Positions 1 through 64,000 of a DNA stretch of 64,000 bases are shown here, in pieces. The DNA comes from Anaerohalosphaera lusitana (GTDB lineage: Bacteria; Planctomycetota; Phycisphaerae; Sedimentisphaerales; Anaerohalosphaeraceae). Both the position numbers and the translations under genes were made by a program. Position 1 is the stretch's first letter; each line of letters starts with the position of its first letter. The notes under the pieces were generated by a model. The model was not told where the DNA came from. It did not search any database and saw only the letters and a list, made by a program, of their open reading frames with translations. The DNA lies in NCBI RefSeq assembly GCF_002007645.1, contig NZ_CP019791.1, positions 62,001 to 126,000 on the forward strand. The letters are read 5' to 3'.

Positions 1-80
1 ATAGCGTCCCATCTCTGAGACGGCGTGAGGCCTTTGGCAGCCAGAACGGGCAGAAAAGTTGTTATGCTGTCAATGTACAT
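1..80 (-). CDS. possible start of a gene downstream of flgE (partial, leaves the window)
   Basis: An ATG at position 80 on the minus strand opens a frame that stays open to the window edge. It gives about 26 residues beginning MYIDSITTFLPVLAAKG. It lies only 15 bases after the flgE stop, so it would be the next gene of the flgD-flgE unit. There is no clear Shine-Dalgarno sequence before the ATG, and too little is visible to assign a family. It may equally be untranslated trailer. Confidence 0.2.
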   Translation of the reverse strand, partial: MYIDSITTFLPVLAAKGLTPSQRWDA

Positions 81-95
81 TTATTCGTTATTCGC

Positions 96-1781
96 TTACC
101 TTATTATATTGGTGAGTTCGCGAAGCACATCGTTGGCGACCTTGATGGTTCTCGCGTTGGCCTGATAGCCATTCTGTGCCTCGATCAGATTGACGAATTC
201 CTTTGCGATCTCGACGTTAGACTTTTCGAGCTTCTGGCTCTTTATCGAACCGCCACCGCCGCCGCCCGATCTGGTTACGACAGGATCACCCGAGTTGCCG
301 GAACCGGTGTAGTAACCGTTACCGACGCTTTCCAGGCCGGACGGATTCCTGAAGACAGCCATTTGAACCGTCGCGATGGTCTTCTTGATACCGTTGGAGA
401 ACACACCTACGATATTGCCGCCCTCAGCGGCTACGGTAGCCAGCTCACCGGCTTCGTAGCCGTTGGCATTGCTGGCTGTAGCGGTCGAATCCACATTCGC
501 ACCAAGGTTGAACTGTGTCAAACCGTCAAACCCGCCAACGGTTCCCATGTTTGCCTCTACAGTCTGAGTGGTTGCAGGATCGAATCCGAAACGGAAGCTG
601 AAAGCGTTACTGGAATCATTTATCCCTTCAAAGCTTCCGTCGGTGCCGTCAAACTTTATACCTTCGATTCGTCTGTCGGACATGTCCAGGACATTTCCGC
701 CGAGCTTGCCCAGAACCAGATCCCACTGGTTATCGGTATCAGTTCTGACAAAGGAAGCAGTTACAGCATGCGTACCACCATTGGAGTCTATGATCTCAAG
801 ATTCACATTATGGACGTCATTACCGCCTGCTTGAGCCATCTCGAAATAACCCGGCAGTTCCAGGCCGGCAGGATCACCTGCGTCGGCCCCGACATAATTG
901 AGTGTCATATCAGTAAGGCTGTAGCCGGCGGTATCATCTTTCAATGATATCTGTCCTCCGGAGAAAGAAGCGGTAGACCCATCTGCGGCGCCAGAGCCAA
1001 ACGCAGTGCTGATCTCAGAGACCAAGTCATTAAGAGTCGCGCCGGCGGGAACGGTCCAGTCGACGGATACGGCTGTGCCGTCCTTTTTAGTTCCTCTAAT
1101 CTCGATGACGTCGCCGGCGTTGTAGGTTCCGCTGAACTGCTGCAGTGATGCTATAGTATCGGTTCCTACAGCGTCTTTGCCTGCCGAATTGATGAATGAC
1201 GACTCTTCGCCCATTATCAAATGTGCAGCCTTTGGATCGCCGCCGACCGCGCGGAGATTACTCGAGAGGTCGAATGAGGTGGTTGCGCTTGCGGGCATTG
1301 CCGCGTCGCTGGGGATCTTGATGCTGCTGACGCCCGGGGCCTGGAAGCCTTCGGATTCGCCGGCCGTTCCGTACCGCTGGAGCCTGTAACCGGTGGCGGG
1401 GTCAACCAGATATGAGTCCGCGTCGATAGCGAACGATCCCATACGGGTGAAGACGTTACCCGATCCGGTGTTGAGCACAAAGTAGCCCTCGCCCTCGATC
1501 GCCATGTCCAGAGCCTGGCCGGTTTCGAGGAAGTCGCCCTGGTTCATATTTTTCACGATGCTGGCAATTCCTACGCCGGTACCCATCTGGATGGGGTTTG
1601 TGCCGCCGGCCCCGTTGGTGGGGGCAGAAGCTTTACGGACGGTCTGGCTGAGCAGTTCGGCAAAGCGAACCTGTCCGCTCTTAAATGCAGTCGTATTTAC
1701 GTTCGCCAGATTATTACCTGTCACCTCGAGCATTTTCTGGTGGGAAGTCAATCCCGTAACACCAGTCGATAATGCACCCAT
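96..1781 (-). CDS. flgE: flagellar hook protein FlgE
   Basis: Hook subunit that polymerises outside the cell to join the rod and the filament. The N-terminus carries the flagellar rod/hook signature (GNNLANVNTTAFKSG, about residues 22-36) followed by the hook core segment with LDMAIEGEGYFVL. The C-terminus carries the matching helix (FVNLIEAQNGYQANA) shared by axial proteins. At 561 residues it is long for a hook protein. The extra length is in the middle, where the variable surface-exposed domains sit. An AAGGAG sequence precedes the ATG. It lies 56 bases after flgD, whose product is the hook cap, so the two are almost certainly cotranscribed from the sigma54 promoter near 2345. FlgF or FlgG is less likely because both are much shorter. 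Confidence 0.93.
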   Translation of the reverse strand: MGALSTGVTGLTSHQKMLEVTGNNLANVNTTAFKSGQVRFAELLSQTVRKASAPTNGAGGTNPIQMGTGVGIASIVKNMNQGDFLETGQALDMAIEGEGYFVLNTGSGNVFTRMGSFAIDADSYLVDPATGYRLQRYGTAGESEGFQAPGVSSIKIPSDAAMPASATTSFDLSSNLRAVGGDPKAAHLIMGEESSFINSAGKDAVGTDTIASLQQFSGTYNAGDVIEIRGTKKDGTAVSVDWTVPAGATLNDLVSEISTAFGSGAADGSTASFSGGQISLKDDTAGYSLTDMTLNYVGADAGDPAGLELPGYFEMAQAGGNDVHNVNLEIIDSNGGTHAVTASFVRTDTDNQWDLVLGKLGGNVLDMSDRRIEGIKFDGTDGSFEGINDSSNAFSFRFGFDPATTQTVEANMGTVGGFDGLTQFNLGANVDSTATASNANGYEAGELATVAAEGGNIVGVFSNGIKKTIATVQMAVFRNPSGLESVGNGYYTGSGNSGDPVVTRSGGGGGGSIKSQKLEKSNVEIAKEFVNLIEAQNGYQANARTIKVANDVLRELTNIIR

Positions 1782-1837
1782 TTGTCAATCTCCTTCAATA
1801 GAACTTTGAAAATAGCGACCTTATTGCTAAGCGGCCG

Positions 1838-2281
1838 CTACTTGAGAACGTCAGTTACGTTGAATCCGATAGTATCAACTTCCTTCATATTTATAGTGTG
1901 AGTCTTGACTTTAGACCCGCTTTGGTCGTACTGGCCGACGTTGAGCATGACATTTTCGCCTTCGACGTCGACCTTTTCTACGATGCCGAGGACCTTGACG
2001 CCGGGGACGTTGTTCGGTCCCATCCGGGAGTAGTCCATGAAGGACACTTCCTTGCCCACCAGGTTCCCTGCGTAGTTAAGCTTAGTGCTTTCAAGCACTT
2101 GCGCAAAACTGGTATTCATTTGTTCGAGCTGGCCGAGCTGTGAGAGCTGAGTAAGCTGGGCCGTCATCTGCTCGTTGTCCATAGGATCGAGCGGATTCTG
2201 GTGCTGCAGTTGAGTAGTCAGCAGCCGCATGTAGTCCATCTGGAGCTGCTGTGCGGACTGCATTGAATTAATCGAGCTCAT
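1838..2281 (-). CDS. flgD: flagellar hook capping protein FlgD
   Basis: Scaffold protein that caps the growing hook and guides FlgE assembly. The N-terminal block YMRLLTTQLQHQNPLDPM followed by a glutamine-rich TAQLTQLSQLGQLEQM stretch is the characteristic FlgD export and capping region. The rest is the small beta domain. The start is placed at the ATG at 2281 (MSSINSMQS, 147 residues), because the upstream TTG at 2296 overlaps the AGGAAC sequence that serves as its ribosome site. It is the first gene of a leftward unit with flgE, about 45 bases downstream of the expected transcription start of a sigma54 promoter. Confidence 0.9.
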   Translation of the reverse strand: MSSINSMQSAQQLQMDYMRLLTTQLQHQNPLDPMDNEQMTAQLTQLSQLGQLEQMNTSFAQVLESTKLNYAGNLVGKEVSFMDYSRMGPNNVPGVKVLGIVEKVDVEGENVMLNVGQYDQSGSKVKTHTINMKEVDTIGFNVTDVLK

Positions 2282-2336
2282 ATCTTGTTCCTGCAATTAG
2301 TATCATCATAAACACAATCATCCGGGCTAAAACTAT

Positions 2337-2352
2337 TGCAATTACTGTGCCA
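2337..2352 (-). promoter_or_regulatory. sigma54 (-24/-12) promoter of flgD-flgE
   Basis: On the minus strand the sequence reads TGGCAC-AGTAA-TTGCA. It matches the sigma54 consensus TGGCAC-N5-TTGC at every conserved base, with the correct GG-to-GC spacing. The GC of the -12 element is at 2338-2339, so transcription should start near 2326, about 45 bases before the flgD ATG. Two sigma54 activator genes are encoded nearby, which fits. Confidence 0.85.
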
Positions 2353-2831
2353 CTGAACCGAGGCCGGAACATACTAAGCCGTAAGCCATTTATTTATAAG
2401 CACTTAAATCAGAAGCTAAAGCTCTGATCTGTGATTACTTTCCATGCGCCCTGGCTTTCGGGTGCTCAATTATTCAGCATGGCCCGGAAGAAACTTCCGC
2501 ATGGTGAAGCAAGCTGCAGCCGCTGTACCGGTGTCACGACCCCCACCGCAGCGGCCCGGCTTGACGATGGTCGAAAGCGAGCGGAATATATGGACAGTTT
2601 TTTTTGAAAAAATCTCAAGTGCAATACCCTTTTACTGCCGAAGGTAAAGCATCTTATGGGACTTTTGGGCATGATGGAAACGGAGGCGAAGCGGATTTGC
2701 GAACGAGTTGAAAAGCTCGGATTTTTGGACCGCTGAGGGTCCTCACAACGTCCGATAAGCCGTAACGTCCGGGAATTTGCAAGATTTTACTCCAAAATCG
2801 GCAATATTATTGGTCGGTCCCATAAAAATAT
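2353..2831. other. intergenic region between divergent flgD and the first activator gene
   Basis: No convincing gene is seen. A 26-codon frame ending near 2738 (C-terminus EKLGFLDR) lacks a well-placed ribosome site. The stretch is large enough to hold upstream activator sites for the flgD-flgE sigma54 promoter, but no inverted repeat stands out. Confidence 0.4.
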
Positions 2832-2860
2832 TAAAGCTCGGTCGACTTTACGGCCGATTG
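2832..2860 (+). promoter_or_regulatory. weak sigma28-like element before the first activator gene
   Basis: TAAAGCTC (2832-2839) and GCCGATTG (2853-2860) resemble the -35 and -10 boxes of sigma28 promoters. The gap is 13 bases, two more than the usual 11. A similar pair with the same gap lies before flagellin. Either could be chance. Confidence 0.22.
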
Positions 2861-2925
2861 ATTAGGCATATACTTTTGATCTCGCATAATAAGGTTTTTA
2901 ATTCGTACTCTACAGGCAGGTGAAA

Positions 2926-4302
2926 ATGGGGCTAAACAGGATACTCGTACTGGGCAGGGACAGCCGGATACAGCAGCTTGCGGCAACGATGGCAGATGCA
3001 GTTTTCGCAGCGGACAGCATCGGTGAAGCGTGGGACATCACGGACCGGTCGGAGCCGGAAGCGATGATAGTTGACCCCAGTATCAGCGATGCCGACACCT
3101 GCAGAGCCCTCAAATATGTTGAAACCAACGACCTTATGCCTGTGATCATTGTTCGTGATGATGCTGAAGAAGAGACTGTGAACGATTTTCTTAGCCTTGG
3201 CGCTTTCGCGTGTATCGATGCGGTAAAGGGCCTGGACAAGCTGGGGTTGGTAGTCGACCGTATCGCGGATGGCGAAAATGGAGGTCAAAGCGAGTATTTT
3301 GACAGTCAGTGCCCGCCATGTGTTCAGATGGTAGGCAAGAGCGAAGCGACTGTGAAGGCGCTAAAGATGATACGTCTGGTCGCATCGAGCGGCTGTGATC
3401 CGATCCTGGTCGTCGGCGAGACGGGCACGGGTAAGGAAGTCGCGGCCCAGGCGATACACAATCTGAGGCACGGAAGCGATGAGACTTTTGTAGCGGTAAA
3501 CTGTGCGGCCCTGACGGCGAATCTGCTGGAAAGTGAGCTTTTCGGGCACGTCAAGGGCTCGTTCACATCGGCAGAGTCGGAAAAGACGGGCCTGTTCGAG
3601 GCAGCAGATGAGGGCACGATATTCCTGGATGAGATCAGCGAGATGCCGCTGGAACTGCAGGCGAAACTGCTGCGTGTTATACAGGAGAAGAGATTTCGTA
3701 AAGTCGGCGGCACAAAGGAGATACAGTGCAAGGCGACGATCATCGCGAGCAGTAACCGCAACCTCAATGACGAGGTGGAAAACGGCAAGTTCAGGAGAGA
3801 TCTGTTCTACCGACTCAACGTATTTCCGGTCGCACTGGCGCCGCTGAGGCATCACGATCGTAAGGACGACATCGAACTGCTGGCGAAGTTTTTCATCGAG
3901 AACTCGACGGTGGCTCCGGATAAGGCTGCGAAGATAAAGGGGCTGACAAAACTGGCAATCGAATCGCTCAAGAATCACAGTTGGGACGGCAATGTCAGGG
4001 AGCTCAAGAACGTGATAGACCGGGCGATGCTGCTTGAAACGACCGACAAGATCGGGTGCAGCAGTTTGATATTCGACCCGACGGATTTCTCGTCGGCCAA
4101 ATCCGCTTCACCTGTGGAGAACATACAGGATTTCTCGCTTGCCAATGCTGAAAAGGAGCTTATCGACCGGGCGCTCAAAGAGGCCAAGGGGCAGAAGACT
4201 CGGGCAGCGGCTATGCTGGGGATCACGAGGGCGACGCTTTACGCCAAGGTCAAGCATTACAACATCGATGCGGACGCGGGCAAAGTAGCTGCAACTGCGT
4301 GA
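2926..4302 (+). CDS. sigma54-dependent activator with degenerate receiver domain (flagellar, NtrC/FlrC-like)
   Basis: AAA+ enhancer-binding protein that would hydrolyse ATP to open sigma54 promoters. With the ATG at 2926 (AGG-rich site just upstream; a GTG at 2920 is less likely) it has 458 residues. Residues 4-115 resemble a CheY-like receiver. An Asp (D50) sits at the phosphoacceptor position, but the acidic pair and the conserved Lys-Pro are missing. The AAA+ domain has Walker A GETGTGKE (164-171), a sigma54-contact loop GSFTSA (211-216, where GAFTGA is usual) and Walker B IFLDE (ending about 236). A Fis-type HTH closes the protein (TRAAAMLGITRATLYAKV). There is no neighbouring histidine kinase. 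Its position between two sigma54-driven flagellar units suggests it is their activator. Confidence 0.9.
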   Translation: MGLNRILVLGRDSRIQQLAATMADAVFAADSIGEAWDITDRSEPEAMIVDPSISDADTCRALKYVETNDLMPVIIVRDDAEEETVNDFLSLGAFACIDAVKGLDKLGLVVDRIADGENGGQSEYFDSQCPPCVQMVGKSEATVKALKMIRLVASSGCDPILVVGETGTGKEVAAQAIHNLRHGSDETFVAVNCAALTANLLESELFGHVKGSFTSAESEKTGLFEAADEGTIFLDEISEMPLELQAKLLRVIQEKRFRKVGGTKEIQCKATIIASSNRNLNDEVENGKFRRDLFYRLNVFPVALAPLRHHDRKDDIELLAKFFIENSTVAPDKAAKIKGLTKLAIESLKNHSWDGNVRELKNVIDRAMLLETTDKIGCSSLIFDPTDFSSAKSASPVENIQDFSLANAEKELIDRALKEAKGQKTRAAAMLGITRATLYAKVKHYNIDADAGKVAATA

Positions 4303-4497
4303 GTCGGCAAAGCGGCCCGATGATGCCGCGTGTGGCCGGGTCGTCATTCCTTTTGAAACTCGCGAATCATATGCGCCTTGCGGTCAGACTGCGTGATCTG
4401 GAAGGCGATTGCGGTCCGTCAACCGGGGCCGTGTCTGAGTGTTGAACAGCGAGGGCAAGACGTATCAAATTCTTACACACTCCGGAAATTCACCCAG

Positions 4498-4525
4498 AAA
4501 AAAGTCCGGTCAAAACGGTTTTTTT
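4498..4525 (+). terminator. possible weak terminator after the activator gene
   Basis: An A6 run and CCG pair with CGG and T7 across a short loop, giving a hairpin that ends in seven Ts. The GC core is only three pairs. It would separate the activator gene from the sigma54 promoter that follows. Confidence 0.3.
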
Positions 4526-4573
4526 GAGCCCTTCAGCAGCGATTCTTTCCATGATGAGCTAGTGCGGGCTGGC

Positions 4574-4588
4574 TGGCATGATTATTGC
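4574..4588 (+). promoter_or_regulatory. sigma54 (-24/-12) promoter of the long flagellar operon
   Basis: TGGCAT-GATTA-TTGC followed by A matches TGGCAC-N5-TTGC with one mismatch and exact spacing. Transcription should start near 4600. A TTG-initiated frame at 4585 would begin inside the -12 box, so the first gene must start downstream. This supports the ATG at 4660. Confidence 0.87.
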
Positions 4589-4659
4589 ACAGATATCGGC
4601 AACGAATGAGAACGCGCCCGCGAGGGCCGAAATGCTTTTTTCGAGGACCGAGCCAGGAC

Positions 4660-7155
4660 ATGGCGAAAGACGATCAGGACATTTTTGCAAACGGGAACGC
4701 ACCTGCGGAAGACGGGGCCGGGAACAGAGCCGAGCCGGATTCAGCGGGTTTTGACGATCTGTTCGGCGGGGGTGAGCAGACCCGCGAGCTGCTGGAAACT
4801 GCGTCAGGTGCGCCTGTGGAACACAAAGACTATGTAGCGGACCTGGAAAAAGAGCTCAAATCCTACGAGAACGGCAGCGGTAAGATGGCAAAGCTGCGGA
4901 TCCCGCTGATGTATGCGGCGCTTGGCGCGATGGCGATCATGCTGGTACTGATCCTGTGGAACCCGGTACCCAAGACGAGCTCTGCCCAGTCCGGAAACAA
5001 CCCGGCGCCTAAACGTGTCACAAGGGAGGCGTTGCCTGATATTGCCGAGAACGAAACCGAACTTGCCGCAAGTGCAGAGCAGGCAGTTGAGGAAGATGCC
5101 GAGACCGATCAGCCGGCCGAGATCGAAATGCCGGTATCCTGGCAGCTTGCCCATGAAAGTTTTGTGGGCGGTGACTATGACCAGGCGTTGAAGATATACG
5201 AAAAGCTGCGTGAGCGGCTGAAACCTGGTGATACGGATAACTTGTTCAGGGATCTTATCGATCTGCAGGTCGCTTTGTGCCATTACTACATGGATGACGC
5301 CGACAAGGTGAGCAAGCTTTTCACCAATGCACTGCAGAGCAGGTCACCGGCCATTCGAGCCATGAGCAACTACTATCTGGCTTTCATAGATTTCAAAAAC
5401 GAAAACTTTTTGAGTGCCCGCGAGCATGCATACCGCTCGCTGGCCCTGTTCCACACTCTTAAGGACCACTTCCCTGCAGTGATCGAGCGTGATTGCTATA
5501 TGCTTATCGGCAATGCACTTACGCGTGAAACGATCTCGCTGAGCAACTCAAATACTGAACTGCCTGGTCAGAGCTGGGCAGAATACATGACGCCGTACCA
5601 CCTGCCTGCGATGGATAAGAAGGGGATCGAGGAACTGCTGCAAAAGGGTATCGAATCAATGGCCGATGCAGCCATGGGGCCGGCGATCAGGGAAAGACGT
5701 GAATCGCTTGGCGGGGGGACGTTTTCCGCGATCGCACTGGATTGTCCCGTGGACGAGTTTATCGCCAGGTATGCGAACTACCAGGGCTATGGGGTGAGCT
5801 GGCACAAAACGGCGGAGCAATTCACGAACCGGCCCATCAATCTTTACCTTCCCAAGACGATCGAGCAGAAGATACCTGAATACGCTGCCGGAAGTGCCGG
5901 GCTGATAGTGAGAAGCGATACTAATAATCTGACGGTCTATAATCCGCGTACGTATGTGTCGCTGGCTTTCCACAAACGAATGATGGTCAACGAGAGCATG
6001 GCTGTGTGGAGGCATTTCCTGCATCGTTATCCGCAGGATCCGCGGGTGGCGAATGCTCATTTCGGGCTGGCAGCGGTATATTCTGCAGGCGGACAGGAAA
6101 ACGTAGCCATCGGTGAGTACAAACTGGTCGCAAGCAGGTACTCCGACAGTGAACTGGCTCCGTACGCTCTTCTATATTCGAGCAGGATCAAAACTGATAT
6201 GAAGGATTACGCGGGCGCACGCGAGGATCTGTCCAACATCGTGCTGCAGTATCCCAAGGCTCGCATATCCGACCAGGCCTACCTGTATCTGGCCCAGGCG
6301 ACGATGAAATCGGGCATATACGGCGAGGCAGCGGACCTTTTCGCTAAGGTTTACAATCTCAATATTACTCGACGTGCCAAAGCGAGAGCGGCCTATGGAG
6401 CGGCGATATGCAACTATGAGACGGGCCAGTTCGGTTCGGCTGAAGCATGGTTCGAAAGATGCGAGAAATTTTACAACGACGATCCCGAGATCGACAAAGG
6501 CGAACTTTATTACACGCTCGCAAAGACGAAATTCGCGTTGGGTAAATACGAGGACGCTACGACAGCGTTCAGACTTGCACTTACGGGCAATCTCGATCGC
6601 AAGCAGTACGCGAACGTGATCCTTTCCTGGGCCCAGACCATGATGAGTCACGGCGACTACGCGGAAGCTCTCAATATACTGGCTGCGCCCAATGAGGAAG
6701 ATCTGACGCTGGAACAGTCCTGCGAAATACTCAAGGCACAGGCACGTATTTACAGGGAGATCGATCTGCCGAGAAGGTCGGCCATGCTGCTTAACCAGAA
6801 GATCGAATTCCTTGCGAACGCAGAGCTGCGGGGCGAACTGCTGGTTGAACTTGCACGCAGTTATGTCGCTGCAGGCGATACCGACCGGGCCGAGCAGGAA
6901 TATCTTGCGGCTTTGGATGATCTGTCCGAGGGCAAGTATAAACTCGAAACCACTCTTGAGCTGGCGGATCTCTGCATAGACACGGGGCGGGATGAACAGG
7001 CGGTCGATATATGTTCCAAACTGCTGGCAACTCCGCTGGATCAGCGTAACAGAAAAACGGCTCTGAGCATTCTTGGAACCGCATACAAGAACCAGAAACA
7101 ATATGACAAGGCCGCGATGGCATTTGCTGGTGTTTACAATCCCGCGAACAACTGA
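4660..7155 (+). CDS. membrane-anchored TPR repeat protein, first gene of the flagellar operon
   Basis: 831 residues from the ATG at 4660 (MAKDDQDIF). The ATG at 4606 would leave almost no leader after the predicted sigma54 transcription start. The layout is an acidic cytoplasmic N-terminus of about 70 residues, a single membrane helix (MYAALGAMAIMLVLILW), an Ala/Pro/Glu-rich linker, then many tetratricopeptide-like helical pairs to the C-terminus (for example HFGLAAVYSAGGQENVAIGEY). The repeats should therefore face the periplasm. It is not a standard flagellar component. Operon position and the sigma54 promoter suggest a lineage-specific role in flagellar assembly, anchoring or control, perhaps as a protein-binding scaffold. 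The function is not established. Confidence 0.85.
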   Translation: MAKDDQDIFANGNAPAEDGAGNRAEPDSAGFDDLFGGGEQTRELLETASGAPVEHKDYVADLEKELKSYENGSGKMAKLRIPLMYAALGAMAIMLVLILWNPVPKTSSAQSGNNPAPKRVTREALPDIAENETELAASAEQAVEEDAETDQPAEIEMPVSWQLAHESFVGGDYDQALKIYEKLRERLKPGDTDNLFRDLIDLQVALCHYYMDDADKVSKLFTNALQSRSPAIRAMSNYYLAFIDFKNENFLSAREHAYRSLALFHTLKDHFPAVIERDCYMLIGNALTRETISLSNSNTELPGQSWAEYMTPYHLPAMDKKGIEELLQKGIESMADAAMGPAIRERRESLGGGTFSAIALDCPVDEFIARYANYQGYGVSWHKTAEQFTNRPINLYLPKTIEQKIPEYAAGSAGLIVRSDTNNLTVYNPRTYVSLAFHKRMMVNESMAVWRHFLHRYPQDPRVANAHFGLAAVYSAGGQENVAIGEYKLVASRYSDSELAPYALLYSSRIKTDMKDYAGAREDLSNIVLQYPKARISDQAYLYLAQATMKSGIYGEAADLFAKVYNLNITRRAKARAAYGAAICNYETGQFGSAEAWFERCEKFYNDDPEIDKGELYYTLAKTKFALGKYEDATTAFRLALTGNLDRKQYANVILSWAQTMMSHGDYAEALNILAAPNEEDLTLEQSCEILKAQARIYREIDLPRRSAMLLNQKIEFLANAELRGELLVELARSYVAAGDTDRAEQEYLAALDDLSEGKYKLETTLELADLCIDTGRDEQAVDICSKLLATPLDQRNRKTALSILGTAYKNQKQYDKAAMAFAGVYNPANN

Positions 7156-7156
7156 T

Positions 7157-8155
7157 ATGAAAAGAATTCTATATATTTCAATACTGACGCTGCTGTTTGC
7201 CAACGGTCTTTGCAAGGCTGAGGACCCGAACAGTATCGAGACGCTCAACAGATACCTGAGTGAAATTCTCAAGGTCGCAGATGGCGATGATGTGCAGGAT
7301 GCGGACGAGGCTGAGAAGTCGGCAGACAACGCCAAGGCCGACACAACTGAAAAACCACAAAAAGCTGAAACTCCTGTAATAGACAATAAAACAGTCTCTG
7401 ATCCCAATGTACCTGCTGAGAATAACGAGACAGAAGAACAGCAGAAGACCACGGAGTCGAAGACGGCAAACAGCGACCCTAATCTCGTGCCGGCTGTGAC
7501 TGAAAAAGACACAAAGCAGAGCACAAGTGAGCTCATCAAACAGGTACGCAAGGAAACATATACACCCATAGAAATGAAATCGCCCGTCAAATTTAAGAGC
7601 GACAGCGGTGAAATGGATGAACTGCTCGCAGAGCTCCGCTCGCTGCGTTTTGTCAAGGTTCGCGAAACTTCATCAACCAACAGTTCTCTGCCCGCAAGCG
7701 AGCCAGAAATAAGTGAAGAGAACAGCGAAAAACCTCAAACACAAAGCGAAATTCCTCAAGAAAATGCTGATGATGAGGCGACCGTAAAAGAGACTTCGCT
7801 CAAGGAACTTATCAAGAACAATCCAACTCGGGTTGTAGATCATTTTGCATTGGCGGAAGCACTTTTCTCGGCGGGTGAAAAAGAGCTCGCAGCGAAGTAT
7901 TATCGGCAGGCATTGGACAAATACGGAAAGAATTACAGTAAGACGGACCCTGAGAGGGCCTGGATACTTTTTCAACTGGGCAACTGCCTGTATGAAACAA
8001 AGCCGGAAGAGGCTGAGATCATTTACGAACAGCTTATGCGGGAACAGCCCAACAGCGAATGGACCAAATGTGCGACGGTCAAACGGCAGGTACTTCGCTG
8101 GCTGATGAATGAAAAGCCGATGGAACTTATTGAGAGCAACCCAACGAAAAACTGA
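7157..8155 (+). CDS. secreted TPR-like protein in the flagellar operon
   Basis: 332 residues from the ATG at 7157, one base after the preceding stop. An N-terminal signal peptide (MKRILYISILTLLFANG) with probable cleavage near CKA-ED is followed by about 200 low-complexity residues rich in Glu, Asp, Lys and Thr. The last 110 residues hold TPR-like helices (FALAEALFSAGEKELAAKYY and LFQLGNCLYETKPEEAEIIY). The stop overlaps the next start by one base, indicating translational coupling to the sigma54 activator. It probably acts in the periplasm with the membrane-anchored TPR protein upstream. No specific family was recognised. Confidence 0.85.
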   Translation: MKRILYISILTLLFANGLCKAEDPNSIETLNRYLSEILKVADGDDVQDADEAEKSADNAKADTTEKPQKAETPVIDNKTVSDPNVPAENNETEEQQKTTESKTANSDPNLVPAVTEKDTKQSTSELIKQVRKETYTPIEMKSPVKFKSDSGEMDELLAELRSLRFVKVRETSSTNSSLPASEPEISEENSEKPQTQSEIPQENADDEATVKETSLKELIKNNPTRVVDHFALAEALFSAGEKELAAKYYRQALDKYGKNYSKTDPERAWILFQLGNCLYETKPEEAEIIYEQLMREQPNSEWTKCATVKRQVLRWLMNEKPMELIESNPTKN

Positions 8156-9543
8156 TGCAAAGAATTAAACCATCAAAACACGTTCTGATCATCGACTCGG
8201 ATGTCTCGCCTGTATTACTGCAGGCCTGTGCCGCACAGGGTGTGCGAACCGTGGTCGCTTCGAGCGGGAAAGATGCGTTTAAGAAGCTGGGTAACAATGA
8301 ATTCGATCTGGCTATAGTCACCAACAGCCCGGCAACAGGTTTCGATCTGGAAACATGCAAGGAGCTGAAGAGTTCAGCGAAAGAGGAAAACCCCGAACTG
8401 CCTGTTATCATGCTGAGCGAGGAAGACAGCAGCCGGGCGGGCATCTCCGCTATCAGAGAAGATTTTGCCGACTTTTTTACAAAACCTTTGAGCAAGGACC
8501 AGGCCTGCAAGCTGGTCGAGACCTGGCTGCCCAACCACAATACACATGTCATGGCGGCACTGGGCAATGTTGGCCGCAGTTTGATGGTCGGCAAGAGTCA
8601 GGCGTTATCGAAGACGATCCACATGGCCAGGCGTGTTGCTGGTACGAACGCTCCGGTTCTTATCTGCGGAGAGAGCGGGACGGGCAAGGAGCTGCTCGCA
8701 CAGTACATACACGATCAGAGCCAGCGAAACAATGGGCCGTTCGTAAAGGTAAACTGCGCATCATTGAGCGAATCATTGCTCGAAAGCGAGCTGTTCGGCC
8801 ATGAAAAAGGGTCCTTTACAGGTGCCCAGTCGACTCGCAAGGGCAGGTTCGAGCGGGCTAACGGCGGGACCCTTCTGCTCGATGAAATAACAGAGACTCC
8901 GCCTGCGTTCCAGGCACAACTGCTTCGCGTACTCGAAGAGCAGAGGCTGGAGCGCGTGGGCAGCGAAAACGATATAAATGTCAATGTTCGGGTCATAAGC
9001 ACAACCAATCGCGACATTGCTGAAGAGGTTCGGAGGGGCAATTTCCGTGCGGACCTGTACTACCGTCTTTCGGGTGTTAGAATCGTGGTGCCGGCGCTGC
9101 GAGAACGGAAGGAAGACCTGGAAGAGCTTATCTGGCACTTTATTAACGAATTAGCCAGCGAAACCGGCAGAAAGATAGGCAAGCTCGACGCCGTTCTGGT
9201 CGATGTATTCCAGAGGTACGGCTGGCCGGGCAATGTACGCCAACTCCGCAACGTGATACGCACCTGTTTGATACTCGGGACCGGCGAAACGCTGCAATTA
9301 GCGGACGTTAGCTGGCTTTTCGAAGAGCTAAATACCGACCATGAGGCCCAGATCAATGGGCTCGCAGACATGATCGGGACGAAAAGCCTTGCCGAGATCG
9401 AGCAGCAGGCCATTCTGGCGACTCTCGATCAGACGCAGGGCAACCGGACAAAAGCCGCCGAGGTGCTCGGTATCAGTGATCGTACCATCAGGGAAAAGAT
9501 CAAACGTTATCGGAACCGCGATCTATTACAGGAAACAGCTTAG
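8155..9543 (+). CDS. second sigma54-dependent activator with pseudo-receiver domain
   Basis: 462-residue NtrC-type regulator. The N-terminal fold looks like a receiver (HVLIIDSD at 9-16, FFTKP at 107-111), but the phosphoacceptor position reads IVTN where an Asp is expected, so control by phosphorylation is unlikely. The AAA+ domain has Walker A GESGTGKE (172-179), sigma54 loop GSFTGA (219-224), Walker B LLLDE (about 240-244) and the arginine-rich FRADLYYRL segment. A Fis-type HTH ends the protein (TKAAEVLGISDRTIREKI). It is encoded inside the sigma54-driven operon, so it could drive positive feedback on its own promoter and on flgD-flgE. It is paralogous to the activator at 2926. Confidence 0.92.
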   Translation: MQRIKPSKHVLIIDSDVSPVLLQACAAQGVRTVVASSGKDAFKKLGNNEFDLAIVTNSPATGFDLETCKELKSSAKEENPELPVIMLSEEDSSRAGISAIREDFADFFTKPLSKDQACKLVETWLPNHNTHVMAALGNVGRSLMVGKSQALSKTIHMARRVAGTNAPVLICGESGTGKELLAQYIHDQSQRNNGPFVKVNCASLSESLLESELFGHEKGSFTGAQSTRKGRFERANGGTLLLDEITETPPAFQAQLLRVLEEQRLERVGSENDINVNVRVISTTNRDIAEEVRRGNFRADLYYRLSGVRIVVPALRERKEDLEELIWHFINELASETGRKIGKLDAVLVDVFQRYGWPGNVRQLRNVIRTCLILGTGETLQLADVSWLFEELNTDHEAQINGLADMIGTKSLAEIEQQAILATLDQTQGNRTKAAEVLGISDRTIREKIKRYRNRDLLQETA

Positions 9544-9566
9544 AGCAATAAGTACCGGGAGTAAAA

Positions 9567-10118
9567 ATGGCTGACGAAGAAAAGAAAAAAAAGGACACCA
9601 AAGAGAAAAAGCGTCCCTGCCTGTTGGGACACATCATCACCGCTGTTATAAGCCTGACATTTGCGGCGGGCGGTTATTTTGTCAGCGGCTTGTTTGCGGA
9701 CACTAAACCGCAGGGTGAGCAAGCTGCCGAGGAGAAGAAAGAGGACCCATCGGCAGAGATCAACGCCCTTCTGGCTGAGAGCACAGAGGGCAGCAAGCCC
9801 TGGACTTACGAACTGGAGCCGGTGGTTGCAAATCTCAATGAGCCGGGAGCGACCAGATTCGTTCGAGCGACGTTGATAATGGAAATCTCCGGAGATATGG
9901 CACAAGAAAAAGGAAAAGAGTTCCTTGGGCTCAAAACGCCTTATCTGCGTGACTGGCTGACGACGTTTCTGTCAAGTCTGACGCTGGACGAAGCGAACGG
10001 AGGCAAGAACAAAGAACGCATTAAAAATCTCGTCTGTGACGAGTTTAATCGAAGACTTTTCCCTGATTCAAAACCGCTAATCAAGCAGATACTGCTAAAA
10101 GAGTTCGCGATACAATGA
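9567..10118 (+). CDS. fliL: flagellar basal body-associated protein FliL
   Basis: Single-pass inner membrane protein that sits next to the stator and supports motor torque. It has a Lys-rich cytoplasmic start, one membrane helix (about residues 22-42, ITAVISLTFAAGGYFVSGL), a charged linker and a periplasmic domain with the FliL pattern (YELEPVVANLNEPGATRFVR). 183 residues is typical. Its stop overlaps the start of fliM (ATGA), the usual fliL-fliM arrangement. Confidence 0.88.
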   Translation: MADEEKKKKDTKEKKRPCLLGHIITAVISLTFAAGGYFVSGLFADTKPQGEQAAEEKKEDPSAEINALLAESTEGSKPWTYELEPVVANLNEPGATRFVRATLIMEISGDMAQEKGKEFLGLKTPYLRDWLTTFLSSLTLDEANGGKNKERIKNLVCDEFNRRLFPDSKPLIKQILLKEFAIQ

Positions 10119-11107
10119 CCGAAGCCATGACCGAAAACATGATCAGCAAGGACCAGCTCAAGGCGCTGCTCGCCAAGGCGAAGCAGAACCTGCCTGTGGA
10201 GGAGCCGGACGTCGACGCTGTCGAATACGACTGGACGCGTCCGCACCACTTCAGCACCCGGCATCATCGCAGGCTGAAGGAATTTACCGATGAGCTGGAT
10301 ATTGAACTTGCTGAACAGTTCATGAGCGTCTATTCGGACGAGGTAACGGTCACAATTCCCGGAATCGAGGAGCATTTCGCGACAAAGCTGCAGAATATAC
10401 AGAATAACACACGCGGCTGTCATTACCTGACGTTCGGCGAAGAAGGCGGAGCCCCGATAGGCATGGTCATCCTACCGAAACGATCAGCCGTTCATTGGGC
10501 CGCGAAAATACTGAAGGACGCCATACCGGAAAACGTCGACGAAGCGGAGCTGTCGCAGCTTGAGATGTCACTGCTTACCGATCATGTCAAAAAGATCATC
10601 AGCGTTCTTTCGAATTGCTTTACAAGACATAACCTGCCGGCGTTGAAGAGCGGACACGAACTGACATTTGAAGAGTGGCCGCTGGAGAACATCACGGACT
10701 TCGAAGAGATGTCCGTACTCGAATTCGCCGTCGCTGATGGGGAAGAGCAGACGAGCGCATCTTTTGCAATGCTGTCGCGAAGCTTTGACTCGATGTTCGA
10801 CATAAGCAGCGAACAGAAGAACCTGACCGCGAAGCAGATCCAGGATCTGATCGTTGGGCACCTGAACAACATACCGCTGGAAATGGAATGCCAGTTGGGT
10901 ACAGCATCGGCAGCGGTTGCGGATCTGATGACCGTCGAAGAGGGTGACGTTCTCGTGCTCGATCAGACGGTGGATGCGCCCGTGGAGCTGAAGATCGACG
11001 GAAGCGTTTTTTATCACGGCAAACTCGGACAATCAATGAACCGCTATGCGGTCACGATAACGGATATAGTCAAAAAACCCGCAAACAGCATCATCCAGAC
11101 GGGTTAG
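10115..11107 (+). CDS. fliM: flagellar motor switch protein FliM
   Basis: C-ring protein that binds the chemotaxis signal and sets rotation direction. The middle CheC-like domain and the C-terminal SPOA domain (LMTVEEGDVLVLDQ, VFYHGKLG) are recognisable, and 330 residues is usual. The N-terminal CheY-P docking peptide, normally close to LSQEEIDALL, reads ISKDQLKALLAKAKQ, so the EID part is altered. It is coupled to fliL by a four-base overlap and followed by fliN. Confidence 0.9.
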   Translation: MTEAMTENMISKDQLKALLAKAKQNLPVEEPDVDAVEYDWTRPHHFSTRHHRRLKEFTDELDIELAEQFMSVYSDEVTVTIPGIEEHFATKLQNIQNNTRGCHYLTFGEEGGAPIGMVILPKRSAVHWAAKILKDAIPENVDEAELSQLEMSLLTDHVKKIISVLSNCFTRHNLPALKSGHELTFEEWPLENITDFEEMSVLEFAVADGEEQTSASFAMLSRSFDSMFDISSEQKNLTAKQIQDLIVGHLNNIPLEMECQLGTASAAVADLMTVEEGDVLVLDQTVDAPVELKIDGSVFYHGKLGQSMNRYAVTITDIVKKPANSIIQTG

Positions 11108-11140
11108 AGCTTCATAAGAAGAACACGGAAGGTTTTTATT

Positions 11141-11476
11141 ATGGCAGAAACTGAACAGGCAGTGGAACAGGACGCTAAGACGACCCAGGCACAGGAAGTG
11201 GAACTCGGTGAAGCGGTGGATTCGGCGAAGGGCCAGGGCGAGGGCAATCTCGACCTGCTGCTGGATATCACCATGTCGATCACGGTGAACCTGGGCGATG
11301 CGCAGGTTCCGATCAAGCAGCTCCTGCAGCTCGGTCCCGGTTCCGTGCTTCAGATGGACAAACTCATCGACGAACCTGCTGAGCTGTATGTGCAGGGCAA
11401 CAAATTCGCAACAGGCGACATCGTAGTAGTGGACGGCCGATTCGCCATCCGCATCAAAGAAGTTCTCGGTATCTAG
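11141..11476 (+). CDS. fliN: flagellar motor switch protein FliN
   Basis: 111-residue C-ring subunit. An acidic/polar tail of about 35 residues precedes one SPOA domain with the FliN signature (ITVNLGDAQVPIKQLLQLGPG and GDIVVVDGRFAIRIKEV). It follows fliM directly, as expected for the switch complex, and pairs structurally with the SPOA domain of FliM. Confidence 0.93.
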   Translation: MAETEQAVEQDAKTTQAQEVELGEAVDSAKGQGEGNLDLLLDITMSITVNLGDAQVPIKQLLQLGPGSVLQMDKLIDEPAELYVQGNKFATGDIVVVDGRFAIRIKEVLGI

Positions 11477-11494
11477 CAAATTCCCAGGTAATAT

Positions 11495-13621
11495 ATGAGC
11501 GGTCAGAAAGCACTCGGTAATGGTCCGATAGTATCGTCATTAGCAAACCACAGCAACGTGGTCTTCGCTGTCGGTCTGGCGACGATACTGGCAATGCTCA
11601 TCGTGCCGCTGCCGCCGGTGCTGCTGGACGTCCTGCTGGCGTGCAGTATAGGTCTGGCTGTTGGTGTGCTGATCGTAACGCTCTCGGCCAAGAAGGCGCT
11701 GGAGCTTAGCACGTTCCCGTCGCTGCTTCTGTTCGTCACACTTTACAGGCTGAGCCTTAACGTATCATCTACGCGTCTGATCCTGCTCAAGGCGGATGCG
11801 GGAAATATCATCGACACGTTCGGCCAGCTCGTTATCGGCGGAAACCTCGTCGTGGGCCTGGTCATGTTCCTGATCCTGGTCGTGATCCAGTTCGTTGTGA
11901 TCACGAAAGGTGCCGAGCGTATCAGTGAAGTTAACGCACGTTTCGCGTTGGATGCGATGCCCGGTAAGCAGATGGCGATCGACGCCGATCTGAATGCCGG
12001 CGCGATCACGGATGCCCAGGCGAAAGAGCGAAGAGACGCTATCGCTAAGGAAAGCGAGTTCTACGGTGCCATGGATGGTGCCAGTAAGTTCATCCGCGGT
12101 GACGCGATCGCAGGCTTGATCATTACCTGCGTGAACCTCGTCGGCGGTATTATCATAGGTTCGATGAACGACATGTCTGTCAGTGAGGCCGCGGCACGCT
12201 ACTGCACGCTGTCCATCGGTGACGGACTGGTGAGTCAGATACCGTCGGTCATCATAGCGATAAGTTCAGGCTTTTTGGTAACCAAGACTTCTTCGACGGA
12301 AAGCGTGAGTCATGACCTGACCAACCAGATGCTTCGCAATCCGCAGTCGCTGATGATCGCGGGTATACTGATCGGAGCGATTGGTCTGGTGCCGGGGCTG
12401 CCCAAAGTACCGTTCTTCGGCCTGGCAGTTGCTTGCATCTTTGTCTCGCAGTCGCTTAAAAAGGCGGCCCGCAAGGATGAGGAAAACGAGTCGACCGCTG
12501 AGAAAAGCGAAAAGGCCCAGGAGTCCGAGAAGACGCCTGTCGAGGACCTTCTCAATATTGATATGATCTCAGTGCAGGTTGGCGTTCGGCTGATACCGAT
12601 GGTGGACCCGCGAAAGAAGAGCAGTGTGTTCGATAGGATCGGGGCGTTGCGGCGCAAGTTCGCGAAGGAGCTGGGGCTGATAATTCCGCTGGTGCGTCTT
12701 TGCGACAATATCAATATCGAGCCGAACGCTTACGAGATACGGCTGTTCGATCATACTATCGCGTCCGGCAGGCTCGAGCCGGATAAGTATCTGGCAATGG
12801 ATCCGGGTACGGTGCACACACCGATCCAGGGACAGCAGACCACCGAGCCGGTCTACGGTCTGCCCGCTATGTGGATCAGCGAAGAGCAGAAGGAACAGGC
12901 CGAGCTGTGCGGATACACCGTGATAGATTGCGAATCGGTTTTGATAACGCATCTGTCGGAAACGCTGGCACAGCACGCACACGAACAGCTTACCCGCGAA
13001 GATGTCCAGCAGCTTGTTGATCGTCTGCGTAAATCGCAGCCGTCGCTGGTCGGCGACGTGGTGGGTGAACAGGTTTCGGTCGGACTGTTGCAGCGCGTTT
13101 TGCAGAAGCTGCTCAAGGACCGCATACCGATCAAAAATCTTGCGATTATTCTTGAAGCCCTTGGCGAGCATATCTCGAAAACTAAGAGTGCAACTGTCCT
13201 GACGGAGCTGGTTCGCAAGGCTTTGCGAAGGACGATAACCTCGCGGTACAAGGACCAGATGACAGGCAAGATCATGGCGATAACTTTTGACCCGCATCTC
13301 GAGCATCAGATGGTCTCCTCGCTGCAGACGCAGGGTGAAGAACTCGTGCTGAGCATATCGCCCGAGCTTGCGATGCAGATACACGAAGGTGTCGCGGCAG
13401 CGTGGAAGTCGGCGATGAACAAGGCATGCGAAAACGTGGTTCTGCTTTGCGACAGCAGACAGCGATCCGCTCTTGCCGAGATGCTGGAAAGATCACTGCC
13501 CCGGCTGCCGGTTCTGTCATACGACGAGATCGAGCCGGGCACGGATATGGAGACAGTTGAGAATGTGGCTTTGCAGACCAGCGATGCGATGGCACTGAAT
13601 GGTCAACAGAGTAACGTTTAG
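11495..13621 (+). CDS. flhA: flagellar export apparatus protein FlhA
   Basis: Large membrane component of the flagellar type III export gate. The N-terminal half has about eight membrane helices starting near residue 18 and the FHIPEP cytoplasmic loop (NARFALDAMPGKQMAIDADL). The C-terminal half is the cytoplasmic docking platform for chaperone-substrate complexes. A Glu/Lys/Ser-rich linker (about 325-345) joins them. 708 residues is normal. FlhB and the FliPQR proteins are not in the window, so the rest of the export gate lies elsewhere. Confidence 0.95.
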   Translation: MSGQKALGNGPIVSSLANHSNVVFAVGLATILAMLIVPLPPVLLDVLLACSIGLAVGVLIVTLSAKKALELSTFPSLLLFVTLYRLSLNVSSTRLILLKADAGNIIDTFGQLVIGGNLVVGLVMFLILVVIQFVVITKGAERISEVNARFALDAMPGKQMAIDADLNAGAITDAQAKERRDAIAKESEFYGAMDGASKFIRGDAIAGLIITCVNLVGGIIIGSMNDMSVSEAAARYCTLSIGDGLVSQIPSVIIAISSGFLVTKTSSTESVSHDLTNQMLRNPQSLMIAGILIGAIGLVPGLPKVPFFGLAVACIFVSQSLKKAARKDEENESTAEKSEKAQESEKTPVEDLLNIDMISVQVGVRLIPMVDPRKKSSVFDRIGALRRKFAKELGLIIPLVRLCDNINIEPNAYEIRLFDHTIASGRLEPDKYLAMDPGTVHTPIQGQQTTEPVYGLPAMWISEEQKEQAELCGYTVIDCESVLITHLSETLAQHAHEQLTREDVQQLVDRLRKSQPSLVGDVVGEQVSVGLLQRVLQKLLKDRIPIKNLAIILEALGEHISKTKSATVLTELVRKALRRTITSRYKDQMTGKIMAITFDPHLEHQMVSSLQTQGEELVLSISPELAMQIHEGVAAAWKSAMNKACENVVLLCDSRQRSALAEMLERSLPRLPVLSYDEIEPGTDMETVENVALQTSDAMALNGQQSNV

Positions 13622-13642
13622 GCGATCTGAAAGGAAGCAGAA

Positions 13643-13873
13643 GTGAAGCAGTACATTCGTTCACTTGCAGTAACAGTAGCAGTTTTGGCGTTTTTCCTGA
13701 TCGCGGGAATCGGCGCCTGCAGTGATGTCGATCCGCTGGTATGCGGTTACCGCGGAATATGCGGCGCGATCTTTGTGTACGTCGGAGCGACGATCGCTTT
13801 GCGTCTTGCGATGCGGATCGTTGTAGCGCAGATCATATCGAACCAGGGCAATCAGAACAGGAATGGTAGTTAG
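13643..13873 (+). CDS. small two-helix membrane protein between flhA and fliA
   Basis: 76 residues from a GTG start preceded by AAGGAAG. Two hydrophobic segments (VTVAVLAFFLIAGIG and GAIFVYVGATIALRLAM) flank a short loop with two Cys (DPLVCGYRGICGA). Many flagellar operons carry flhF and flhG at this position, which are absent here. The gene is packed two bases before fliA, so it is cotranscribed with flagellar genes. It resembles no family I can name. It may be an accessory export or basal-body protein. Confidence 0.7.
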   Translation: MKQYIRSLAVTVAVLAFFLIAGIGACSDVDPLVCGYRGICGAIFVYVGATIALRLAMRIVVAQIISNQGNQNRNGS

Positions 13874-13875
13874 CC

Positions 13876-14667
13876 GTGACAGATCACCGTCAACAACAAG
13901 CAGTCCTTGACGATCAGATGCAGTTGAAGTCGCTCGCTGCGAGAAAGTACGCCCAGCAGCAGAAGCAGCCGAACGCTGATCAGCGGGTCACACAGTTTCT
14001 GCCGATGGTCCACAAGCTCGTCAGCAAGGTGACGAGCTACCTGCAGCCTCCGCTGACCCGCGACGATCTTGTCAGCGCGGGAACCATAGGCCTGATCAAA
14101 GCTGCCCATGATTACGACAGCACGAAGAACGCCGAGTTCCAGACTTACGCCTACATACGCATACGCGGCGCGATCATCGACGAATTGCGCAGTTGGTCGT
14201 TCGCTCCGCCGAGCCTGAACAAACAGCTCCAGGAAGCACAGACGATACACGATGAAGTGATGGCCCATACCGGTCATTCACCAAGCGATGAGGAAGTCGC
14301 GAAGAAAATGGGCATCGGCGTTGACAAGCTGTACAAAACATACGAGCAGGGACGGGCCAGGTACTTTTTGTCCATGAGCGGCTACACCGAGGATGAGCCG
14401 GCGTTGGCTAATGTGCTGGCAGGTTCGGAATCAGGCCAGCCCGAACAGCGGATCGAACGTGAAGAACTTGTTCATGACTTGGCGGACGCGATCGAACGTC
14501 TGCCCCAGAAACAAAGGCAGATCGTCATACTGTATTACCAGCAGGAACTGACCATGAAGGAGATCGCCGAGGTTCTCGAAATAACCGAATCCCGGGTAAG
14601 CCAGCTTCATTCGTCAGCGGTGTTCAAACTCGGATCGTTGTTGAAGGATCATGACAATGCCCGATAG
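13876..14667 (+). CDS. fliA: flagellar RNA polymerase sigma factor FliA (sigma28)
   Basis: Directs RNA polymerase to late flagellar promoters. 263 residues from a GTG start. Region 2 is clear (DLVSAGTIGLIKAAHDYD, then YAYIRIRGAIIDELRSW), region 3 follows with PSDEEVAKKMGI, and region 4 ends in an HTH (MKEIAEVLEITESRVSQLHS). There is no region 1, as in the FliA/WhiG/SigD group. It is part of the sigma54-driven operon, so sigma28 should appear only after the sigma54 class is on. A sigma28-type promoter and an anti-sigma factor gene lie 2 kb downstream. Confidence 0.93.
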   Translation: MTDHRQQQAVLDDQMQLKSLAARKYAQQQKQPNADQRVTQFLPMVHKLVSKVTSYLQPPLTRDDLVSAGTIGLIKAAHDYDSTKNAEFQTYAYIRIRGAIIDELRSWSFAPPSLNKQLQEAQTIHDEVMAHTGHSPSDEEVAKKMGIGVDKLYKTYEQGRARYFLSMSGYTEDEPALANVLAGSESGQPEQRIEREELVHDLADAIERLPQKQRQIVILYYQQELTMKEIAEVLEITESRVSQLHSSAVFKLGSLLKDHDNAR

Positions 14668-14896
14668 AGACATCAACATCGGAAGGGTTGACTCTCTGCA
14701 CCATGTCGCGGGCAAAAAGAACCTGCATAACGAAGTAGAAAACAAGGAACATAAACGCAAACGCGAGCAGAAAAAAAGAGAACAACGCCGTCGAGCGATG
14801 CAGCAGCAGCTCGATGAGTTGGTCGAAAAGGAACTCGAATCGCTCAGCGAACAAACGGATGACGACGGCGAAGGACATATTGATTTTCACGCATAA
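14651..14896 (+). CDS. small charged coiled-coil protein overlapping fliA
   Basis: 81 residues, starting 17 bases before the end of fliA. The middle is a continuous Lys/Arg/Glu/Gln helix (about residues 22-68), probably coiled coil, and the tail is acidic. The overlap suggests translational coupling. Small charged helical proteins in such places are often export chaperones or FliJ-like factors, but no family signature is visible. An ATG two codons further in is also possible. Confidence 0.6.
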   Translation: MTMPDRDINIGRVDSLHHVAGKKNLHNEVENKEHKRKREQKKREQRRRAMQQQLDELVEKELESLSEQTDDDGEGHIDFHA

Positions 14897-14907
14897 ACGA
14901 GGGAACG

Positions 14908-15141
14908 ATGCTGACTAAACCGGCTGCAAGAATAATCAAAAAGAAAAATATCACGATTGACGGCAAGATATCACTGGACAGCGCTGGTAATGCAACCGCG
15001 GCCGGCACGCAGCAATCAGCTCCAAAGCCGGGAGCTAAAGCGACAGCGAAAATCATCGAAACAACCCAGACCTACGCCACAATTGAAGTGACCTGCGGAT
15101 GCGGAACTAAAAGCTACATCCAATGCAATTATATACAATAA
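14908..15141 (+). CDS. small protein with CxC/C motif in the flagellar operon
   Basis: 77 residues, basic at the N-terminus (PAARIIKKKNITIDGKI), with an Ala/Gly/Pro-rich middle and a C-terminal TCGCGTKSYIQCNYIQ that could bind a metal or form disulfides. It is preceded by GAGGGAACG and lies 11 bases after the previous gene. There is no membrane segment. The function is unknown. Operon membership suggests a flagellar or regulatory role. Confidence 0.6.
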   Translation: MLTKPAARIIKKKNITIDGKISLDSAGNATAAGTQQSAPKPGAKATAKIIETTQTYATIEVTCGCGTKSYIQCNYIQ

Positions 15142-15161
15142 TTCTTATCACGGGGAAGAAA

Positions 15162-15683
15162 ATGAGATCAGTAATATCAATCGCTGTTATAGCTGTCAGC
15201 CTGGTACTCACCGGCTGCGCTGAGATGGAAAAACCTGTCGAGATAAGGCTCACTGAACCGGCCAAGCCTGCTCAAGCCACAACAGAACGGCAGAGATTTG
15301 ACGGCGCAACTGCTCAACAAGAGGCGCAGGCAGCATCTCAGGTCTATACCACGCGGATACTGACTGAAGAAAACAAGGAGCTTCGCAAGCAGATAGACGA
15401 GCTCACCGCCGAAAAAGAGGCCCTGATGGAGGATAACCAGGTTCTGGAGAAACGTGCCGTCCTGCTGAAGGAAAACCTCGCCCAGACCGAAAAAGAGCTC
15501 GAAGAAGCGAATGAACTGCTCATCGATATGCGCATGGAGCTCGATAAGTGGAAGGAAAACGTACTCGGTTATCGTGAAGAACTGCGTACCGTTCATACAG
15601 AACAGCTTCGCGCACTGGCGAAGATCCTCAAGCTCATGGGCGCTGAAATGGTCCAGCAGGAACAGCAGTCCGAGGGACAGTAG
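15162..15683 (+). CDS. coiled-coil lipoprotein at the end of the flagellar operon
   Basis: 173 residues from the ATG at 15162 (GGGGAAG just upstream). A lipoprotein signal ends at the lipobox VLTGC (Cys18). After a Thr/Ala/Gln-rich stretch, residues of about 75-155 form one long coiled coil of Glu/Leu/Lys heptads (ENKELRKQIDELTAEKE). It should be tethered to a membrane with the coil in the periplasm. It could be a periplasmic spacer or ring-associated protein. No family was recognised. Confidence 0.72.
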   Translation: MRSVISIAVIAVSLVLTGCAEMEKPVEIRLTEPAKPAQATTERQRFDGATAQQEAQAASQVYTTRILTEENKELRKQIDELTAEKEALMEDNQVLEKRAVLLKENLAQTEKELEEANELLIDMRMELDKWKENVLGYREELRTVHTEQLRALAKILKLMGAEMVQQEQQSEGQ

Positions 15684-15715
15684 TCCGTTGATCAAATCCT
15701 TTTTGGGATGCATTT

Positions 15716-16354
15716 ATGACCTATAAAAGCAAAATACTAGCTCTAGCGGCAATTAGCGCGATACTGCCCCTGGCCGGGTGCAAGGTTCTTGTGGCGCCGG
15801 ACACAACCGAGCCTGCGATCACTTATTACCGCAATCCTTACGCTGACCTGCACAGAGTGGGCAAGGTCGTCCTGCTGGAGCCCGAAAATGAGTCGGCATA
15901 TCCGCAGATATCAGAAGATATCACGGCCCAGCTTGCAGAATCCATCTATAAAAAGCAGATTTTCGGCCTTCGTTCGCTTTACAGGTCCGACCCGGCATGG
16001 CAGAGCGTAAACATAGACGGAGAAGGAACTTACAAAGAAGACCAGCTCGAGCTCATTCGGAATTCACTAGGCACCGACGCCATAATGTACGGCCAGGTGC
16101 TCCAGTACCAGCCCTATCCACGCATGTCCATAGGACTGCGTCTTAAACTCGTGGACTGTCATACAGGCGAGCTACTGTGGGCTATAGAGCAGGTGTGGGA
16201 CAGCACCGACGGAAACGTAGTGGAGCGGATCAAGCGGTTTTTTGAGACGCAAATGCGTGAGGGATACAAGCCCATGGATTGGCGGATGGCGCTGAAAAGC
16301 CCGCGTATATTCAACAAATTCGTCGCCTACGAGGTTGCCGAAACCCTGCAGTAA
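15716..16354 (+). CDS. lipoprotein of unknown function following the flagellar operon
   Basis: 212 residues with a lipoprotein signal and lipobox PLAGC (Cys22). The body (GKVVLLEPENES, ITAQLAESIYKKQIFG, GTDAIMYGQVLQYQPYP, LVDCHTGELLWA) has the alternating strand and helix pattern of CsgG-like or GNA1162-like outer membrane lipoproteins, in which a conserved nucleoside-binding-like fold is reused. That comparison rests on pattern only. It lies 32 bases after the coiled-coil lipoprotein and is probably the last gene of the sigma54 operon. Confidence 0.7.
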   Translation: MTYKSKILALAAISAILPLAGCKVLVAPDTTEPAITYYRNPYADLHRVGKVVLLEPENESAYPQISEDITAQLAESIYKKQIFGLRSLYRSDPAWQSVNIDGEGTYKEDQLELIRNSLGTDAIMYGQVLQYQPYPRMSIGLRLKLVDCHTGELLWAIEQVWDSTDGNVVERIKRFFETQMREGYKPMDWRMALKSPRIFNKFVAYEVAETLQ

Positions 16355-16412
16355 GATACTGAAAACGCAATTTTGCCGGTAAAAAAGTTTTTGAAGTTTT
16401 TCAGGTTTTTTT

Positions 16413-16439
16413 TAAAGTTCTGGCGGTCCGCTTCGACAA
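16413..16439 (+). promoter_or_regulatory. sigma28-type promoter of flgM
   Basis: TAAAGTTC, 11 bases, then TTCGACAA. The -35 box matches TAAAGTTT at seven of eight positions and the -10 box matches GCCGATAA at five of eight, with the canonical 11-base gap. It lies about 80 bases before the flgM-like gene. flgM is a classic sigma28 target, giving autoregulation. Confidence 0.6.
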
Positions 16440-16517
16440 TGACTTTGAACGGAGCGAAAGAAGCCCGCTCGATCAGTACAGAAAACCGGCATTACAGGAA
16501 AAGAGGAAGTAAACAAA

Positions 16518-16784
16518 ATGAATATAAATCCTGCTAACAGAATATCAACCCACATGCAGGACCTGCTGAATAACGACAGGCCGGGCCAGAAGAGCCGTAA
16601 TTCAAAGGCTCTGGAGTCCACCATAGGTAAGGATTACAGCGGCACTATTGAAAGAGCCCGAAATCTGGGAACAGTAGACAGGACCGCAGTCGCGCAGGCA
16701 AGAAGTCTGCTTCAGAGCGGTGAACTCGAAACCAGGCAGAATATTGAAGCAACCGCCCGCAGAATCCTGACCGTGGGCCTGTAA
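16518..16784 (+). CDS. flgM: anti-sigma28 factor FlgM-like protein
   Basis: Binds FliA and holds it inactive until it is exported through the finished hook. 88 residues, no membrane segment. The N-terminal half is polar and probably disordered. The C-terminal half (VDRTAVAQARSLLQSGELET, then NIEATARRILTVGL) fits the FlgM pattern of two sigma-binding helices around an S/G-x-E/Y turn. RBS GAGGAAG. Location next to the fliA operon and behind a sigma28-like promoter supports the call. Sequence match alone is modest. Confidence 0.75.
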   Translation: MNINPANRISTHMQDLLNNDRPGQKSRNSKALESTIGKDYSGTIERARNLGTVDRTAVAQARSLLQSGELETRQNIEATARRILTVGL

Positions 16785-16934
16785 AAAGAATACAAAACCT
16801 GTTAGATTTACGTTGGCCAAGGATGGCTGGCGAATGATCGTAACGGATTACGTAGTAACTTGGCGAGTGAATGCAGTTGGCCGTCCTTAACAATTGTTTC
16901 CTCGCCTGTTTTATGCGCTGAAAGTTTAACTATT

Positions 16935-17135
16935 ATGCAAATTCACACAAAATGCCCTCAATGCGGAGCTGCCTATACCCTCCCTGCCGACATGGCGGAC
17001 AAACGGACACGCTGTGAATCCTGCTGGCATTTGTATAAATTACCGGCACTTGAGGAGCTCGACAAACCCATGCGCATAATAGAAAACTCCGCAGGACGCA
17101 TCTACGTAGATGAGGAAGGCAACCTCTACGGCTAA
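16935..17135 (+). CDS. small MJ0042-type zinc-ribbon protein
   Basis: 66 residues from the ATG at 16935. CPQCGAAYTLPADMADKRTR then CESC gives the CxxC-x(about 19)-CxxC zinc-ribbon layout of the MJ0042 family, in which the knuckles are joined by a YxLP segment. The C-terminal 30 residues end in GRIYVDEEGNLYG. No membrane helix follows, unlike longer members. An in-frame start further upstream at 16860 would add a sequence with no family match. The role is unknown; these domains usually mediate contacts in regulatory or membrane proteins. Confidence 0.7.
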   Translation: MQIHTKCPQCGAAYTLPADMADKRTRCESCWHLYKLPALEELDKPMRIIENSAGRIYVDEEGNLYG

Positions 17136-17158
17136 CCCCCCTTGCACCTCACAGCCTG

Positions 17159-17620
17159 CTACTTCTTGTCCAGCTTATATTGGTAGTGTCCTGTCCCGCC
17201 ATGCGGATAGACAGGAACGCGCCGATGATAATAATGTCTGCGTAAGCTCGGAGCACGATGGTATCTGGGGATGCTGTAACGATGGTACCTGTGGCTGGGA
17301 GTGTAACGCCTGTAGTAAGGGTTGTAATAGTGCCTTCTGTTGTAGTGCCGATAATAAGGCTTCTGATAGCGGTAATAATACGGATACCGACTGTCATAGC
17401 CATACCGCCGGTTAGTGATGATCAGCCCGTCACCATGATAGTGCGTGTAAGTTCGGCTGCATCCGGGATAGTAGCAAATTAACGCCGGGGAACCGGTTAC
17501 AACATAACTGCTGTAACCGCCGCCGCTTATGCGAACCCGAACGGTCACCTTGCCCAGAGCCTCAGCACTGAACATAAGCACGATCGCGATTATAGATATT
17601 ATTGGAAATAGCTTCTTCAT
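17159..17620 (-). CDS. exported Tyr/His/Arg-rich protein
   Basis: 153 residues with a cleavable signal peptide (about 1-23, IISIIAIVLMFSAEALG). After a short beta-like stretch with two Cys (ICYYPGCSRTY), residues of about 70-140 are built almost entirely from Tyr, His and Arg with Pro (for example YYYRYQKPYYRHYNRRHYY). Such tracts suggest a metal-binding, coating or phase-separating cell-surface protein. No family was recognised. It converges with the zinc-ribbon gene, 23 bases apart. Confidence 0.65.
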   Translation of the reverse strand: MKKLFPIISIIAIVLMFSAEALGKVTVRVRISGGGYSSYVVTGSPALICYYPGCSRTYTHYHGDGLIITNRRYGYDSRYPYYYRYQKPYYRHYNRRHYYNPYYRRYTPSHRYHRYSIPRYHRAPSLRRHYYHRRVPVYPHGGTGHYQYKLDKK

Positions 17621-17717
17621 TTTGCTATCCTTTCCAGTTCGTTTACTAATTTAACTACGAGCCGGCCCTGACGCTGGAATAAGGAAAAGGCCGATTACCA
17701 CTTTTAACTGCCGCAAA

Positions 17718-18773
17718 ATGGATAAAGATCTCAAAAACAAGACGCTTGAAGAGCTGGAACAGTTGCTCCCCGAGCTGGGCGGCAAGAAGTACCACGCAAA
17801 GTACATCTTTTCGTTCATTCACACTAAAGATGCGGCCGGCATAGACGAGATCACCCCCCTTTCCAAGGATCTGCGGGCGAAACTGAAAGATTCCGGCTAT
17901 TTTATTTCACGGCTGAATCTGGTCGAGAAATTCATCGACCCGGACGGCACGGTCAAGTTCCTCTTCGAGATGGCAGACGGCGCGAGGGTAGAATCGGTGC
18001 TGATGAAGCACCGCGACCGCCAAACGGTGTGCATTTCCACTCAGGCGGGCTGTCGGATGGGCTGTGCGTTTTGCGCGACGGGAAAACTGAAGTTCAACCG
18101 CAACCTGACCGCGGGCGAGATCGTGGATCAGGTCAACCGGGTTGCAGAGGAAGAGGGCACGGTCAATAACGTGGTATTCATGGGTATGGGCGAGCCGCTG
18201 GACAATTACGATAACTCCATGCGGGCACTGCACATACTGAATCACCATGCGGGCAAATGCATCGCCCAGCGACGGCTGACCATCAGCACGTGCGGCATAC
18301 CGTCGGCGATCGAACGATTCGCGGATGAAGAGCTGCAGGTGCATCTGTCGATCTCGCTGCATGCGGCTGACGACGAGACCCGCGCAAAGATAATGCGGAT
18401 CGGCGGCAAATACAAGCTGCACGAACTGCTGGCGAGTGTGCGAAAGTACCAGGCCAGAACCCGCAGGCGTGTAATGTTTGCATACTGCATGATCAAGGGC
18501 GTGAACGACTCCGACCAGGACGCCGCCCGGGTAATAAAGCTGCTCAAGGGCCTTAACGCCAACGTCAACCTGATCGAGTACAATCCGCACCCCGGCTGTG
18601 ACTTCCAGGCGAGCGATCGTAACCGCATCGGACGGTTCATGGACCTGCTGATGAAGGCGGGCATCGAAACGACCGTCCGCTATAAACGAGGCGAAGACAT
18701 AAAAGCCGCCTGCGGACAGCTCGGCGCGACCTGGCTGGATAAAAAAAGGTCAGGGGACACCAGCGGCTCATAA
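17718..18773 (+). CDS. rlmN: 23S rRNA (adenine-2503-C2)-methyltransferase RlmN
   Basis: Radical SAM enzyme that methylates C2 of A2503 in 23S rRNA and A37 in some tRNAs. The 4Fe-4S motif C-x3-C-x2-C is at Cys112, Cys116 and Cys119 (GCRMGCAFCATG). The methyl-carrying cysteine near the C-terminus is in IKAACGQL. GEPLDNYDN and NVNLIEYNPHPG blocks are typical of the family. 351 residues is normal. The last ten residues (KKRSGDTSGS) look like a replaced tail. A decayed second copy of the 3' end lies 1.8 kb downstream, beyond the sulfatase gene. Confidence 0.95.
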   Translation: MDKDLKNKTLEELEQLLPELGGKKYHAKYIFSFIHTKDAAGIDEITPLSKDLRAKLKDSGYFISRLNLVEKFIDPDGTVKFLFEMADGARVESVLMKHRDRQTVCISTQAGCRMGCAFCATGKLKFNRNLTAGEIVDQVNRVAEEEGTVNNVVFMGMGEPLDNYDNSMRALHILNHHAGKCIAQRRLTISTCGIPSAIERFADEELQVHLSISLHAADDETRAKIMRIGGKYKLHELLASVRKYQARTRRRVMFAYCMIKGVNDSDQDAARVIKLLKGLNANVNLIEYNPHPGCDFQASDRNRIGRFMDLLMKAGIETTVRYKRGEDIKAACGQLGATWLDKKRSGDTSGS

Positions 18774-18932
18774 AATAGCAAATTTCTGGAAAATTTATAC
18801 GAAACAGCCTTTGCTAATACCTTCATATATAGCGTAGCGCGGTTTTTGGACTACTGCGTTCAGTGCAGAGTCTTCCTGTGTCACAAGCAAGACATGCTGA
18901 CAGACTGAGTATACTAAAAGAAAGGGATCGAG

Positions 18933-20498
18933 ATGCAAAGACGCGAGTTTCTCATCAAATCGGCTTTTTCACTCGGTGCGATCGGCTCGTTTTCAACAAT
19001 CCTTGAAAATGCTCGTGCCGCTTCTGAAGGAAAACCAAAACGCCCGAATATTCTGTTCTGTATTTGGGACGACGCGTCTTTTCCGCATATGGGTGCGTAC
19101 GGCTGTGGCTGGGTCAAGACGCCCGCATTCGACCGCGTGGCTGAGGAAGGCATACTTTTCAATCGGGCCTATACGCCTAATGCGAAGTGTGCGCCTTCGC
19201 GGGCCTGCGTACTTACGGGCCGAAATTCATGGCAGCTCGAAGAAGCCGCGAACCACTGGCCCAACTTCCCGGCAAAGTTCAAGGTGTTTACCGAAGTGCT
19301 CAGCGAAAACGACTACTTCGTCGGCTGCACGGGCAAGGGATGGGCACCTGGTAATTCGGGCAAGATCGACGGCAAGCGCAGGCAGCTCACCGGCAAATCT
19401 TATCGCAAAAGAAGGCTGGAGCCGCCAGCCAGGGGCATCAGCAAACTCGATTACGCCGCAAACTTCGCCGACTTTTATAACGACAAGCCCGAAGATCAGC
19501 CCTTCTGCTTCTGGTACGGTGCATATGAACCGCATCGCGGTTATGAATACCGCAGCGGCGTAGAAAAAGGCGGCAAGAAGCTTGATCAGATCGAGAAGGT
19601 CCCGGGCTTCTGGCCCGATGACGAACGTGTGCGCGCAGATATGCTTGACTATGCATATGAGATCGAACATGCGGACAACCACCTGGCCAGTATTCTCAAG
19701 ATGCTGGAAGAAAAGGGCGAGCTCGACAACACGATCGTTGTGGTTACAGCCGACAACGGCATGCCCTTCCCGCGGTGCAAGGGGCAGGAATACGAGTATT
19801 CCAATCACATGCCCATGGCAGCTATGTGGAAGAACGGCAATCCACGGGCCGGGCGGGTAGTTAACGATTTCGTAAGCTTCATCGATCTTGCGCCGACGTT
19901 TTTGGAGGCAGCGGGGATCGCCCCGGCCCAGTCTGGCATGCAGCCGATACAGGGCAAAAGCCTGATGAACATATTGACATCTTCCAGGAACGGCCTGGTC
20001 GAAAAGGAACGCGACCACGTACTCATCGGCAAGGAACGGCACGATCTTGGCAGGCCGCACAACTGGGGCTATCCAATCCGCGGGATCGTCAAGGGCGATT
20101 ATCTTTACATCCACAACTTCGAGACAGACCGCTGGCCGGTCGGCAATCCCGAGACCGGCTACCGCAACTGCGATGCAAGCCCTACCATGAGCGTTGTGCT
20201 TGGGACCAACAGCGGCTACTCGCGAGCCAAAAGGTACTGGGACATGTCGTTCGGCAAACGCCCGGCCGATGAACTTTACAACATCAGCGAGGATCCCGAA
20301 TGCATTAAGAACCTCGCGCGGGACAAAGAGCATACGGACCTGAAGGAAAAACTCAAAACACAGCTTTTCAACGAGCTGAAGGAACAGAAGGACCCGCGTA
20401 TGTTCGGCAACGGACATGTCTTCGACGAATACGAATATATACGCGCATCCGACGACTGGTACGAAAAGACAGTTAACAGGAACATCAATTCATGGTAG
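18933..20498 (+). CDS. Tat-exported Cys-type sulfatase
   Basis: Hydrolyses a sulfate ester, probably on an algal or host polysaccharide, outside the cytoplasm. Residues 2-10 (QRREFLIKS) form a twin-arginine signal. The metal-binding DD is in the strand at 43-47 (IWDD). The formylglycine motif CAPSR is at 86-90, with Cys86 to be converted to formylglycine, followed by [12 protein letters not shown] is the second metal-binding block. 521 residues is typical for the S1 family. The gene stands alone and is flanked by the intact rlmN and a decayed copy of the rlmN 3' end, so it may have arrived by insertion there. Confidence 0.92.
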
Positions 20499-20544
20499 GA
20501 TCAAACCTCGCAGAAAAGATCTGCTTCTGAAAACGGAACCGCAA

Positions 20545-20690
20545 GGAACCGCGAACGCATCGGCGGCTTTATGGGGCTGCTGATGAAGGCGGGCATCTAA
20601 ACGACCGTCCGCTGCAAATTCGGCGAATGCATAAAAGCCGCCTGCGGCCAGCTTAGCACAATCTGGCTGAAGAATCGCAAGCTCAAATAG
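20545..20690 (+). pseudogene. decayed duplicate of the rlmN 3' end
   Basis: The frame reads RNRERIGGFMGLLMKAGI, stop, TTVRCKFGECIKAACGQL and on to WLKNRKLK and a stop. It aligns with the last 45 or so codons of the intact rlmN (about 18618-18746): 30 of 43 aligned codons encode the same residue, and one stretch of about 37 bases differs at only two positions. A GAA-to-TAA change makes the internal stop. No upstream rlmN sequence is present, so it is a fragment. Confidence 0.85.
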
Positions 20691-20878
20691 TAACAACCTC
20701 CATTTTGGCCATCTAATAATTGCATGTTTGGCCATTCTGTTTTATAAATGTCCAAGGAATTTACCTGCTCGAGAACAAAACCTGATGCTCAGACTGGCAA
20801 GGTTTACATTTATCTAAACTCTTATTTATCCGGATAGGTTCGTTTTTTCGATCTCCGGGTTTTGAACTGGAGGTACTT

Positions 20879-22213
20879 GTGAGAGTCATAATCGCTGGAG
20901 CAGGCGAGGTTGGCACATACATCGCCGAGCGAATAGCAGAAGAGCAGCATGACGTTACGGTCATAGAGATCGATATGGACCGGGCCGAAGAGTTGTCAAA
21001 CACTCTCGACGTTCATGTTGTGTGCGGCAGCGCATCTTCGATCGAGGTACTCAAAAAGGCCGGCGTGGAAAAGTGTCATCTCTTTCTTTCGCTTACCTCC
21101 GATGAAGAGGTCAACATCGTTTCCGCATCAGTCGCTCGAAAACTGGGATCCGATAAAACGATAGCAAGAGTAGATAACCCTGTTTTTAGACAGTATCCAA
21201 AGTTTTCATACCAGAACCATTTCGGGATCGACGAAATGTTCAGCCCGAAAATGTTCGCGGCCCTTGAAATTGCGTCCTTCATCAGGAACCCGGGCCTGCT
21301 CGCTGTGGAGTATTTTGCCCAGGGCACAGTTGTCATGAGGCCGGTGAAGATCGACGAGAGTTCGCGCTATATCGAAAAGAAACTTATCGATCTGAATATC
21401 CCCAGTGACGTACGGATCGCATGCGTAACCAGGGGAACCGAGTTGATAATCCCTGCCGGCGATACGATCCTCAAGGCAGATGACAATATAATCCTTATCG
21501 GTGAGACCGAAAAGGTCAGCGAATTCCAGAAGAAGTTCAAATCCGGAAAAACAAACGCCCGCAGGGTCGTCATGCTCGGCGGCGGCCGGATCGCCAAGAG
21601 TTTGGCGCGGCGATTAAAACCGAGCGATTTCCGCCTGACCATTATCGAACAGAATGCTGCGAGGTGTGAGACCCTGGCGCACGAACTGCCTTCGGCGACT
21701 ATATTGCAAGGTGACGGCACTAAGCTGGACCTTTTAATGGAAGAGCACGTCGATACGGCAGACTTCTTCATACCCACAACCGATTACGACGAAGTCAACA
21801 TCATGAGTGCCCTGCAGGTAAAAAATCTCGGCGCGAAAAAGGCAATCGTATTGATCCATCGGCCTGATTTCGTGCATTTGATCGAGGATCTTGGGATCGA
21901 TCATGCCGTCAGTCCACGCGCGATCATGGCAAGGGAAGTGCTGACGATGCTCAAAAAGGGTAAGGAACGTTCACTGGCGGATATGGGAGCGGGCGATGCA
22001 GAGATACTAGAGCTGCACTTCAAAAATGAGAAACTCACGGGCAGCGAGCTTAAGGACATAACTTTGCCCGAAAACAGTCTGATACTGCTGATAAAGCGCA
22101 GCGACAAGGTCATCGTCCCAAGCGGCGACACGAAACTGGAGCAGAATGATGTGCTTCTGATAATCTGCAGATGGCGTGACAGCAAAAAACTGATGCGTCT
22201 TTTTGGAGAATAA
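20879..22213 (+). CDS. trkA: Trk potassium uptake regulatory protein TrkA
   Basis: Cytoplasmic NAD-binding subunit that gates the TrkH potassium channel. 444 residues from a GTG start (GGAGG seven bases upstream). It has two RCK halves, each a Rossmann domain with a glycine-rich loop (IIAGAGEVGTYIAE at 4-17; VVMLGGGRIAKSLA near 230) followed by a TrkA_C domain (SLILLIKRSDKVIVPSGDT). It is followed six bases later by trkH, forming a two-gene operon. Confidence 0.95.
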   Translation: MRVIIAGAGEVGTYIAERIAEEQHDVTVIEIDMDRAEELSNTLDVHVVCGSASSIEVLKKAGVEKCHLFLSLTSDEEVNIVSASVARKLGSDKTIARVDNPVFRQYPKFSYQNHFGIDEMFSPKMFAALEIASFIRNPGLLAVEYFAQGTVVMRPVKIDESSRYIEKKLIDLNIPSDVRIACVTRGTELIIPAGDTILKADDNIILIGETEKVSEFQKKFKSGKTNARRVVMLGGGRIAKSLARRLKPSDFRLTIIEQNAARCETLAHELPSATILQGDGTKLDLLMEEHVDTADFFIPTTDYDEVNIMSALQVKNLGAKKAIVLIHRPDFVHLIEDLGIDHAVSPRAIMAREVLTMLKKGKERSLADMGAGDAEILELHFKNEKLTGSELKDITLPENSLILLIKRSDKVIVPSGDTKLEQNDVLLIICRWRDSKKLMRLFGE

Positions 22214-22219
22214 CAGCCG

Positions 22220-23740
22220 TTGAATTACAAAGTAGTATTCAAACAACTCGGAGTGCTGGTTTTCCTGGTGGGCGCATGCATGAGCACAAGCCTGATCTGG
22301 GCGTTCCTGGACCGCAAGGAGGAGGACTTCGGCCAGATCGCTTCAGCATTTCTGCTGTCTATCTTCATTTGTATCGGTATCGGGCTAATTCTGAATTTCA
22401 GGCGGACGCAGACGAAAAAGATGTACCGCAAGGAAGCGATCGCGGTGGTGTCCATCGGATGGTTTCTGTGCGGGATTCTGGGCGCACTGCCTTATATTTT
22501 CTCGGGCGTGCTCGCGCCGCTGTATGACGGCTGGTTCAGCATCTGCAGCGCCGCGGTTTTCGAAAGTATCAGCGGATTTACGACTACCGGTGCAAGCATA
22601 TTCCCGGAACCCGAGAGCCTGCCCCGCGCGATCCTTTTCTGGCGCAGTCTGACGCACTGGCTCGGAGGTATGGGTATTATCGTGCTGTTCGTGGCGATCC
22701 TGGGCGAGGCCGGCTCCGGTGCCAAACACATGGTGATCTCTGAAGTGCCGGGCCTGCCGGACGAAGCACCGAGACCGAGAATACGCTCGGCCGCAATGCT
22801 TCTGTGGAACATATATGTTGCGATCTCGGTCGCCGAGGTGATCGCTCTGAATCTGCAGGGCATGAGCATCTTTGAATCCCTGTGTCACACCTTCGGCACT
22901 ATGGCAACGGGAGGATTCAGCACGCTCAACGGCAGCATAGGCCAGTACAACAACCTCGGCTACGAAATTACGATAATTGTTTTCATGCTGCTGGCCGGCA
23001 CGAGTTTCAATCTTTACGCGATACTGCTGGGCGGCGGATGGCGAAGGGTGCTCAGTAATCGCGAGTTCCAGATTTACCTCTTGATCGTTCTTTGTGCAGT
23101 GATCCTGCTGACGACCGACATAATTCTCGACGGGCCCGAGGAATACACCGCAGGCAAAGCTCTGCAGGATTCGAGCTTTCAGGCGGTTTCCATTATGACA
23201 ACCACCGGATACGGGACGGCTGATTTTGACCGCTGGCCCGATTTTTCGCGATGGCTGCTGGTTCTTTTAATGTTCGTGGGCGGCTGTGCGGGCTCGACCG
23301 GCGGCGGGCTGAAAGTGATCCGCGTGGTTCTGTTCTTCAAGATACTCTCTCTGGAGATAGCGAGCGTCTTCCGCCCCCGTGCGGTAAAAACGCTGAAGAT
23401 AGGCGACAGGCCGGTGGACAAAAGTGTCAGGCAAAACGTAACCGCGTATCTTGGGCTGGTGCTGGTAATATTCTTCCTATCGACGCTGATCCTTTTTATC
23501 CTGCACAATGATTATTGCATGCAGAAAGAGGATCGCATCAATATCGAAACCGCTTTCAGCTCGGTAGCAGCTACGCTGAACAACATCGGCCCGGGTCTGG
23601 CAATGGTGGGTCCGACCGAAAATTACGCATTTTTCTCAGCACCTGCCAAATTGTTCTTTTCGCTGCTGATGATACTGGGACGGCTGGAGGTCATGGTAAT
23701 ACTGTGCATGTTCATGCCGTCCTTCTGGAAGAAGGAATAG
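22220..23740 (+). CDS. trkH: Trk potassium transporter membrane subunit TrkH
   Basis: Potassium-translocating channel subunit, 506 residues from a TTG start. Four membrane-pore-membrane repeats are visible with selectivity segments such as SGFTTTGAS, GTMATGGFST, MTTTGYGTADF and LNNIGPGL. The long kinked helix with GGCAGSTGGGLKVIR, typical of TrkH/KtrB, lies between repeats three and four. It is cotranscribed with trkA and together they form the complete uptake system. Confidence 0.95.
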   Translation: MNYKVVFKQLGVLVFLVGACMSTSLIWAFLDRKEEDFGQIASAFLLSIFICIGIGLILNFRRTQTKKMYRKEAIAVVSIGWFLCGILGALPYIFSGVLAPLYDGWFSICSAAVFESISGFTTTGASIFPEPESLPRAILFWRSLTHWLGGMGIIVLFVAILGEAGSGAKHMVISEVPGLPDEAPRPRIRSAAMLLWNIYVAISVAEVIALNLQGMSIFESLCHTFGTMATGGFSTLNGSIGQYNNLGYEITIIVFMLLAGTSFNLYAILLGGGWRRVLSNREFQIYLLIVLCAVILLTTDIILDGPEEYTAGKALQDSSFQAVSIMTTTGYGTADFDRWPDFSRWLLVLLMFVGGCAGSTGGGLKVIRVVLFFKILSLEIASVFRPRAVKTLKIGDRPVDKSVRQNVTAYLGLVLVIFFLSTLILFILHNDYCMQKEDRINIETAFSSVAATLNNIGPGLAMVGPTENYAFFSAPAKLFFSLLMILGRLEVMVILCMFMPSFWKKE

Positions 23741-23993
23741 GTGGGGCCGACCCACAGCGTTGCGTGCAAACATTAGGCATTGACCGCAGGCAGTAAGGCC
23801 TGGGGCGTACTCCGAAAAAATATGATTCAACATAAAAAACGCAGTCAAGATGTGCGAAATGCCTTCATACCAAAAGTTTCATTATAAGTTTGAGATATAG
23901 TGCTTTTGCCTTTATGGTGTATGGGATAGTATTTTTGCGGCCCTTTACAGGGCTGTATTCATGGAGCAAGTATTTTAGAAAGAAAGGTTACAA

Positions 23994-24425
23994 ATGTCTC
24001 AAGCTAAAAAAGGCGACCAGGTTAAGGTGCACTACACTGGAAAGCTTGATGATGGAACAGTATTCGACAGCAGCGAAGGCAGAGATCCGCTGGATTTCGA
24101 ACTCGGTGCGGGCCAGGTGATCCCGGGCTTTGAGCAGGGAACAGAAGGAATGGAGCCGGGCGAAAGCAAGACCATCAAGATTGAATGCAAAGATGCCTAC
24201 GGCGAACGCCGGGAGGAAATGGTCCAGAAGGTCAGCAAGCAGGAACTGCCCGATGACGTCGATCCGCAGATAGGCCAGCAGTACCGCGTACCGCTGCAGA
24301 ACGGCGGTTCGGTTGTCGTGACCGTCAGCGAAGTGACAGACGAAGACGTCACACTTGATGCAAACCACCCGCTGGCTGGTAAGAATCTCACCTTCGACAT
24401 CGAACTGGTCGAAATAGGCGAATAA
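23994..24425 (+). CDS. FKBP-type peptidyl-prolyl isomerase, SlyD-like
   Basis: Cis-trans prolyl isomerase and chaperone. 143 residues. The FKBP half has [16 protein letters not shown], and an insert-in-flap chaperone domain (about 70-120) is followed by the closing strand ([17 protein letters not shown]), as in SlyD. The His/Cys-rich nickel-binding tail of Escherichia coli SlyD is absent. It stands alone with RBS AGAAAGGTT and a strong terminator directly after it. Confidence 0.92.
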
Positions 24426-24440
24426 CAGCTTAACAGCATT

Positions 24441-24490
24441 ACGCACATTGTCTCGGCTCTCATCCAGGGCGCGGGAAATGTGCGTTTTTT
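24441..24490 (+). terminator. Rho-independent terminator of the FKBP gene
   Basis: ACGCACATT (24441-24449) pairs perfectly with AATGTGCGT (24477-24485), and T6 follows. The loop is 27 bases. It lies 16 bases after the FKBP stop codon. Confidence 0.85.
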
Positions 24491-24539
24491 ATGCTGCAAG
24501 AACCGCAGAAAAGCACCAATCATTCGGAGGCTTGGGGCG

Positions 24540-25184
24540 TTGGGTGATTTTGGAACGACATCTGATAATGCTCAAAATCCATTAGCCGAAACAATCAGGC
24601 TGGCGTGTATCGGCGACAGCATCACCTTCGGAGCGGGTATAGTTGAACGTGAAGTCAACAGCTACCCCGCGCAACTGCAGTCCATGCTCGGCGAAAACTG
24701 GCGAGTCGAGAACTTCGGTGTCTCGGGAGCGACGGCACTAAGCAAAGGCGATCTGCCGTACATAGACCAGTCCGAATACGAGCGATCACTTAAATTCGAA
24801 CCAGATGCAGCCGTCATCGCTTTGGGAACCAACGACACGAAACCCTGGAACTGGCAGCACAGAGCGGATTTCATCAACGATTACCGCAAGCTCGTCAACT
24901 CCTATCGCGTCAAAAACCCCAATATCCGAATATGGATATGCCGACCGGTGCCGGCCTTTGGCGACGACGGTGACATAAAGGGCTCGCTGGTAAAGGATTA
25001 TCTGCCGGGCCTGATAAAGCGGGTATCGGAGCTTACTTCTGTACCAGTTATCGACCTTTACACACCATTGAAAGACAAACCTCAGTATTTTCCCGACACG
25101 GTGCACCCAAACGCCGAAGGCGCCCGGGTAATAGCCGCACAGGTATGGTCTTTCCTTGTTGAAGCACCGACCGAAGCTGGGTAG
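24540..25184 (+). CDS. SGNH/GDSL-type hydrolase
   Basis: Serine esterase or acetylhydrolase of the SGNH fold, 214 residues. The nucleophile block is CIGDSITFG, the Gly and Asn blocks are NFGVSGAT and LGTNDTKP, and the catalytic Asp-His block is FPDTVHPNAEGARV. The start is placed at TTG 24540, nine bases after a GGAGG. A GTG at 24480 in the same frame lies inside the terminator stem of the previous gene. With this start there is no signal peptide, unlike its tandem paralogue, so it would be cytoplasmic. The substrate is unknown, possibly acetylated sugars. Confidence 0.85.
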   Translation: MGDFGTTSDNAQNPLAETIRLACIGDSITFGAGIVEREVNSYPAQLQSMLGENWRVENFGVSGATALSKGDLPYIDQSEYERSLKFEPDAAVIALGTNDTKPWNWQHRADFINDYRKLVNSYRVKNPNIRIWICRPVPAFGDDGDIKGSLVKDYLPGLIKRVSELTSVPVIDLYTPLKDKPQYFPDTVHPNAEGARVIAAQVWSFLVEAPTEAG

Positions 25185-25280
25185 AATAGGCCTCTTATGA
25201 AGCGGCTTTAACGCTTTTGCGGAGCGAACGATCGCCTCGCTGCACCCTACAACAAAACTTTTTTTTTCGGAGATCCTGTC

Positions 25281-25961
25281 ATGCGTAATGTTCTGATGAG
25301 TCTGGTTCTGGCAGTTATTGTATTCGGCAGCGGTTGTACGGCAAACAAGTGCAGGCCGGTGGATACCGGCAAATTCGACAGGCCGGTACGCGTGGCGTGC
25401 GTGGGAGACAGTATTACGTTCGGTTCGGGCATCAGCAACCGCAACGTCAACAGCTACCCGGCTCAGCTTGGTGATATGCTCGGGGACAAGTGGGATGTGA
25501 AAAACTTCGGCGTAAGCGGGGCAACCCTGCTGCAGAAAGGCGACAAGCCTTACTGGGTACAGGCGGCTTATCAGCAGTCACTCAATTTCAAGCCTGATGT
25601 AGTCGTTATTATGCTCGGAACAAACGACACGAAACCACAGAACTGGAAACATGCCGACCAGTACGTTCCGGATTTCAAGAAGCTTATCGACAATTATCGA
25701 CGTGTAAACCCGGACGCACGTATCTGGATATGTAAACCTGTACCGGCGTTTCCTGGCAGGTGGGGCATCCGCGAAAGTGTCATAAAGGACGAGATGCTGC
25801 ACATGGTCGATGAAATAGCAGAAGAAAAAAATGTCTGCGAGATCGACCTGCACGAGACACTGACCGGCAAGGGTGACCTGTTCCCGGATACGGTGCACCC
25901 GAACGCAGAAGGTGCCAGGGTAATGGCACAGGAAGTGCGGACCGCGTTGACCGGATCCTGA
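25281..25961 (+). CDS. SGNH/GDSL-type hydrolase, lipoprotein
   Basis: 226 residues with a lipoprotein signal and Cys19 after FGSG, so it should be membrane-anchored outside the cytoplasm. It carries the same blocks as the gene before it: CVGDSITFGSG, VNSYPAQL, NFGVSGATLLQKGD, LGTNDTKP, RIWICKPVPAF, and FPDTVHPNAEGARV. The two are tandem duplicates that now differ in cellular location. Position 96 bases downstream suggests coexpression. Confidence 0.9.
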   Translation: MRNVLMSLVLAVIVFGSGCTANKCRPVDTGKFDRPVRVACVGDSITFGSGISNRNVNSYPAQLGDMLGDKWDVKNFGVSGATLLQKGDKPYWVQAAYQQSLNFKPDVVVIMLGTNDTKPQNWKHADQYVPDFKKLIDNYRRVNPDARIWICKPVPAFPGRWGIRESVIKDEMLHMVDEIAEEKNVCEIDLHETLTGKGDLFPDTVHPNAEGARVMAQEVRTALTGS

Positions 25962-26058
25962 ATTCGGCGAAAATGTGCGTAAAATCCGGTTTTTTGTGTA
26001 ATATCGCCGTTTTTAAACGTCTTTAAGATACTGATGCTAACCTACATAGGAGGTCGCT

Positions 26059-26586
26059 ATGCAATGTCCCGTGTGCAGCAATGGATTAAAGAAAGTTAAT
26101 GTCGAGGGTATCGAGCTGGATGTATGCGACGGAGGCTGCGGCGGAATATGGTTCGACAGCCGCGAACTTGATAAGGTAGACAATGCGAGAGAGGCCGCGG
26201 GCGAACAACTGCTCGATATCCAGCGAAAAGTCAATATTTCCGCCGACCAGAGGGGCAAAATAAAGTGCCCGCGATGCATGGATATCACCATGATGAAGCA
26301 TTTTTACAGCGTAAATCAGTCCGTTGAGGTGGATGAGTGCGGCGGATGCGGTGGATTCTGGCTGGATTATGGTGAGCTGGGCCAGATACGCGACCAGTAT
26401 GAGACTGAAGAGGAGAAAAAAGCGGCCGCGAAGGCGTATTTTGATGAGGTATTCGGCGAAAAACTGGCTAAAATGCGGGTCGAAGAGGAGGCAAAGCAGG
26501 CCAAGGCCAGGAAAATCGCAAGTTTTTTCCGTTTCATCTGCCCCAGTTGGTACGTGCCGGGCAAGCAGAAATGGGGCGCTTTCTAG
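26059..26586 (+). CDS. double zf-TFIIB zinc-ribbon protein
   Basis: 175 residues with two related zinc-ribbon units. The first is CPVC at 3-6 with CDGGCGGIWFDSREL. The second is CPRC near 74 with CGGCGGFWLDYGEL. The GGxWFD/E-x-GEL ending identifies the zf-TFIIB family, known as a standalone bacterial protein of unclear role. The C-terminal 45 residues are a charged helix followed by an aromatic tail (RFICPSWYVPGKQKW). RBS AGGAGGTCGCT precedes the ATG. Confidence 0.85.
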   Translation: MQCPVCSNGLKKVNVEGIELDVCDGGCGGIWFDSRELDKVDNAREAAGEQLLDIQRKVNISADQRGKIKCPRCMDITMMKHFYSVNQSVEVDECGGCGGFWLDYGELGQIRDQYETEEEKKAAAKAYFDEVFGEKLAKMRVEEEAKQAKARKIASFFRFICPSWYVPGKQKWGAF

Positions 26587-26746
26587 GCTAAAACGGGATA
26601 AATGGACATAAAAGTGGGTGCTAAACGGGTGAAAGTGGTGGCGGTAAAGTTGTACATCAAACCCCGAGGCGAACATAGTGGACCATTCGAAGTATAGAAA
26701 AACCCAAGGGGAAAAGTGTAAATTTATTTGTAATCTGGAGTAAATA

Positions 26747-29700
26747 ATGGCTTTATCAGGTAGGCGAGTTGCTTTTGTTGTTTTTGCTTTTGCAGTTGTT
26801 TTGCTGTCAGCGGGAATATGTGCGGCACAACCGGTCAAGTTTGCCCGCTATCCGCACACGTTCGAGGGCAAGCTGGCGTTCACTTACCACGGCGACATCT
26901 GGGTCGCCAATGACGACGGCAGCGATCCGTACAGGCTGACAAACCACATGGCTCGCGACATTTACCCGCGTTTTTCGCCGGACGGCCAATGGATCGCGTT
27001 CTCAAGCAACCGCATGGGCAATTACGACATCTACCGCGTCCCTGTCACCGGCGGCGAACCGGAACAGCTTACATTTTTCAGCGGTATCGACGTGATGGCC
27101 AACTGGACGCCGGATGGTGAACGGATCATCTTCCGCACCGACCGCAGGGGCACGTGGGGCACGCCGCTTTATACAGTCGGCATGGACGGTGAACTGCCGA
27201 TGCCGTTAAACATGGACCGCGGCTATCACGGCATGATGAGCCTGGACGGTAAGTACCTGGCGTTCAACAGGCAGTCGTTCAGGTACTGGCGCAAGCACTA
27301 CAAGGGCAATCTGAGCACGGACGTATGGTTGCAGGACCTTGCAACGCATGAGATCACCCAGCTTACAGATACAAACCTGAAAAACTTCCGCGAACACCGT
27401 CAGGACGTGTACCCGATGTGGGGCGCGGACGGAATGATCTACTTCATGAGCGAGCGGGACGACACATATAATATATGGAAGATATCTCTCGAAGGCGGTG
27501 ATCCCGTGCAGGTAACCAAGCATGACAAGGACGGCATTCAGTATCCCGCGATGAGTCCGGACGGCAAGACGCTTACCTATGAGTGCAATTTCCAGATATG
27601 GAAGCTGGATATCGAGTCGGGCAGCACCGAGCAGGTGCATGTGGACCTGGGCTTCGACCCGAAGGAAAATCTGATCGAGTTCGATCACGTCAACAGCCAG
27701 GCGGACGGCTTTGCACCGTCGCCCAAGGGTGACTATACGGCTGTCGATTATCACGGCGAGATATTCATCGTGCCGACCGATCAGGAAGTCGGCGAGAAGA
27801 AACGTGTGACCAGATCGCCCTGGCGTGATCGCAACGAAAAGTATTCGCCGGACGGCAAGTACCTCGCATTTATGTCGGACGAGACGGGCGAGGAAGAGCT
27901 CTGGATATACGAGACTGAAACAGGCACCACACGGCAGCTTACCGATCAGGAAACGCTCAAACGCGGATACATGTGGTCGCCTGACTCGAAGCAGATCGCC
28001 CTGGTCGGTTCGAACAGGCTCTTCATCGTCGACGTCGAGCAAAGCACGGTCGAAGAAGTCGGGCACAACTCGGCCTACGGCTATTATCTCAACGACTGGT
28101 CGAAAGACGGCAAATGGCTGATCTACACCAGATGGCGCGACGACTACAACCAGGACCTGTACCTGTTCAATATCGAGACCCGTGAAGAATACAACATCTC
28201 GCAGAATCCGTTCTATGACGGTGACGGCAAATTCAGCGAAGACGAAAAGAAAGTCGTGTTCCGCTCGACACGTAACGGCGACCGGGCGAGAGTCTTTGTC
28301 GTATCTCTTGCCAAGGTGACCGTTGACAGGGACGATCCGCTGTGGCGCGAACGTGAAAAGAACGGCGAGAACGGCAAAGAGAAAAAGGAAGAAGATGAGC
28401 AGCAAGAGGATGCGCCTGATGAACCTGAGGAAGATGACGAAAAGAAGGACGACGAAGACGAACAGGCTGCAGTGACCGACGACGGCGGAAAGGCTCAGCC
28501 CGAAGATGAAAAGGAACAGGCCGAGGCGGATGACAGTGACGAAGGCGAAGAAGCCGCTGAAGCTGACGAGGCCGAGGAAGAAGAGCCCACACTAGTGATC
28601 GATCTGGACGGTATAGAACGACGTGCGGAGCAGATATCTGATAACTGCTATGACGTCGACAACCTGTTCGTCAAAGGTGACAAGGTTTACTTCACGGGTC
28701 GCGACGGCAGCGGCAGCGGATTCTTCTCACTGAAGCTCAACGGCGAAGGCGAACGCAAGATCGCCGGCGGCAGTTTCCACAACATCACGCCTACGGCGGA
28801 CAAAAGCAACGTCTTCTATAAGAGCGGCAATCATGTTTACAAGATGCGGATCGGCTCCAGCCGTGGTTCGCGAGTAAACTTCAGCTTCACCGTCGAGATC
28901 GACAAGCCCAAGGAATGGGCACAGATACTCAACGAAGCATGGCGCGTCATGAAGTATCACTTCTACGACGAGAACATGCACGGCTATGACTGGGACGCTA
29001 TCAGGGCGAAGTACACACCGCTGCTGGATTATGTCGGCAGCTACGGCGAAGTATATGAACTGGCGAACGAAATGATCGGCGAGCTGAACGCTTCGCATTG
29101 CGGCGTCAGCGGGCCGGAGAAGAGAATGCCGAACGCTTACAACAGCGCGATCCTCGGTTTCGAGATGATACCGGACGGCGATTACTACAAAGTCGATCAT
29201 ATCTACCGCGAAGGCCCGGCAGACAAGGAATGGGTCGAGCTGGAGAAAGGCGACTACGTGCTGGCGATTGACGGCGTGGACGTTCGGGCAGGTGAGAACT
29301 ACTGGAAAATACTCAACCGCACGCTGAACGATTATGTAACCGTAAAGGTCAGCGACGATCCCGCAAGCGGTGAGACGCGTGACGTGCGGATAGATTCGAC
29401 GAGCACCGGCGCACTCGGCAATATTAAGTATGAGGAGTGGGTCGAGAGCAACCGCGATTATGTTGAGAAGATCAGCGACGGCAAGATAGCCTACGTGCAT
29501 ATCAAGTCCATGAACAGGTCCTGCCTGGAAAGGTTCACGCAGGAGATCAGGCGGTTCTATGACTATGAAGGCATCGTGGTTGACATCCGCTACAACGGCG
29601 GGGGCAATATCGATCAGCAGCTTCTGGATATCCTGTCGAGGCGTGCGTACCAGTACTGGACGAATCGCTGGGCGGCTCCCGAGATGGGCAGACGGCATCG

Positions 29701-30157
29701 TGAGAGCATTGTCGGACCGAAGGTGATGCTGATCAACTGGGGCAGCGCGAGCAACAGTGAAGTGACCCCGCTTGGCTTCCGTGATCTCGAGCTCGGCAAG
29801 ATCGTGGGTAATCCCACAGCGGGTGCGGTCATCGCGACGGGCAGCTATCGCCTGATCAACGGCGCGAGGATACGGACACCGGGCGGCCTGGTGGTTCGAT
29901 ACAACCCGCTGCGTGAGAACAATTACGGGCTGAACCTGGAGAACTACGGCGTCGCTCCGGATATCTGGGTTGAGAACACGCCCGAGGACCGCATGAAGGG
30001 TTATGACCGCGAGCTGACTGTTGCAGCCGAAACGGCGATGGATATGCTTCGCGAACGAGAAGAGAAGATAACGGAAATGAAAGAAGCTGAACGCAAGAAA
30101 GGCGTTGAGCACGTGAGGTACATCAATTCGAATCACGAAAGTGAGGACGATGGCTAA
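26747..30157 (+). CDS. tricorn protease-like S41 peptidase, secreted
   Basis: Large peptidase that degrades oligopeptides. 1136 residues. A signal peptide (about 1-28, ending CAA) is followed by two WD/beta-propeller regions with repeated SPDGxxxAF motifs (SPDGQWIAFSSN, SPDGKYLAFMSD), then a linker of about 85 residues that is almost wholly Glu and Asp (about 540-625). The tricorn core, a PDZ domain and the catalytic domain follow. NASHCGV and NWGSASNSEV match the positions of the Ser-His and nucleophilic Ser of tricorn. Archaeal tricorn is cytoplasmic and lacks the acidic insert, so this is a bacterial exported variant. The next gene overlaps its end by eight bases. Confidence 0.92.
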   Translation: MALSGRRVAFVVFAFAVVLLSAGICAAQPVKFARYPHTFEGKLAFTYHGDIWVANDDGSDPYRLTNHMARDIYPRFSPDGQWIAFSSNRMGNYDIYRVPVTGGEPEQLTFFSGIDVMANWTPDGERIIFRTDRRGTWGTPLYTVGMDGELPMPLNMDRGYHGMMSLDGKYLAFNRQSFRYWRKHYKGNLSTDVWLQDLATHEITQLTDTNLKNFREHRQDVYPMWGADGMIYFMSERDDTYNIWKISLEGGDPVQVTKHDKDGIQYPAMSPDGKTLTYECNFQIWKLDIESGSTEQVHVDLGFDPKENLIEFDHVNSQADGFAPSPKGDYTAVDYHGEIFIVPTDQEVGEKKRVTRSPWRDRNEKYSPDGKYLAFMSDETGEEELWIYETETGTTRQLTDQETLKRGYMWSPDSKQIALVGSNRLFIVDVEQSTVEEVGHNSAYGYYLNDWSKDGKWLIYTRWRDDYNQDLYLFNIETREEYNISQNPFYDGDGKFSEDEKKVVFRSTRNGDRARVFVVSLAKVTVDRDDPLWREREKNGENGKEKKEEDEQQEDAPDEPEEDDEKKDDEDEQAAVTDDGGKAQPEDEKEQAEADDSDEGEEAAEADEAEEEEPTLVIDLDGIERRAEQISDNCYDVDNLFVKGDKVYFTGRDGSGSGFFSLKLNGEGERKIAGGSFHNITPTADKSNVFYKSGNHVYKMRIGSSRGSRVNFSFTVEIDKPKEWAQILNEAWRVMKYHFYDENMHGYDWDAIRAKYTPLLDYVGSYGEVYELANEMIGELNASHCGVSGPEKRMPNAYNSAILGFEMIPDGDYYKVDHIYREGPADKEWVELEKGDYVLAIDGVDVRAGENYWKILNRTLNDYVTVKVSDDPASGETRDVRIDSTSTGALGNIKYEEWVESNRDYVEKISDGKIAYVHIKSMNRSCLERFTQEIRRFYDYEGIVVDIRYNGGGNIDQQLLDILSRRAYQYWTNRWAAPEMGRRHRESIVGPKVMLINWGSASNSEVTPLGFRDLELGKIVGNPTAGAVIATGSYRLINGARIRTPGGLVVRYNPLRENNYGLNLENYGVAPDIWVENTPEDRMKGYDRELTVAAETAMDMLREREEKITEMKEAERKKGVEHVRYINSNHESEDDG

Positions 30158-30716
30158 GCCGGAATTCAGACTTGAGCTGCCGGGGTGGGTCGAGACTTAC
30201 CTCGGCAGTTACGGTGATAAGTTCGACAGCAGCGAGTCACGGATGCGGCTGGCTGTCGGGCTTAGCCGACGCAATATCGAAGAAGGCACGGGCGGTCCTT
30301 TCGGGGCCGCCATTTTTGCGCGCGATACGGGACGGCTGATCGCGACAGGCGTGAACATGGTGACAAGTCTCGGGTGCAGTATCTGGCACGCGGAGATGGC
30401 AGCGATCGCGCGGGCGCAGATGCGGCTGAGGACGTATGAACTCGGACGCGATGAGCCGATGGAGCTGGTCAGCAGTTGCGAGCCTTGCGCGATGTGCCTA
30501 GGTGCTGTGCCCTGGTCGGGCGTGAGCAGACTCATCTGCGGCGCGCGTGATGAGGACGCGCGGGCTGCCGGGTTCGACGAGGGAGCGAAACCGGCGGACT
30601 GGATCGATGAGCTGGCGCAGCGGGAGATTGAAGTAATTCGCGATGTATTGCGGAACGAGGCCGCAGCGGTACTGGCAGACTACGCAGCAGGCGGGGGCGA
30701 AATCTATAACGGTTAG
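30150..30716 (+). CDS. nucleoside/guanine deaminase family protein (CDA fold)
   Basis: Zinc-dependent deaminase, 188 residues from the ATG at 30150 (GAGGA upstream; it overlaps the tricorn gene). The zinc motifs are HAE (WHAEMAAIA) and PCxxC (SCEPCAMCLGA), with GGPFGAAIF before them. The order and the block WSGVSRLICGARDEDARAAGF are closest to guanine deaminase-type members. A tRNA adenosine deaminase would be shorter. An aromatic-poor C-terminal helix of 40 residues follows. Translational coupling to the protease has no evident metabolic meaning. Confidence 0.85.
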   Translation: MAKPEFRLELPGWVETYLGSYGDKFDSSESRMRLAVGLSRRNIEEGTGGPFGAAIFARDTGRLIATGVNMVTSLGCSIWHAEMAAIARAQMRLRTYELGRDEPMELVSSCEPCAMCLGAVPWSGVSRLICGARDEDARAAGFDEGAKPADWIDELAQREIEVIRDVLRNEAAAVLADYAAGGGEIYNG

Positions 30717-30869
30717 CGGCCGGCTTTTTTCGGCACCGCCAGCAGAGATTTTTTACTTGACTTTTTGCGGTTTTTGGGTATTAATGTAATTGATAACCCT
30801 TAAGTAAGCCATGGTCAGGTTATTGTGGCAGGGCAAGATTTAATATAGTCCTATTCGGAGGAGCATATC

Positions 30870-31772
30870 ATGAGATTCAAGGGAGTTTTTCTAGGCGCGG
30901 TTCTGATTGCAGCAGTTGGCGGGTTCTCTCTGGCGGGTGTCGAGACGAGCTATGACATCTCTGTTTATTACGGCTATGACAACCAGTTCGAATCGGACTC
31001 GGCAACAGACGGCAGTCCGGTCAGCTATGACGGACGATGGGCGGGCTACGAGCCGGGCCAGATCATAATCGCAGGTTCCACATGGGATGCGACGGCGGCG
31101 GCCGAGATCGATACCGTGAACGGCACTTACAGAACCAAGGCAAGCGCGATGGCGTATGTCGATGACAGCAGCGCCGAAGACGATTACTGGGTGATGTCCG
31201 AGGGCGTGATCAATATTCGCGAGACACTGACCTTTTCTCAGGCCACCACGGTCACACTGACCGGTTCGGTGCACGGCAATCTGGCGGCACAGGTGAGCCA
31301 TTCATGGAACGGCAATGCAAGTGCGTCAACTGACATTTCGTGGAACTTTGAGAACCCCGAGATATGGACGGAGGACCGCTGGTTCGGCTATTACAGTGAC
31401 GGCTGGTCGGCGGACGTGATTTGGAACGATGACGGTACGGCTTCGACTCTTCCGGGGACAGTGCCCAGTACACCAGATATAAATGAAACATTCAGTGTCG
31501 AAGTGGATGTGCCGGCGGGTACCATCTTGTTCAACATGGAGATCGAGTCGGCGGCGATGGCACAGGCATATCTGTACGGCGATGCGACAAGCGCTAATGC
31601 GGATGCACTGAGCGACTTCGGCAATACGGTGCTTTTCGAAATGCAGTTTGAACCAGGCGTGACGGTGACGAGCGAAGGCGGCCTGTTCCCGGTAAACGTA
31701 GTTCCCGAACCAGCGAGCCTGGTGTTTGTGACTGCTGGTGCGGCCTGCTTAATCCGTCGACGAAGAGCATAA
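30870..31772 (+). CDS. PEP-CTERM sorting domain protein
   Basis: 300 residues with a signal peptide (about 1-22) and a C-terminal sorting signal (VPEPASLVFV, a hydrophobic stretch, then IRRRRA) recognised by an exosortase. The body is Thr/Ser/Asp-rich with a beta-strand pattern and no catalytic motif, suggesting a surface or matrix protein. RBS CGGAGGAG. The closest landmark is a 30-base gap to a small membrane protein. No exosortase gene is in the window. Confidence 0.88.
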   Translation: MRFKGVFLGAVLIAAVGGFSLAGVETSYDISVYYGYDNQFESDSATDGSPVSYDGRWAGYEPGQIIIAGSTWDATAAAEIDTVNGTYRTKASAMAYVDDSSAEDDYWVMSEGVINIRETLTFSQATTVTLTGSVHGNLAAQVSHSWNGNASASTDISWNFENPEIWTEDRWFGYYSDGWSADVIWNDDGTASTLPGTVPSTPDINETFSVEVDVPAGTILFNMEIESAAMAQAYLYGDATSANADALSDFGNTVLFEMQFEPGVTVTSEGGLFPVNVVPEPASLVFVTAGAACLIRRRRA

Positions 31773-31802
31773 TACATTCAGTTAAGCTTCTAGAGAGGGT
31801 CT

Positions 31803-32057
31803 ATGGGTACGACCGGCTGGGTAGTTCTTGGCGTGGTGAATATCCCGATCTATGTCGGGCTGGGCTGGGTGTTTTTCAGGGACTGGGACGGTTTCTGGGA
31901 GGCGATCCGGTTCTGGCTGACGCCTGATGTTTTTTCAATGTTCACCGGTGAATTTTTCGATGACTGGTGGGCGGAAAGCAAACTTGCGGCATGGGTGATT
32001 CTCTGTGGAGCGTGCGTGATCGGTGAGGGACTGCTGATCAATACGATGTTTGGCTGA
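31803..32057 (+). CDS. small membrane protein
   Basis: 84 residues with two hydrophobic segments (WVVLGVVNIPIYVGLGWVFF and LAAWVILCGACVIGEGLLI) flanking an aromatic loop rich in Trp, Phe and Asp (DWDGFWEAIRFWLTP, EFFDDWW). RBS GAGAGGG. No family was recognised. It ends 38 bases before the stop of the convergent lipoprotein gene. Confidence 0.6.
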   Translation: MGTTGWVVLGVVNIPIYVGLGWVFFRDWDGFWEAIRFWLTPDVFSMFTGEFFDDWWAESKLAAWVILCGACVIGEGLLINTMFG

Positions 32058-32094
32058 GGGGTTTGAATGGGGCTGGCTGGCAAGCGGAACTTCG

Positions 32095-33135
32095 TCAACT
32101 TTTCCTTACCCACATGCGTTCGTTTGCAAAATCCAGCACAACAGTGGTGTTGCGGAAAAATTTCATGCTGATGGAGTTCTCGGCCTCCATGTATGGGCTG
32201 TTTTCCGGCAGTATGATCAGCTCGGCGCTTGGGATTTTGAGGTTTGCGATTTCCAGGTTCTTGATACGCGCCTTGCGACAGGGAAGCTCGCCGAGAAAAC
32301 CCGAGCGGAATGTCGTTTTGCGTATGTCGACCGAACCCTTATCGAGTCCCAGCGTTTCGAATCCTTTTTCGCCCACGATCATGCCGTAGCGTCCGCATGT
32401 GTCGAACATCAGCTCCATGGTACGCCCGTAAAAAGGCATTTCTACGAACAGCTTGTCGTCGCTTATTTTCAAAGGATAGCTGTCCCAGTCCGCTGGCGTG
32501 TCGGGCTCGAAAGCATCCGCTGCGGACAGTTCCACTTCTTCGCTGACGTTGTCGAAGCCGACATAACTGAAATTCCTGAGCATGCCCAGGCCGATCAGAA
32601 AACCCTTCTGCCGCCAGACGGGCAGTCCGACAACTTTCACTTCCCACTGCATCTGCACGTACATGCATGGCGGCTCGACTATCTCAGCAGAGCCTATGTA
32701 CAGGGCGGGCACCTCACAAACGCCCATGTGCGCAGAATACCAGTCAGCTTCGCCGAGGGGCAGGACAGAAAGTTTGTTTTCCAGCACGGTCAGGCTGTTG
32801 GTGAGCACATAACCGGGGAAACCCGTATCCAGGAGTACCGAATATTCCCGTCCGTTGAAAAGTCTGCCCGGCACGGCAATGAGATTGATGTGATCAAAAT
32901 AGAAAGATTCATATCCGATGCGGGTCGGCTCGGGAAGCCTTATTTCACTGTAATCGAGCTGCTTAAAGGATGTAGAATTCGCATCATCCGAGGTTTTTTC
33001 ATACCCGTTGCTGTTAATCTGCGGCAGAGAAAGCAGTTTTTGGTCCTTCACGGCTGTCTTTTCGAGTCTGATAGTACAGCCCGCTGCCATTGTCACGGTC
33101 ATAATAAGTAATAACCTGATCAGATGTCTGAACAT
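32095..33135 (-). CDS. retropepsin-like aspartic protease domain lipoprotein
   Basis: 346 residues with a lipoprotein signal (Cys20 in MAAGC). Two retropepsin-like lobes are visible: the first has VLLDTGFPGYVLT, the second LMFDTCGRYGMIV. The hydrophobic-hydrophobic-D-T-G/C block is the catalytic Asp loop of aspartic proteases. The second loop has Cys for Gly, and each lobe has the downstream ILG-like turn (GLGMLRNFSYVGFD and VLDFANERMW). It may be an active single-chain protease or a ligand-binding derivative. A long frame on the opposite strand is a shadow. Confidence 0.72.
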   Translation of the reverse strand: MFRHLIRLLLIMTVTMAAGCTIRLEKTAVKDQKLLSLPQINSNGYEKTSDDANSTSFKQLDYSEIRLPEPTRIGYESFYFDHINLIAVPGRLFNGREYSVLLDTGFPGYVLTNSLTVLENKLSVLPLGEADWYSAHMGVCEVPALYIGSAEIVEPPCMYVQMQWEVKVVGLPVWRQKGFLIGLGMLRNFSYVGFDNVSEEVELSAADAFEPDTPADWDSYPLKISDDKLFVEMPFYGRTMELMFDTCGRYGMIVGEKGFETLGLDKGSVDIRKTTFRSGFLGELPCRKARIKNLEIANLKIPSAELIILPENSPYMEAENSISMKFFRNTTVVLDFANERMWVRKS

Positions 33136-33403
33136 CGCTTCCCCCCGGATTCAACCAGTACATTGCCGATTCTATCGAACCGCTCCCGTTGGGCAATGTT
33201 TCATCAGAGCAATTACTTGGGTGAGGAGCATATTTGGGGTTTTCCACTATAAAAACAGGAAGAACCTTGCCCTTTTGCTGGGATAAGAGGCTGGCGGGGT
33301 TGCATTTTACGGCTGTAACCTTATAATACATCCAAATTTAGCGGTCGTAGACCGGGCGGTATCTTTGCATCCTTCAGGGGGCCAGTTGCCGCGGAACTGA
33401 TGA

Positions 33404-33428
33404 ACCTGAACGAGTCTGATATTCAGGT
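33404..33428 (+). promoter_or_regulatory. hairpin in the leader of the RRM gene
   Basis: ACCTGAA and TTCAGGT are perfect 7-base complements around an 11-base loop, about 105 bases before the RRM-protein start. No T-run follows, so it is not a terminator. It could be an RNA structure for autoregulation or an operator. The rest of 33136-33532 shows no gene I trust. Confidence 0.35.
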
Positions 33429-33532
33429 CCGAACCCGAACAGTTTCGCGTTCATCCAATTCCCGGCCCCGGACGGATCTATTGTCGAGCCCCGGTTATCA
33501 AAATAGTCTGGCAACTATAGGAGCATTGTTCG

Positions 33533-34261
33533 ATGAACAACAATTTTAGGAATTTTGGTCTTGTTTGCGGGGGAATCGCAGGTCTTGGTTGTGTAGCGGG
33601 CGGAATCGCTGTTTTGACAGCGGCTGTTGCCTCAGGTGATGCGATTTTCTGGGGTATGGGTCTGTTTTTCGTTGGTATGGGCTTTTTCGTTGGACCGGCA
33701 ATGGTTATTTTGACGCTGGCGAATACCGAAGCCGTTGAAAAAGAGGTCAGAACCGCTCAGAAGACCGCAGGCAAAAAAGCGAGCACGAAAAAGGCTGACA
33801 CGAAAAAGCCGGCTAAAAAGGACAGCAAATCCGAGGCCAAAGGCGGTGAAGATGAGCCGGTGGTTATTTATGCAGGCAATCTGCCGCACGAGGCTGGCGA
33901 AGCCGAGATCAGAGCCGCATTCGAGGCATTCGGCAAGGTTGATTCTGTCCGTGTGATCACGCACCGCAGCGGCAAGAGCAAGGGTTACGGCTTTGTGGAC
34001 ATGCCCGACCGAGCCGAGGCTGAGGCCGCGATCGAGGCACTCAACGGCAGGGATTTCGGCGGCAGAAAGCTCAAGGTCAGCGAGTCCCGCTCGAAAGTAT
34101 CCAGACAGCGGGCACGCCGTAAGGGCGGAAATGATCGTCCGAAGGGCAAGAGTCAGCCGAATAACAAGCCAGACAATAAGCCAAGTGACGAAAAGCCGGT
34201 CGAGGTCAAACGCGAGCCGGAAGTTGTCGACTGGGACGCATCTGTAGACGACGACAGGTAA
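33533..34261 (+). CDS. membrane-anchored RRM RNA-binding protein
   Basis: 242 residues. Two membrane helices (about 8-32 and 37-64) lead into a Lys/Ala/Thr-rich linker (70-105) and a single RNA recognition motif with RNP2 IYAGNL (112-117) and RNP1 KGYGFVDM (150-157). An Arg/Lys/Pro/Asn-rich tail of about 60 residues is typical of RNA-binding proteins. Bacterial RRM proteins are normally soluble and about 100 residues. The membrane anchor implies RNA binding at the inner face of the membrane. Confidence 0.88.
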   Translation: MNNNFRNFGLVCGGIAGLGCVAGGIAVLTAAVASGDAIFWGMGLFFVGMGFFVGPAMVILTLANTEAVEKEVRTAQKTAGKKASTKKADTKKPAKKDSKSEAKGGEDEPVVIYAGNLPHEAGEAEIRAAFEAFGKVDSVRVITHRSGKSKGYGFVDMPDRAEAEAAIEALNGRDFGGRKLKVSESRSKVSRQRARRKGGNDRPKGKSQPNNKPDNKPSDEKPVEVKREPEVVDWDASVDDDR

Positions 34262-34303
34262 TGCGAACGGACGATCTGTCCGGCTGGCGATAGGAGAACT
34301 GCG

Positions 34304-34897
34304 ATGACAGTGGTTTCGGCGATTGTGCTGCTGTTTCTGATGATGGACCCGATCGGCAACATCCCGGTGTTTGTCGTCACGCTGCGCAAAGTCGAATCGA
34401 ATCGCCACACCTACATCATCGTCCGTGAGATGCTGATCGCGCTGGCCGTGCTGGTGGTGTTCCTGTTCGCGGGCCAGTACATACTGGACATACTGCAGAT
34501 ATCGCAGGCATCGGTAAGCATCGCGGGCGGGATAATCATCTTTCTCATCGCGATCAAGATGATATTCTCCGGCAGCGAGAAAATATTCCGCGGCAAGATC
34601 AAGGGCGAGCCGTTCGTCGTTCCGCTGGCGATACCGCTGATCGCGGGACCCGCGGCGATGACGATGCTCATGCTGATGATGGCCAAAAACCCGCAGGAAT
34701 GGTACAAATGGCTGGCAGCGCTGATCGTCGCATGGACGATCGCGGGGCTGTGCCTGGTATTCGCGGGAAAAATATCGCGGTTCATGGGTGAACGAGGCCT
34801 CAGCGCAATCGAACGTTTAATGGGAATGATCCTGACGACCGTCGCGGTGGAAATGTTCATCGGCGGAATGCGTCAGTTGCATATGATAAGTGAGTGA
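34304..34897 (+). CDS. MarC family membrane protein
   Basis: 197 residues with about six membrane helices. The block FLMMDPIGNIPVFV near the N-terminus and AIPLIAGPAAMTMLML in the middle are the two family signatures of MarC/YhgN/YchE proteins, whose function is unsettled. Despite the name it is not established as an antibiotic-resistance determinant. It precedes the MetX-MetW gene by 14 bases and is probably cotranscribed with it. Confidence 0.9.
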   Translation: MTVVSAIVLLFLMMDPIGNIPVFVVTLRKVESNRHTYIIVREMLIALAVLVVFLFAGQYILDILQISQASVSIAGGIIIFLIAIKMIFSGSEKIFRGKIKGEPFVVPLAIPLIAGPAAMTMLMLMMAKNPQEWYKWLAALIVAWTIAGLCLVFAGKISRFMGERGLSAIERLMGMILTTVAVEMFIGGMRQLHMISE

Positions 34898-34911
34898 CAG
34901 AGTATTTTTAA

Positions 34912-36741
34912 ATGGATGACAGATTTGAAAATTCGGTCGGCATAGTCGAGACCAAACGGATGCGGGTGGTCGAAGAGGACAGTCCGCTCGTGCTGCGTTG
35001 CGGCAAGGAGCTCGGGCCCATCGACGTGGCGTATGAAACGTACGGCAAGCTCAGCGAGAAAAAGGACAACGCTGTGCTTATCTGTCATGCGCTGACCGGC
35101 GATGCGCATGTGGCGGGCTATCATAAGGAAAACGACCGCAAGCCGGGCTGGTGGGAAGACATGGTCGGCCCGGGCAAGGCGATAGATACGAACAAGTACT
35201 TCGTGATCTGCTCTAACGTTCTGGGGAGCTGTTACGGCACGACCGGGCCGGTAGAGACCAATCCGAAAACGGGCGAGCCGTACGGGCTCGATTTTCCGAT
35301 CGTGACGATCGCGGACATGGTCGAGGTGCAGAAGCTGCTGCTGGACAAGCTCGGCATCAAGGAACTGCTGGCGGTAATAGGCGGCTCGATGGGCGGCATG
35401 CAGGTGCTGCAGTGGACCGTCACATATCCGGAGATGATCAAGTCGGCAGTGGTAGCGGCGTCCACGACGAAGCTCGGTGCGCAGGCTATCGCGTTCGACG
35501 CGGTCGGCAGGCATGCGATACTGGCGGATGGAAACTTCGCAGGCGGCAGATATCACGGCAAGGACACACCGGACAACGGTCTTGCGATCGCGCGGATGAT
35601 CGGGCACATAACGTATCTGTCCGAGGAGAGCATGAGGCACAAGTTCGGGCGGGAGCTTCGAGAGAACAGCGAATACAGCTACGACTTCGACTCGGAGTTT
35701 TCGGTCGAGACATACCTTGACTACCAGGGACAGCGGTTCGTCGAGAGATTCGACGCGAACAGCTACCTCTACATAACCAAGGCGATGGACTATTTCGATC
35801 TGGCGCAGGAATACGGCACACTGCAGAAGGGTTTTGCGAACGCAAACTGCCGGTTCATGGTCGTCAGCTTCACCAGCGACTGGCTGTTCACCGCCCAGCA
35901 GAGCGAGGAAATCGTCAACTCGCTTGCGGCCGGAGGCAAGGATGTCAGTTACTGCAACATCTATTCGCCGTATGGGCATGATGCATTTTTGCTTGAGCCG
36001 ATCACACTCGGTGCGATACTGAGCGGATTTATCGGTTCTACATACCGGCCATTGAGCGAGCGCACGGGTGAACCCGAAGAAAACGAAACTAGATCCGCTC
36101 TGCCCAAGGGCGTCAAACCCGGTGATCACGCTCGCCGGGCTCGGGTGGATTATGAACTGATCAGCTCGATGATCGACGAGGGCAGCAAAGTGCTCGATGT
36201 CGGTGCCGGCGACGGCGAGCTTCTGACCCGCCTCATCGCGGACAAGGGTGTTCGCGGCGAAGGTATGGAACTGAACCAGGACATGGTCGTTCACTGCATA
36301 AACCGCGGACTGAGCGTGGTGCATCGCGATATCGAGCGTGGCCTGAGCTATTTGCCCACGGATACTTTCGATTACGCGATCCTTTCGAAAACCGTGCAGA
36401 CGCTGGACAATCCTGACAAGGTGATCCGTGAGCTGCTGCGTGTTGCGAAAAAAGTGATCGTCAGCTTCCCGAATTTCGGTCACTGGCGTTGCCGTGCAGG
36501 GCTGATGTTCCGGGGCAGGGCACCGCGAAACAAGCAACTGCCCTTCCGGTGGTACAGCTCGCCGAACAAACATTTCCTGACGCTGAAGGATTTCGACGAG
36601 TTTTGCCGTGAACAGGACATACAGGTGGAAAAGAAGATACCCCTCAAACTGGCGAGCCGGCGCCCGGCCAGATTCTGGTCCAACATACTCGCACAACAGG
36701 CAGTTTATCTCACCAGCAAATATGAAAATCCCGCTGGCTGA
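34912..36741 (+). CDS. metX: fusion of homoserine O-acyltransferase (MetX) and MetW
   Basis: 609 residues joining two methionine-pathway proteins. Residues 1-385 are an alpha/beta hydrolase of the MetX family: oxyanion and nucleophile block GGSMGGMQ (Ser159), the Asp in SDWLF and the His in YGHDAFLLEP. It acylates homoserine with acetyl-CoA or succinyl-CoA. After a 25-residue linker, residues of about 410-609 are MetW, a methyltransferase-like fold (SKVLDVGAGDGELL, FDYAILSKTVQTLDNP) that is needed for MetX activity in some bacteria, where the two genes are usually adjacent. A strong terminator follows. Confidence 0.93.
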   Translation: MDDRFENSVGIVETKRMRVVEEDSPLVLRCGKELGPIDVAYETYGKLSEKKDNAVLICHALTGDAHVAGYHKENDRKPGWWEDMVGPGKAIDTNKYFVICSNVLGSCYGTTGPVETNPKTGEPYGLDFPIVTIADMVEVQKLLLDKLGIKELLAVIGGSMGGMQVLQWTVTYPEMIKSAVVAASTTKLGAQAIAFDAVGRHAILADGNFAGGRYHGKDTPDNGLAIARMIGHITYLSEESMRHKFGRELRENSEYSYDFDSEFSVETYLDYQGQRFVERFDANSYLYITKAMDYFDLAQEYGTLQKGFANANCRFMVVSFTSDWLFTAQQSEEIVNSLAAGGKDVSYCNIYSPYGHDAFLLEPITLGAILSGFIGSTYRPLSERTGEPEENETRSALPKGVKPGDHARRARVDYELISSMIDEGSKVLDVGAGDGELLTRLIADKGVRGEGMELNQDMVVHCINRGLSVVHRDIERGLSYLPTDTFDYAILSKTVQTLDNPDKVIRELLRVAKKVIVSFPNFGHWRCRAGLMFRGRAPRNKQLPFRWYSSPNKHFLTLKDFDEFCREQDIQVEKKIPLKLASRRPARFWSNILAQQAVYLTSKYENPAG

Positions 36742-36764
36742 AGACACTTTAAAGTCAATTCATC

Positions 36765-36792
36765 AGGACCAGGTATTTGCTGGTCCTTTTTT
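36765..36792 (+). terminator. Rho-independent terminator after metX-metW
   Basis: AGGACCAG (36765-36772), a seven-base loop, then CTGGTCCT (36780-36787) ending in a T6 run. It is a perfect 8-base stem 23 bases after the stop. Confidence 0.9.
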
Positions 36793-36912
36793 ACGCGCAT
36801 CAGTCTGATTACCGGTAATATACCCGACATGACTCGGGATTTGCACCCAGTAATTTAATCTTTAAGAGCATAAATCGATTACATTTCCCGTATTTTTTCG
36901 GGACAATTTGCT

Positions 36913-36941
36913 TAAAGTCCTATATTCCATAATGTCGATTT
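36913..36941 (+). promoter_or_regulatory. sigma28-like element upstream of flagellin
   Basis: TAAAGTCC and GTCGATTT are separated by 13 bases, two more than usual, 220 bases before the flagellin ATG. The same spacing occurs before the activator gene at 2926. The match is weak on its own. Confidence 0.25.
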
Positions 36942-37041
36942 ATAGAATAACAGAACCTTTTATTATCGGCCCCTGGTGTACATATTCCCTGAAAGGACCT
37001 CTGCATTATAAACCGTGGCGGCCAGTTGGGTGATTGGCGGA

Positions 37042-37056
37042 TGGCATGTGACTTGG
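37042..37056 (+). promoter_or_regulatory. sigma54-like element upstream of flagellin
   Basis: TGGCAT-GTGAC-TTGG has the spacing of a -24/-12 promoter, but the conserved GC of the -12 box reads GG. It lies about 105 bases before the ATG, a better distance than the sigma28-like element. Only one of the two is likely to be real. Confidence 0.3.
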
Positions 37057-37095
37057 GCTTTTTGGATGGGAGCCTGAGGAATCTATGGATTGCGG

Positions 37096-37121
37096 GCGGA
37101 CTATGAGTTTACTTCGTCCGC
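37096..37121 (+). promoter_or_regulatory. hairpin in the flagellin leader
   Basis: GCGGAC and GTCCGC pair around a 14-base loop, 40 bases before the flagellin ATG. GGA motifs lie in the stem and again in AGGATGAGGA at the ribosome site. This is the layout of leaders bound by CsrA in other bacteria, but no CsrA gene is in the window. Confidence 0.35.
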
Positions 37122-37161
37122 AGGATGCTTTTTGTGTGTTTAGATCAATTAGGATGAGGAA

Positions 37162-38433
37162 ATGCTGACAATTAAAAACAATTTAATGAGTACCAACGCT
37201 GCCCGCCATCTTGGGAGCTCGTACAGTGCACTTTCCGAATCGGTGGAAAGGCTTTCGTCGGGATTGCGGATCAACAGCGCCAAAGACGACGCTGCAGGCA
37301 TGGCTGTCCGCGAACTGATGAGGGCGGATATCGCGGTATTGCGTCAGGCATCGCGAAATGCCCAGGACGGCATCAGTCTGCTGCAGACTATGGAAGGAGC
37401 GCTTTCGGTTATGGACGGAGTGCTCATACGCATGAAAGAGCTCGCTGAGCAGGCGGCGACGGGCTCCTACTCACAGGACCAGCGAAAAATAATGCATGCC
37501 GAGTTCACGGAGATGGTCGAAGAGATTGACAGGATCGCAAATACGCACGCGATCAACGGCATCGAGATGCTCAACACCGCTGACGGTTCGATCAACATCC
37601 ACATCGGAACTGCAGAGACGATCGCCATCGACAAGTCCAATATGACCAGCAGCGGCCTCGGTGTAAGTATCGGCAACAGCGGCTACCAGGCGGTCTCCGA
37701 TCACGGCGTGGACAGCGCAGGTGACACATGGCTGACTGTGGACGACGGCGGCAACGGCGAAAACCTCACGCTCGACATCCAGTTCACGGATACAACCAAC
37801 GGCAACGAATCGGCGGTCAGCGTCGACTTCGCAGGAGCAGGCGGCGGGGCAAATTACTCACTCACTCAGGTGGTCGATGCTATCAATGCCCAGGCCGGCT
37901 TCACGATGGCTTCAGTGACAACCGACTCTGCTACCGGCAAGCAGCACCTCAAAGTCGCCAGTGAAGGAAGTACCGCTGACGGCGTTACGATCACTGCATC
38001 CACCGGAGCAAACACGACAGGTGCCGGGGGCCTGGCGGTCGGCGCGGGTGTGACCGATGCCGGCGTCACAGAGGCAGACGGGGCCAACGGCACGGATGAC
38101 GGAAGAATGCGAACAATGGAAGGTGCGGGCATCAATATTCTGGATACTGCTTCAGCCGAAGATGCCCTGTCAGTAGTCGGCAGTGCTATCCACGCCAAAG
38201 ATACGGTTCGGGCATCGCTAGGCTACAAAATGAATCGTCTGGAAAGCACCCGCGCGGTACTGGACATACAATCGGAAAACCTTCTCACCGCTGAGTCAAG
38301 GATATCCGATGTTGACGTTGCGACCGAGATGGCCAAGATGACCCGAAATCAGGTGCTGGCCCAGGCGGGAATCGCGATGCTCTCGCAGGCAAACGGCATG
38401 CCGCAGATGGCCCTGAGCCTGCTTGGCAGATAA
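37162..38433 (+). CDS. fliC: flagellin
   Basis: Filament subunit of 423 residues. The N-terminal D0/D1 helices (NNLMSTNAARHLG, ERLSSGLRINSAKDDAAGMA, ARNAQDGISLLQTMEGAL) and the C-terminal helix (ISDVDVATEMAKMTRNQVL, then AMLSQANGMPQMALSLLGR) are standard. Between about 170 and 330 is a Gly/Ala/Thr/Asp-rich variable domain exposed on the filament. The strong RBS AGGATGAGGA precedes the ATG, and a terminator follows. It is a single copy, 20 kb from the basal-body operon. Confidence 0.96.
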   Translation: MLTIKNNLMSTNAARHLGSSYSALSESVERLSSGLRINSAKDDAAGMAVRELMRADIAVLRQASRNAQDGISLLQTMEGALSVMDGVLIRMKELAEQAATGSYSQDQRKIMHAEFTEMVEEIDRIANTHAINGIEMLNTADGSINIHIGTAETIAIDKSNMTSSGLGVSIGNSGYQAVSDHGVDSAGDTWLTVDDGGNGENLTLDIQFTDTTNGNESAVSVDFAGAGGGANYSLTQVVDAINAQAGFTMASVTTDSATGKQHLKVASEGSTADGVTITASTGANTTGAGGLAVGAGVTDAGVTEADGANGTDDGRMRTMEGAGINILDTASAEDALSVVGSAIHAKDTVRASLGYKMNRLESTRAVLDIQSENLLTAESRISDVDVATEMAKMTRNQVLAQAGIAMLSQANGMPQMALSLLGR

Positions 38434-38461
38434 CAGACGCCAATACCAAAGGAGTATACAA

Positions 38462-38495
38462 AGGTCCTGACCCGCCCGGGTGAGGACCTCTTTTT
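38462..38495 (+). terminator. Rho-independent terminator of flagellin
   Basis: AGGTCCT and AGGACCT form the lower stem, CCCG and CGGG the upper stem, and T5 follows (38491-38495). It lies 28 bases after the stop codon. Confidence 0.9.
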
Positions 38496-38615
38496 GTCAT
38501 TTTATTAGCCTCCCTTCAAATAAAACTGATCCTCAGCTAAACTCAAATCATAGACATTCGTATAATAGTTTGAGCGAATAAACTGAGTACTGATCTACAA
38601 GGAAAGGAAACTATC

Positions 38616-38972
38616 ATGATGGGGTTGAAAACCAAAGCCGCTCAGGCCTATTTCCACGCGAAAAATGAATTCACCACGGGTCCTGTTGAAGTGGATGAAA
38701 TGATAAAAAACGACGAGCCTATCAAAATCATTGATGTAAGAGGGCCGCAAGATTATGCCCAGGGACATATTCCCGGCGCAATAAACCTCCGCAAGGGAGA
38801 AGGCTTCGAATCCCTGAGCAAGGACAAAAAAAGCGTCGTATACTGCTACGATGAAGACTGCCATCTGGCAACGGAAGCATGTGAAGAATTGGCTTCAGAG
38901 GGCTACCCGGTGATAGAGCTTCAAGGTGGATTCAAAGGCTGGAAAGAACACAATTTCCCGATCGAGAGTTGA
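38616..38972 (+). CDS. rhodanese-like domain protein
   Basis: 118 residues, one rhodanese domain. The IIDVRGPQDYAQGHIPGAIN block is typical, and the active-site loop is YCYDEDCHLA with the catalytic Cys first. The ending ELQGGFKGWKEH is the usual closing helix. It could carry persulfide sulfur or act in redox repair. There is no signal peptide, so it is cytoplasmic. RBS AAGGAAAGGAA. It stands alone. Confidence 0.9.
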   Translation: MMGLKTKAAQAYFHAKNEFTTGPVEVDEMIKNDEPIKIIDVRGPQDYAQGHIPGAINLRKGEGFESLSKDKKSVVYCYDEDCHLATEACEELASEGYPVIELQGGFKGWKEHNFPIES

Positions 38973-39121
38973 TCTTCAGACAGTAATATTTAGGTTGCGG
39001 GTCATGAGAAATAAGACAGCCGTGTGGTGCGGCCGCATCTCGTGACCCGCGATTTAATGGCTTGTTATGCAATCGCCCTCACGCGGGAGCTAAGAGTGAG
39101 TCAAACCTTTCGCAGATTGTA

Positions 39122-39376
39122 TCAACTCTTTTTACGGCTCAGAAAATTGTACAGCCATGCAAAGATGGCCCCTCCGATCAGAGCGTCAAAGAATCCCCAG
39201 ACCATAGCGATAACGCTGCCCAACGCGGTGAGATTGTAGCCGAGGTAAAATCTCCCGAGGAAGAACTTGTCATCGCTGGGCCCTTCTATCGCGATCATGT
39301 ACCATGTCATCAACAACACTCCCAAACCCCAGATCAGCCCGCATGCCAATGCGAATGCTTTAACATTAAGCTTCAT
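39122..39376 (-). CDS. holin-like small membrane protein
   Basis: 84 residues from the ATG at 39376 (MKLNVKAFALACG), eight bases after a GGAGG. A GTG three codons upstream lies inside that ribosome site. Two membrane segments (ACGLIWGLGVLLMTWYMIA and ALGSVIAMVWGFFDALIGGAIFAWLYNFL) flank a polar loop. The pattern matches small chromosomal proteins often labelled bacteriophage holin, which occur widely without a phage. It lies on the same strand as the terminase island and directly downstream of it, but whether it belongs to the island is unclear. Confidence 0.65.
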   Translation of the reverse strand: MKLNVKAFALACGLIWGLGVLLMTWYMIAIEGPSDDKFFLGRFYLGYNLTALGSVIAMVWGFFDALIGGAIFAWLYNFLSRKKS

Positions 39377-39664
39377 TAGAATCACCTCCCTTCATGCTAT
39401 GCGCACAAACACAGGCCCTGCTCAATCATATCGAGCAAGACCTGTTCGCCTTGTTAAAAGGCTGTTACTACCGCGCGATGTAGTAAATACATCGCAAATC
39501 CCCACACATATTTATTACTGATTTTATGACAATTGTTTGCGATCAGGCACTGATTTTTTCGGATTTCTGCCCGGACTCCAGAACCCTACTTTACAATCAG
39601 TGAAGGCCCGAATCGCAATGTTCAAAAATGTCATACCTCCTTGGACCGAGGCTACACGAAAGAC
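39377..39664. other. gene-free stretch after the large terminase gene
   Basis: No gene is seen. GCGATGTA and TACATCGC form a perfect 8-base hairpin with a 5-base loop at 39475-39495, without a T-run. A shorter TGCTC/GAGCA repeat lies at about 39419-39436. No direct repeat matching the right edge of the island was found by eye. Confidence 0.4.
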
Positions 39665-41200
39665 CTAATACTTCCTAACCATTGCCCCGCTATTGTGTTT
39701 AAGGCCCACATAAAAGTAACGCAATGCATCGATGTGATGATCATAAACACCATCCTTGTCCGGCAGCTCAGCACCTCTGCGTCGCACATCATCCGGATAA
39801 TGATAGCACTGCATCGCCTCGATAAGACGCACACATCGGGGATCGATGACCAGCGAACTCTTGCCGTCGCCTCTCCGCAGGGCCCGGCGGATAAGCTCTA
39901 CCCCTTCCAGAATACCGCTGCGTCTGTATTTCGTGAGTATCCCGTAGGCACGCAGCTCACGAACAGGACTAGTCCCGGTCACATCGTTTCGACCGGCACC
40001 GGCCGGATCACAGAACGTCGCGGCAACCTGCTCCTCACGGCAGGGCGTTCGCTGCTTGAGCTGCTCTGCATGGCTGGCGATCGTAGCACGCGAACGCTGG
40101 TACTCGTCGATCACACGTACATTGCCCTCTGCATCCGTCTGCAGCCACAGACAAACGAAGGGGTTCACAAAGCCGAAATCCAGCGTACGATACAGCGGCA
40201 GATCAGGATCATACGCAACCGGCTTGACGTGTACGGCGGGCTCGAAATCCGCAAACACCACGTTCTCTATGGACGGCCGACGACAGAGCATCTCAGATTC
40301 AAAGCCTGCCTTGCTCGACCGTTTCATCTGCGTAATACAGTCATCGATTTTCAGATAGCCGTCGGCATGCCTTGCCTTGCCCCCGCAATATCCCCACAGC
40401 GGACACGTGCTGCAGCTCCGCGAAACACAACGCTCGATAACTTCCCACATACACCACTTGATGGTCGGCACCGCCATTTCTTTAGCCGAACTCACAACCT
40501 CACCCATCAGTCCATAGGGCCGGTGCATCGTGCTGATCACTTCCATCGCCGCCTTGATGCCCTTGGTACTTTGCGTTATGAATTTGGCCGCCTCGAAAAC
40601 GTCACGGTCGAAAAGCTCAACCTCATCACATCGCAACTTATGGACATGCGATCCCCGCACACTTTTAGCGGACTGCGTGAGCACCTGCACTTTCGAACCG
40701 TTGATGAACTGACACCGTTCCTTGAGTATGCGTCCGTCGACAAACTGCTCGAACCCGCGACCCAGAAAACCAACAAGATAGTCGTACATCCTGCTGGCCT
40801 GCTCACCCGATCCGCCAAGTATCCGAACATCACAGCCGGGCTTGAACAGACAGTCGAGCAGCGTCGCGATCGCAGCAATGTGCGTCTTACCGCCCGCCCG
40901 GTTCGCCCAGACCACCGCGTCGCCGTTGGCCCCGGCATTGTCATCAGACGCCATGTTCGCATCATCCGCCGAAATCAGCATAGCGTCCGCGTTTGTTTTG
41001 CCCGTCGATTTGTCTGCAGACCAGCAATGCCACAGGTAATCCATCGGTGTATCATGATCGCCGCAAACCCGGACGTCCGGAACATCCACACCCAGGAAAA
41101 CCTTGATATAGTTCTTTATATCCGAACGGCCGGCAGGTCGGATCATCCGCAGGTCTTCATAGATTCTATTTGCGCGCCCAACCTCTACATCTCGCCCCAT
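39665..41200 (-). CDS. phage-type terminase large subunit (packaging ATPase-nuclease)
   Basis: 511 residues. The ATPase domain has Walker A ANRAGGKT (99-106) and Walker B LRCDEVELFD (D192, E193), with SGEQASRMYD and VISTMHRP typical of TerL. The RNase H-like nuclease has the three acidic sites at RTLDFGF (D341), FCDPAG (D398) and DHHIDALRYF (D487/D491). Between them lie four cysteines (C258, C263, C266, C272) within 15 residues, which could bind a metal or an Fe-S cluster and are not a usual terminase feature. GGAGGAG precedes the ATG. A 536-residue frame on the other strand is a shadow. No portal or capsid gene adjoins it. Confidence 0.88.
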   Translation of the reverse strand: MGRDVEVGRANRIYEDLRMIRPAGRSDIKNYIKVFLGVDVPDVRVCGDHDTPMDYLWHCWSADKSTGKTNADAMLISADDANMASDDNAGANGDAVVWANRAGGKTHIAAIATLLDCLFKPGCDVRILGGSGEQASRMYDYLVGFLGRGFEQFVDGRILKERCQFINGSKVQVLTQSAKSVRGSHVHKLRCDEVELFDRDVFEAAKFITQSTKGIKAAMEVISTMHRPYGLMGEVVSSAKEMAVPTIKWCMWEVIERCVSRSCSTCPLWGYCGGKARHADGYLKIDDCITQMKRSSKAGFESEMLCRRPSIENVVFADFEPAVHVKPVAYDPDLPLYRTLDFGFVNPFVCLWLQTDAEGNVRVIDEYQRSRATIASHAEQLKQRTPCREEQVAATFCDPAGAGRNDVTGTSPVRELRAYGILTKYRRSGILEGVELIRRALRRGDGKSSLVIDPRCVRLIEAMQCYHYPDDVRRRGAELPDKDGVYDHHIDALRYFYVGLKHNSGAMVRKY

Positions 41201-41317
41201 AAAACTCCTCCTCTATCTGAAATGCTTTTAAGAAATGGTCCTACCGACTGAGCCGTGTCAATGGCTCCGTACTGCACAAGAAAAAGACCGCGTCAAATGT
41301 TGCAATTGGCCCCGCCT

Positions 41318-41746
41318 TCATTCATCCAGTTGCTGTATGCGCTGCACGTGTCTGCCGGCCTCGAACTCTGTCTCCAGCCACAGCTCGACGATCTCCAGCA
41401 CCTCCTCTATCGCCAGCATCCGCTGACCCAGCGAGAGAACATTCGCATCGTTGTGCTCCCTGCTCAGCCTTGCGCTGCGAAGATCCCATGCGATCGCACA
41501 ACGAATACCTTTCACACGATTAGCGGTCATAGCTTCACCGTTACCGCTGCCGCCCAGTACGATGCCCCGTTCGAACTTACCCGCCGCCACCGCCTTGGCA
41601 ACCGGCCGAATAAACTTCGGGTAGTCCACCGATTCCTCGCTGTAAGTGCCGAAATCCTTGACTATATGACCCTTCTCTTCAAGTAACTTCTTTATCCTCT
41701 CTTTGTATCTGTAACCGGCATGATCTGATCCGATCGCGATGTTCAT
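41318..41746 (-). CDS. rpiB: ribose-5-phosphate isomerase B
   Basis: Interconverts ribose 5-phosphate and ribulose 5-phosphate in the pentose phosphate pathway. 142 residues. The phosphate-binding start IAIGSDHAGY and the loop GGSGNGEAMTANRVKGIRCA are diagnostic. In the loop a Glu (E71) takes the place of the catalytic Cys of Escherichia coli RpiB, as in the mycobacterial type. ARLSREHNDANVLSLG completes the active site. It has its own strong promoter and lies between the two terminase genes, an odd place for a housekeeping enzyme. Confidence 0.93.
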   Translation of the reverse strand: MNIAIGSDHAGYRYKERIKKLLEEKGHIVKDFGTYSEESVDYPKFIRPVAKAVAAGKFERGIVLGGSGNGEAMTANRVKGIRCAIAWDLRSARLSREHNDANVLSLGQRMLAIEEVLEIVELWLETEFEAGRHVQRIQQLDE

Positions 41747-41800
41747 GGCGTCATCCTGTTGAATAGCAACTTCGTTTTCAAGACTTATTAAAAGTCCGCA

Positions 41801-41828
41801 ATTATACGCCCGAGCCCGAATCGCTCAA
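41801..41828 (-). promoter_or_regulatory. vegetative promoter of rpiB
   Basis: On the minus strand TTGAGC, 16 bases, TATAAT, with a perfect -10 box and four of six -35 bases matching. Transcription should begin near 41794, about 48 bases before the rpiB ATG. This marks rpiB as an independent transcription unit within the island. Confidence 0.65.
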
Positions 41829-41986
41829 GCCATCTTTATCATTTTAATGCAATTATTAATATTTTTGCCCAGGCCCACTCTCTACGCAACCGTAAAAATC
41901 ATCAAATTATCCGAAACAGGTGACCGCCGACAAATATCTCACAGCCGCAGAAATTTCTCGCTCGAAATCACATCATTAACGCTCGC

Positions 41987-42418
41987 TCAGCTATCCTTTT
42001 TCGCTTTACCACCTCCCGCCATCACTTCCAGCAATCTGCTGGCCATTTGCGTCGTCAACCCCTCTGCCAGTCGGACATCATCCGCATCCTCGACAGGTTT
42101 ATCCTCGGGCATCGGCAGCGAAATTATATCCAGACACGCCTTTCTCGCTGTCTCCTCCTTCTCCGAATCCGTAAGCTGCACAAGCTTCATCGCCGCCATC
42201 TGCGCATACCGACTGATCACCATCTCGCTCTGCAGCTTCGCCGACCGCATCCGACATCGCAGTTCGCCCATGAACGTTTCTTCATCCATCCACCGCCGGA
42301 ATACCTTGCGACTCAGCTTATGCTTTCTAAGTATTTCCATCTCATCCACACCGGTGAACAGATCCTCTATCACGCGAAGTTGTTTTGGCGTCAAACCGCT
42401 GGATTTCTTTTTAGCCAT
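41987..42418 (-). CDS. small HTH protein, probable terminase small subunit
   Basis: 143 residues. The N-terminus (LTPKQLRVIEDLFTGVDEME, then LRKHKLSRKVFRRWM) is a helix-turn-helix of the kind found in small terminases that recognise packaging sites. The rest is helical, with an acidic loop (PMPEDKPVEDADD). The start overlaps the ParB-like gene by eight bases, showing coupling. In classical phages this subunit is encoded next to the large one. Here rpiB separates them. Confidence 0.65.
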   Translation of the reverse strand: MAKKKSSGLTPKQLRVIEDLFTGVDEMEILRKHKLSRKVFRRWMDEETFMGELRCRMRSAKLQSEMVISRYAQMAAMKLVQLTDSEKEETARKACLDIISLPMPEDKPVEDADDVRLAEGLTTQMASRLLEVMAGGGKAKKDS

Positions 42419-43037
42419 TCTGCTCTCCCGCCTCCTCGTATGCCCGACATATTTTCACCAGCGCTGCTGCCCGCTTCTGGGCCTTAGTACCCGCCTCTGG
42501 ACACGCCTTCGCGATCGAATCACGAACAGCCTCTTGCTGTTCCTCTCTCAGATAGAATACCTCGGGCACCAGCATCTCAGGCTTTGCCGGCTTAGCTTCA
42601 ATACAGCTCTCACGCAGATCCTTGAGCGTCTGAATACTCGCCTGCGTTTCGTTGGTGATCTTCGCAAGATCATCGCTTGAATACTTTTTCGCCAACTGCT
42701 CGATCAGTTCACGCTTCTTCTGCAGATCATCCTGCCCGCCTAGCCGATTCAGCGTCGCCAGCAGAACCATCGTCTCATCATCATCCACATCCCAGACGAC
42801 ACAATCCGCATGCGTACGGTCAAGCTCCATCAGAGCCTTACGCCTGTGATGGCCGTTAATGACCTGATAGTCTCCCGCCCGCGATGGGTGCTTCCGGACG
42901 ACGATCGGTTCGTAATTACCCGTCCTATCGATGTTTCGAACAAGCTTTTCAAAAGTTGACTTGTTCATCCTGTTCGGATTGGCTTCATGCTCGACAAGCC
43001 TGCTCAAAGGCAGACGACAGATCTTATTCTGTGCCAT
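42411..43037 (-). CDS. ParB/Spo0J-type N-terminal domain protein
   Basis: 208 residues. LPLSRLVEHEANPNRM, IVVRKH and the VINGHHRRKAL box (near 60) are the ParB N-terminal nuclease/CTPase-type fold, with the GxHRRxA motif as GHHRRKA. A helical middle (LIEQLAKKYSSDDLAKITNE) could be the HTH, and the tail is helical and charged. The protein is shorter than chromosomal ParB (about 290) and has no ParA partner, so segregation is unlikely. RBS AGGAGG. It overlaps both neighbours, GNAT upstream by 14 bases and the small terminase-like gene downstream. Confidence 0.8.
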   Translation of the reverse strand: MAQNKICRLPLSRLVEHEANPNRMNKSTFEKLVRNIDRTGNYEPIVVRKHPSRAGDYQVINGHHRRKALMELDRTHADCVVWDVDDDETMVLLATLNRLGGQDDLQKKRELIEQLAKKYSSDDLAKITNETQASIQTLKDLRESCIEAKPAKPEMLVPEVFYLREEQQEAVRDSIAKACPEAGTKAQKRAAALVKICRAYEEAGEQNG

Positions 43038-43848
43038 ACTTTCCTCCTGTTAGATCAGCGTTTCGACTTTGTTTATCGCCACGTTTCCAGCCGGGATCGA
43101 ACCAGTAATAATATACCGGCCGTTCCCCCAGCTTGCTTATGATGTAGGCGGTTCGTTCAACACCGTCCGGCATGTTCTTGCGCCGACCGTACGCCTGAAG
43201 GAATCGCCGAAATTCGTATTCGACGATCGACCGCAAATCCGGCTCGAGCGTTCCCAGCTTCGCATGCACCGCCGCCGGATCGACGAACTCTTCCTCTTCG
43301 ATACCCGCCGCACTCAGCAGCTCGATCAGTCTCGCCGCCCGCACCGGCACGGCTCCGCGTATCGAACTCATGCCGGCCCGCTCCAAAAACGGGTTGACCT
43401 TGCCCATCACCGCCTGTGCCTCCACGAAAGGAACGTTCATCTTCGGCATGGTTTCGCGAACCAGCCGAGCCGCAAGACCAAGCCCCCGATACCTTGGCTC
43501 GATCACGACACGGCTGATCAGACGCACTTCCCGATTCAGCATCGCCAGACCGAGACGCCTGTCCCCGAAACCGGCATACCGACCATCCGTCACGACATTT
43601 CGCAGCGCAAGGTTCGGCACCGGCATCGAGTAGACGATCGCACCTACAACACCGCCCTTTTCCATCCCCCACGCCCGCTTGTCACACATCGCGAAGATAG
43701 CCGCATAAGGCCCAAGAGACGTATCGCGGTAGTGAAACCGTGCCAGCCTCTGATACTCTGCCCGACCCGCTCGCTGTATGATCAGGTTGTCCGCAACGCT
43801 GCACGTTTTGCGCTTTGCATCCATTCGCCTATCGATCCGCCCGGCCAT
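43024..43848 (-). CDS. GNAT-type acetyltransferase in the packaging-like island
   Basis: 274 residues from the ATG at 43848 (MAGRIDRRM), with GGAGG six bases before it. A longer frame upstream has no support. The acetyl-CoA loop is ISRVVIEPRYRGLGLAARLV, with R-x-x-G-x-G/A. HYRDTSLGPYA at the N-terminal side and VGAIVYSMPVPNLALRN fit the acetyltransferase half of a known archaeal and phage family in which it is fused to an ABC ATPase (as I recall, COG2401). Here the two are separate genes overlapping by 20 bases. The substrate is unknown, possibly a DNA base or protein. Confidence 0.8.
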   Translation of the reverse strand: MAGRIDRRMDAKRKTCSVADNLIIQRAGRAEYQRLARFHYRDTSLGPYAAIFAMCDKRAWGMEKGGVVGAIVYSMPVPNLALRNVVTDGRYAGFGDRRLGLAMLNREVRLISRVVIEPRYRGLGLAARLVRETMPKMNVPFVEAQAVMGKVNPFLERAGMSSIRGAVPVRAARLIELLSAAGIEEEEFVDPAAVHAKLGTLEPDLRSIVEYEFRRFLQAYGRRKNMPDGVERTAYIISKLGERPVYYYWFDPGWKRGDKQSRNADLTGGKYGTE

Positions 43849-44497
43849 CACCTGCCTCCCTCTCGCGCCTGATGACCTCCGTTCGCCCGCCCAGCTCGAT
43901 CTTGACGATAACATCCGGCCGAAGATCCGCCAGAAAATCGTCACGCGCGCCGGCCAGCACAAATATCTTCTTGCTTCGTCTCGCAAATCGCGCGATGTTG
44001 TGAGCTATCACAGCCGCCCCGATGCGATCGAGGTTAGAACAGAACTCATCCGCGAATATCACTTGCGAATCACCCGCAATCGCACAAGCCAGTCTGTAAC
44101 GATACTTTTGCCCCTCACTCAGATTCGCCGGCTTGTTCAGCACCGTAAATACATCGCTCAGACCCGCCTTGCTCAGTGTCAGCAATTTACCCAGCGTGGT
44201 CTCTCCCGCAATGCAGTCGACTAGCGTTTGCGTTTCGCTAAGCTCGATATCCTCCAGCCGCACCTTCTGCTCCGTGGTCGCTTCATACAATTCCCGCAGC
44301 AGCGTACTCTTTCCCGATCCGCTCGGCCCCGACAGATAGCATATCTGCCCCGGCTCAATCGCCAGATCCAGCTCATACCTCAGCCCGCGCTCGCGCATCG
44401 TACCGACACTGATACCGAACATCCGCATGACCTTGCAGACCTGCTCACTGATCTGCCCATGCCATGGATACACCTTCGCCGCGTTCAATTCGATCAT
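43829..44497 (-). CDS. soluble ABC-type ATPase in the packaging-like island
   Basis: 222 residues without membrane segments. Walker A GPSGSGKSTLL (about 56-66), the ABC signature LSEGQ, Walker B VIFADEF and an H-loop-like FVLAGARDD are present. The signature is close to transporters, but no permease is encoded nearby. The ATPase instead overlaps the acetyltransferase, so it probably works with that enzyme on nucleic acid or protein. AGGAGGAGAAG precedes the ATG. It is the first gene of a four-gene overlapping set. Confidence 0.83.
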   Translation of the reverse strand: MIELNAAKVYPWHGQISEQVCKVMRMFGISVGTMRERGLRYELDLAIEPGQICYLSGPSGSGKSTLLRELYEATTEQKVRLEDIELSETQTLVDCIAGETTLGKLLTLSKAGLSDVFTVLNKPANLSEGQKYRYRLACAIAGDSQVIFADEFCSNLDRIGAAVIAHNIARFARRSKKIFVLAGARDDFLADLRPDVIVKIELGGRTEVIRREREAGDGRADR

Positions 44498-44625
44498 CTT
44501 CTCCTCCTTTCAAAATCCTCGACCCCCAAAATGACAGAACCTTCATCTCCCCCTTTTACCCTCCCCGGCTCACCTTGCGGCCGAACCAGATATGAACGTA
44601 GATTCGGCTCAACGCACAGTCCGTA

Positions 44626-45054
44626 TCATGCCCCCTGACCAGGCTTGACCAGTCGCTGAATATTCATCAGCGCCTTCCTCACACGATACACACTCGTGCC
44701 GCGCTTTCTCGCAATTTTCCGCTGACTCAGCCCTTCCAGAAAATAGTCCCTTGCCACAAGCAGCTCAAATCCCTCAAGCGAGCTCCTGTTCCTCAAACAG
44801 GTCAGATACTCGCTGTTGATAAGCCTGGCCACCAACCGATTGATCCGCCGTGCTATCGTCGCCTCATTCACTCCCGCAACCCTCGCCATCTTGCTGAAGG
44901 TCTCGCCGTGGTCCAGATACATCTCCATGATCGCCCGGTCCTTTCCGCTCAGAACCTCCGCCCGAGCTCGAAGCATATCGATCCTGCCCGCAAAAACACT
45001 ACCACGCCCGTCAGATGCCTCGATCTTATTCAGATCAACTGTCACTTTACTCAT
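44626..45054 (-). CDS. sigma-region-4-like HTH regulator
   Basis: 142 residues. Two HTH-like segments are visible: GETFSKMARVAGVNEATIARRI and GLSQRKIARKRGTSVYRVRKA (about 47-70 and 107-128), the second similar to sigma region 4. There is no region 2, so it is not a full sigma factor. It is the first gene of the island. A palindrome overlaps its probable -10 box, which suits self-control. RBS GGAGAGA. Confidence 0.7.
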   Translation of the reverse strand: MSKVTVDLNKIEASDGRGSVFAGRIDMLRARAEVLSGKDRAIMEMYLDHGETFSKMARVAGVNEATIARRINRLVARLINSEYLTCLRNRSSLEGFELLVARDYFLEGLSQRKIARKRGTSVYRVRKALMNIQRLVKPGQGA

Positions 45055-45187
45055 CTATTCTCTCCTCACTTAGTTGGAAGACTCCTTCCAGCTATTTGAC
45101 TCAACAGTCTACCTCGATTTTGAACAAAAACCTGTAAAACTCACATACCCCCTTAGAATGCAACCCTCAAAACAACTCACTGCTTAG

Positions 45188-45234
45188 TATGTTAACTATT
45201 TACTTAACATAGCTGATATTTTACTATTTCGCAA
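45188..45234 (-). promoter_or_regulatory. promoter with overlapping palindrome before the HTH gene
   Basis: On the minus strand TTGCGA (45234-45229), 17 bases, TATGTT (45211-45206). The -10 box is the first part of an inverted repeat, TATGTTAA, 8 bases, TTAACATA, spanning 45188-45211. This is the layout expected for a repressor-controlled promoter. The surrounding 45055-45456 is AT-rich and shows no gene. Confidence 0.5.
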
Positions 45235-45456
45235 ATTTTATGCAAGCACAATCTTCAAGAATGCAAAAAAACTCTATTCATCCCAAGCTTCAGCCACCTT
45301 AGAATAATCGCTGATAGTCCGGTTTTATTGGGATATTCCTTCTCATTTCAATTGCCGGATAAAGCCCTAAATGTCGTAAATTAAGGCATTTATGGGAATA
45401 TAGTGGAAATCCACCAACCGATAGCATATAATAAGCTAAGTGACGAAGGAAACAGG

Positions 45457-46107
45457 GTGTTGAAAGGTTTTGGCGTGATAAAATATCATATTTTATTGCT
45501 GTTCGTTTTTTGCGGTTCTTCCCTGGCACAACTTACGCGTTACGTCGACAAGGCTCAATTTGTAGATGCCGTGCCGCCAATAGTTGCCACCGAAAGCTTC
45601 GAAGACTTAGCGACCGATGCATCTTCCGCGCAGAGAAACACCATCGAACTCGCACAGGTAACCATCAGTACCCTCGACACAAGTCTTTCAGTTCACAATA
45701 CTCCTGAATACGGTCAGCAGCCAACAGACGGAAGCCAGTACGTCCGCATCAGCGGCGGTGATGAGCCGGGAGGCAGAGAAATTACGTTCGACTTCATAAC
45801 CCCCGTAAACTGGTTCGGTCTGAACATAATCGACTGGGGTGACGGCACCGTCAACGGTTCCGGCGAACTGGTCGCACGCGTCGACTGCACCGAATACATC
45901 GACATAACACAAGGTACCAAACCCGACGGCAACGTGACATTCTTCGGATTCAGCTCAAACAACCCGTTTGACTGTATCACGATTTACAACGACATACCTA
46001 CTGATTCGTGGGCCATCGACGAGCTATATTTTGCAACGCCAGAACCCGCAACGGCCGTGATTTTTGCAGCGGGCACCCTAATGCTCGCCCGCCGTAGAAA
46101 GAAATAA
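45457..46107 (+). CDS. PEP-CTERM sorting domain protein
   Basis: 216 residues from GTG 45457 (TTG 45460 is also possible), following AAGGAAACAGG. The signal peptide is YHILLLFVFCGSSLAQ. The body contains a strand-rich domain (YVRISGGDEPGGREITFDF, WFGLNIIDWGDG) like carbohydrate-binding jelly rolls, then TPEPATAVIF, a hydrophobic stretch and RRRKK, a sorting signal. The cysteine pair in VDCTEY and PFDCITIY could form a disulfide. The gene stands alone. Confidence 0.8.
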   Translation: MLKGFGVIKYHILLLFVFCGSSLAQLTRYVDKAQFVDAVPPIVATESFEDLATDASSAQRNTIELAQVTISTLDTSLSVHNTPEYGQQPTDGSQYVRISGGDEPGGREITFDFITPVNWFGLNIIDWGDGTVNGSGELVARVDCTEYIDITQGTKPDGNVTFFGFSSNNPFDCITIYNDIPTDSWAIDELYFATPEPATAVIFAAGTLMLARRRKK

Positions 46108-46261
46108 GAAGTTTTTACGCCGCGGAAATAAAAAAACAAGGCGTGGTCATTAGAGTAAGTAAAGGTAAACGCGTCTTTACACTTGGGTAAGGCAATGTAG
46201 TTCACTTCTATGAATACTGCTTCCGATTGCCTTGGCATACTCGCCGAAATGGAGGTGAGTC

Positions 46262-47149
46262 ATGACACAGAAAATTATCGACTTCGATAACTTCAGTCCC
46301 GTAGTCCGCAAACTCTATCATTTTATGAGCCCGTGCATCCTTTGCCCACGAAAGTGCGGAGTTGACAGGATTGCAGGCGAAAAAGGTTACTGCGCGGTCG
46401 GACCGGAACCGAGGGTCAGTTCCGCAAGTTCTCATTTCGGCGAAGAGTCCATCCTGGTTGGACGAGGCGGCTCAGGGACCATATTCTTTGCCGGCTGCAA
46501 TCTCGGCTGCATCTTCTGCCAGAACTACCGCGTCAGCCACCAATGCATCGGCGACGAAATTACCGTCCATCAATTGGCGGACACCATGCTGGACCTGCAG
46601 GTCAGGGGATGCGAAAACATCAACCTGGTTTCACCAACCCATCAGATACCTCCAATAGCGGCCGCCATCGAAGACGCACATAAACGAGGCCTGACCCTGC
46701 CGATAGTTTACAACAGCGGTGGATATGATTGTGCAAATACCTTGAGTCTGTTGGAAGGCCTGATCGACATTTACATGCCCGACATGAAATATTCGAATGT
46801 TCAGCACGGCTTGCAATACTCCGATGTCGGTGATTATCCGGGCATAAATTACTCTGCAGTCAAAGAAATGTACAGGCAGGTGGGAGATCTGCAGGTCGAA
46901 AACGGGATCGCGCTCAAAGGACTGATCGTGCGTCACCTGGTTTTGCCTCACGATCTGGCAGGCAGCACCGCTATTATCGATTTCCTGGCCTCCCAGGTAA
47001 GCCCGCATGCAGCGATCAACATAATGGATCAGTACTACCCGGCTTATCACGCGGGCGAATACGAAGAGCTGTGCACAAGCCCCCAAGCCGACGAGATCGC
47101 AAAGGTCAAAGAGTATGCGCATAAAAAAGGCTTGCGGATAATCGACTGA
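46262..47149 (+). CDS. radical SAM protein, PflX-like
   Basis: 295 residues. The radical SAM motif C-x3-C-x2-C is CNLGCIFC, followed by QNY. An N-terminal cysteine group (CILCPRKCGVDRIAGEKGYC) would bind another cluster. This is the arrangement of the uncharacterised PflX group of pyruvate formate-lyase activase homologues. No glycyl-radical enzyme is encoded in the window, so the substrate is open. RBS GGAGGTGAG. It stands alone in its orientation. Confidence 0.9.
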   Translation: MTQKIIDFDNFSPVVRKLYHFMSPCILCPRKCGVDRIAGEKGYCAVGPEPRVSSASSHFGEESILVGRGGSGTIFFAGCNLGCIFCQNYRVSHQCIGDEITVHQLADTMLDLQVRGCENINLVSPTHQIPPIAAAIEDAHKRGLTLPIVYNSGGYDCANTLSLLEGLIDIYMPDMKYSNVQHGLQYSDVGDYPGINYSAVKEMYRQVGDLQVENGIALKGLIVRHLVLPHDLAGSTAIIDFLASQVSPHAAINIMDQYYPAYHAGEYEELCTSPQADEIAKVKEYAHKKGLRIID

Positions 47150-47184
47150 CCATCCACAAGCCGTTCTGTTGCAGAAGGCTTCTC

Positions 47185-47394
47185 TTAGTTATCGCCTTCG
47201 ATCTCTTTTTCCATCTCGTCTACAGCATCTTCGAGATTTTCCTCGGTGACCTCACCGGCCTCTTCCATTTCCTCGCCGGCCTCTTCCATTGTTTCTTCGA
47301 TGTTATCGCCCGGCTCTTCTTCGCCGCCGCATCCCGTGATGCTGAACGAACCAAGAACCATGATCATAACGATCGCAAGTAATTTCCTGACCAT
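47185..47394 (-). CDS. small acidic lipoprotein
   Basis: 69 residues. The lipobox is SITGC (about Cys22), followed by an almost purely acidic helix of repeated EEAGEEMEEAGE type. It should be tethered to the membrane surface. GGAGG precedes the ATG. The acidic composition is shared with the next leftward gene. Members of this kind are found in many genomes without a known role. Confidence 0.6.
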   Translation of the reverse strand: MVRKLLAIVMIMVLGSFSITGCGGEEEPGDNIEETMEEAGEEMEEAGEVTEENLEDAVDEMEKEIEGDN

Positions 47395-47451
47395 AATTTG
47401 CCTCCAAAAATAGATTAGTTTTGCAAAAACGTTTATTTCCGTTAGTCCGCT

Positions 47452-48270
47452 TTACTGATCTGAACCTGCTTCTTTATCTTCGTCGTCTCTGTCGTCATCT
47501 TTATCTTCATCCTCATCCTCGTCCTCGTCCTCATCTTCATCATCATCGTCCATGTCGTCCTCATCATCCGCTTCATCATCGTCATCTGCTTCGTCGCGGT
47601 CAGAGTCTTCTTCCTTATCCTCCTTGCCCTTTTCTTTTTCAGCCTTGTCCGCCTCGCCCGTAACAGCCTTTTCCATTCGGCCGGCAATCCTTTCCATCTT
47701 GCTGTCGTACCGCTTCTGCTCCTTTTCCATCAACTTCTTAACACGCTCAACGACCTTCTCGTTTCCCGTTTCCTCAGCGACCTCCAGCATCTTTTCCATC
47801 CTGGCCTGCCGCCTGAGATGCTTGGTCTTTTCGCGATCGAGCTGCTTGGCTATGGCATCCATTCGCTGGCTGAACTTGTCCGCCTCGGGACTCTTACCTC
47901 TGCCCCGCTCGGCTTCCTCTGACCTGCCTCTACCTCGCTGGGCTTCCTCACCCCGACCCCGGCCCTTACCGCCGTCACCTTCGCGATCGCGTTCACGCTC
48001 TTGTTTTCGTTCTTCATCCCTTTCCTGCTTCCTTTGCCTCTCACGCCTCTGCTCACCACGCTCCTCGTCATCACCTTCATCATTGCGGGCTCTTCTGCCC
48101 CGGCCGCCGCCTCCGCGACCCCGACCGTTTTCCTGATCGTTATCGCTGACTTGTCGACCTCGGCCCTGACCCCCTCTGCCTCGACCCTCATTATCATTCG
48201 CCCCCATTACCGAGCCGCTCAGCCAGAAAAGCACTGCCGCCGTCATCAGAATTGTTACTGTACGTCTCAT
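47452..48270 (-). CDS. exported highly charged protein with acidic repeat tail
   Basis: 272 residues. After a signal peptide (about 1-23, ending VMGA) comes an Arg/Gly-rich segment (GRGRGGQGRGRQ and similar), then Arg/Glu/Lys helices (about 60-200), and finally 60 residues mostly Asp and Glu in short DED repeats. On DNA the tail is a trinucleotide-like repeat at about 47465-47600 that may vary in length. The charge pattern suggests a calcium-binding or matrix protein. No domain was recognised. RBS GGGGAAGAG. Confidence 0.6.
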   Translation of the reverse strand: MRRTVTILMTAAVLFWLSGSVMGANDNEGRGRGGQGRGRQVSDNDQENGRGRGGGGRGRRARNDEGDDEERGEQRRERQRKQERDEERKQERERDREGDGGKGRGRGEEAQRGRGRSEEAERGRGKSPEADKFSQRMDAIAKQLDREKTKHLRRQARMEKMLEVAEETGNEKVVERVKKLMEKEQKRYDSKMERIAGRMEKAVTGEADKAEKEKGKEDKEEDSDRDEADDDDEADDEDDMDDDDEDEDEDEDEDEDKDDDRDDEDKEAGSDQ

Positions 48271-48328
48271 TCTCTTCCCCTTTTGCTCAAGATCATAATT
48301 GTCACATGCGAATAAAAATAGTCAAGCA

Positions 48329-48988
48329 TCAGCCCTTCATCATCTCGTCAATGAATGCCTCCGCCTTCTGGATCGCTTCTTCCATGTCATCGACCAGCAC
48401 ATCGACTCGCGACCTCATATTCGCCAGTTCATCATCCAGTGAAGCTATCGCGACTGCGTTTAGATTATGCTTCAAAAACAAAACCTGATCCTCGAATGAC
48501 TCCAGCACCGGCTCCATTCGAGCCTCAGCCAGCCGCATGGAAGTGATCAGACCGTCATAATTAGTACGGGTCTGCCGCAACTGTCTCGCACTTGCACGCC
48601 GCAGCTCATCGCTGGAATAATCGTCGAGCTCCGCCTCCCATTCATCGAACAGGTCCTCAGCAACGTCTTCCACTTTATCGATACGTGAGCTGAGTTTGTT
48701 TGCGGCATCCTGACTTGCATCATACTCCTGCTTCATACCGTCGTACATCTCCTCCAGCTCACCGCCTTCGAAGTCGACAACAGCCTCGAACTGACTCAGT
48801 GCGGACCGGAACTGGTCTTTCGCTTCGTTCTGACTGTCGCGTGCCGCCTGAACGCGGTCAACGAGTATATCGCGTTTTTCGACGTTGAAACGTTCCATCA
48901 CCCCATAATAGGCATTCTCACAGCCCGAAAGAAAAACACCCCCCGCAAGCAGCAGTATGCTCATCAGTGAGTTCAGTGTCATTCTCAT
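48329..48988 (-). CDS. DUF2959 family lipoprotein
   Basis: 219 residues from the ATG at 48988 (GAGG eight bases before it). The lipobox is FLSGC, followed by ENAYYGVMERFNVEKRDILV, the opening block of the DUF2959 family, and a long helical bundle of charged heptads (EAVVDFEGGELEEMYDGM; NKLSSRIDKVEDVAEDLF). It is probably a periplasmic coiled-coil protein anchored in a membrane. The function of the family is unknown. The longer upstream frame lacks a signal sequence. Confidence 0.8.
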   Translation of the reverse strand: MRMTLNSLMSILLLAGGVFLSGCENAYYGVMERFNVEKRDILVDRVQAARDSQNEAKDQFRSALSQFEAVVDFEGGELEEMYDGMKQEYDASQDAANKLSSRIDKVEDVAEDLFDEWEAELDDYSSDELRRASARQLRQTRTNYDGLITSMRLAEARMEPVLESFEDQVLFLKHNLNAVAIASLDDELANMRSRVDVLVDDMEEAIQKAEAFIDEMMKG

Positions 48989-49318
48989 AAATACCTCGCA
49001 TCTCGTTGCAAACTCTTGTGCCCAACTAACTATCCAAGCGACAACCTTGGTCGCCATAGGTATCCAGACACTTAAACTGTACTGAATCTAACACGTCCAT
49101 GCTCGATTGTCCAGCATATAAAACCAATCCATGATGAATACATTTGTAGATTTTATCCCGCGACCTGTAGAAATAACCGCCAAAATGAATTGTTTGAGGT
49201 GCCCGCAAGCTATGGTTGGAATGATTTGCACCCGGATAGAACTGCCTGCCCCTCAAAACCTTAACTTTCCCGGCTCAGCAAAAGGGTTTTCACCCTGCAT
49301 TATTCAAGATATGCGCGC
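48989..49318. other. gene-free stretch
   Basis: No gene was seen on either strand. Short frames here lack ribosome sites and family patterns. The right end runs into a leftward terminator. Confidence 0.4.
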
Positions 49319-49344
49319 AAAAAAAGCCCACGCAGAACGTGGGC
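49319..49344 (-). terminator. Rho-independent terminator of the leftward PEP-CTERM gene
   Basis: On the minus strand GCCCACG, 5-base loop, CGTGGGC, then T7. The stem is perfect. It lies 72 bases after the stop of the gene at 49417. Confidence 0.9.
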
Positions 49345-49416
49345 GGGTGTCGGGTTCGGAAAGGGGGAACTGAACGAACCCGACCGAGCTATATGTAACG
49401 AGGAGATTTTAACTTA

Positions 49417-49938
49417 TTATCGTACTTTACACTTGCGCGTTGCCGACATACCAAGCATACCAATACCCAGCAGCGCAATCGTTGCCGGCTCAGGAATGAC
49501 AGGGTAGAACGGATCATCATCATCGCCGCCGAAGTAGATGGGCGTTCCCCCACTTGCGGGGCTGATACCACGGCCGGGATAGAAACCGGTGGACGGCACA
49601 AGATTCGAACCGCCAGCAGTAGCTTCACCCGTCGCATCGGCGTCGTCGAATTCCTGGAACAGACTTTCAGGAACCGAAAGATCTGCCACGGTTTGCGTAG
49701 TATCGCTCGTGCTCTGGCTGTTTTCATTTACAGCGCCCGTCGTATTCGGATCTTCTGCCATACGCGGCACGAATACATATTCATCCGCCCTCGGCAGAGG
49801 CTCCGCTACAGGCGGCACTTCATCAAGAGACAATGAAACATCTGCTTTTTGCGGGCCGAGATCGAAATAAGGCCCGGCAGCTGCGGTGCCGGCAAACGCA
49901 AGCAACGCCATAACTGATAGAAGGATGTTGATTCTCAT
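49417..49938 (-). CDS. PEP-CTERM sorting domain protein
   Basis: 173 residues. The signal peptide ends at TAAAG. The middle is Asp/Thr/Pro-rich with no catalytic motif and probably largely disordered. The sorting signal is IPEPATIALLGIGMLGM with a basic end (RKCKVR). A Gly/Asp run (GGDDDDPFYP) precedes it. RBS GAGGGAAC. It is monocistronic and has its own terminator. Probably a surface or extracellular matrix protein. Confidence 0.85.
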   Translation of the reverse strand: MRINILLSVMALLAFAGTAAAGPYFDLGPQKADVSLSLDEVPPVAEPLPRADEYVFVPRMAEDPNTTGAVNENSQSTSDTTQTVADLSVPESLFQEFDDADATGEATAGGSNLVPSTGFYPGRGISPASGGTPIYFGGDDDDPFYPVIPEPATIALLGIGMLGMSATRKCKVR

Positions 49939-50042
49939 GTTCCCTCCCTCTGCGCCAGTCGGAAACCGGCTGGCTGGTTCATCATTATCTTATGTCTTTC
50001 TTCCGATTAACATTATAACAATGGTGGTATATACATATCTAT

Positions 50043-50090
50043 AAAAAAAGGCCGCAGGAAACATAAAAATGTCTCCCAACGGCCTCTGCG
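50043..50090 (-). terminator. Rho-independent terminator after the Gfo/Idh/MocA gene
   Basis: On the minus strand GAGGCCG pairs with CGGCCT, with a second inner stem (GGGAGACAT with ATGTTTCC) and T7 after. It lies about 105 bases after the stop of the gene at 50196. Confidence 0.8.
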
Positions 50091-50195
50091 CGATGTTACG
50101 GTTGTTTTTATGGGCGGATCAGGTGAAATTTTTTGCTGTATCCGCCATTTTTTTCGGGAAAATCGCCATTTTCAGTACTGCTATTAACGATCTCC

Positions 50196-51473
50196 TCAGA
50201 TAAGCGGAGTCTTACCGGGTGTTGCCGCCGGACGGGTCTCCACAGGTCCGAACTCGTATGCTTCCGGTGAAAGATCAAGCTTGGATGCGTTTACGAGCCA
50301 TTTCCAGCTCAAAGCCTTGCCCGTGTACGCACTCATGCGACCCATAATAGCGGTCAAACAGCTCTCAGCCACCCGCTGTCCCTCGTTGAGCGGTTCCCCC
50401 GCACGAATACTCGCAATAAGGTCAGCGTGTTCCACCACGTACGGATTCTTCGCCTCACCAGAAAATCGCCATTCATTCTCGCCGCTGATCCACTGTCGCG
50501 GATCCGAAACGCCCTTCGTACCCACCAGCCGTTCACTAACCCGGGTCGCGGTATTAGGCGTCTGCCGGCACATGCTCATAACTCGGGCGCCGTTGTCGTA
50601 TTCAAACTCGATCGCGAAATGATCGAAAATATTGCCGTACTTGTCCTCGGTACGGACCTCTCTGCCGCCCATACCCATGGCCTTTTTAGGCGGCCCGCCC
50701 ATGGCCCAGTTGATCACATCGATATTGTGCACGTGCTGCTCGACAATGTGATCGCCGCTCAGCCAGGTGAAATACAGCCAGTTCCGACACTGCCATTCCA
50801 TCTCGGACCATTCGGGTTTCTTTTCCTTCACCCACAGCCCGCCCATGTTCCAGTAGCACTGCCCGCCGACTATCTCACCGATCGCACCGTCATGGATACG
50901 CTTCATGGCCTCGATATAGCTCGCCTGGTGTCTCCGCTGCGTACCGGCAACGATACCCAGCTTCTTGGCTTTAGCCTGCTTGGAAGCCTCGATCACCTTC
51001 CTTGCCCCTACAGCATCCACGCATACGGGCTTTTCCATAAACACGTGCTTGCCCTGACGGACACATTCTTCAAGGTGGATCGGCCTGAAATGCGGAGGTG
51101 CGGCAGTGACAATAAGGTCCACTTCTTCAATGGCACAGACCTTCTTGTAGTTGTCAAAGCCCGTAAACATGGTCTCAGGAGTAACCTTGACGCGGTCAGC
51201 AAAATCCTTCTTCAGCCGCCTCAGCGAGCCGTCAAGACGATCCTGGAAAAGATCGCCCATCGCGACCACCTCGACCGCCGGATCGGCCCGAAGACAATCG
51301 ATAGTGGCTCCTGTCCCGCGTCCGCCGCAGCCTATCACACCAACGCGGATCTTCTCTTCGCCCGCCGCGAACACGCTTGCGGGCCCAGCCACCGCGGCCA
51401 ATGATACCGCAGAAGTTGCTTTGATGAAATCACGTCTTGAAAAAGACCGTGGGGTGCTGATATTTCGCTCCAT
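50196..51473 (-). CDS. Gfo/Idh/MocA family oxidoreductase with Tat signal
   Basis: 425 residues. A twin-arginine signal (SFSRRDFIKATSAVSLA) is followed by a Rossmann fold with VGVIGCGGRGTG and the EKPVCVDA motif of the family, with a C-terminal substrate domain. It probably oxidises a sugar or inositol using a tightly bound NAD(P). Export with bound cofactor would explain the Tat route. RBS CGGAGAAG. It lies 225 bases after the related gene at 51699 and 1.7 kb from an isomerase-like gene, all leftward. Confidence 0.92.
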   Translation of the reverse strand: MERNISTPRSFSRRDFIKATSAVSLAAVAGPASVFAAGEEKIRVGVIGCGGRGTGATIDCLRADPAVEVVAMGDLFQDRLDGSLRRLKKDFADRVKVTPETMFTGFDNYKKVCAIEEVDLIVTAAPPHFRPIHLEECVRQGKHVFMEKPVCVDAVGARKVIEASKQAKAKKLGIVAGTQRRHQASYIEAMKRIHDGAIGEIVGGQCYWNMGGLWVKEKKPEWSEMEWQCRNWLYFTWLSGDHIVEQHVHNIDVINWAMGGPPKKAMGMGGREVRTEDKYGNIFDHFAIEFEYDNGARVMSMCRQTPNTATRVSERLVGTKGVSDPRQWISGENEWRFSGEAKNPYVVEHADLIASIRAGEPLNEGQRVAESCLTAIMGRMSAYTGKALSWKWLVNASKLDLSPEAYEFGPVETRPAATPGKTPLI

Positions 51474-51698
51474 TTACATCTTCTCCGTTTAAACTATCAA
51501 TTTTCAAACGTATACCCATAACCGCACGCCCATGCGGCCGTTCAGAGTCGGACAGGCCAGCACCCTCGCCTTGCCGTTTCGACATCTGTAAAAACAAGAC
51601 GTTTATTTCGCAGCTTCTCTTCCAAAAAAACTGCGAAGGATGCCATTTTTTTAAAAAGGACCAGATTTTCCGGCCTCATACGGACCTGACCCACCCTG

Positions 51699-53036
51699 CT
51701 AGCCGCTCAGCGTCCAGCCCTTGCGGTACTCTTTAGCTAACAGACTGTTTGCCTTGGCATTATTTGTTCGGCCAGTTTCGCCGTTGTATTCGATCTTCTC
51801 GCCCGCACGATACGCCACCAGCCCGAGCATCATCTGCTCGATCATCAAACCCGCATAATCAAAATCACACGAAGTCTTCAGATCGCCTTTGCAAGCATCT
51901 ATCCACTCCCTCTGGAAGTGCCCCATCGGCTCGGCAACCTCTTCTTCCTTGCGAGGCTCGAAATACGTCATATCCGCATCCGGCCCCCACGGTATGACCA
52001 GCCTGGAGTTGAAATCGCATACGATAAAGCCCTTAGTGCCCTTGAACATCGCACCGTGACCTATCCGGTTCAGATTGACGTACTTGCGCGGCGAATTAGG
52101 CATCATCCCGCCCTGATACCACATGACGTTGATCGGGCCCCGCCAGTCATTCGCCGGATGCCGCCACGTCATCTGCAGTTCCACCGGCGTCACCTCCGGA
52201 TCATACTTCTCGCCTTTCGCTTCAGCAGTCTCAGGGCGGCCCGCATCGATGGCGTTCCATATTATATCCATCGTATGACTGCCCATATCCCCGACCTGGC
52301 CCGTACCGAAATCCCAGTACATGTTCCAGTTCAGACAATTCGCACCCGGCCGACCGTCAAAATAGCCCGGATTGTACGGATGGTGCTGCGCCGGCCCGAG
52401 CCACAGATCATAATGCAGATTCTTCGGCGGCTTGCCCTTGCCAGGCAGATAACCGTCCTTGCGAAGCTGCCGGTTCCCCCACGCTCGTGCATCCTGCAGT
52501 TCACCTATCGCACCGTCACGGATCAGCTCGCGAACCCGTTCAAAATTCGGATACTGGTGCCTCTGCGTACCCACCTGCGTCGCGATCTTGCCGCGATTCT
52601 TCAGATACGTATCACGCACCACCCGAGCCTCTTCCACGGTATTCGCCAACGGCTTCTCACAGTAAACATGCAGCCCACGGTTCATCGCCCAGTTCGCAAT
52701 AAAAGCATGCGTATGGTCCAGCGTACAGCAAACTACCGCATCCAGATCCTTCTGCTCGAGACACTTCCGCCAGTCTACATAATGTTTCGCATTTGGAAAA
52801 GTCTTCGCCGCATGAGCGATATGCTCCTCGTCCACATCACACAGCGCAACCACGTTCTCACCCTTGAGCACGCCGTAATGCGCCCGCGCCCTGCCGTCAC
52901 AGCCGATCAGCGCGATATTGAGCTTGTTGGAAGGAGCGTTCTCCCCCGCAAGTACCCCGCTGGGAAGTATCACCAGACCTGTTGCTGCCGCTGCGCCCTT
53001 GAGAAAATCACGACGACCAATGTTTGCCGCTGCCAT
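51699..53036 (-). CDS. Gfo/Idh/MocA family oxidoreductase with Tat signal
   Basis: 445 residues from the ATG at 53036 (AAGGG six bases upstream). Signal motif NIGRRDFLKGAAAATG. Rossmann block LNIALIGCDGRARAH, with Asp where the third Gly position is usual, then CEKPLANTVEEAR. GQVGDMGSHTMDIIW is the active-site His block common in this subfamily. It is distant from the gene at 50196, so not a recent duplicate. Likely to act on a polysaccharide-derived sugar. Confidence 0.92.
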   Translation of the reverse strand: MAAANIGRRDFLKGAAAATGLVILPSGVLAGENAPSNKLNIALIGCDGRARAHYGVLKGENVVALCDVDEEHIAHAAKTFPNAKHYVDWRKCLEQKDLDAVVCCTLDHTHAFIANWAMNRGLHVYCEKPLANTVEEARVVRDTYLKNRGKIATQVGTQRHQYPNFERVRELIRDGAIGELQDARAWGNRQLRKDGYLPGKGKPPKNLHYDLWLGPAQHHPYNPGYFDGRPGANCLNWNMYWDFGTGQVGDMGSHTMDIIWNAIDAGRPETAEAKGEKYDPEVTPVELQMTWRHPANDWRGPINVMWYQGGMMPNSPRKYVNLNRIGHGAMFKGTKGFIVCDFNSRLVIPWGPDADMTYFEPRKEEEVAEPMGHFQREWIDACKGDLKTSCDFDYAGLMIEQMMLGLVAYRAGEKIEYNGETGRTNNAKANSLLAKEYRKGWTLSG

Positions 53037-53151
53037 ATCATACCCTTCCATTTTGACATCATGAAACATTCGCGAGGCCAACATCTGCCGCGCCTATCCT
53101 TTTAACGCCCTTGCCCTTAATCTGGGATCAGGTCCTTCAGCGGATGCGTAC

Positions 53152-54075
53152 TCACACTTCGAAGCTGTCCGCCTCGCGATAGGCCTCGATCAGTGCCTTT
53201 TCGCCTTCTTTTCCCTTCTTGCTTCGCCCGTGCTCCATGCACAGCACACCCTTATAGCCCTTCTTGTAAAGATGCTTGAAAATATTCTTGAAGTTGATCT
53301 CACCCGTACCAGGTTCCCGCCTGCCCGGATTGTCGCCCAGGTGGAACGCCGCGATCTGATCATACGCCTTGTCAATATTGCGGATCAGATCGCCCTCTGT
53401 GATCTGCTGATGATAGACGTCATCCACGATCTTGCACGCCGGATGATCAACCGCGTTACATATCTGATAAGCCTGGGGCATCTTTGTAAGGAACAGCCCC
53501 GGATGGTTCAGCTTGTTCAGCGGTTCGAGCACTATGACCATCTCCGACCCTTCACATGCTTCCGCGCACGCCTTCATCGTATCTACCACGTTCGCGGTCT
53601 GATAACCCCAGTCGGTCCGCTGATTGTACCGCCCCGGCACCATCAGCGCCCACTTACAGTTGGTTCGTTTCGCAACCTCTACGCCCTCTTTCACGCGATT
53701 TACCAGCATATCGCGGTCTTCCTTCTTGCCGGTAACCATCGATTCGGTCCCGAAATCGGCATACAGAACGAAAGGCCCCATCTGCATCTCATGTTTGGCA
53801 AGTTCCGCGGCGATCTTCTTCTGCAGCTCGGGCGGCTTCCGCATAAGCCCATTGTCAAAAATCGCCGTAAACCCCTGATCCGCCATGAATTTGATCTGCT
53901 CGATCGGATCCGTACCCGCATGCTCCTTGAAAACACCAAGCGAAGGCGCATAGCCAAGCTTGAATTTGCCCGGAGCAGGCTGCTTTTCCTCGGCCCCCAG
54001 CACGGATGAAGAAGTTGCGGTTACCGCTGCTGCACCTGCAGCAACGCCGGTTGAAATGAACGTTCGTCTATCCAT
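53152..54075 (-). CDS. sugar phosphate isomerase/epimerase family protein (hydroxypyruvate isomerase-like)
   Basis: 307 residues of AP endonuclease 2 / xylose isomerase-like TIM barrel, with an N-terminal Tat-like signal (DRRTFISTGVAAGAAAV). Metal or base residues are in IVLEPLNKLNHPG, VDDVYHQQI, AAFHLGDNPGRREPG and VLCMEHGRS, the order seen in hydroxypyruvate isomerase-like proteins. It sits upstream of the two oxidoreductases on the same strand and is probably the first step or partner of the same catabolic route. Confidence 0.87.
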   Translation of the reverse strand: MDRRTFISTGVAAGAAAVTATSSSVLGAEEKQPAPGKFKLGYAPSLGVFKEHAGTDPIEQIKFMADQGFTAIFDNGLMRKPPELQKKIAAELAKHEMQMGPFVLYADFGTESMVTGKKEDRDMLVNRVKEGVEVAKRTNCKWALMVPGRYNQRTDWGYQTANVVDTMKACAEACEGSEMVIVLEPLNKLNHPGLFLTKMPQAYQICNAVDHPACKIVDDVYHQQITEGDLIRNIDKAYDQIAAFHLGDNPGRREPGTGEINFKNIFKHLYKKGYKGVLCMEHGRSKKGKEGEKALIEAYREADSFEV

Positions 54076-54282
54076 AATTAATCTCCAAATATCGACCTTA
54101 GATTACGCCGATTGTATGAAATATACAGCCAAAACGCAAAGGCCGCGTTCAAAATATGCCACTGGTAGATTTTCGAAGGCCGGCAAACCACAAAACTCTT
54201 TGTTTACATCCGAGTGGTTTAGTGTATTCTTAGCAGTGTATGACAGCAAAAACAGACACAGAAAGTATCAGAGAGATTGACC

Positions 54283-55380
54283 ATGGCTGACCAAAGAAAT
54301 AGATCTGATGCATGTCGCTTCAGCGGCCCCAACTCCACTTTCACTGCGATCGCACTTTTTGCCCTGCTCGTCCTCGCGGTCTTTTTCATGTGGCTGCTTC
54401 GCGGACTACTCATGCCCGTCTTCATAGCCCTGCTGCTTGCCTACGTCTTTCACCCGCTTATCTCATGGCTCGATAAACATTGGTCCTGGCCTGCCTGGCT
54501 CTCCGTCGTCGCCTTGATCCTGCTGACCGCAGCCATCTTCGCCGGCTTCACCGTCTGGCTCCTGCCCGTAGCGATAAACCAGACATCCAACTTCCTGCAG
54601 AATCTGCCCGATTACACCGAACGGGTAATAAGCCCCATAACCGAAGAGTTCCAACTGGGCGACGAGGTTCGAAATCAGATCGAAAAGTATTCCCAGGACC
54701 CGAAAAAGCTTTTGCCCTTCATCGTCAAAGGCACAATGAGATCCCTCGACGTTCTGGGCAATTTCTTCGCTTCGTCCACCTACGTGCTCATGTATATCAC
54801 GCTGATGCTCGTATTCTTCGTGATCTTCTCCATGCACCTCGGCCCGTTTGCCCAGTGGTTCACCCAATTCCTGCCGGCCTCGAAAAGGGATGAGGCAATG
54901 ACAGCACTCAACAAGATAAACGACGCAGCCTACGCATTCCTGAGAACACGCCTGCTCGTCGCTCTCATACTCGGATCCATGTTCTCTATCGGCTGGGCCA
55001 TTGCAGGCGTACCCTACTGGTTCCTGCTCGGCGTCATCTCCGGCCTGCTAAGCATCATACCCTACGCAGCAGGCATCGGCTGGATCGCTGCCGTGCTGCT
55101 AAACGTGCTCGAAGCTCAGAACGGCATCGCAGGAGCCATCGTCTGGCCCACCGTCGTCTACGGCGTCGCACAGATGCTCGAAGGCTGGCTGCTCACACCA
55201 TACCTGCAGGGCGAAAAACTCAACATCCACCCAGGCGTGGTACTCTTCGCGGTCCTCGCCGGCGGCACACTCGCGGGCCTGCTCGGAATGCTCCTGGCAA
55301 TACCAATAGTCGCCGCAGCACAAATAATCTTCACCGACCACATCAAACCAAGAATGCTAGAATGGGCAAAAGCAAACTAA
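54283..55380 (+). CDS. AI-2E family transporter (PerM-like)
   Basis: 365 residues from the ATG at 54283 (AGAGAG upstream; a TTG two codons before is possible). About eight membrane helices. The block GLLMPVFIALLLAYVFHPLI at the N-terminus, GVPYWFLLGVISGLLSIIPY and the C-terminal GGTLAGLLGMLLAIPIVAA identify the family. Members transport different substrates, including signalling molecules and sodium/protons, so the cargo is uncertain. It stands alone on the plus strand. Confidence 0.92.
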   Translation: MADQRNRSDACRFSGPNSTFTAIALFALLVLAVFFMWLLRGLLMPVFIALLLAYVFHPLISWLDKHWSWPAWLSVVALILLTAAIFAGFTVWLLPVAINQTSNFLQNLPDYTERVISPITEEFQLGDEVRNQIEKYSQDPKKLLPFIVKGTMRSLDVLGNFFASSTYVLMYITLMLVFFVIFSMHLGPFAQWFTQFLPASKRDEAMTALNKINDAAYAFLRTRLLVALILGSMFSIGWAIAGVPYWFLLGVISGLLSIIPYAAGIGWIAAVLLNVLEAQNGIAGAIVWPTVVYGVAQMLEGWLLTPYLQGEKLNIHPGVVLFAVLAGGTLAGLLGMLLAIPIVAAAQIIFTDHIKPRMLEWAKAN

Positions 55381-55434
55381 GACTGACGGCATGTTTTGCA
55401 CCGATAAGCACCGACAACTTCATTGCTTATACCG

Positions 55435-56055
55435 CTATTTCAGTCCCCAGTCGCACGGACAGTAATCGAGCCACAGTTTCGCAAACAATGCAAAATCCGC
55501 AAAGTCCACCTGGTAGTCACGATTGAGATCAGCCGCATAGATGTAGCCCGATCGCAGCCATTGACTTGCAAACCGCTCGAGATCCTCCAGCTTCACAATG
55601 CACACCCTTGCTCCATATGGAGCCAGCGAGGCGCTGTTGAAATTGATCCAGCCGATGTTCTCCCCCCACGCCCAGCCGGAGAAATAACCATCGGCATCGA
55701 TCTTCACCCCGTAATCAACTTTTGAATTCGGGACCTTGGGATCAAAATTGATCCAGCCGACGTTCTCGCCCCACGCCAGACCGGACAGATTCCCCTGCCC
55801 GTCATTTTTCACCCCGACTGCCGGATCCGACGAACGCGGATATAGATTTATCCACCCCACAGACGAACTCCACAAGTAGCCCATGACTTTGCCGCTGGTA
55901 ACTTCCATACCGTCACCGTTCGCCTTAGCGTCGATCCAGCCGACGTTTTCCGACCATACGTACTGCTCTTCTTCATCATATGGATCTATATTCGTTGCCC
56001 ACGCAGAAGCACCAGCCAACATGACAAGCATTAAGATAATTAGTCCGGTACGCAT
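55435..56055 (-). CDS. secreted W-x-E-N-x-G-W-I repeat protein with dockerin-like end
   Basis: 206 residues with a signal peptide (ending WAT). Four repeats of about 40 residues each carry a conserved core (WSENVGWIDA, WSSSVGWINL, WGENVGWINF, WGENIGWINF) and a G-x-x-x-G-x-L/F-S-G-W/L-A turn. The end (DLNRDYQVDFADFALFAKLWL) resembles a type I dockerin half with a calcium-binding loop. It may be a cell-surface or complex-associated protein. It lies nine bases downstream of the beta-helix gene and is probably cotranscribed with it. Confidence 0.82.
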   Translation of the reverse strand: MRTGLIILMLVMLAGASAWATNIDPYDEEEQYVWSENVGWIDAKANGDGMEVTSGKVMGYLWSSSVGWINLYPRSSDPAVGVKNDGQGNLSGLAWGENVGWINFDPKVPNSKVDYGVKIDADGYFSGWAWGENIGWINFNSASLAPYGARVCIVKLEDLERFASQWLRSGYIYAADLNRDYQVDFADFALFAKLWLDYCPCDWGLK

Positions 56056-56064
56056 CGCTCACCC

Positions 56065-57324
56065 TCAATAGCTGAAGTTTGCCCACGGACCCGCGGTCGT
56101 CGGATCGGAAGTTATACTCCCAACGGTATTGCCCCCGACAATGGTGTACGCAGTCGTATTCGAACGGGCACTGTTCTGCACGATCAGATTACCCGTCGAA
56201 TCAATATCGATCCCGCGATCGTTTCCTGTCACGTGATTGCCCTGGATGCGATTGTTCGAAAGTGCTCGAATACCCGCCCCGTCCCCTTCAAGGCCGTTGT
56301 TGAAGCAGTTGTTGTCTTTCACGGTACAGTCATTGCCCGCGTATATACCGTCCTTGACATTGTTGCGGGAAGTGTTGTCGCTGATCAGGCATCCGGCCGC
56401 GCCGGCTATGCCGAAATTCTGATTGCCATATGCTGTGTTGCCGATAATGGTCCCGCCGTTGCCCCCGTGGATACCGATGTTGCCGTTTTCATACGCCGTG
56501 TTGTTGGTTACGGTACATCCGTAGGTAACTGCTATTCCATGAACGCTGCTGCCTTTTACGCAATTGCCCCTGACCACGCTTCCCTTCCCGACATAAATAC
56601 CAACATCGATATTGTTCATGCAGGTGTTACCCTCGATAATCGAGTGATCGCCGACAGCTATTCCACGCCACTTGTTATCTTTGACTATGCAGTTGCGGAC
56701 CGTGTTGGATATACCTCCCGTTATACCCTGGCCCGCGTTGTTCGACGCCATACATTCGGTTATGGTGGTGCTGCTGTAAGCGTAAATACCGGCTTGACCG
56801 TTGAATGAAGCCGTGCACCTTCTGACCAGATTCCCATGTCCCCCGCCCAAGCTGATCCCCCGGTTGATATTTCCGGAGACATTGAGATCTGTCAAACGGC
56901 AGTTATCCGTAAAGAAATCACCAAACACCCCAATGGAAAAATTAGAGACGCTGCCGTTGCGAATTTCAACCGCATCTGCGCGATATGTAGCTACTCCGTG
57001 TGCAGTGCCCGTGTTCATCCCTCTAAGCGTATAGCCGTTCATGTCCAACACGGCACTAGTATAATTGATCGAGATTGCTGTGCCGAGAGTCTGATTATAT
57101 TGCAGATTCTCAGTCAGATAGTAGGTCCCCGGCTGATCGATCACCAGCGGCAGGTCTTCCTGCGAGATCGGAATACCCGGCTCTATCTCGTCAAGCGTCT
57201 TCATGGTGGGCCCAGGCGGACTGGTTGGCTCAAGACTGCCCGCGAACACAGGACCGTTAAAAAACAGAAAAGCCGACAACACGACAACCGCAAACGGCGA
57301 GGACCGGGTAAGTGTAACTTTCAT
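56065..57324 (-). CDS. secreted parallel beta-helix protein
   Basis: 419 residues from the ATG at 57324 (GGAG seven bases before). After the signal peptide (ending VFAG) comes a short proline-rich stretch, then repeated rungs of about 22 residues with the NTAYENGNIGIHGGNGG type pattern, right-handed beta helix of the NosD/pectate-lyase kind. No catalytic acid cluster is obvious. Probably binds or degrades a surface polysaccharide. Cotranscribed with the W-repeat protein. Confidence 0.85.
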   Translation of the reverse strand: MKVTLTRSSPFAVVVLSAFLFFNGPVFAGSLEPTSPPGPTMKTLDEIEPGIPISQEDLPLVIDQPGTYYLTENLQYNQTLGTAISINYTSAVLDMNGYTLRGMNTGTAHGVATYRADAVEIRNGSVSNFSIGVFGDFFTDNCRLTDLNVSGNINRGISLGGGHGNLVRRCTASFNGQAGIYAYSSTTITECMASNNAGQGITGGISNTVRNCIVKDNKWRGIAVGDHSIIEGNTCMNNIDVGIYVGKGSVVRGNCVKGSSVHGIAVTYGCTVTNNTAYENGNIGIHGGNGGTIIGNTAYGNQNFGIAGAAGCLISDNTSRNNVKDGIYAGNDCTVKDNNCFNNGLEGDGAGIRALSNNRIQGNHVTGNDRGIDIDSTGNLIVQNSARSNTTAYTIVGGNTVGSITSDPTTAGPWANFSY

Positions 57325-57469
57325 CACGCTACTCCAAAAACGATTGACCCAAGAACAAATACTGACACCAGTACAGCATTATACCTAAAGTCGCCTCCCA
57401 ATACAAGAATTTGTATGTACGATGGGACTTGTTGAGACACAACTGCTGTAAAAATAACATGCTGCGCGC

Positions 57470-57494
57470 AAAAAAGGAGGCCGCAAAGGCCTCC
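57470..57494 (-). terminator. Rho-independent terminator, leftward
   Basis: On the minus strand GGAGGCC, TTTGC loop, GGCCTCC, then T6 and GCGCGC. It lies about 150 bases after the sulfatase stop at 57646. The terminator at 49319 has the same T-run followed by GCGCGC. Confidence 0.85.
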
Positions 57495-57555
57495 ACTATA
57501 ATCATCCTGGATGATCTGCTGCTCTTTTTTTGTTGCCCATAAACTAAAAACAAAG

Positions 57556-57594
57556 TAGGGACAGTCACCCTAACAAACTAGGGACAGTCACCCT
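57556..57594. repeat. two direct copies of a 16-base sequence
   Basis: TAGGGACAGTCACCCT occurs at 57556-57571 and again at 57579-57594, with a 23-base period. GGGACAGTCACC-type motifs are often seen near REP-associated transposase elements in bacteria. No transposase gene is present here. Confidence 0.7.
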
Positions 57595-57645
57595 TTGCGT
57601 GCCCCGGCCCAACTGGTGTTCCCAGAATCCTATGACGAACCTTAT

Positions 57646-59145
57646 TCACTCCGCGGCATTCGGATTCCGTTTCGGCATCTTCGCGTCCACCTCTTCCTGC
57701 CATTCGTGCAGCATCATGCGAAGCTCTGCCGTCTTCTCTGGCATCTTCTCCGACAGGTCATGCTCCTCACTGATGTCCTTCTCCAGATTATACAGCTCAA
57801 CACTGTCATCCTCATACCACTCGATCAGCTTGTACTCACCCGCCCGAACCGCTGCTGACGGACTACCGCCCTGGTTCCCGTAATGCGGATAGTGCCAGAA
57901 GATCGCCTCCCGATCCAGCGAATCACCGCCCTCGAGCAAAGGCACAATACTAACCCCGTCCTTATGCTGTTCCGGCATCAAAGGCAGTCCCGCCATATCC
58001 AGCATCGTCGGATAAAAGTCCGTACTGATAACCGGCTCATCACACGTGCTTCCCGGCTTCGTAACGCCCGGCCACTTCACGATCCACGGCTCACGTATCC
58101 CGCCTTCGTAGATCCATCCCTTGCCCGCACGCAGCGGCACATTGCTCGTCGGATGCCCTTCCGACGTACTCAGCCCGCCGTTGTCCGACATGAACATCAC
58201 TGCCGTATTCTCAGCCAGACCCTGCTCTTCGAGCTCATCCAGCACGATACCAACCGCCGTATCCATCGCCTCGACCATCCCGGCATACACAGCATGCTCC
58301 TGTACGAGTCTTTCTCGCCGTTCGCCCTGCTTGCCCCACTCAGCCTCCAGCCCCATTTCCTTTTTCTTCTGCTGATACTTCTTCTTCAGCTCCTCCGTCG
58401 TCATCAAAGGCGTATGCACCGAATAGAAAGACAGGTACGCCAGGAAAGGCCTCTCTTTGTTTTCAGTTACGAACTTGGCGGTCTCCTTACCCAGGCGGAT
58501 CGGCAGATGCTCGCCCTCGGGCCCGTTCTCCATCTTGGGATTATCATAAGGCGAAAAGTAGCGCTTACCGGTGTAAGGCCCTCCGCGGAAATAACCGCCG
58601 ATGTTAACATCAAACCCCTGATCCTCAGGATAAAAACCCTCATGGCCAAGATGCCACTTACCCGCAAAGAATGTTTTGTAACCGTGCTGCTTCAACGCTT
58701 CCGGGATCGTAACCTCTTCAAGAGGCAGTTGCGGCACGTAAGGAGCAGGCAGCAAAGGTTTCTTCAGCCAGTGCCCGCGCACATTATGCGGCTGAGGCGC
58801 ACCGAACCAGTCGGTCGTATCCATACGCGCCGGATACTTGCCCGCCATGATGCTCGCTCGCGTCGGCGAGCATACCGGACACGCTGCATAGCCGTCCGTA
58901 AACAGCATCCCCTCGCTTGCAAGCCGGTCAATATTCGGCGTCTCATAAAACTCACTGCCGTAAACGCCCAGATCCTTCCACCCCAGATCGTCAGCCAGAA
59001 TAAATACAAAATTCAACGGCTTGCCGGACTTGCCGCCATTGCTCCCAGCATTCTGCGCAGCTCCCGTACACCCGGTCACCGCCGCACCCGCAGCAAAACC
59101 CGCCAGCTTCAAAAAATCACGACGGTTATACCTGCCTGCATTCAT
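57646..59145 (-). CDS. Cys-type sulfatase with Tat/lipoprotein-like leader
   Basis: 499 residues from the ATG at 59145 (AGGGAG seven bases before). Leader RRDFLKLAGFAAG with a following VTGC that could be a lipobox, so a Tat-exported lipoprotein is possible. The metal-binding DD is in FILADDLGW (51-52). The formylglycine motif CSPTR is at 92-96. WHLGHEGFYPEDQGFD and FMSDNGG are further sulfatase signatures. The substrate is probably a sulfated polysaccharide. It shares the fold but little sequence with the sulfatase at 18933. Confidence 0.92.
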   Translation of the reverse strand: MNAGRYNRRDFLKLAGFAAGAAVTGCTGAAQNAGSNGGKSGKPLNFVFILADDLGWKDLGVYGSEFYETPNIDRLASEGMLFTDGYAACPVCSPTRASIMAGKYPARMDTTDWFGAPQPHNVRGHWLKKPLLPAPYVPQLPLEEVTIPEALKQHGYKTFFAGKWHLGHEGFYPEDQGFDVNIGGYFRGGPYTGKRYFSPYDNPKMENGPEGEHLPIRLGKETAKFVTENKERPFLAYLSFYSVHTPLMTTEELKKKYQQKKKEMGLEAEWGKQGERRERLVQEHAVYAGMVEAMDTAVGIVLDELEEQGLAENTAVMFMSDNGGLSTSEGHPTSNVPLRAGKGWIYEGGIREPWIVKWPGVTKPGSTCDEPVISTDFYPTMLDMAGLPLMPEQHKDGVSIVPLLEGGDSLDREAIFWHYPHYGNQGGSPSAAVRAGEYKLIEWYEDDSVELYNLEKDISEEHDLSEKMPEKTAELRMMLHEWQEEVDAKMPKRNPNAAE

Positions 59146-59227
59146 GTCTACACTCCCTGCCTGTTCGCAATTCAATATTTCTGTTAAGCCCGGACTATAC
59201 TACAAGCTGTTTCAAAACTGCTTCTAA

Positions 59228-61081
59228 TCAGCTTTCTTTCGTATCCAGTGCATTCGCGTCCTTGAGCAGTTTATACTCGATACTGTCCACCAGCGCCTTC
59301 CAAGAAGCGTCGACCAGGTTCTCACTAACACCGACCGTCCCCCAGATGCTCTCGCTGTCGCGCGATTCGATAACAACCCGCACACGGGCAGCGGTCGCGG
59401 CACGTGGATTGACCACCCGCACCTTATAATCGATCAGCCGAACATCCTTGAGCTGCGGATAAAAATTCTCAAGCGACTTACGCAACGCAAGGTCCAGCGC
59501 ATTAACCGGCCCGTCACCCTCACTCACCGTATGCTCGGTCACTCCATCCACCTGCAGCTTGACGGTCGCCTCGGTGATCCGTTCACCGCTCGGCCGCTGC
59601 TCCATCGTAACGTGATACCGTTCCAGATCGAACGCGGGCCGATACTGCCCCAGCGCCTTCTTGATCAGTATGTCGAAACTCGCTTCCGCAGCCTCGAACT
59701 GATACCCCTCGTTCTCCATGTCCTGCACCTGCTTGAGCAGCCCGCGTGCAAGCTCCTTGTCCTGAGCCAGGCCGCGCCGTTCGAGCTTCGCCAGCACATT
59801 CGCCGAACCCGAAAGCTCCGAGATGAGGAAACGCCTTTCATTACCGACCAGCCCCGGGCTGATGTGTTCATAAGTCGTTTCGTTCTTGCGAAGTGCATCG
59901 ATATGCAGCCCGCCCTTGTGAGCGAACGCGCTCTCACCAACATAAGGCATCGACGTGATCGGCGACAGATTCGCGATCTCGAACACGAAGTGACTCAGCT
60001 CCGTCAGCTTGGTCAGATCCTTGCCCGGCAGCACATCGAAGCAGTTCTTCAGCGCCGCAGCAAGCTTGCCCTCGTCACTTGCGATTATCTCCAGATTGTT
60101 ATCGATCGCGGCCCGCACCTTCTCGACATCCTGACCGCCCTGACCGATATTCTTTATCGTTGAACCGATGCTCCGCTTTTCAGGACCGTAAACCACCTCA
60201 CTCGTAAAGCGAAGATTTTCCGACATGGCCTTCTTATCCGTCGCTGGCAGATTATACAGCCGCCTCAGCGCCGTCATCGCTTTTCTCTTATCCTTCTTCA
60301 GCGCCGGGAAACTCATCTTGAACGCCAGGTTCGGAATGATCGTGCACAGATTCGCATTGCCCGTCCGCTCGCCCAGCCCGTTGATCGTACCCTGTATGTG
60401 ACGTGCCCCGGCAGCGACAGCCGTAACGGAATTCGCCACCGCACAATCACTGTCATTGTGAGCATGCATTCCCACCGTAACGCCCGGGAACGATTTGCAA
60501 ACAGCCTCGGTGATATCGAAAACTTCCTGCGGCAGACATCCGCCGTTGGTCTCGCAAAGAACAAGCGCATCCGCACCCGCCTCAGCAGCCGCAGCCGCAA
60601 CCTTCATCGCGTACTCAGGATTCGCCTTATAGCCGTCAAAGAAATGCTCAGCGTCAAAAACAACCTCGCGCCCCTGCGACTTCAGATAACGCACCGATTC
60701 GTCCACGATCTTCAGGTTGTCCTCCAGCGAACACCGCAGCACATCCGTCACATGCATATCCCAGCTCTTGCCCACGATCGTCGTCACCGGCGCGCCGCAG
60801 TCCAGCAGTGCCCGCATGCAAGTATCCTCTTCGACCTTCACGCCCTTGCGTTTAGTATTGCCGAAAGCACATATCCTCGCGTTCGCCAGATCCATCTCCA
60901 TGACCTGCTTGAAAAACGCCTCTTCCTTCGGATTGCTCAGCGGATACCCGCCCTCGATATAATCCAGCCCGAACTCGTCCAGCCGGCGGGCGATCAGCAA
61001 TTTATCCTCGAGCGAAAAACTCACGCCCTCGGCCTGCATTCCATCTCGTAACGTCGTATCGTAGATCTTCAGTGTTTCCAT
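59228..61081 (-). CDS. cimA: citramalate synthase-like enzyme with an internal insertion
   Basis: DRE-TIM metallolyase that would condense pyruvate and acetyl-CoA to (R)-citramalate, first step of an isoleucine pathway. 617 residues. The N-terminal barrel has YDTTLRDGMQAEGVSFS, the metal-binding HAHND (206-210) and GERTGNANL. A C-terminal LeuA-dimer-like regulatory domain follows (VNALDLALRKSLENFYP). Family members are about 520-540 long. Here residues of about 261-353 form an extra mainly helical block between NLAFKMSF and LTELSHFVFEIANL. An isopropylmalate synthase is less likely because of YPLSNPKEEAFF and the overall block order. Confidence 0.88.
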   Translation of the reverse strand: METLKIYDTTLRDGMQAEGVSFSLEDKLLIARRLDEFGLDYIEGGYPLSNPKEEAFFKQVMEMDLANARICAFGNTKRKGVKVEEDTCMRALLDCGAPVTTIVGKSWDMHVTDVLRCSLEDNLKIVDESVRYLKSQGREVVFDAEHFFDGYKANPEYAMKVAAAAAEAGADALVLCETNGGCLPQEVFDITEAVCKSFPGVTVGMHAHNDSDCAVANSVTAVAAGARHIQGTINGLGERTGNANLCTIIPNLAFKMSFPALKKDKRKAMTALRRLYNLPATDKKAMSENLRFTSEVVYGPEKRSIGSTIKNIGQGGQDVEKVRAAIDNNLEIIASDEGKLAAALKNCFDVLPGKDLTKLTELSHFVFEIANLSPITSMPYVGESAFAHKGGLHIDALRKNETTYEHISPGLVGNERRFLISELSGSANVLAKLERRGLAQDKELARGLLKQVQDMENEGYQFEAAEASFDILIKKALGQYRPAFDLERYHVTMEQRPSGERITEATVKLQVDGVTEHTVSEGDGPVNALDLALRKSLENFYPQLKDVRLIDYKVRVVNPRAATAARVRVVIESRDSESIWGTVGVSENLVDASWKALVDSIEYKLLKDANALDTKES

Positions 61082-61395
61082 GGTATTCTTTCAGCGTTTG
61101 TAAAATTATCTTTGCGCAGCCGATTATTCCGCTAATACGAAGCGGCAGAAAATCATTTCCGACCTCACAACTCCCTATATAGCTGCAATCGAAGGCGATT
61201 TTATCGAATAACGCCCATAAAGTAAAGACCTATCGATATCCTTTTTGCACTACTCCTAAAGGGTAACTGATGGACTTTTTCAAAAAAACTGCATTTTCAG
61301 CACTAATCTGCCGCATCTGCCGCCTGTTTATATGTGAAGAGCGTTAATATCCCGCTTTTTGCGGAAAGAGAGAGGTTATTTCGGGAGAGAGAACC
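61082..61395. other. intergenic region between divergent cimA and pseudopilin genes
   Basis: No gene was seen. The stretch should hold promoters for both directions. No sigma54 or palindromic element stands out. Confidence 0.4.
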
Positions 61396-62199
61396 ATGCG
61401 AAGACAAGATAGACCAAAAGCGTTTACTTTGATAGAACTACTTGTAGTAATCGCCATTATTGCACTCCTTCTATCTATAATGATGCCGGCACTGGGGATA
61501 GTTAAGGAAAAAGCAAAGGCAGTCGTCTGCCAAAGCCAGGTACGCGACTGGGGTCTGGCATGGACCCTCTATGCAAACGACCATGACGGCACAAACCTGA
61601 ACCACGAATCCGCCTATTTCTGGTTCTACAAGATCGCCCCATATTTTTCGAGCAGTAACTTTGCCGATAACAGAGGTTCCGCCGAAGGTGCAATGGAAGT
61701 ACTGGTGTGCCCTTCAACAAAACCGTGGAGCGATGCAGGTAACAACAGTTTCGGTTGGGGCGGATACGGCAGAGCTGATATGTGCTGGGAATGGCGAAGA
61801 TCTGCGGATCAGGGCGATGACGGCAGTTACACACAAGGCTCTTACATCGCAAGCAACTGGATGATGAGTAATACCGGCAATGCGAACGCTTACGAAAATA
61901 TCAGCGAGGCCAAAAGTGATGCACCCATTCTCGCAGACGGAGGCTTTCTTCGTGTATCACCAACATCAGAAGAAGCAGAAACTTCCACAGAACTCGTCAA
62001 TTTACAGGGAGACGGCAAGGGTGATAACCTGCCCATGAGCGACTCGATAGAAAGACTTCTGCTGGACCGCCACGGCATGGCCACCAACGTCGTTTTCGCC
62101 GACGCACACGCAGAACGCGTTGATCTCGAGGATATGTGGTCGCTAAAATGGCACAAAAGCTTTGAGCGAGTGGATAAACTGGAGCTGCCCTCACGGTAA
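61396..62199 (+). CDS. type II secretion/type IV pilin-like pseudopilin, H-X9-DG type
   Basis: 267 residues. A prepilin leader is followed by the cleavage and methylation motif KAFTLIELLVV and a long hydrophobic helix to about residue 36. The C-terminal part has DRHGMATNVVFADAH, which fits the H-X9-D motif of processing-associated pseudopilins, with Ala after Asp where Gly is usual. RBS GGAGAG. Planctomycetes often carry many such genes, thought to code for surface proteins. It is the first of a pair. Confidence 0.85.
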   Translation: MRRQDRPKAFTLIELLVVIAIIALLLSIMMPALGIVKEKAKAVVCQSQVRDWGLAWTLYANDHDGTNLNHESAYFWFYKIAPYFSSSNFADNRGSAEGAMEVLVCPSTKPWSDAGNNSFGWGGYGRADMCWEWRRSADQGDDGSYTQGSYIASNWMMSNTGNANAYENISEAKSDAPILADGGFLRVSPTSEEAETSTELVNLQGDGKGDNLPMSDSIERLLLDRHGMATNVVFADAHAERVDLEDMWSLKWHKSFERVDKLELPSR

Positions 62200-62375
62200 A
62201 GGATGATGATCGTAATTTTGACATTTTTCGAAGAATCGGGTAGAATTTTTTCATCAATGCCGCTTTTTCTCTGGTTTTCAATATTTATAGCACCAATGCT
62301 GGCAACTAAATTCCTATCATATTGGTTAGGTTAAGATGCGGGCAAATTAATAGAATTTTTTGCGGAGCAATAATT

Positions 62376-63164
62376 ATGAAGTCCAAAAGAAAGCAAAAAG
62401 CTTTTACTCTCATCGAACTGCTGGTCGTAATAGCCATCATCGCACTCCTGCTGTCGATCATGATGCCCGCACTGGGCATGGTAAAAGAAAAGGCCCGAGC
62501 CGTCATCTGCCGATCTAACATCCGGCAGTGGGGCACTCTCTTCGCGCTCTACACAAACGATTACAACGGAACCTTGCCGCCCCATTGGAGTGACAATAGA
62601 ACACCCGGCAATCCCAGCGGCACATGGATTATCTCGATGGAATCATACTACGGAGGCGCAAACGTAGATGATGAACAGATCTCCGTATGTCCTTCGACCA
62701 AAAAAGGCAAAGAGACAGAAGGCGCGACTGACCCGCACACATGGATTTGGGAGGAAACTGCATCCGACGGTAGAATTTACAGAAACAGCTATGCAATTAA
62801 CAACTATGCCTCTAGTACCACAAGTGGGATACAAGGTCTCTGGGAGAGAACAGGCCAGAAACAAAGTAACAATATACCGCTGTTCATGGAAGGCTGGCGG
62901 TGGGGTGGAGGATTTAGTGAACGTCACATGAGCGACGATGTTCCCCCAACCAGGGACGAAATAACAAAGTCTGTTAACTATCCGACTGGCCGCTATCTTG
63001 TTGACAGACATGACCTGGCTATCAACGTGCTTTTCATGGACAGCCACGTCGAAGAAGTCGGCTTCAAGGCCCTCTGGGACCTCAAGTGGCACAAGACCTA
63101 TGACACTAATGGCGACTACCCTGACTGGCCCGAATGGATGAAAAACGCAAAGGGCGAAAAATAA
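62376..63164 (+). CDS. pseudopilin, H-X9-DG type, second copy
   Basis: 262 residues from the ATG at 62376 (GCGGAG upstream). The first 40 residues are almost identical in protein sequence to the preceding gene (AFTLIELLVVIAIIALLLS) and then diverge. The H-X9-D motif is DRHDLAINVLFMDSH with Ser after Asp. At the DNA level the shared part differs at many synonymous sites. A terminator follows. The two genes are a tandem pair. Confidence 0.85.
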   Translation: MKSKRKQKAFTLIELLVVIAIIALLLSIMMPALGMVKEKARAVICRSNIRQWGTLFALYTNDYNGTLPPHWSDNRTPGNPSGTWIISMESYYGGANVDDEQISVCPSTKKGKETEGATDPHTWIWEETASDGRIYRNSYAINNYASSTTSGIQGLWERTGQKQSNNIPLFMEGWRWGGGFSERHMSDDVPPTRDEITKSVNYPTGRYLVDRHDLAINVLFMDSHVEEVGFKALWDLKWHKTYDTNGDYPDWPEWMKNAKGEK

Positions 63165-63217
63165 AACGCCCAGGCACATTTCTGCTCTGACCAGATAAAT
63201 GCACTAAAATATACCGT

Positions 63218-63252
63218 CCGGCCTGGTCTTTCCAACTGGGCCGGTTCTTTTT
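63218..63252 (+). terminator. Rho-independent terminator after the pseudopilin pair
   Basis: CCGGCC (63218-63223) with inner TGGT pairs with GGGCCGG (63238-63244), followed by TTC and T7. It lies 54 bases after the stop. Confidence 0.8.
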
Positions 63253-63527
63253 TTGGACCCATCAACCGGTCCGATCCCCCAATCCATGCCCAGCCGTTTA
63301 AGCCCCTGAAAAACCATACAAAACCATACCTCCGCAACAGTCATTTTTATCAGCAGAGCCAATCATTTATGGTGGTTTTAAGGCGGGTAATATTATTGCA
63401 AAATCCCCTTTTTTGCAGTTGCACAGGCTATTTCCGCATGTTACAAGGCCGCGACAAATTCTCGCGCGGATCTGTTCCGAGACGTCTCGCAGCAACCCGC
63501 GCGAACCTGTAAAAGGGTTGGCTCAAA

Positions 63528-64000
63528 ATGGCTGAGAACACACGAACGGTCCGGGCATTCGATTACAAAACCGTCCTGCTCACCTTCGGCTGCGTTGCCG
63601 TATTCTGCTTTTTCGGCACCGTAATGGGCGTCTCCAATTTCTGCTCGACGGTCATGGAAACCGCACACGACCTGCTCATAAACACCGTACTCCTGATCGT
63701 ATCCATTTCCGTCCTCGCCGGCGGATTCGGAGCATTCCTCAGCGAGTTCGGCATCCTCGCAATGCTCAACTGGATACTCGCCCCCTTCATCCGCCTCCTC
63801 TGGGGCCTGCCCGGCGCCGCCGTCATGGGCGCCGTCAGCACATACATGTCCGACAACCCCGCCGTCATCGCCCTCGCAAACGACAAGGAATTCATCCGCT
63901 ATTTCAAAAAATACCAGAAACCCGCCCTCACCAACTTCGGCACCAGCTTCGGCATGGGCCTCGTCCTCACCGCATTCATGATGAGCAAGGGATTCTTCCG
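63528..64000 (+). CDS. membrane protein with nucleoside-recognition/gate-like domain (partial)
   Basis: An ATG at 63528 opens a frame to the window end (157 codons). MAENTRTVRAFDYK is followed by two membrane helices (LLTFGCVAVFCFFGTVMGV and LINTVLLIVSISVLAGGFGA), then AMLNWILAPFIRLLWGLPG and GAVSTYMSDNPAVIALANDK. The layout resembles gate-domain (nucleoside recognition) membrane proteins such as spore maturation protein-like families. The 3' end is missing. There is no clear RBS other than AAAAGGG. Confidence 0.75.
   Translation, partial: MAENTRTVRAFDYKTVLLTFGCVAVFCFFGTVMGVSNFCSTVMETAHDLLINTVLLIVSISVLAGGFGAFLSEFGILAMLNWILAPFIRLLWGLPGAAVMGAVSTYMSDNPAVIALANDKEFIRYFKKYQKPALTNFGTSFGMGLVLTAFMMSKGFF

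Follow-up and report, generated by a model that had tools for sequence, protein, structure and literature searches.

The systems described so far that lie closest to the locus reported here are gene transfer agents (GTAs) and the packaging regions of a few phages. GTA particles carry fragments of the host genome that are too short to include the full set of GTA genes; in known GTAs a headful is 4-14 kb, according to the available part of PMC11841831. According to the available part of PMC9662315, the genes of RcGTA are spread over five loci and the proposed GTA families belong to the alphaproteobacteria and one spirochaete group; the available part of PMC12946183 states that very few GTAs are known beyond the alphaproteobacteria. 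Our literature search, which included the accessible text of PMC7947584, PMC9662315, PMC11841831 and PMC12946183 (bioRxiv lay outside its scope), found no planctomycete GTA, nothing linking a GTA to a SU10 capsid, and nothing on a terminase combined with an acetyltransferase, an ABC ATPase and ParB, or on an orphan or domesticated terminase. Among phages, Pseudomonas phage nickie, Rhizobium phages RHph_N1_10 and RHph_X66 and Klebsiella phage ST13-OXA48phi12.3 carry a similar packaging front end in the order ParB, a second ParB-like gene, ABC, GNAT, a further gene annotated as DNA-binding or hypothetical, and large terminase (TerL), with portal and capsid genes following directly. The sequence-only reading placed an ABC ATPase fused to an acetyltransferase under COG2401, presumably the number for MK0520, 'ABC-type ATPase fused to acyltransferase'; our search under COG2401 found no literature.

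The window that was analysed, a stretch of 64,000 nucleotides from Anaerohalosphaera lusitana (contig NZ_CP019791.1, positions 62,001 to 126,000), holds an operon whose genes all lie on the minus strand (Table 1). The leftward order given in the sequence-only reading (HTH, ABC, GNAT, ParB, small terminase, rpiB, large terminase, holin-like) was confirmed, and the overlaps, put there at 8-20 bases, are exactly 20 (ABC/GNAT), 14 (GNAT/ParB) and 8 bases (ParB/small terminase). From the HTH gene through the large terminase, each of the seven genes has a purine-rich stretch upstream of its start. Unlike the phage front ends, the operon has ParB after GNAT rather than before ABC and no portal or capsid genes locally; unlike COG2401/MK0520, whose GNAT is likewise of phrog_886, it encodes ABC and GNAT as separate genes. 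Among the fetched loci of the host class, the two are fused in the f28 lineage, as in COG2401/MK0520, and in some others.

Table 1 Genes of the packaging operon and its flank, in leftward order, with positions in the window
Feature	Position	Strand	Matches and remarks
HTH gene	44626-45054	-	First of operon; sigma-70 region 4, Pfam 1.8e-7
HTH gene, second match	44626-45054	-	Phage_antitermQ 6e-5, below cut-off
ABC ATPase, stand-alone	43829-44497	-	phrog_293 6e-29; phrog_11143 1e-22
GNAT acyltransferase	43024-43848	-	phrog_886 2e-14; ATG at 43848
ParB-like protein	42411-43037	-	ParB_N 4.5e-8; phrog_723 3e-20; overlaps both neighbours
Small terminase-like protein	41987-42418	-	phrog_2538 4e-4
rpiB	41318-41746	-	1e-56; host metabolic gene inside operon
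Large terminase	39665-41200	-	Terminase_6C 1.8e-5; phrog_2 2e-18
Small membrane protein	39122-39385	-	NF037947 'holin', 90 bits vs cut-off 70

The HTH gene, whose family stands upstream of ABC in 13 of the 18 fetched class loci, is probably the regulator of the operon. In related genomes an S24 repressor (CI/LexA-like) lies divergent to the operon; none was found beside it in the window's genome. The ABC ATPase retains its P-loop (GPSGSGKS), signature (LSEGQ) and Walker B motif (FADE), and the GNAT protein, whose Pfam acetyltransferase matches all fall below the cut-off, has an invariant H40-Y41 pair and the cofactor motif RGLGLA. The small terminase (TerS) has no Pfam domain, its N-terminus resembles a helix-turn-helix by eye only, and members of its family occur in 47 of the 112 loci pooled, a set that includes many short ones; the DNA-binding domain of a GTA small terminase is described as undetectable in the available part of PMC11841831. 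The large terminase was said to have intact motifs, and this proved correct: Walker A reads RAGGKT and Walker B CDE, the nuclease aspartates D341, D398 and D491 are present, and these three together with K105, T106, D192 and E193 are invariant in 13 aligned sequences, the window's included. The catalytic motifs are intact in most aligned rows, and the protein is the single match in the window's genome. Two genes probably do not belong to the module functionally. The first is the host metabolic gene rpiB; in relatives it lies close to the terminase in 16 of the 80 loci, many of which are truncated by contig ends. The second is the holin-like gene, which among the related loci scanned was refound only in L106.

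The absence of adjoining portal and capsid genes, as first claimed, holds locally but not genome-wide, and the description of the locus as a capsid-less terminase island was dropped once neighbour clustering exposed a SPP1-type portal and a SU10-type capsid. Both lie at genome positions 269-273 kb, in a second cluster at about 260-273 kb (260.0-272.6 kb, with the packaging cluster at 101.7-107.1 kb) on the same chromosome, about 160 kb from the operon and outside the window. This head cluster encodes the portal (PF05133, 9e-17), a scaffold, a SU10-type major capsid protein (MCP; PF17236, 5e-88), a connector-position protein, small head/tail genes and a baseplate-hub-like tail protein. The last was identified from a structure model, for which Foldseek gave VgrG and baseplate hubs as matches (best E about 1e-11). 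Neither a tape-measure gene nor a tail-tube gene could be recognised in this cluster. Together with the large terminase and the portal, a capsid of the SU10_MCP family, which presumably has the HK97 fold, marks derivation from tailed phages, and the genes are spread over several host loci, as GTA genes may be. At third codon positions the head cluster has a low GC content (0.555 vs 0.649, s.d. 0.059). The distance between the clusters varies from about 980 kb in G127 to none in G300, where they lie side by side as TerL-portal-scaffold-MCP-connector. A comparison of the regions upstream of HTH, portal and TerL in 14 genomes yielded no promoter motif shared between clusters; the best 20-mers were mostly no better than those of four shuffles each, and one 18/20 match in G057 was an A-rich stretch without recurrence between genomes. 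Several lineages lack a recognised tail hub, and their head and motor are still under purifying selection.

The profiles PF04860, PF05065 and phrog_145 had missed the partner portal and capsid. PF04860 matched in 4 of 22 genomes (3 over the cut-off, the window's weakly), PF05065 in 4 of 22 and phrog_145 in 6 of 120, all at other places, mostly apparent prophages. A prophage of the window's genome (L088, 1.23-1.25 Mb) was also rejected as the partner of the operon's terminase because it has a set of its own, comprising a phrog_38 terminase, a phrog_21 portal and a phrog_4523 head/protease. A terminase locus is thus not 'capsid-less' merely since common portal and capsid profiles find nothing.

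Co-occurrence was surveyed in 120 near-complete genomes of the host class. The terminase is present in 64, of which 60 have the capsid; among the 56 genomes lacking the terminase, the capsid is present in one and absent in 55 (raw counts, with kinship ignored). Capsid and portal occur together in 60 genomes, on the same contig in every one. The order HTH-ABC-GNAT-(ParB-TerS)-TerL on one strand recurs in 13 of the 18 fetched class loci, and colinearity holds in 32 of 33 additional loci that have TerL plus two or more other module genes; chance arrangement is excluded by the recurrence of this order in dozens of genomes. It had been proposed to look in planctomycete genomes for such an order without structural phage genes, and there it is indeed conserved, with structural genes rarely adjoining the module in the loci fetched. 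A related gene set is present in a second planctomycete class. ParB and the small terminase are absent in some lineages and it is the large terminase, portal and capsid that go together, which argues against ABC-GNAT-ParB as the core of the system.

Inheritance of the two clusters is congruent. Distance matrices of TerL correlate with those of MCP (r=0.89, n=15 genomes) and portal (r=0.94, n=14), and with host relationship, taken as rank (r=0.77). The TerL tree is mostly grouped by host family, with f2 set apart and G057, from the window's order, branching at the base of the clade; the MCP tree is less clean, with two viral rows inside, the capsids of viral contigs L293 and L294 nesting within the chromosomal clade with weak support. 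Viral contig collections can contain such host clusters, filed as viruses. The dN/dS values, computed on profile-trimmed domains, were 0.05-0.34 in the four genome pairs that gave a ratio; in a fifth (G344/G388) dS was saturated. The module is thus maintained by selection with its genes intact, broken copies occurring in some genomes, and it appears to have descended along with its host and not as a mobile prophage. Vertical inheritance, purifying selection and co-inheritance with the capsid and portal cluster support the earlier suggestion of a domesticated packaging or DNA-transfer module.

That suggestion was to fall if the nearest homologues always sat in complete prophages; they are instead loci in planctomycete genomes. 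Phage and prophage versions, with portal and capsid attached, are more distant. TerL of RHph_X66 has 23% identity to the window's, and the 80 viral-contig terminases listed match at 24-36%. A sister clade of terminases (SH-aLRT 87 for the join) comes from prophages of planctomycetes (G297 and G340) and from related IMG/VR contigs. The G297 prophage has the window's order, ABC-GNAT-ParB-TerS-TerL; a phrog_145 portal adjoins in both prophages, and in G340 a capsid also. Prophage layouts seen in the class include ABC-GNAT-ParB-TerS-TerL-portal and fused ABC/GNAT-TerL-portal-MCP.

Results from these comparisons indicate that the operon is probably the DNA-packaging part of a GTA-type particle system of Planctomycetota that derives from a phage, has been domesticated by the host, is vertically inherited and occupies several loci. 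Weighing against this reading are the lack of a recognised tape-measure or tail-tube gene, the missing strong hub match in 11 of 17 capsid-bearing order- and family-mates, the lack of a promoter motif common to the clusters, the broken copies, the basal branching of G057, the two viral capsids nesting in the chromosomal clade and the low third-position GC of the head cluster. We infer from the gene content that particles would form, contain DNA, package host DNA, be released and transfer it under regulation. An S24 CI/LexA-like repressor and the HTH/antiterminator-like protein would control the switch-on of expression; ParB and the small terminase would load the large terminase onto host DNA, which the latter would cut and pump into the capsid by way of the portal. 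ABC and GNAT may act beside packaging, perhaps acylating DNA or a packaging protein; these roles, like that of ParB, are predicted ones. We also advance, as a tentative and on balance unlikely extension, that Planctomycetota have two or more ancient GTA-like lineages, passed on vertically, in which the ABC-GNAT pair marks packed DNA in a Mom-like manner and some members form tail-less head-plus-motor particles. Such a particle was not found as a form of domesticated phage machinery in the accessible text of the literature searched.

The presence of a head, a motor and a baseplate-hub-like gene would also suit a defective-prophage killer or PBSX-like particle, which packs host DNA and is released to kill competitors or as a mere shell, without gene delivery; delivery is here a prediction, and the apparent tail loss in some lineages fits a particle that needs no injection. 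We consider this rather unlikely, as a tail-less head cannot kill through a tail and a shared benefit would account at least equally well for the vertical retention across the class and the low dN/dS. Somewhat more doubtful is a head-plus-motor system without a tail, whose packed DNA would serve for storage, export or disposal instead of infection-like transfer, with tails as relics in some lineages. Consistent with it, the pairs G209/G261 and G329/G334 give no hub-family match and yet show dN/dS of 0.09 for TerL and 0.07 for MCP, and all that several loci retain is portal-scaffold-MCP-connector plus at least one of a pair of small membrane/lipoprotein-like genes. However, a hub-like protein at 175 bits or more is kept in 26 of 61 capsid-bearing genomes, the window's and 25 others, and tails of other families could escape the profiles used.

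The tail losses and the broken copies might be accounted for by an old prophage whose scattered remains decay and no longer function: TerL is interrupted in G185, G380 and G354 and ABC in G157 and apparently also G380, the portal of G095 and of G220 is split into two pieces far from each other, the capsid of G220 is also fragmented, and G185 has a capsid fragment only. Some of these may be assembly errors. A simple decayed prophage was rejected on the dN/dS values, the mostly intact catalytic motifs and the joint retention of clusters separated by as much as about 1 Mb, and this explanation is very improbable.

It had also been proposed that the terminase is reused in a defence or DNA-modification system with ABC-GNAT-ParB as its active core. 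The GNAT model has a fold nearest to GNATs, among them phage Mu Mom (8bv8), which has the top VIA Z of 12.2 (other GNATs tied at 12.0) and the same H-Y pair; Mom is absent from the best 50 Foldseek matches listed, and the sequence comparison with Mom gave an hhalign probability of 0.1. Against PADLOC, mad3 (3e-16) and mad8 (1e-5) were both matched by ABC alone, ParB matched MTase_II models and HTH weakly matched CARF3 (7e-4), and fused ABC-GNAT proteins occur without the module's TerL in other families of the class. Since the module is co-inherited with capsid and portal, GNAT and both terminases match no PADLOC defence model and no two module genes match different components of one system, defence as the main function is the least credible explanation of all.

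The GTA-type system favoured here may be compared with the other known GTAs. The Brachyspira GTA (VSH-1/BhGTA) and Faecalibacterium FpGTA likewise lie outside the alphaproteobacteria; the accessible descriptions of them mention no ABC-GNAT-ParB module. The alphaproteobacterial RcGTA/CcGTA (Rhodogtaviriformidae) and BaGTA (Bartogtaviriformidae) are, according to the available part of PMC9662315, chromosomal, vertically inherited and multi-locus, with phage-derived head and packaging genes, as here. If our interpretation is true, the planctomycete lineages with no recognised tail offer a sharp test of whether GTA upkeep requires a gene-transfer benefit. The planctomycete system, known from genes alone, differs from the alphaproteobacterial GTAs in its phylum, in a tail hub that was not found in some lineages, in its SU10-type capsid and SPP1-type portal, and in the ABC, GNAT and ParB genes of its packaging operon; it would thus represent a further GTA origin with a different capsid and motor, across much of one planctomycete class and with a related one in a second.

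Clustering of the proteins that neighbour the module placed portal-like and capsid-like families near it in a few loci, and Pfam identified the two families as SPP1_portal (9e-17) and SU10_MCP (5e-88). The island had been called capsid-less in the sequence-only reading; this description does not hold, since the window's genome carries both families in a head cluster elsewhere on its chromosome. The scaffold of this cluster matched phrog_194 (1e-4), while most of its proteins matched no family. Its GC content was 0.515 vs a local level of 0.518, and its third-position GC was lower (0.555 vs 0.649, s.d. 0.059). In G300 the packaging and head clusters adjoin. A TerL locus at which the common portal and capsid profiles find no match need not be capsid-less.

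Features of the packaging operon and the head cluster in the window's genome, with a separate prophage
Feature	Position	Strand	Remarks
Packaging operon	window 39665-45054	-	HTH, ABC ATPase, GNAT acyltransferase, ParB-like, TerS-like, rpiB, TerL
rpiB	window 41318-41746	-	within the operon
Small membrane protein	window 39122-39385		above the NF037947 'bacteriophage holin' cut-off
Head cluster	chromosome 260.0-272.6 kb	-	portal, scaffold, capsid, 219-aa connector-position protein, c13, c9, c15, 108-aa and 729-aa proteins, c33, c19, c12, c5 (c-numbers: families from neighbour clustering)
Separate prophage (L088)	G000:C1:1228001-1248000		own phrog_38 terminase, phrog_21 portal, phrog_4523 head/protease protein, tape measure, ParB-methyltransferase gene

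Among 120 genomes of the class that are at least 90% complete, the capsid was found in 61 and the portal in 61, with 60 in common, and in all 60 a portal match and a capsid match share a contig, usually no more than a few kb apart. Most genomes hold one full-length copy of each, with fragments or weak extra matches in some. Cell-type TerL was scored at 325 bits or above after five genomes had been dropped for a phrog_145 portal, which lies beside TerL in four (G297, G340, G364, G385) and on another contig in G381; this left 64 genomes, and the 18 with weak TerL matches alone were scored as negative. TerL and capsid occurred together in 60 genomes, TerL only in four (G317, G359, G371, G387), capsid only in one (G301) and neither in 55 (Fisher 4.6e-28, relatedness ignored). 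GNAT was present in 60 of the 64.

The structure model of c12 (pLDDT 68.5) resembled baseplate hubs (query TM about 0.3), with Foldseek matches to the HFTV1 tail, contractile injection systems, the Mu baseplate and VgrG. Matches to c12 occurred in 36 of the 120 genomes; they reached at least 175 bits in 26 of the 61 capsid-bearing genomes, on the capsid's contig in 24 of these, and at least 860 bits in six of the 17 capsid-bearing mates of the window's order. Nine of those 17 gave no c12 match (G142, G209, G261, G349, G354, G057, G127, G329, G334), and in G157 and G339 the matches were weak and off the capsid's contig. Hub-less loci fetched from this order retain the portal, capsid and connector genes and a scaffold gene (or another at the scaffold's position), accompanied in most cases by c5, c6 or both; these lineages have either lost the tail or replaced it with an unrecognised one. 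The c5 protein combines a lipobox with a membrane segment further along, and c6 a single membrane segment with a coiled coil; each is encoded behind the connector gene in 13 loci (among L087, L158, L169, L264 and L273-L292). Inspection by eye suggested a likeness to spanin and holin, and the Rz-like match of c5 from the window's genome was very weak (E 0.5).

Within the operon, ABC and GNAT overlap by 20 bases, GNAT and ParB by 14, and ParB and TerS by 8, and a purine-rich stretch precedes every start from HTH through TerL. The TerL protein carries Walker A (RAGGKT), Walker B (CDE) and the nuclease aspartates D341, D398 and D491; in an alignment of 13 sequences, the window's among them, no variation was seen at the key lysine, the D-E pair or the three aspartates. 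When the genome, one contig of 4.25 Mb, was searched, this TerL was the single match. The genes on either side look like host genes (a rhodanese by Pfam, the rest by eye), and the composition of the module is host-like (GC 0.548 vs 0.528; third-position GC 0.638 vs 0.649, s.d. 0.059, n=41). Among the related loci scanned, the holin-like gene recurred in L106 alone, which makes its tie to the module doubtful.

The module is conserved in cells. Of the 294 genomes sampled across the phylum, 45 have TerL, and so do 19 of the 22 from the class, the window's genome counted; GNAT was found in 18 of the 22, missing from G220 and from the three without TerL. The HTH-ABC-GNAT-...-TerL order lies on one strand in 13 of the 18 loci of the class that were fetched, each with at most 20 kb of sequence. 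The other five are G220 and four family-mates whose fetched stretch holds TerL without ABC or GNAT, GNAT lying about 30 kb off on the same contig in three and on another contig in the fourth. A species-genome scan confirmed 329 relatives from 409 candidate stretches. The best 80 of these 329 carry planctomycete record titles, bar one 'uncultured bacterium', and their loci, many of which end early at contig ends, hold GNAT (31), ParB (34), TerS (31), ABC (26), HTH (23) and rpiB (16). The rpiB gene, which encodes a sugar isomerase, is inside or adjoins the operon in G000, G127, G329 and G334 as well as in those 16 further loci. With at least 9.5 kb upstream (n=39), GNAT was present in 23 loci, and 10 held none of five partners within that distance. 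Where TerL had at least two partners (n=33), 32 loci were colinear on one strand, the exception being L124 with TerS after TerL; opposite-strand matches were seen for ParB in L141 and TerS in L150. Host genes are often interspersed among the module genes.

The module has a phage origin. In phages nickie, RHph_N1_10, RHph_X66 and ST13-OXA48phi12.3, genes for ParB, another ParB-like protein, ABC and GNAT, one additional gene and TerL stand ahead of portal and capsid, and within the class G297 shows ABC-GNAT-ParB-TerS-TerL-portal and G340 ParB-ABC/GNAT-TerL-portal-capsid. Portals of phrog_145 occur in six of the 120 genomes; in four of these they adjoin TerL, at five loci in all. The 44 chromosomal rows group in a single clade of the TerL tree (SH-aLRT 98), joined at SH-aLRT 87 to a sister group of 15 phage or prophage rows that includes L259 of G297. 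Host families f3, f4, f5 and f6 are each coherent inside the chromosomal clade, and G057 (f2, window's order) stands at its base (SH-aLRT 83 for the rest). L172, filed as a viral contig in IMG/VR, falls within this clade, and L295, filed likewise, holds a portal-to-hub cluster that is planctomycete-like and lies next to host-like genes.

The packaging and head clusters are one inherited system. TerL distances correlated with those of capsid (r=0.89, 15 genomes) and portal (r=0.94, 14 genomes) and with host rank (r=0.77), each at permutation p 0.0002. Every gene with computable dS gave dN/dS of 0.05-0.34 (trimmed domains, four genome pairs; a fifth was saturated), and genomes without the tail hub gave 0.09 for TerL and 0.07 for capsid. 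Against this stand broken copies: interruptions affect TerL in G185, G380 and G354, and ABC in G157 and apparently G380; the portal is in two distant pieces in G095 and G220, the latter with its capsid also in pieces and without ABC and GNAT; and in G185 the capsid is a fragment. Assembly error may lie behind part of these. A further result against it is that, in the capsid trees, the capsids (63-66% identical) of the phage-like viral contigs L293 and L294 nest with weak support within the chromosomal clade, which suggests that this system and phages may have exchanged capsids.

A second lineage was detected in another class. SU10_MCP occurred in 44 of the 294 phylum genomes (43 over the cut-off), including 18 of the window's class and 15 of family f28, and in none of 14 named control genomes; TerL and capsid occurred together in 36, TerL only in nine, capsid only in eight and neither in 241. 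Ten f28 loci encode a fused ABC-GNAT adjoining TerL, mostly flanked by two small conserved genes. The capsids of f28 group with those of f79 and f81 in a single clade (99/93); the portal of this group was named by position, with a match in f81 alone (phrog_104, 6e-7). TerL of f28 falls in a clade apart from that of the window, which would mean two origins or else an exchange of terminase. ABC-GNAT fusions, as frames of about 480-520 aa, were also observed in L253-L258 (f96, f105, f106), where TerL of this type was absent within the 12-19 kb fetched; the pair is in stand-alone use there.

One HTH family lies upstream of the operon in 11 of 18 class loci, divergent where mapped, and one tested member pairs an HTH_3 domain with a Peptidase_S24 domain, the make-up of CI/LexA-like repressors. 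The first operon gene gave a sigma-region-4 match and a weak antiterminator-Q match, and a search for a shared upstream motif found none. Operon expression may be induced by damage. The GNAT model (pLDDT 84.9) had its top VIA Z with Mu Mom (12.2), tied with ordinary GNATs. Its H-Y pair is invariant in 33 rows (window's row counted twice) and has a counterpart in Mom, whose histidine is catalytic; GNAT may possibly mark DNA.

The proposal of a domesticated packaging module is supported. The genome probably encodes a host-domesticated packaging and particle system like a gene transfer agent; the data show the gene content of this system, its inheritance and the selection on it, and its particles, cargo and transfer are putative.
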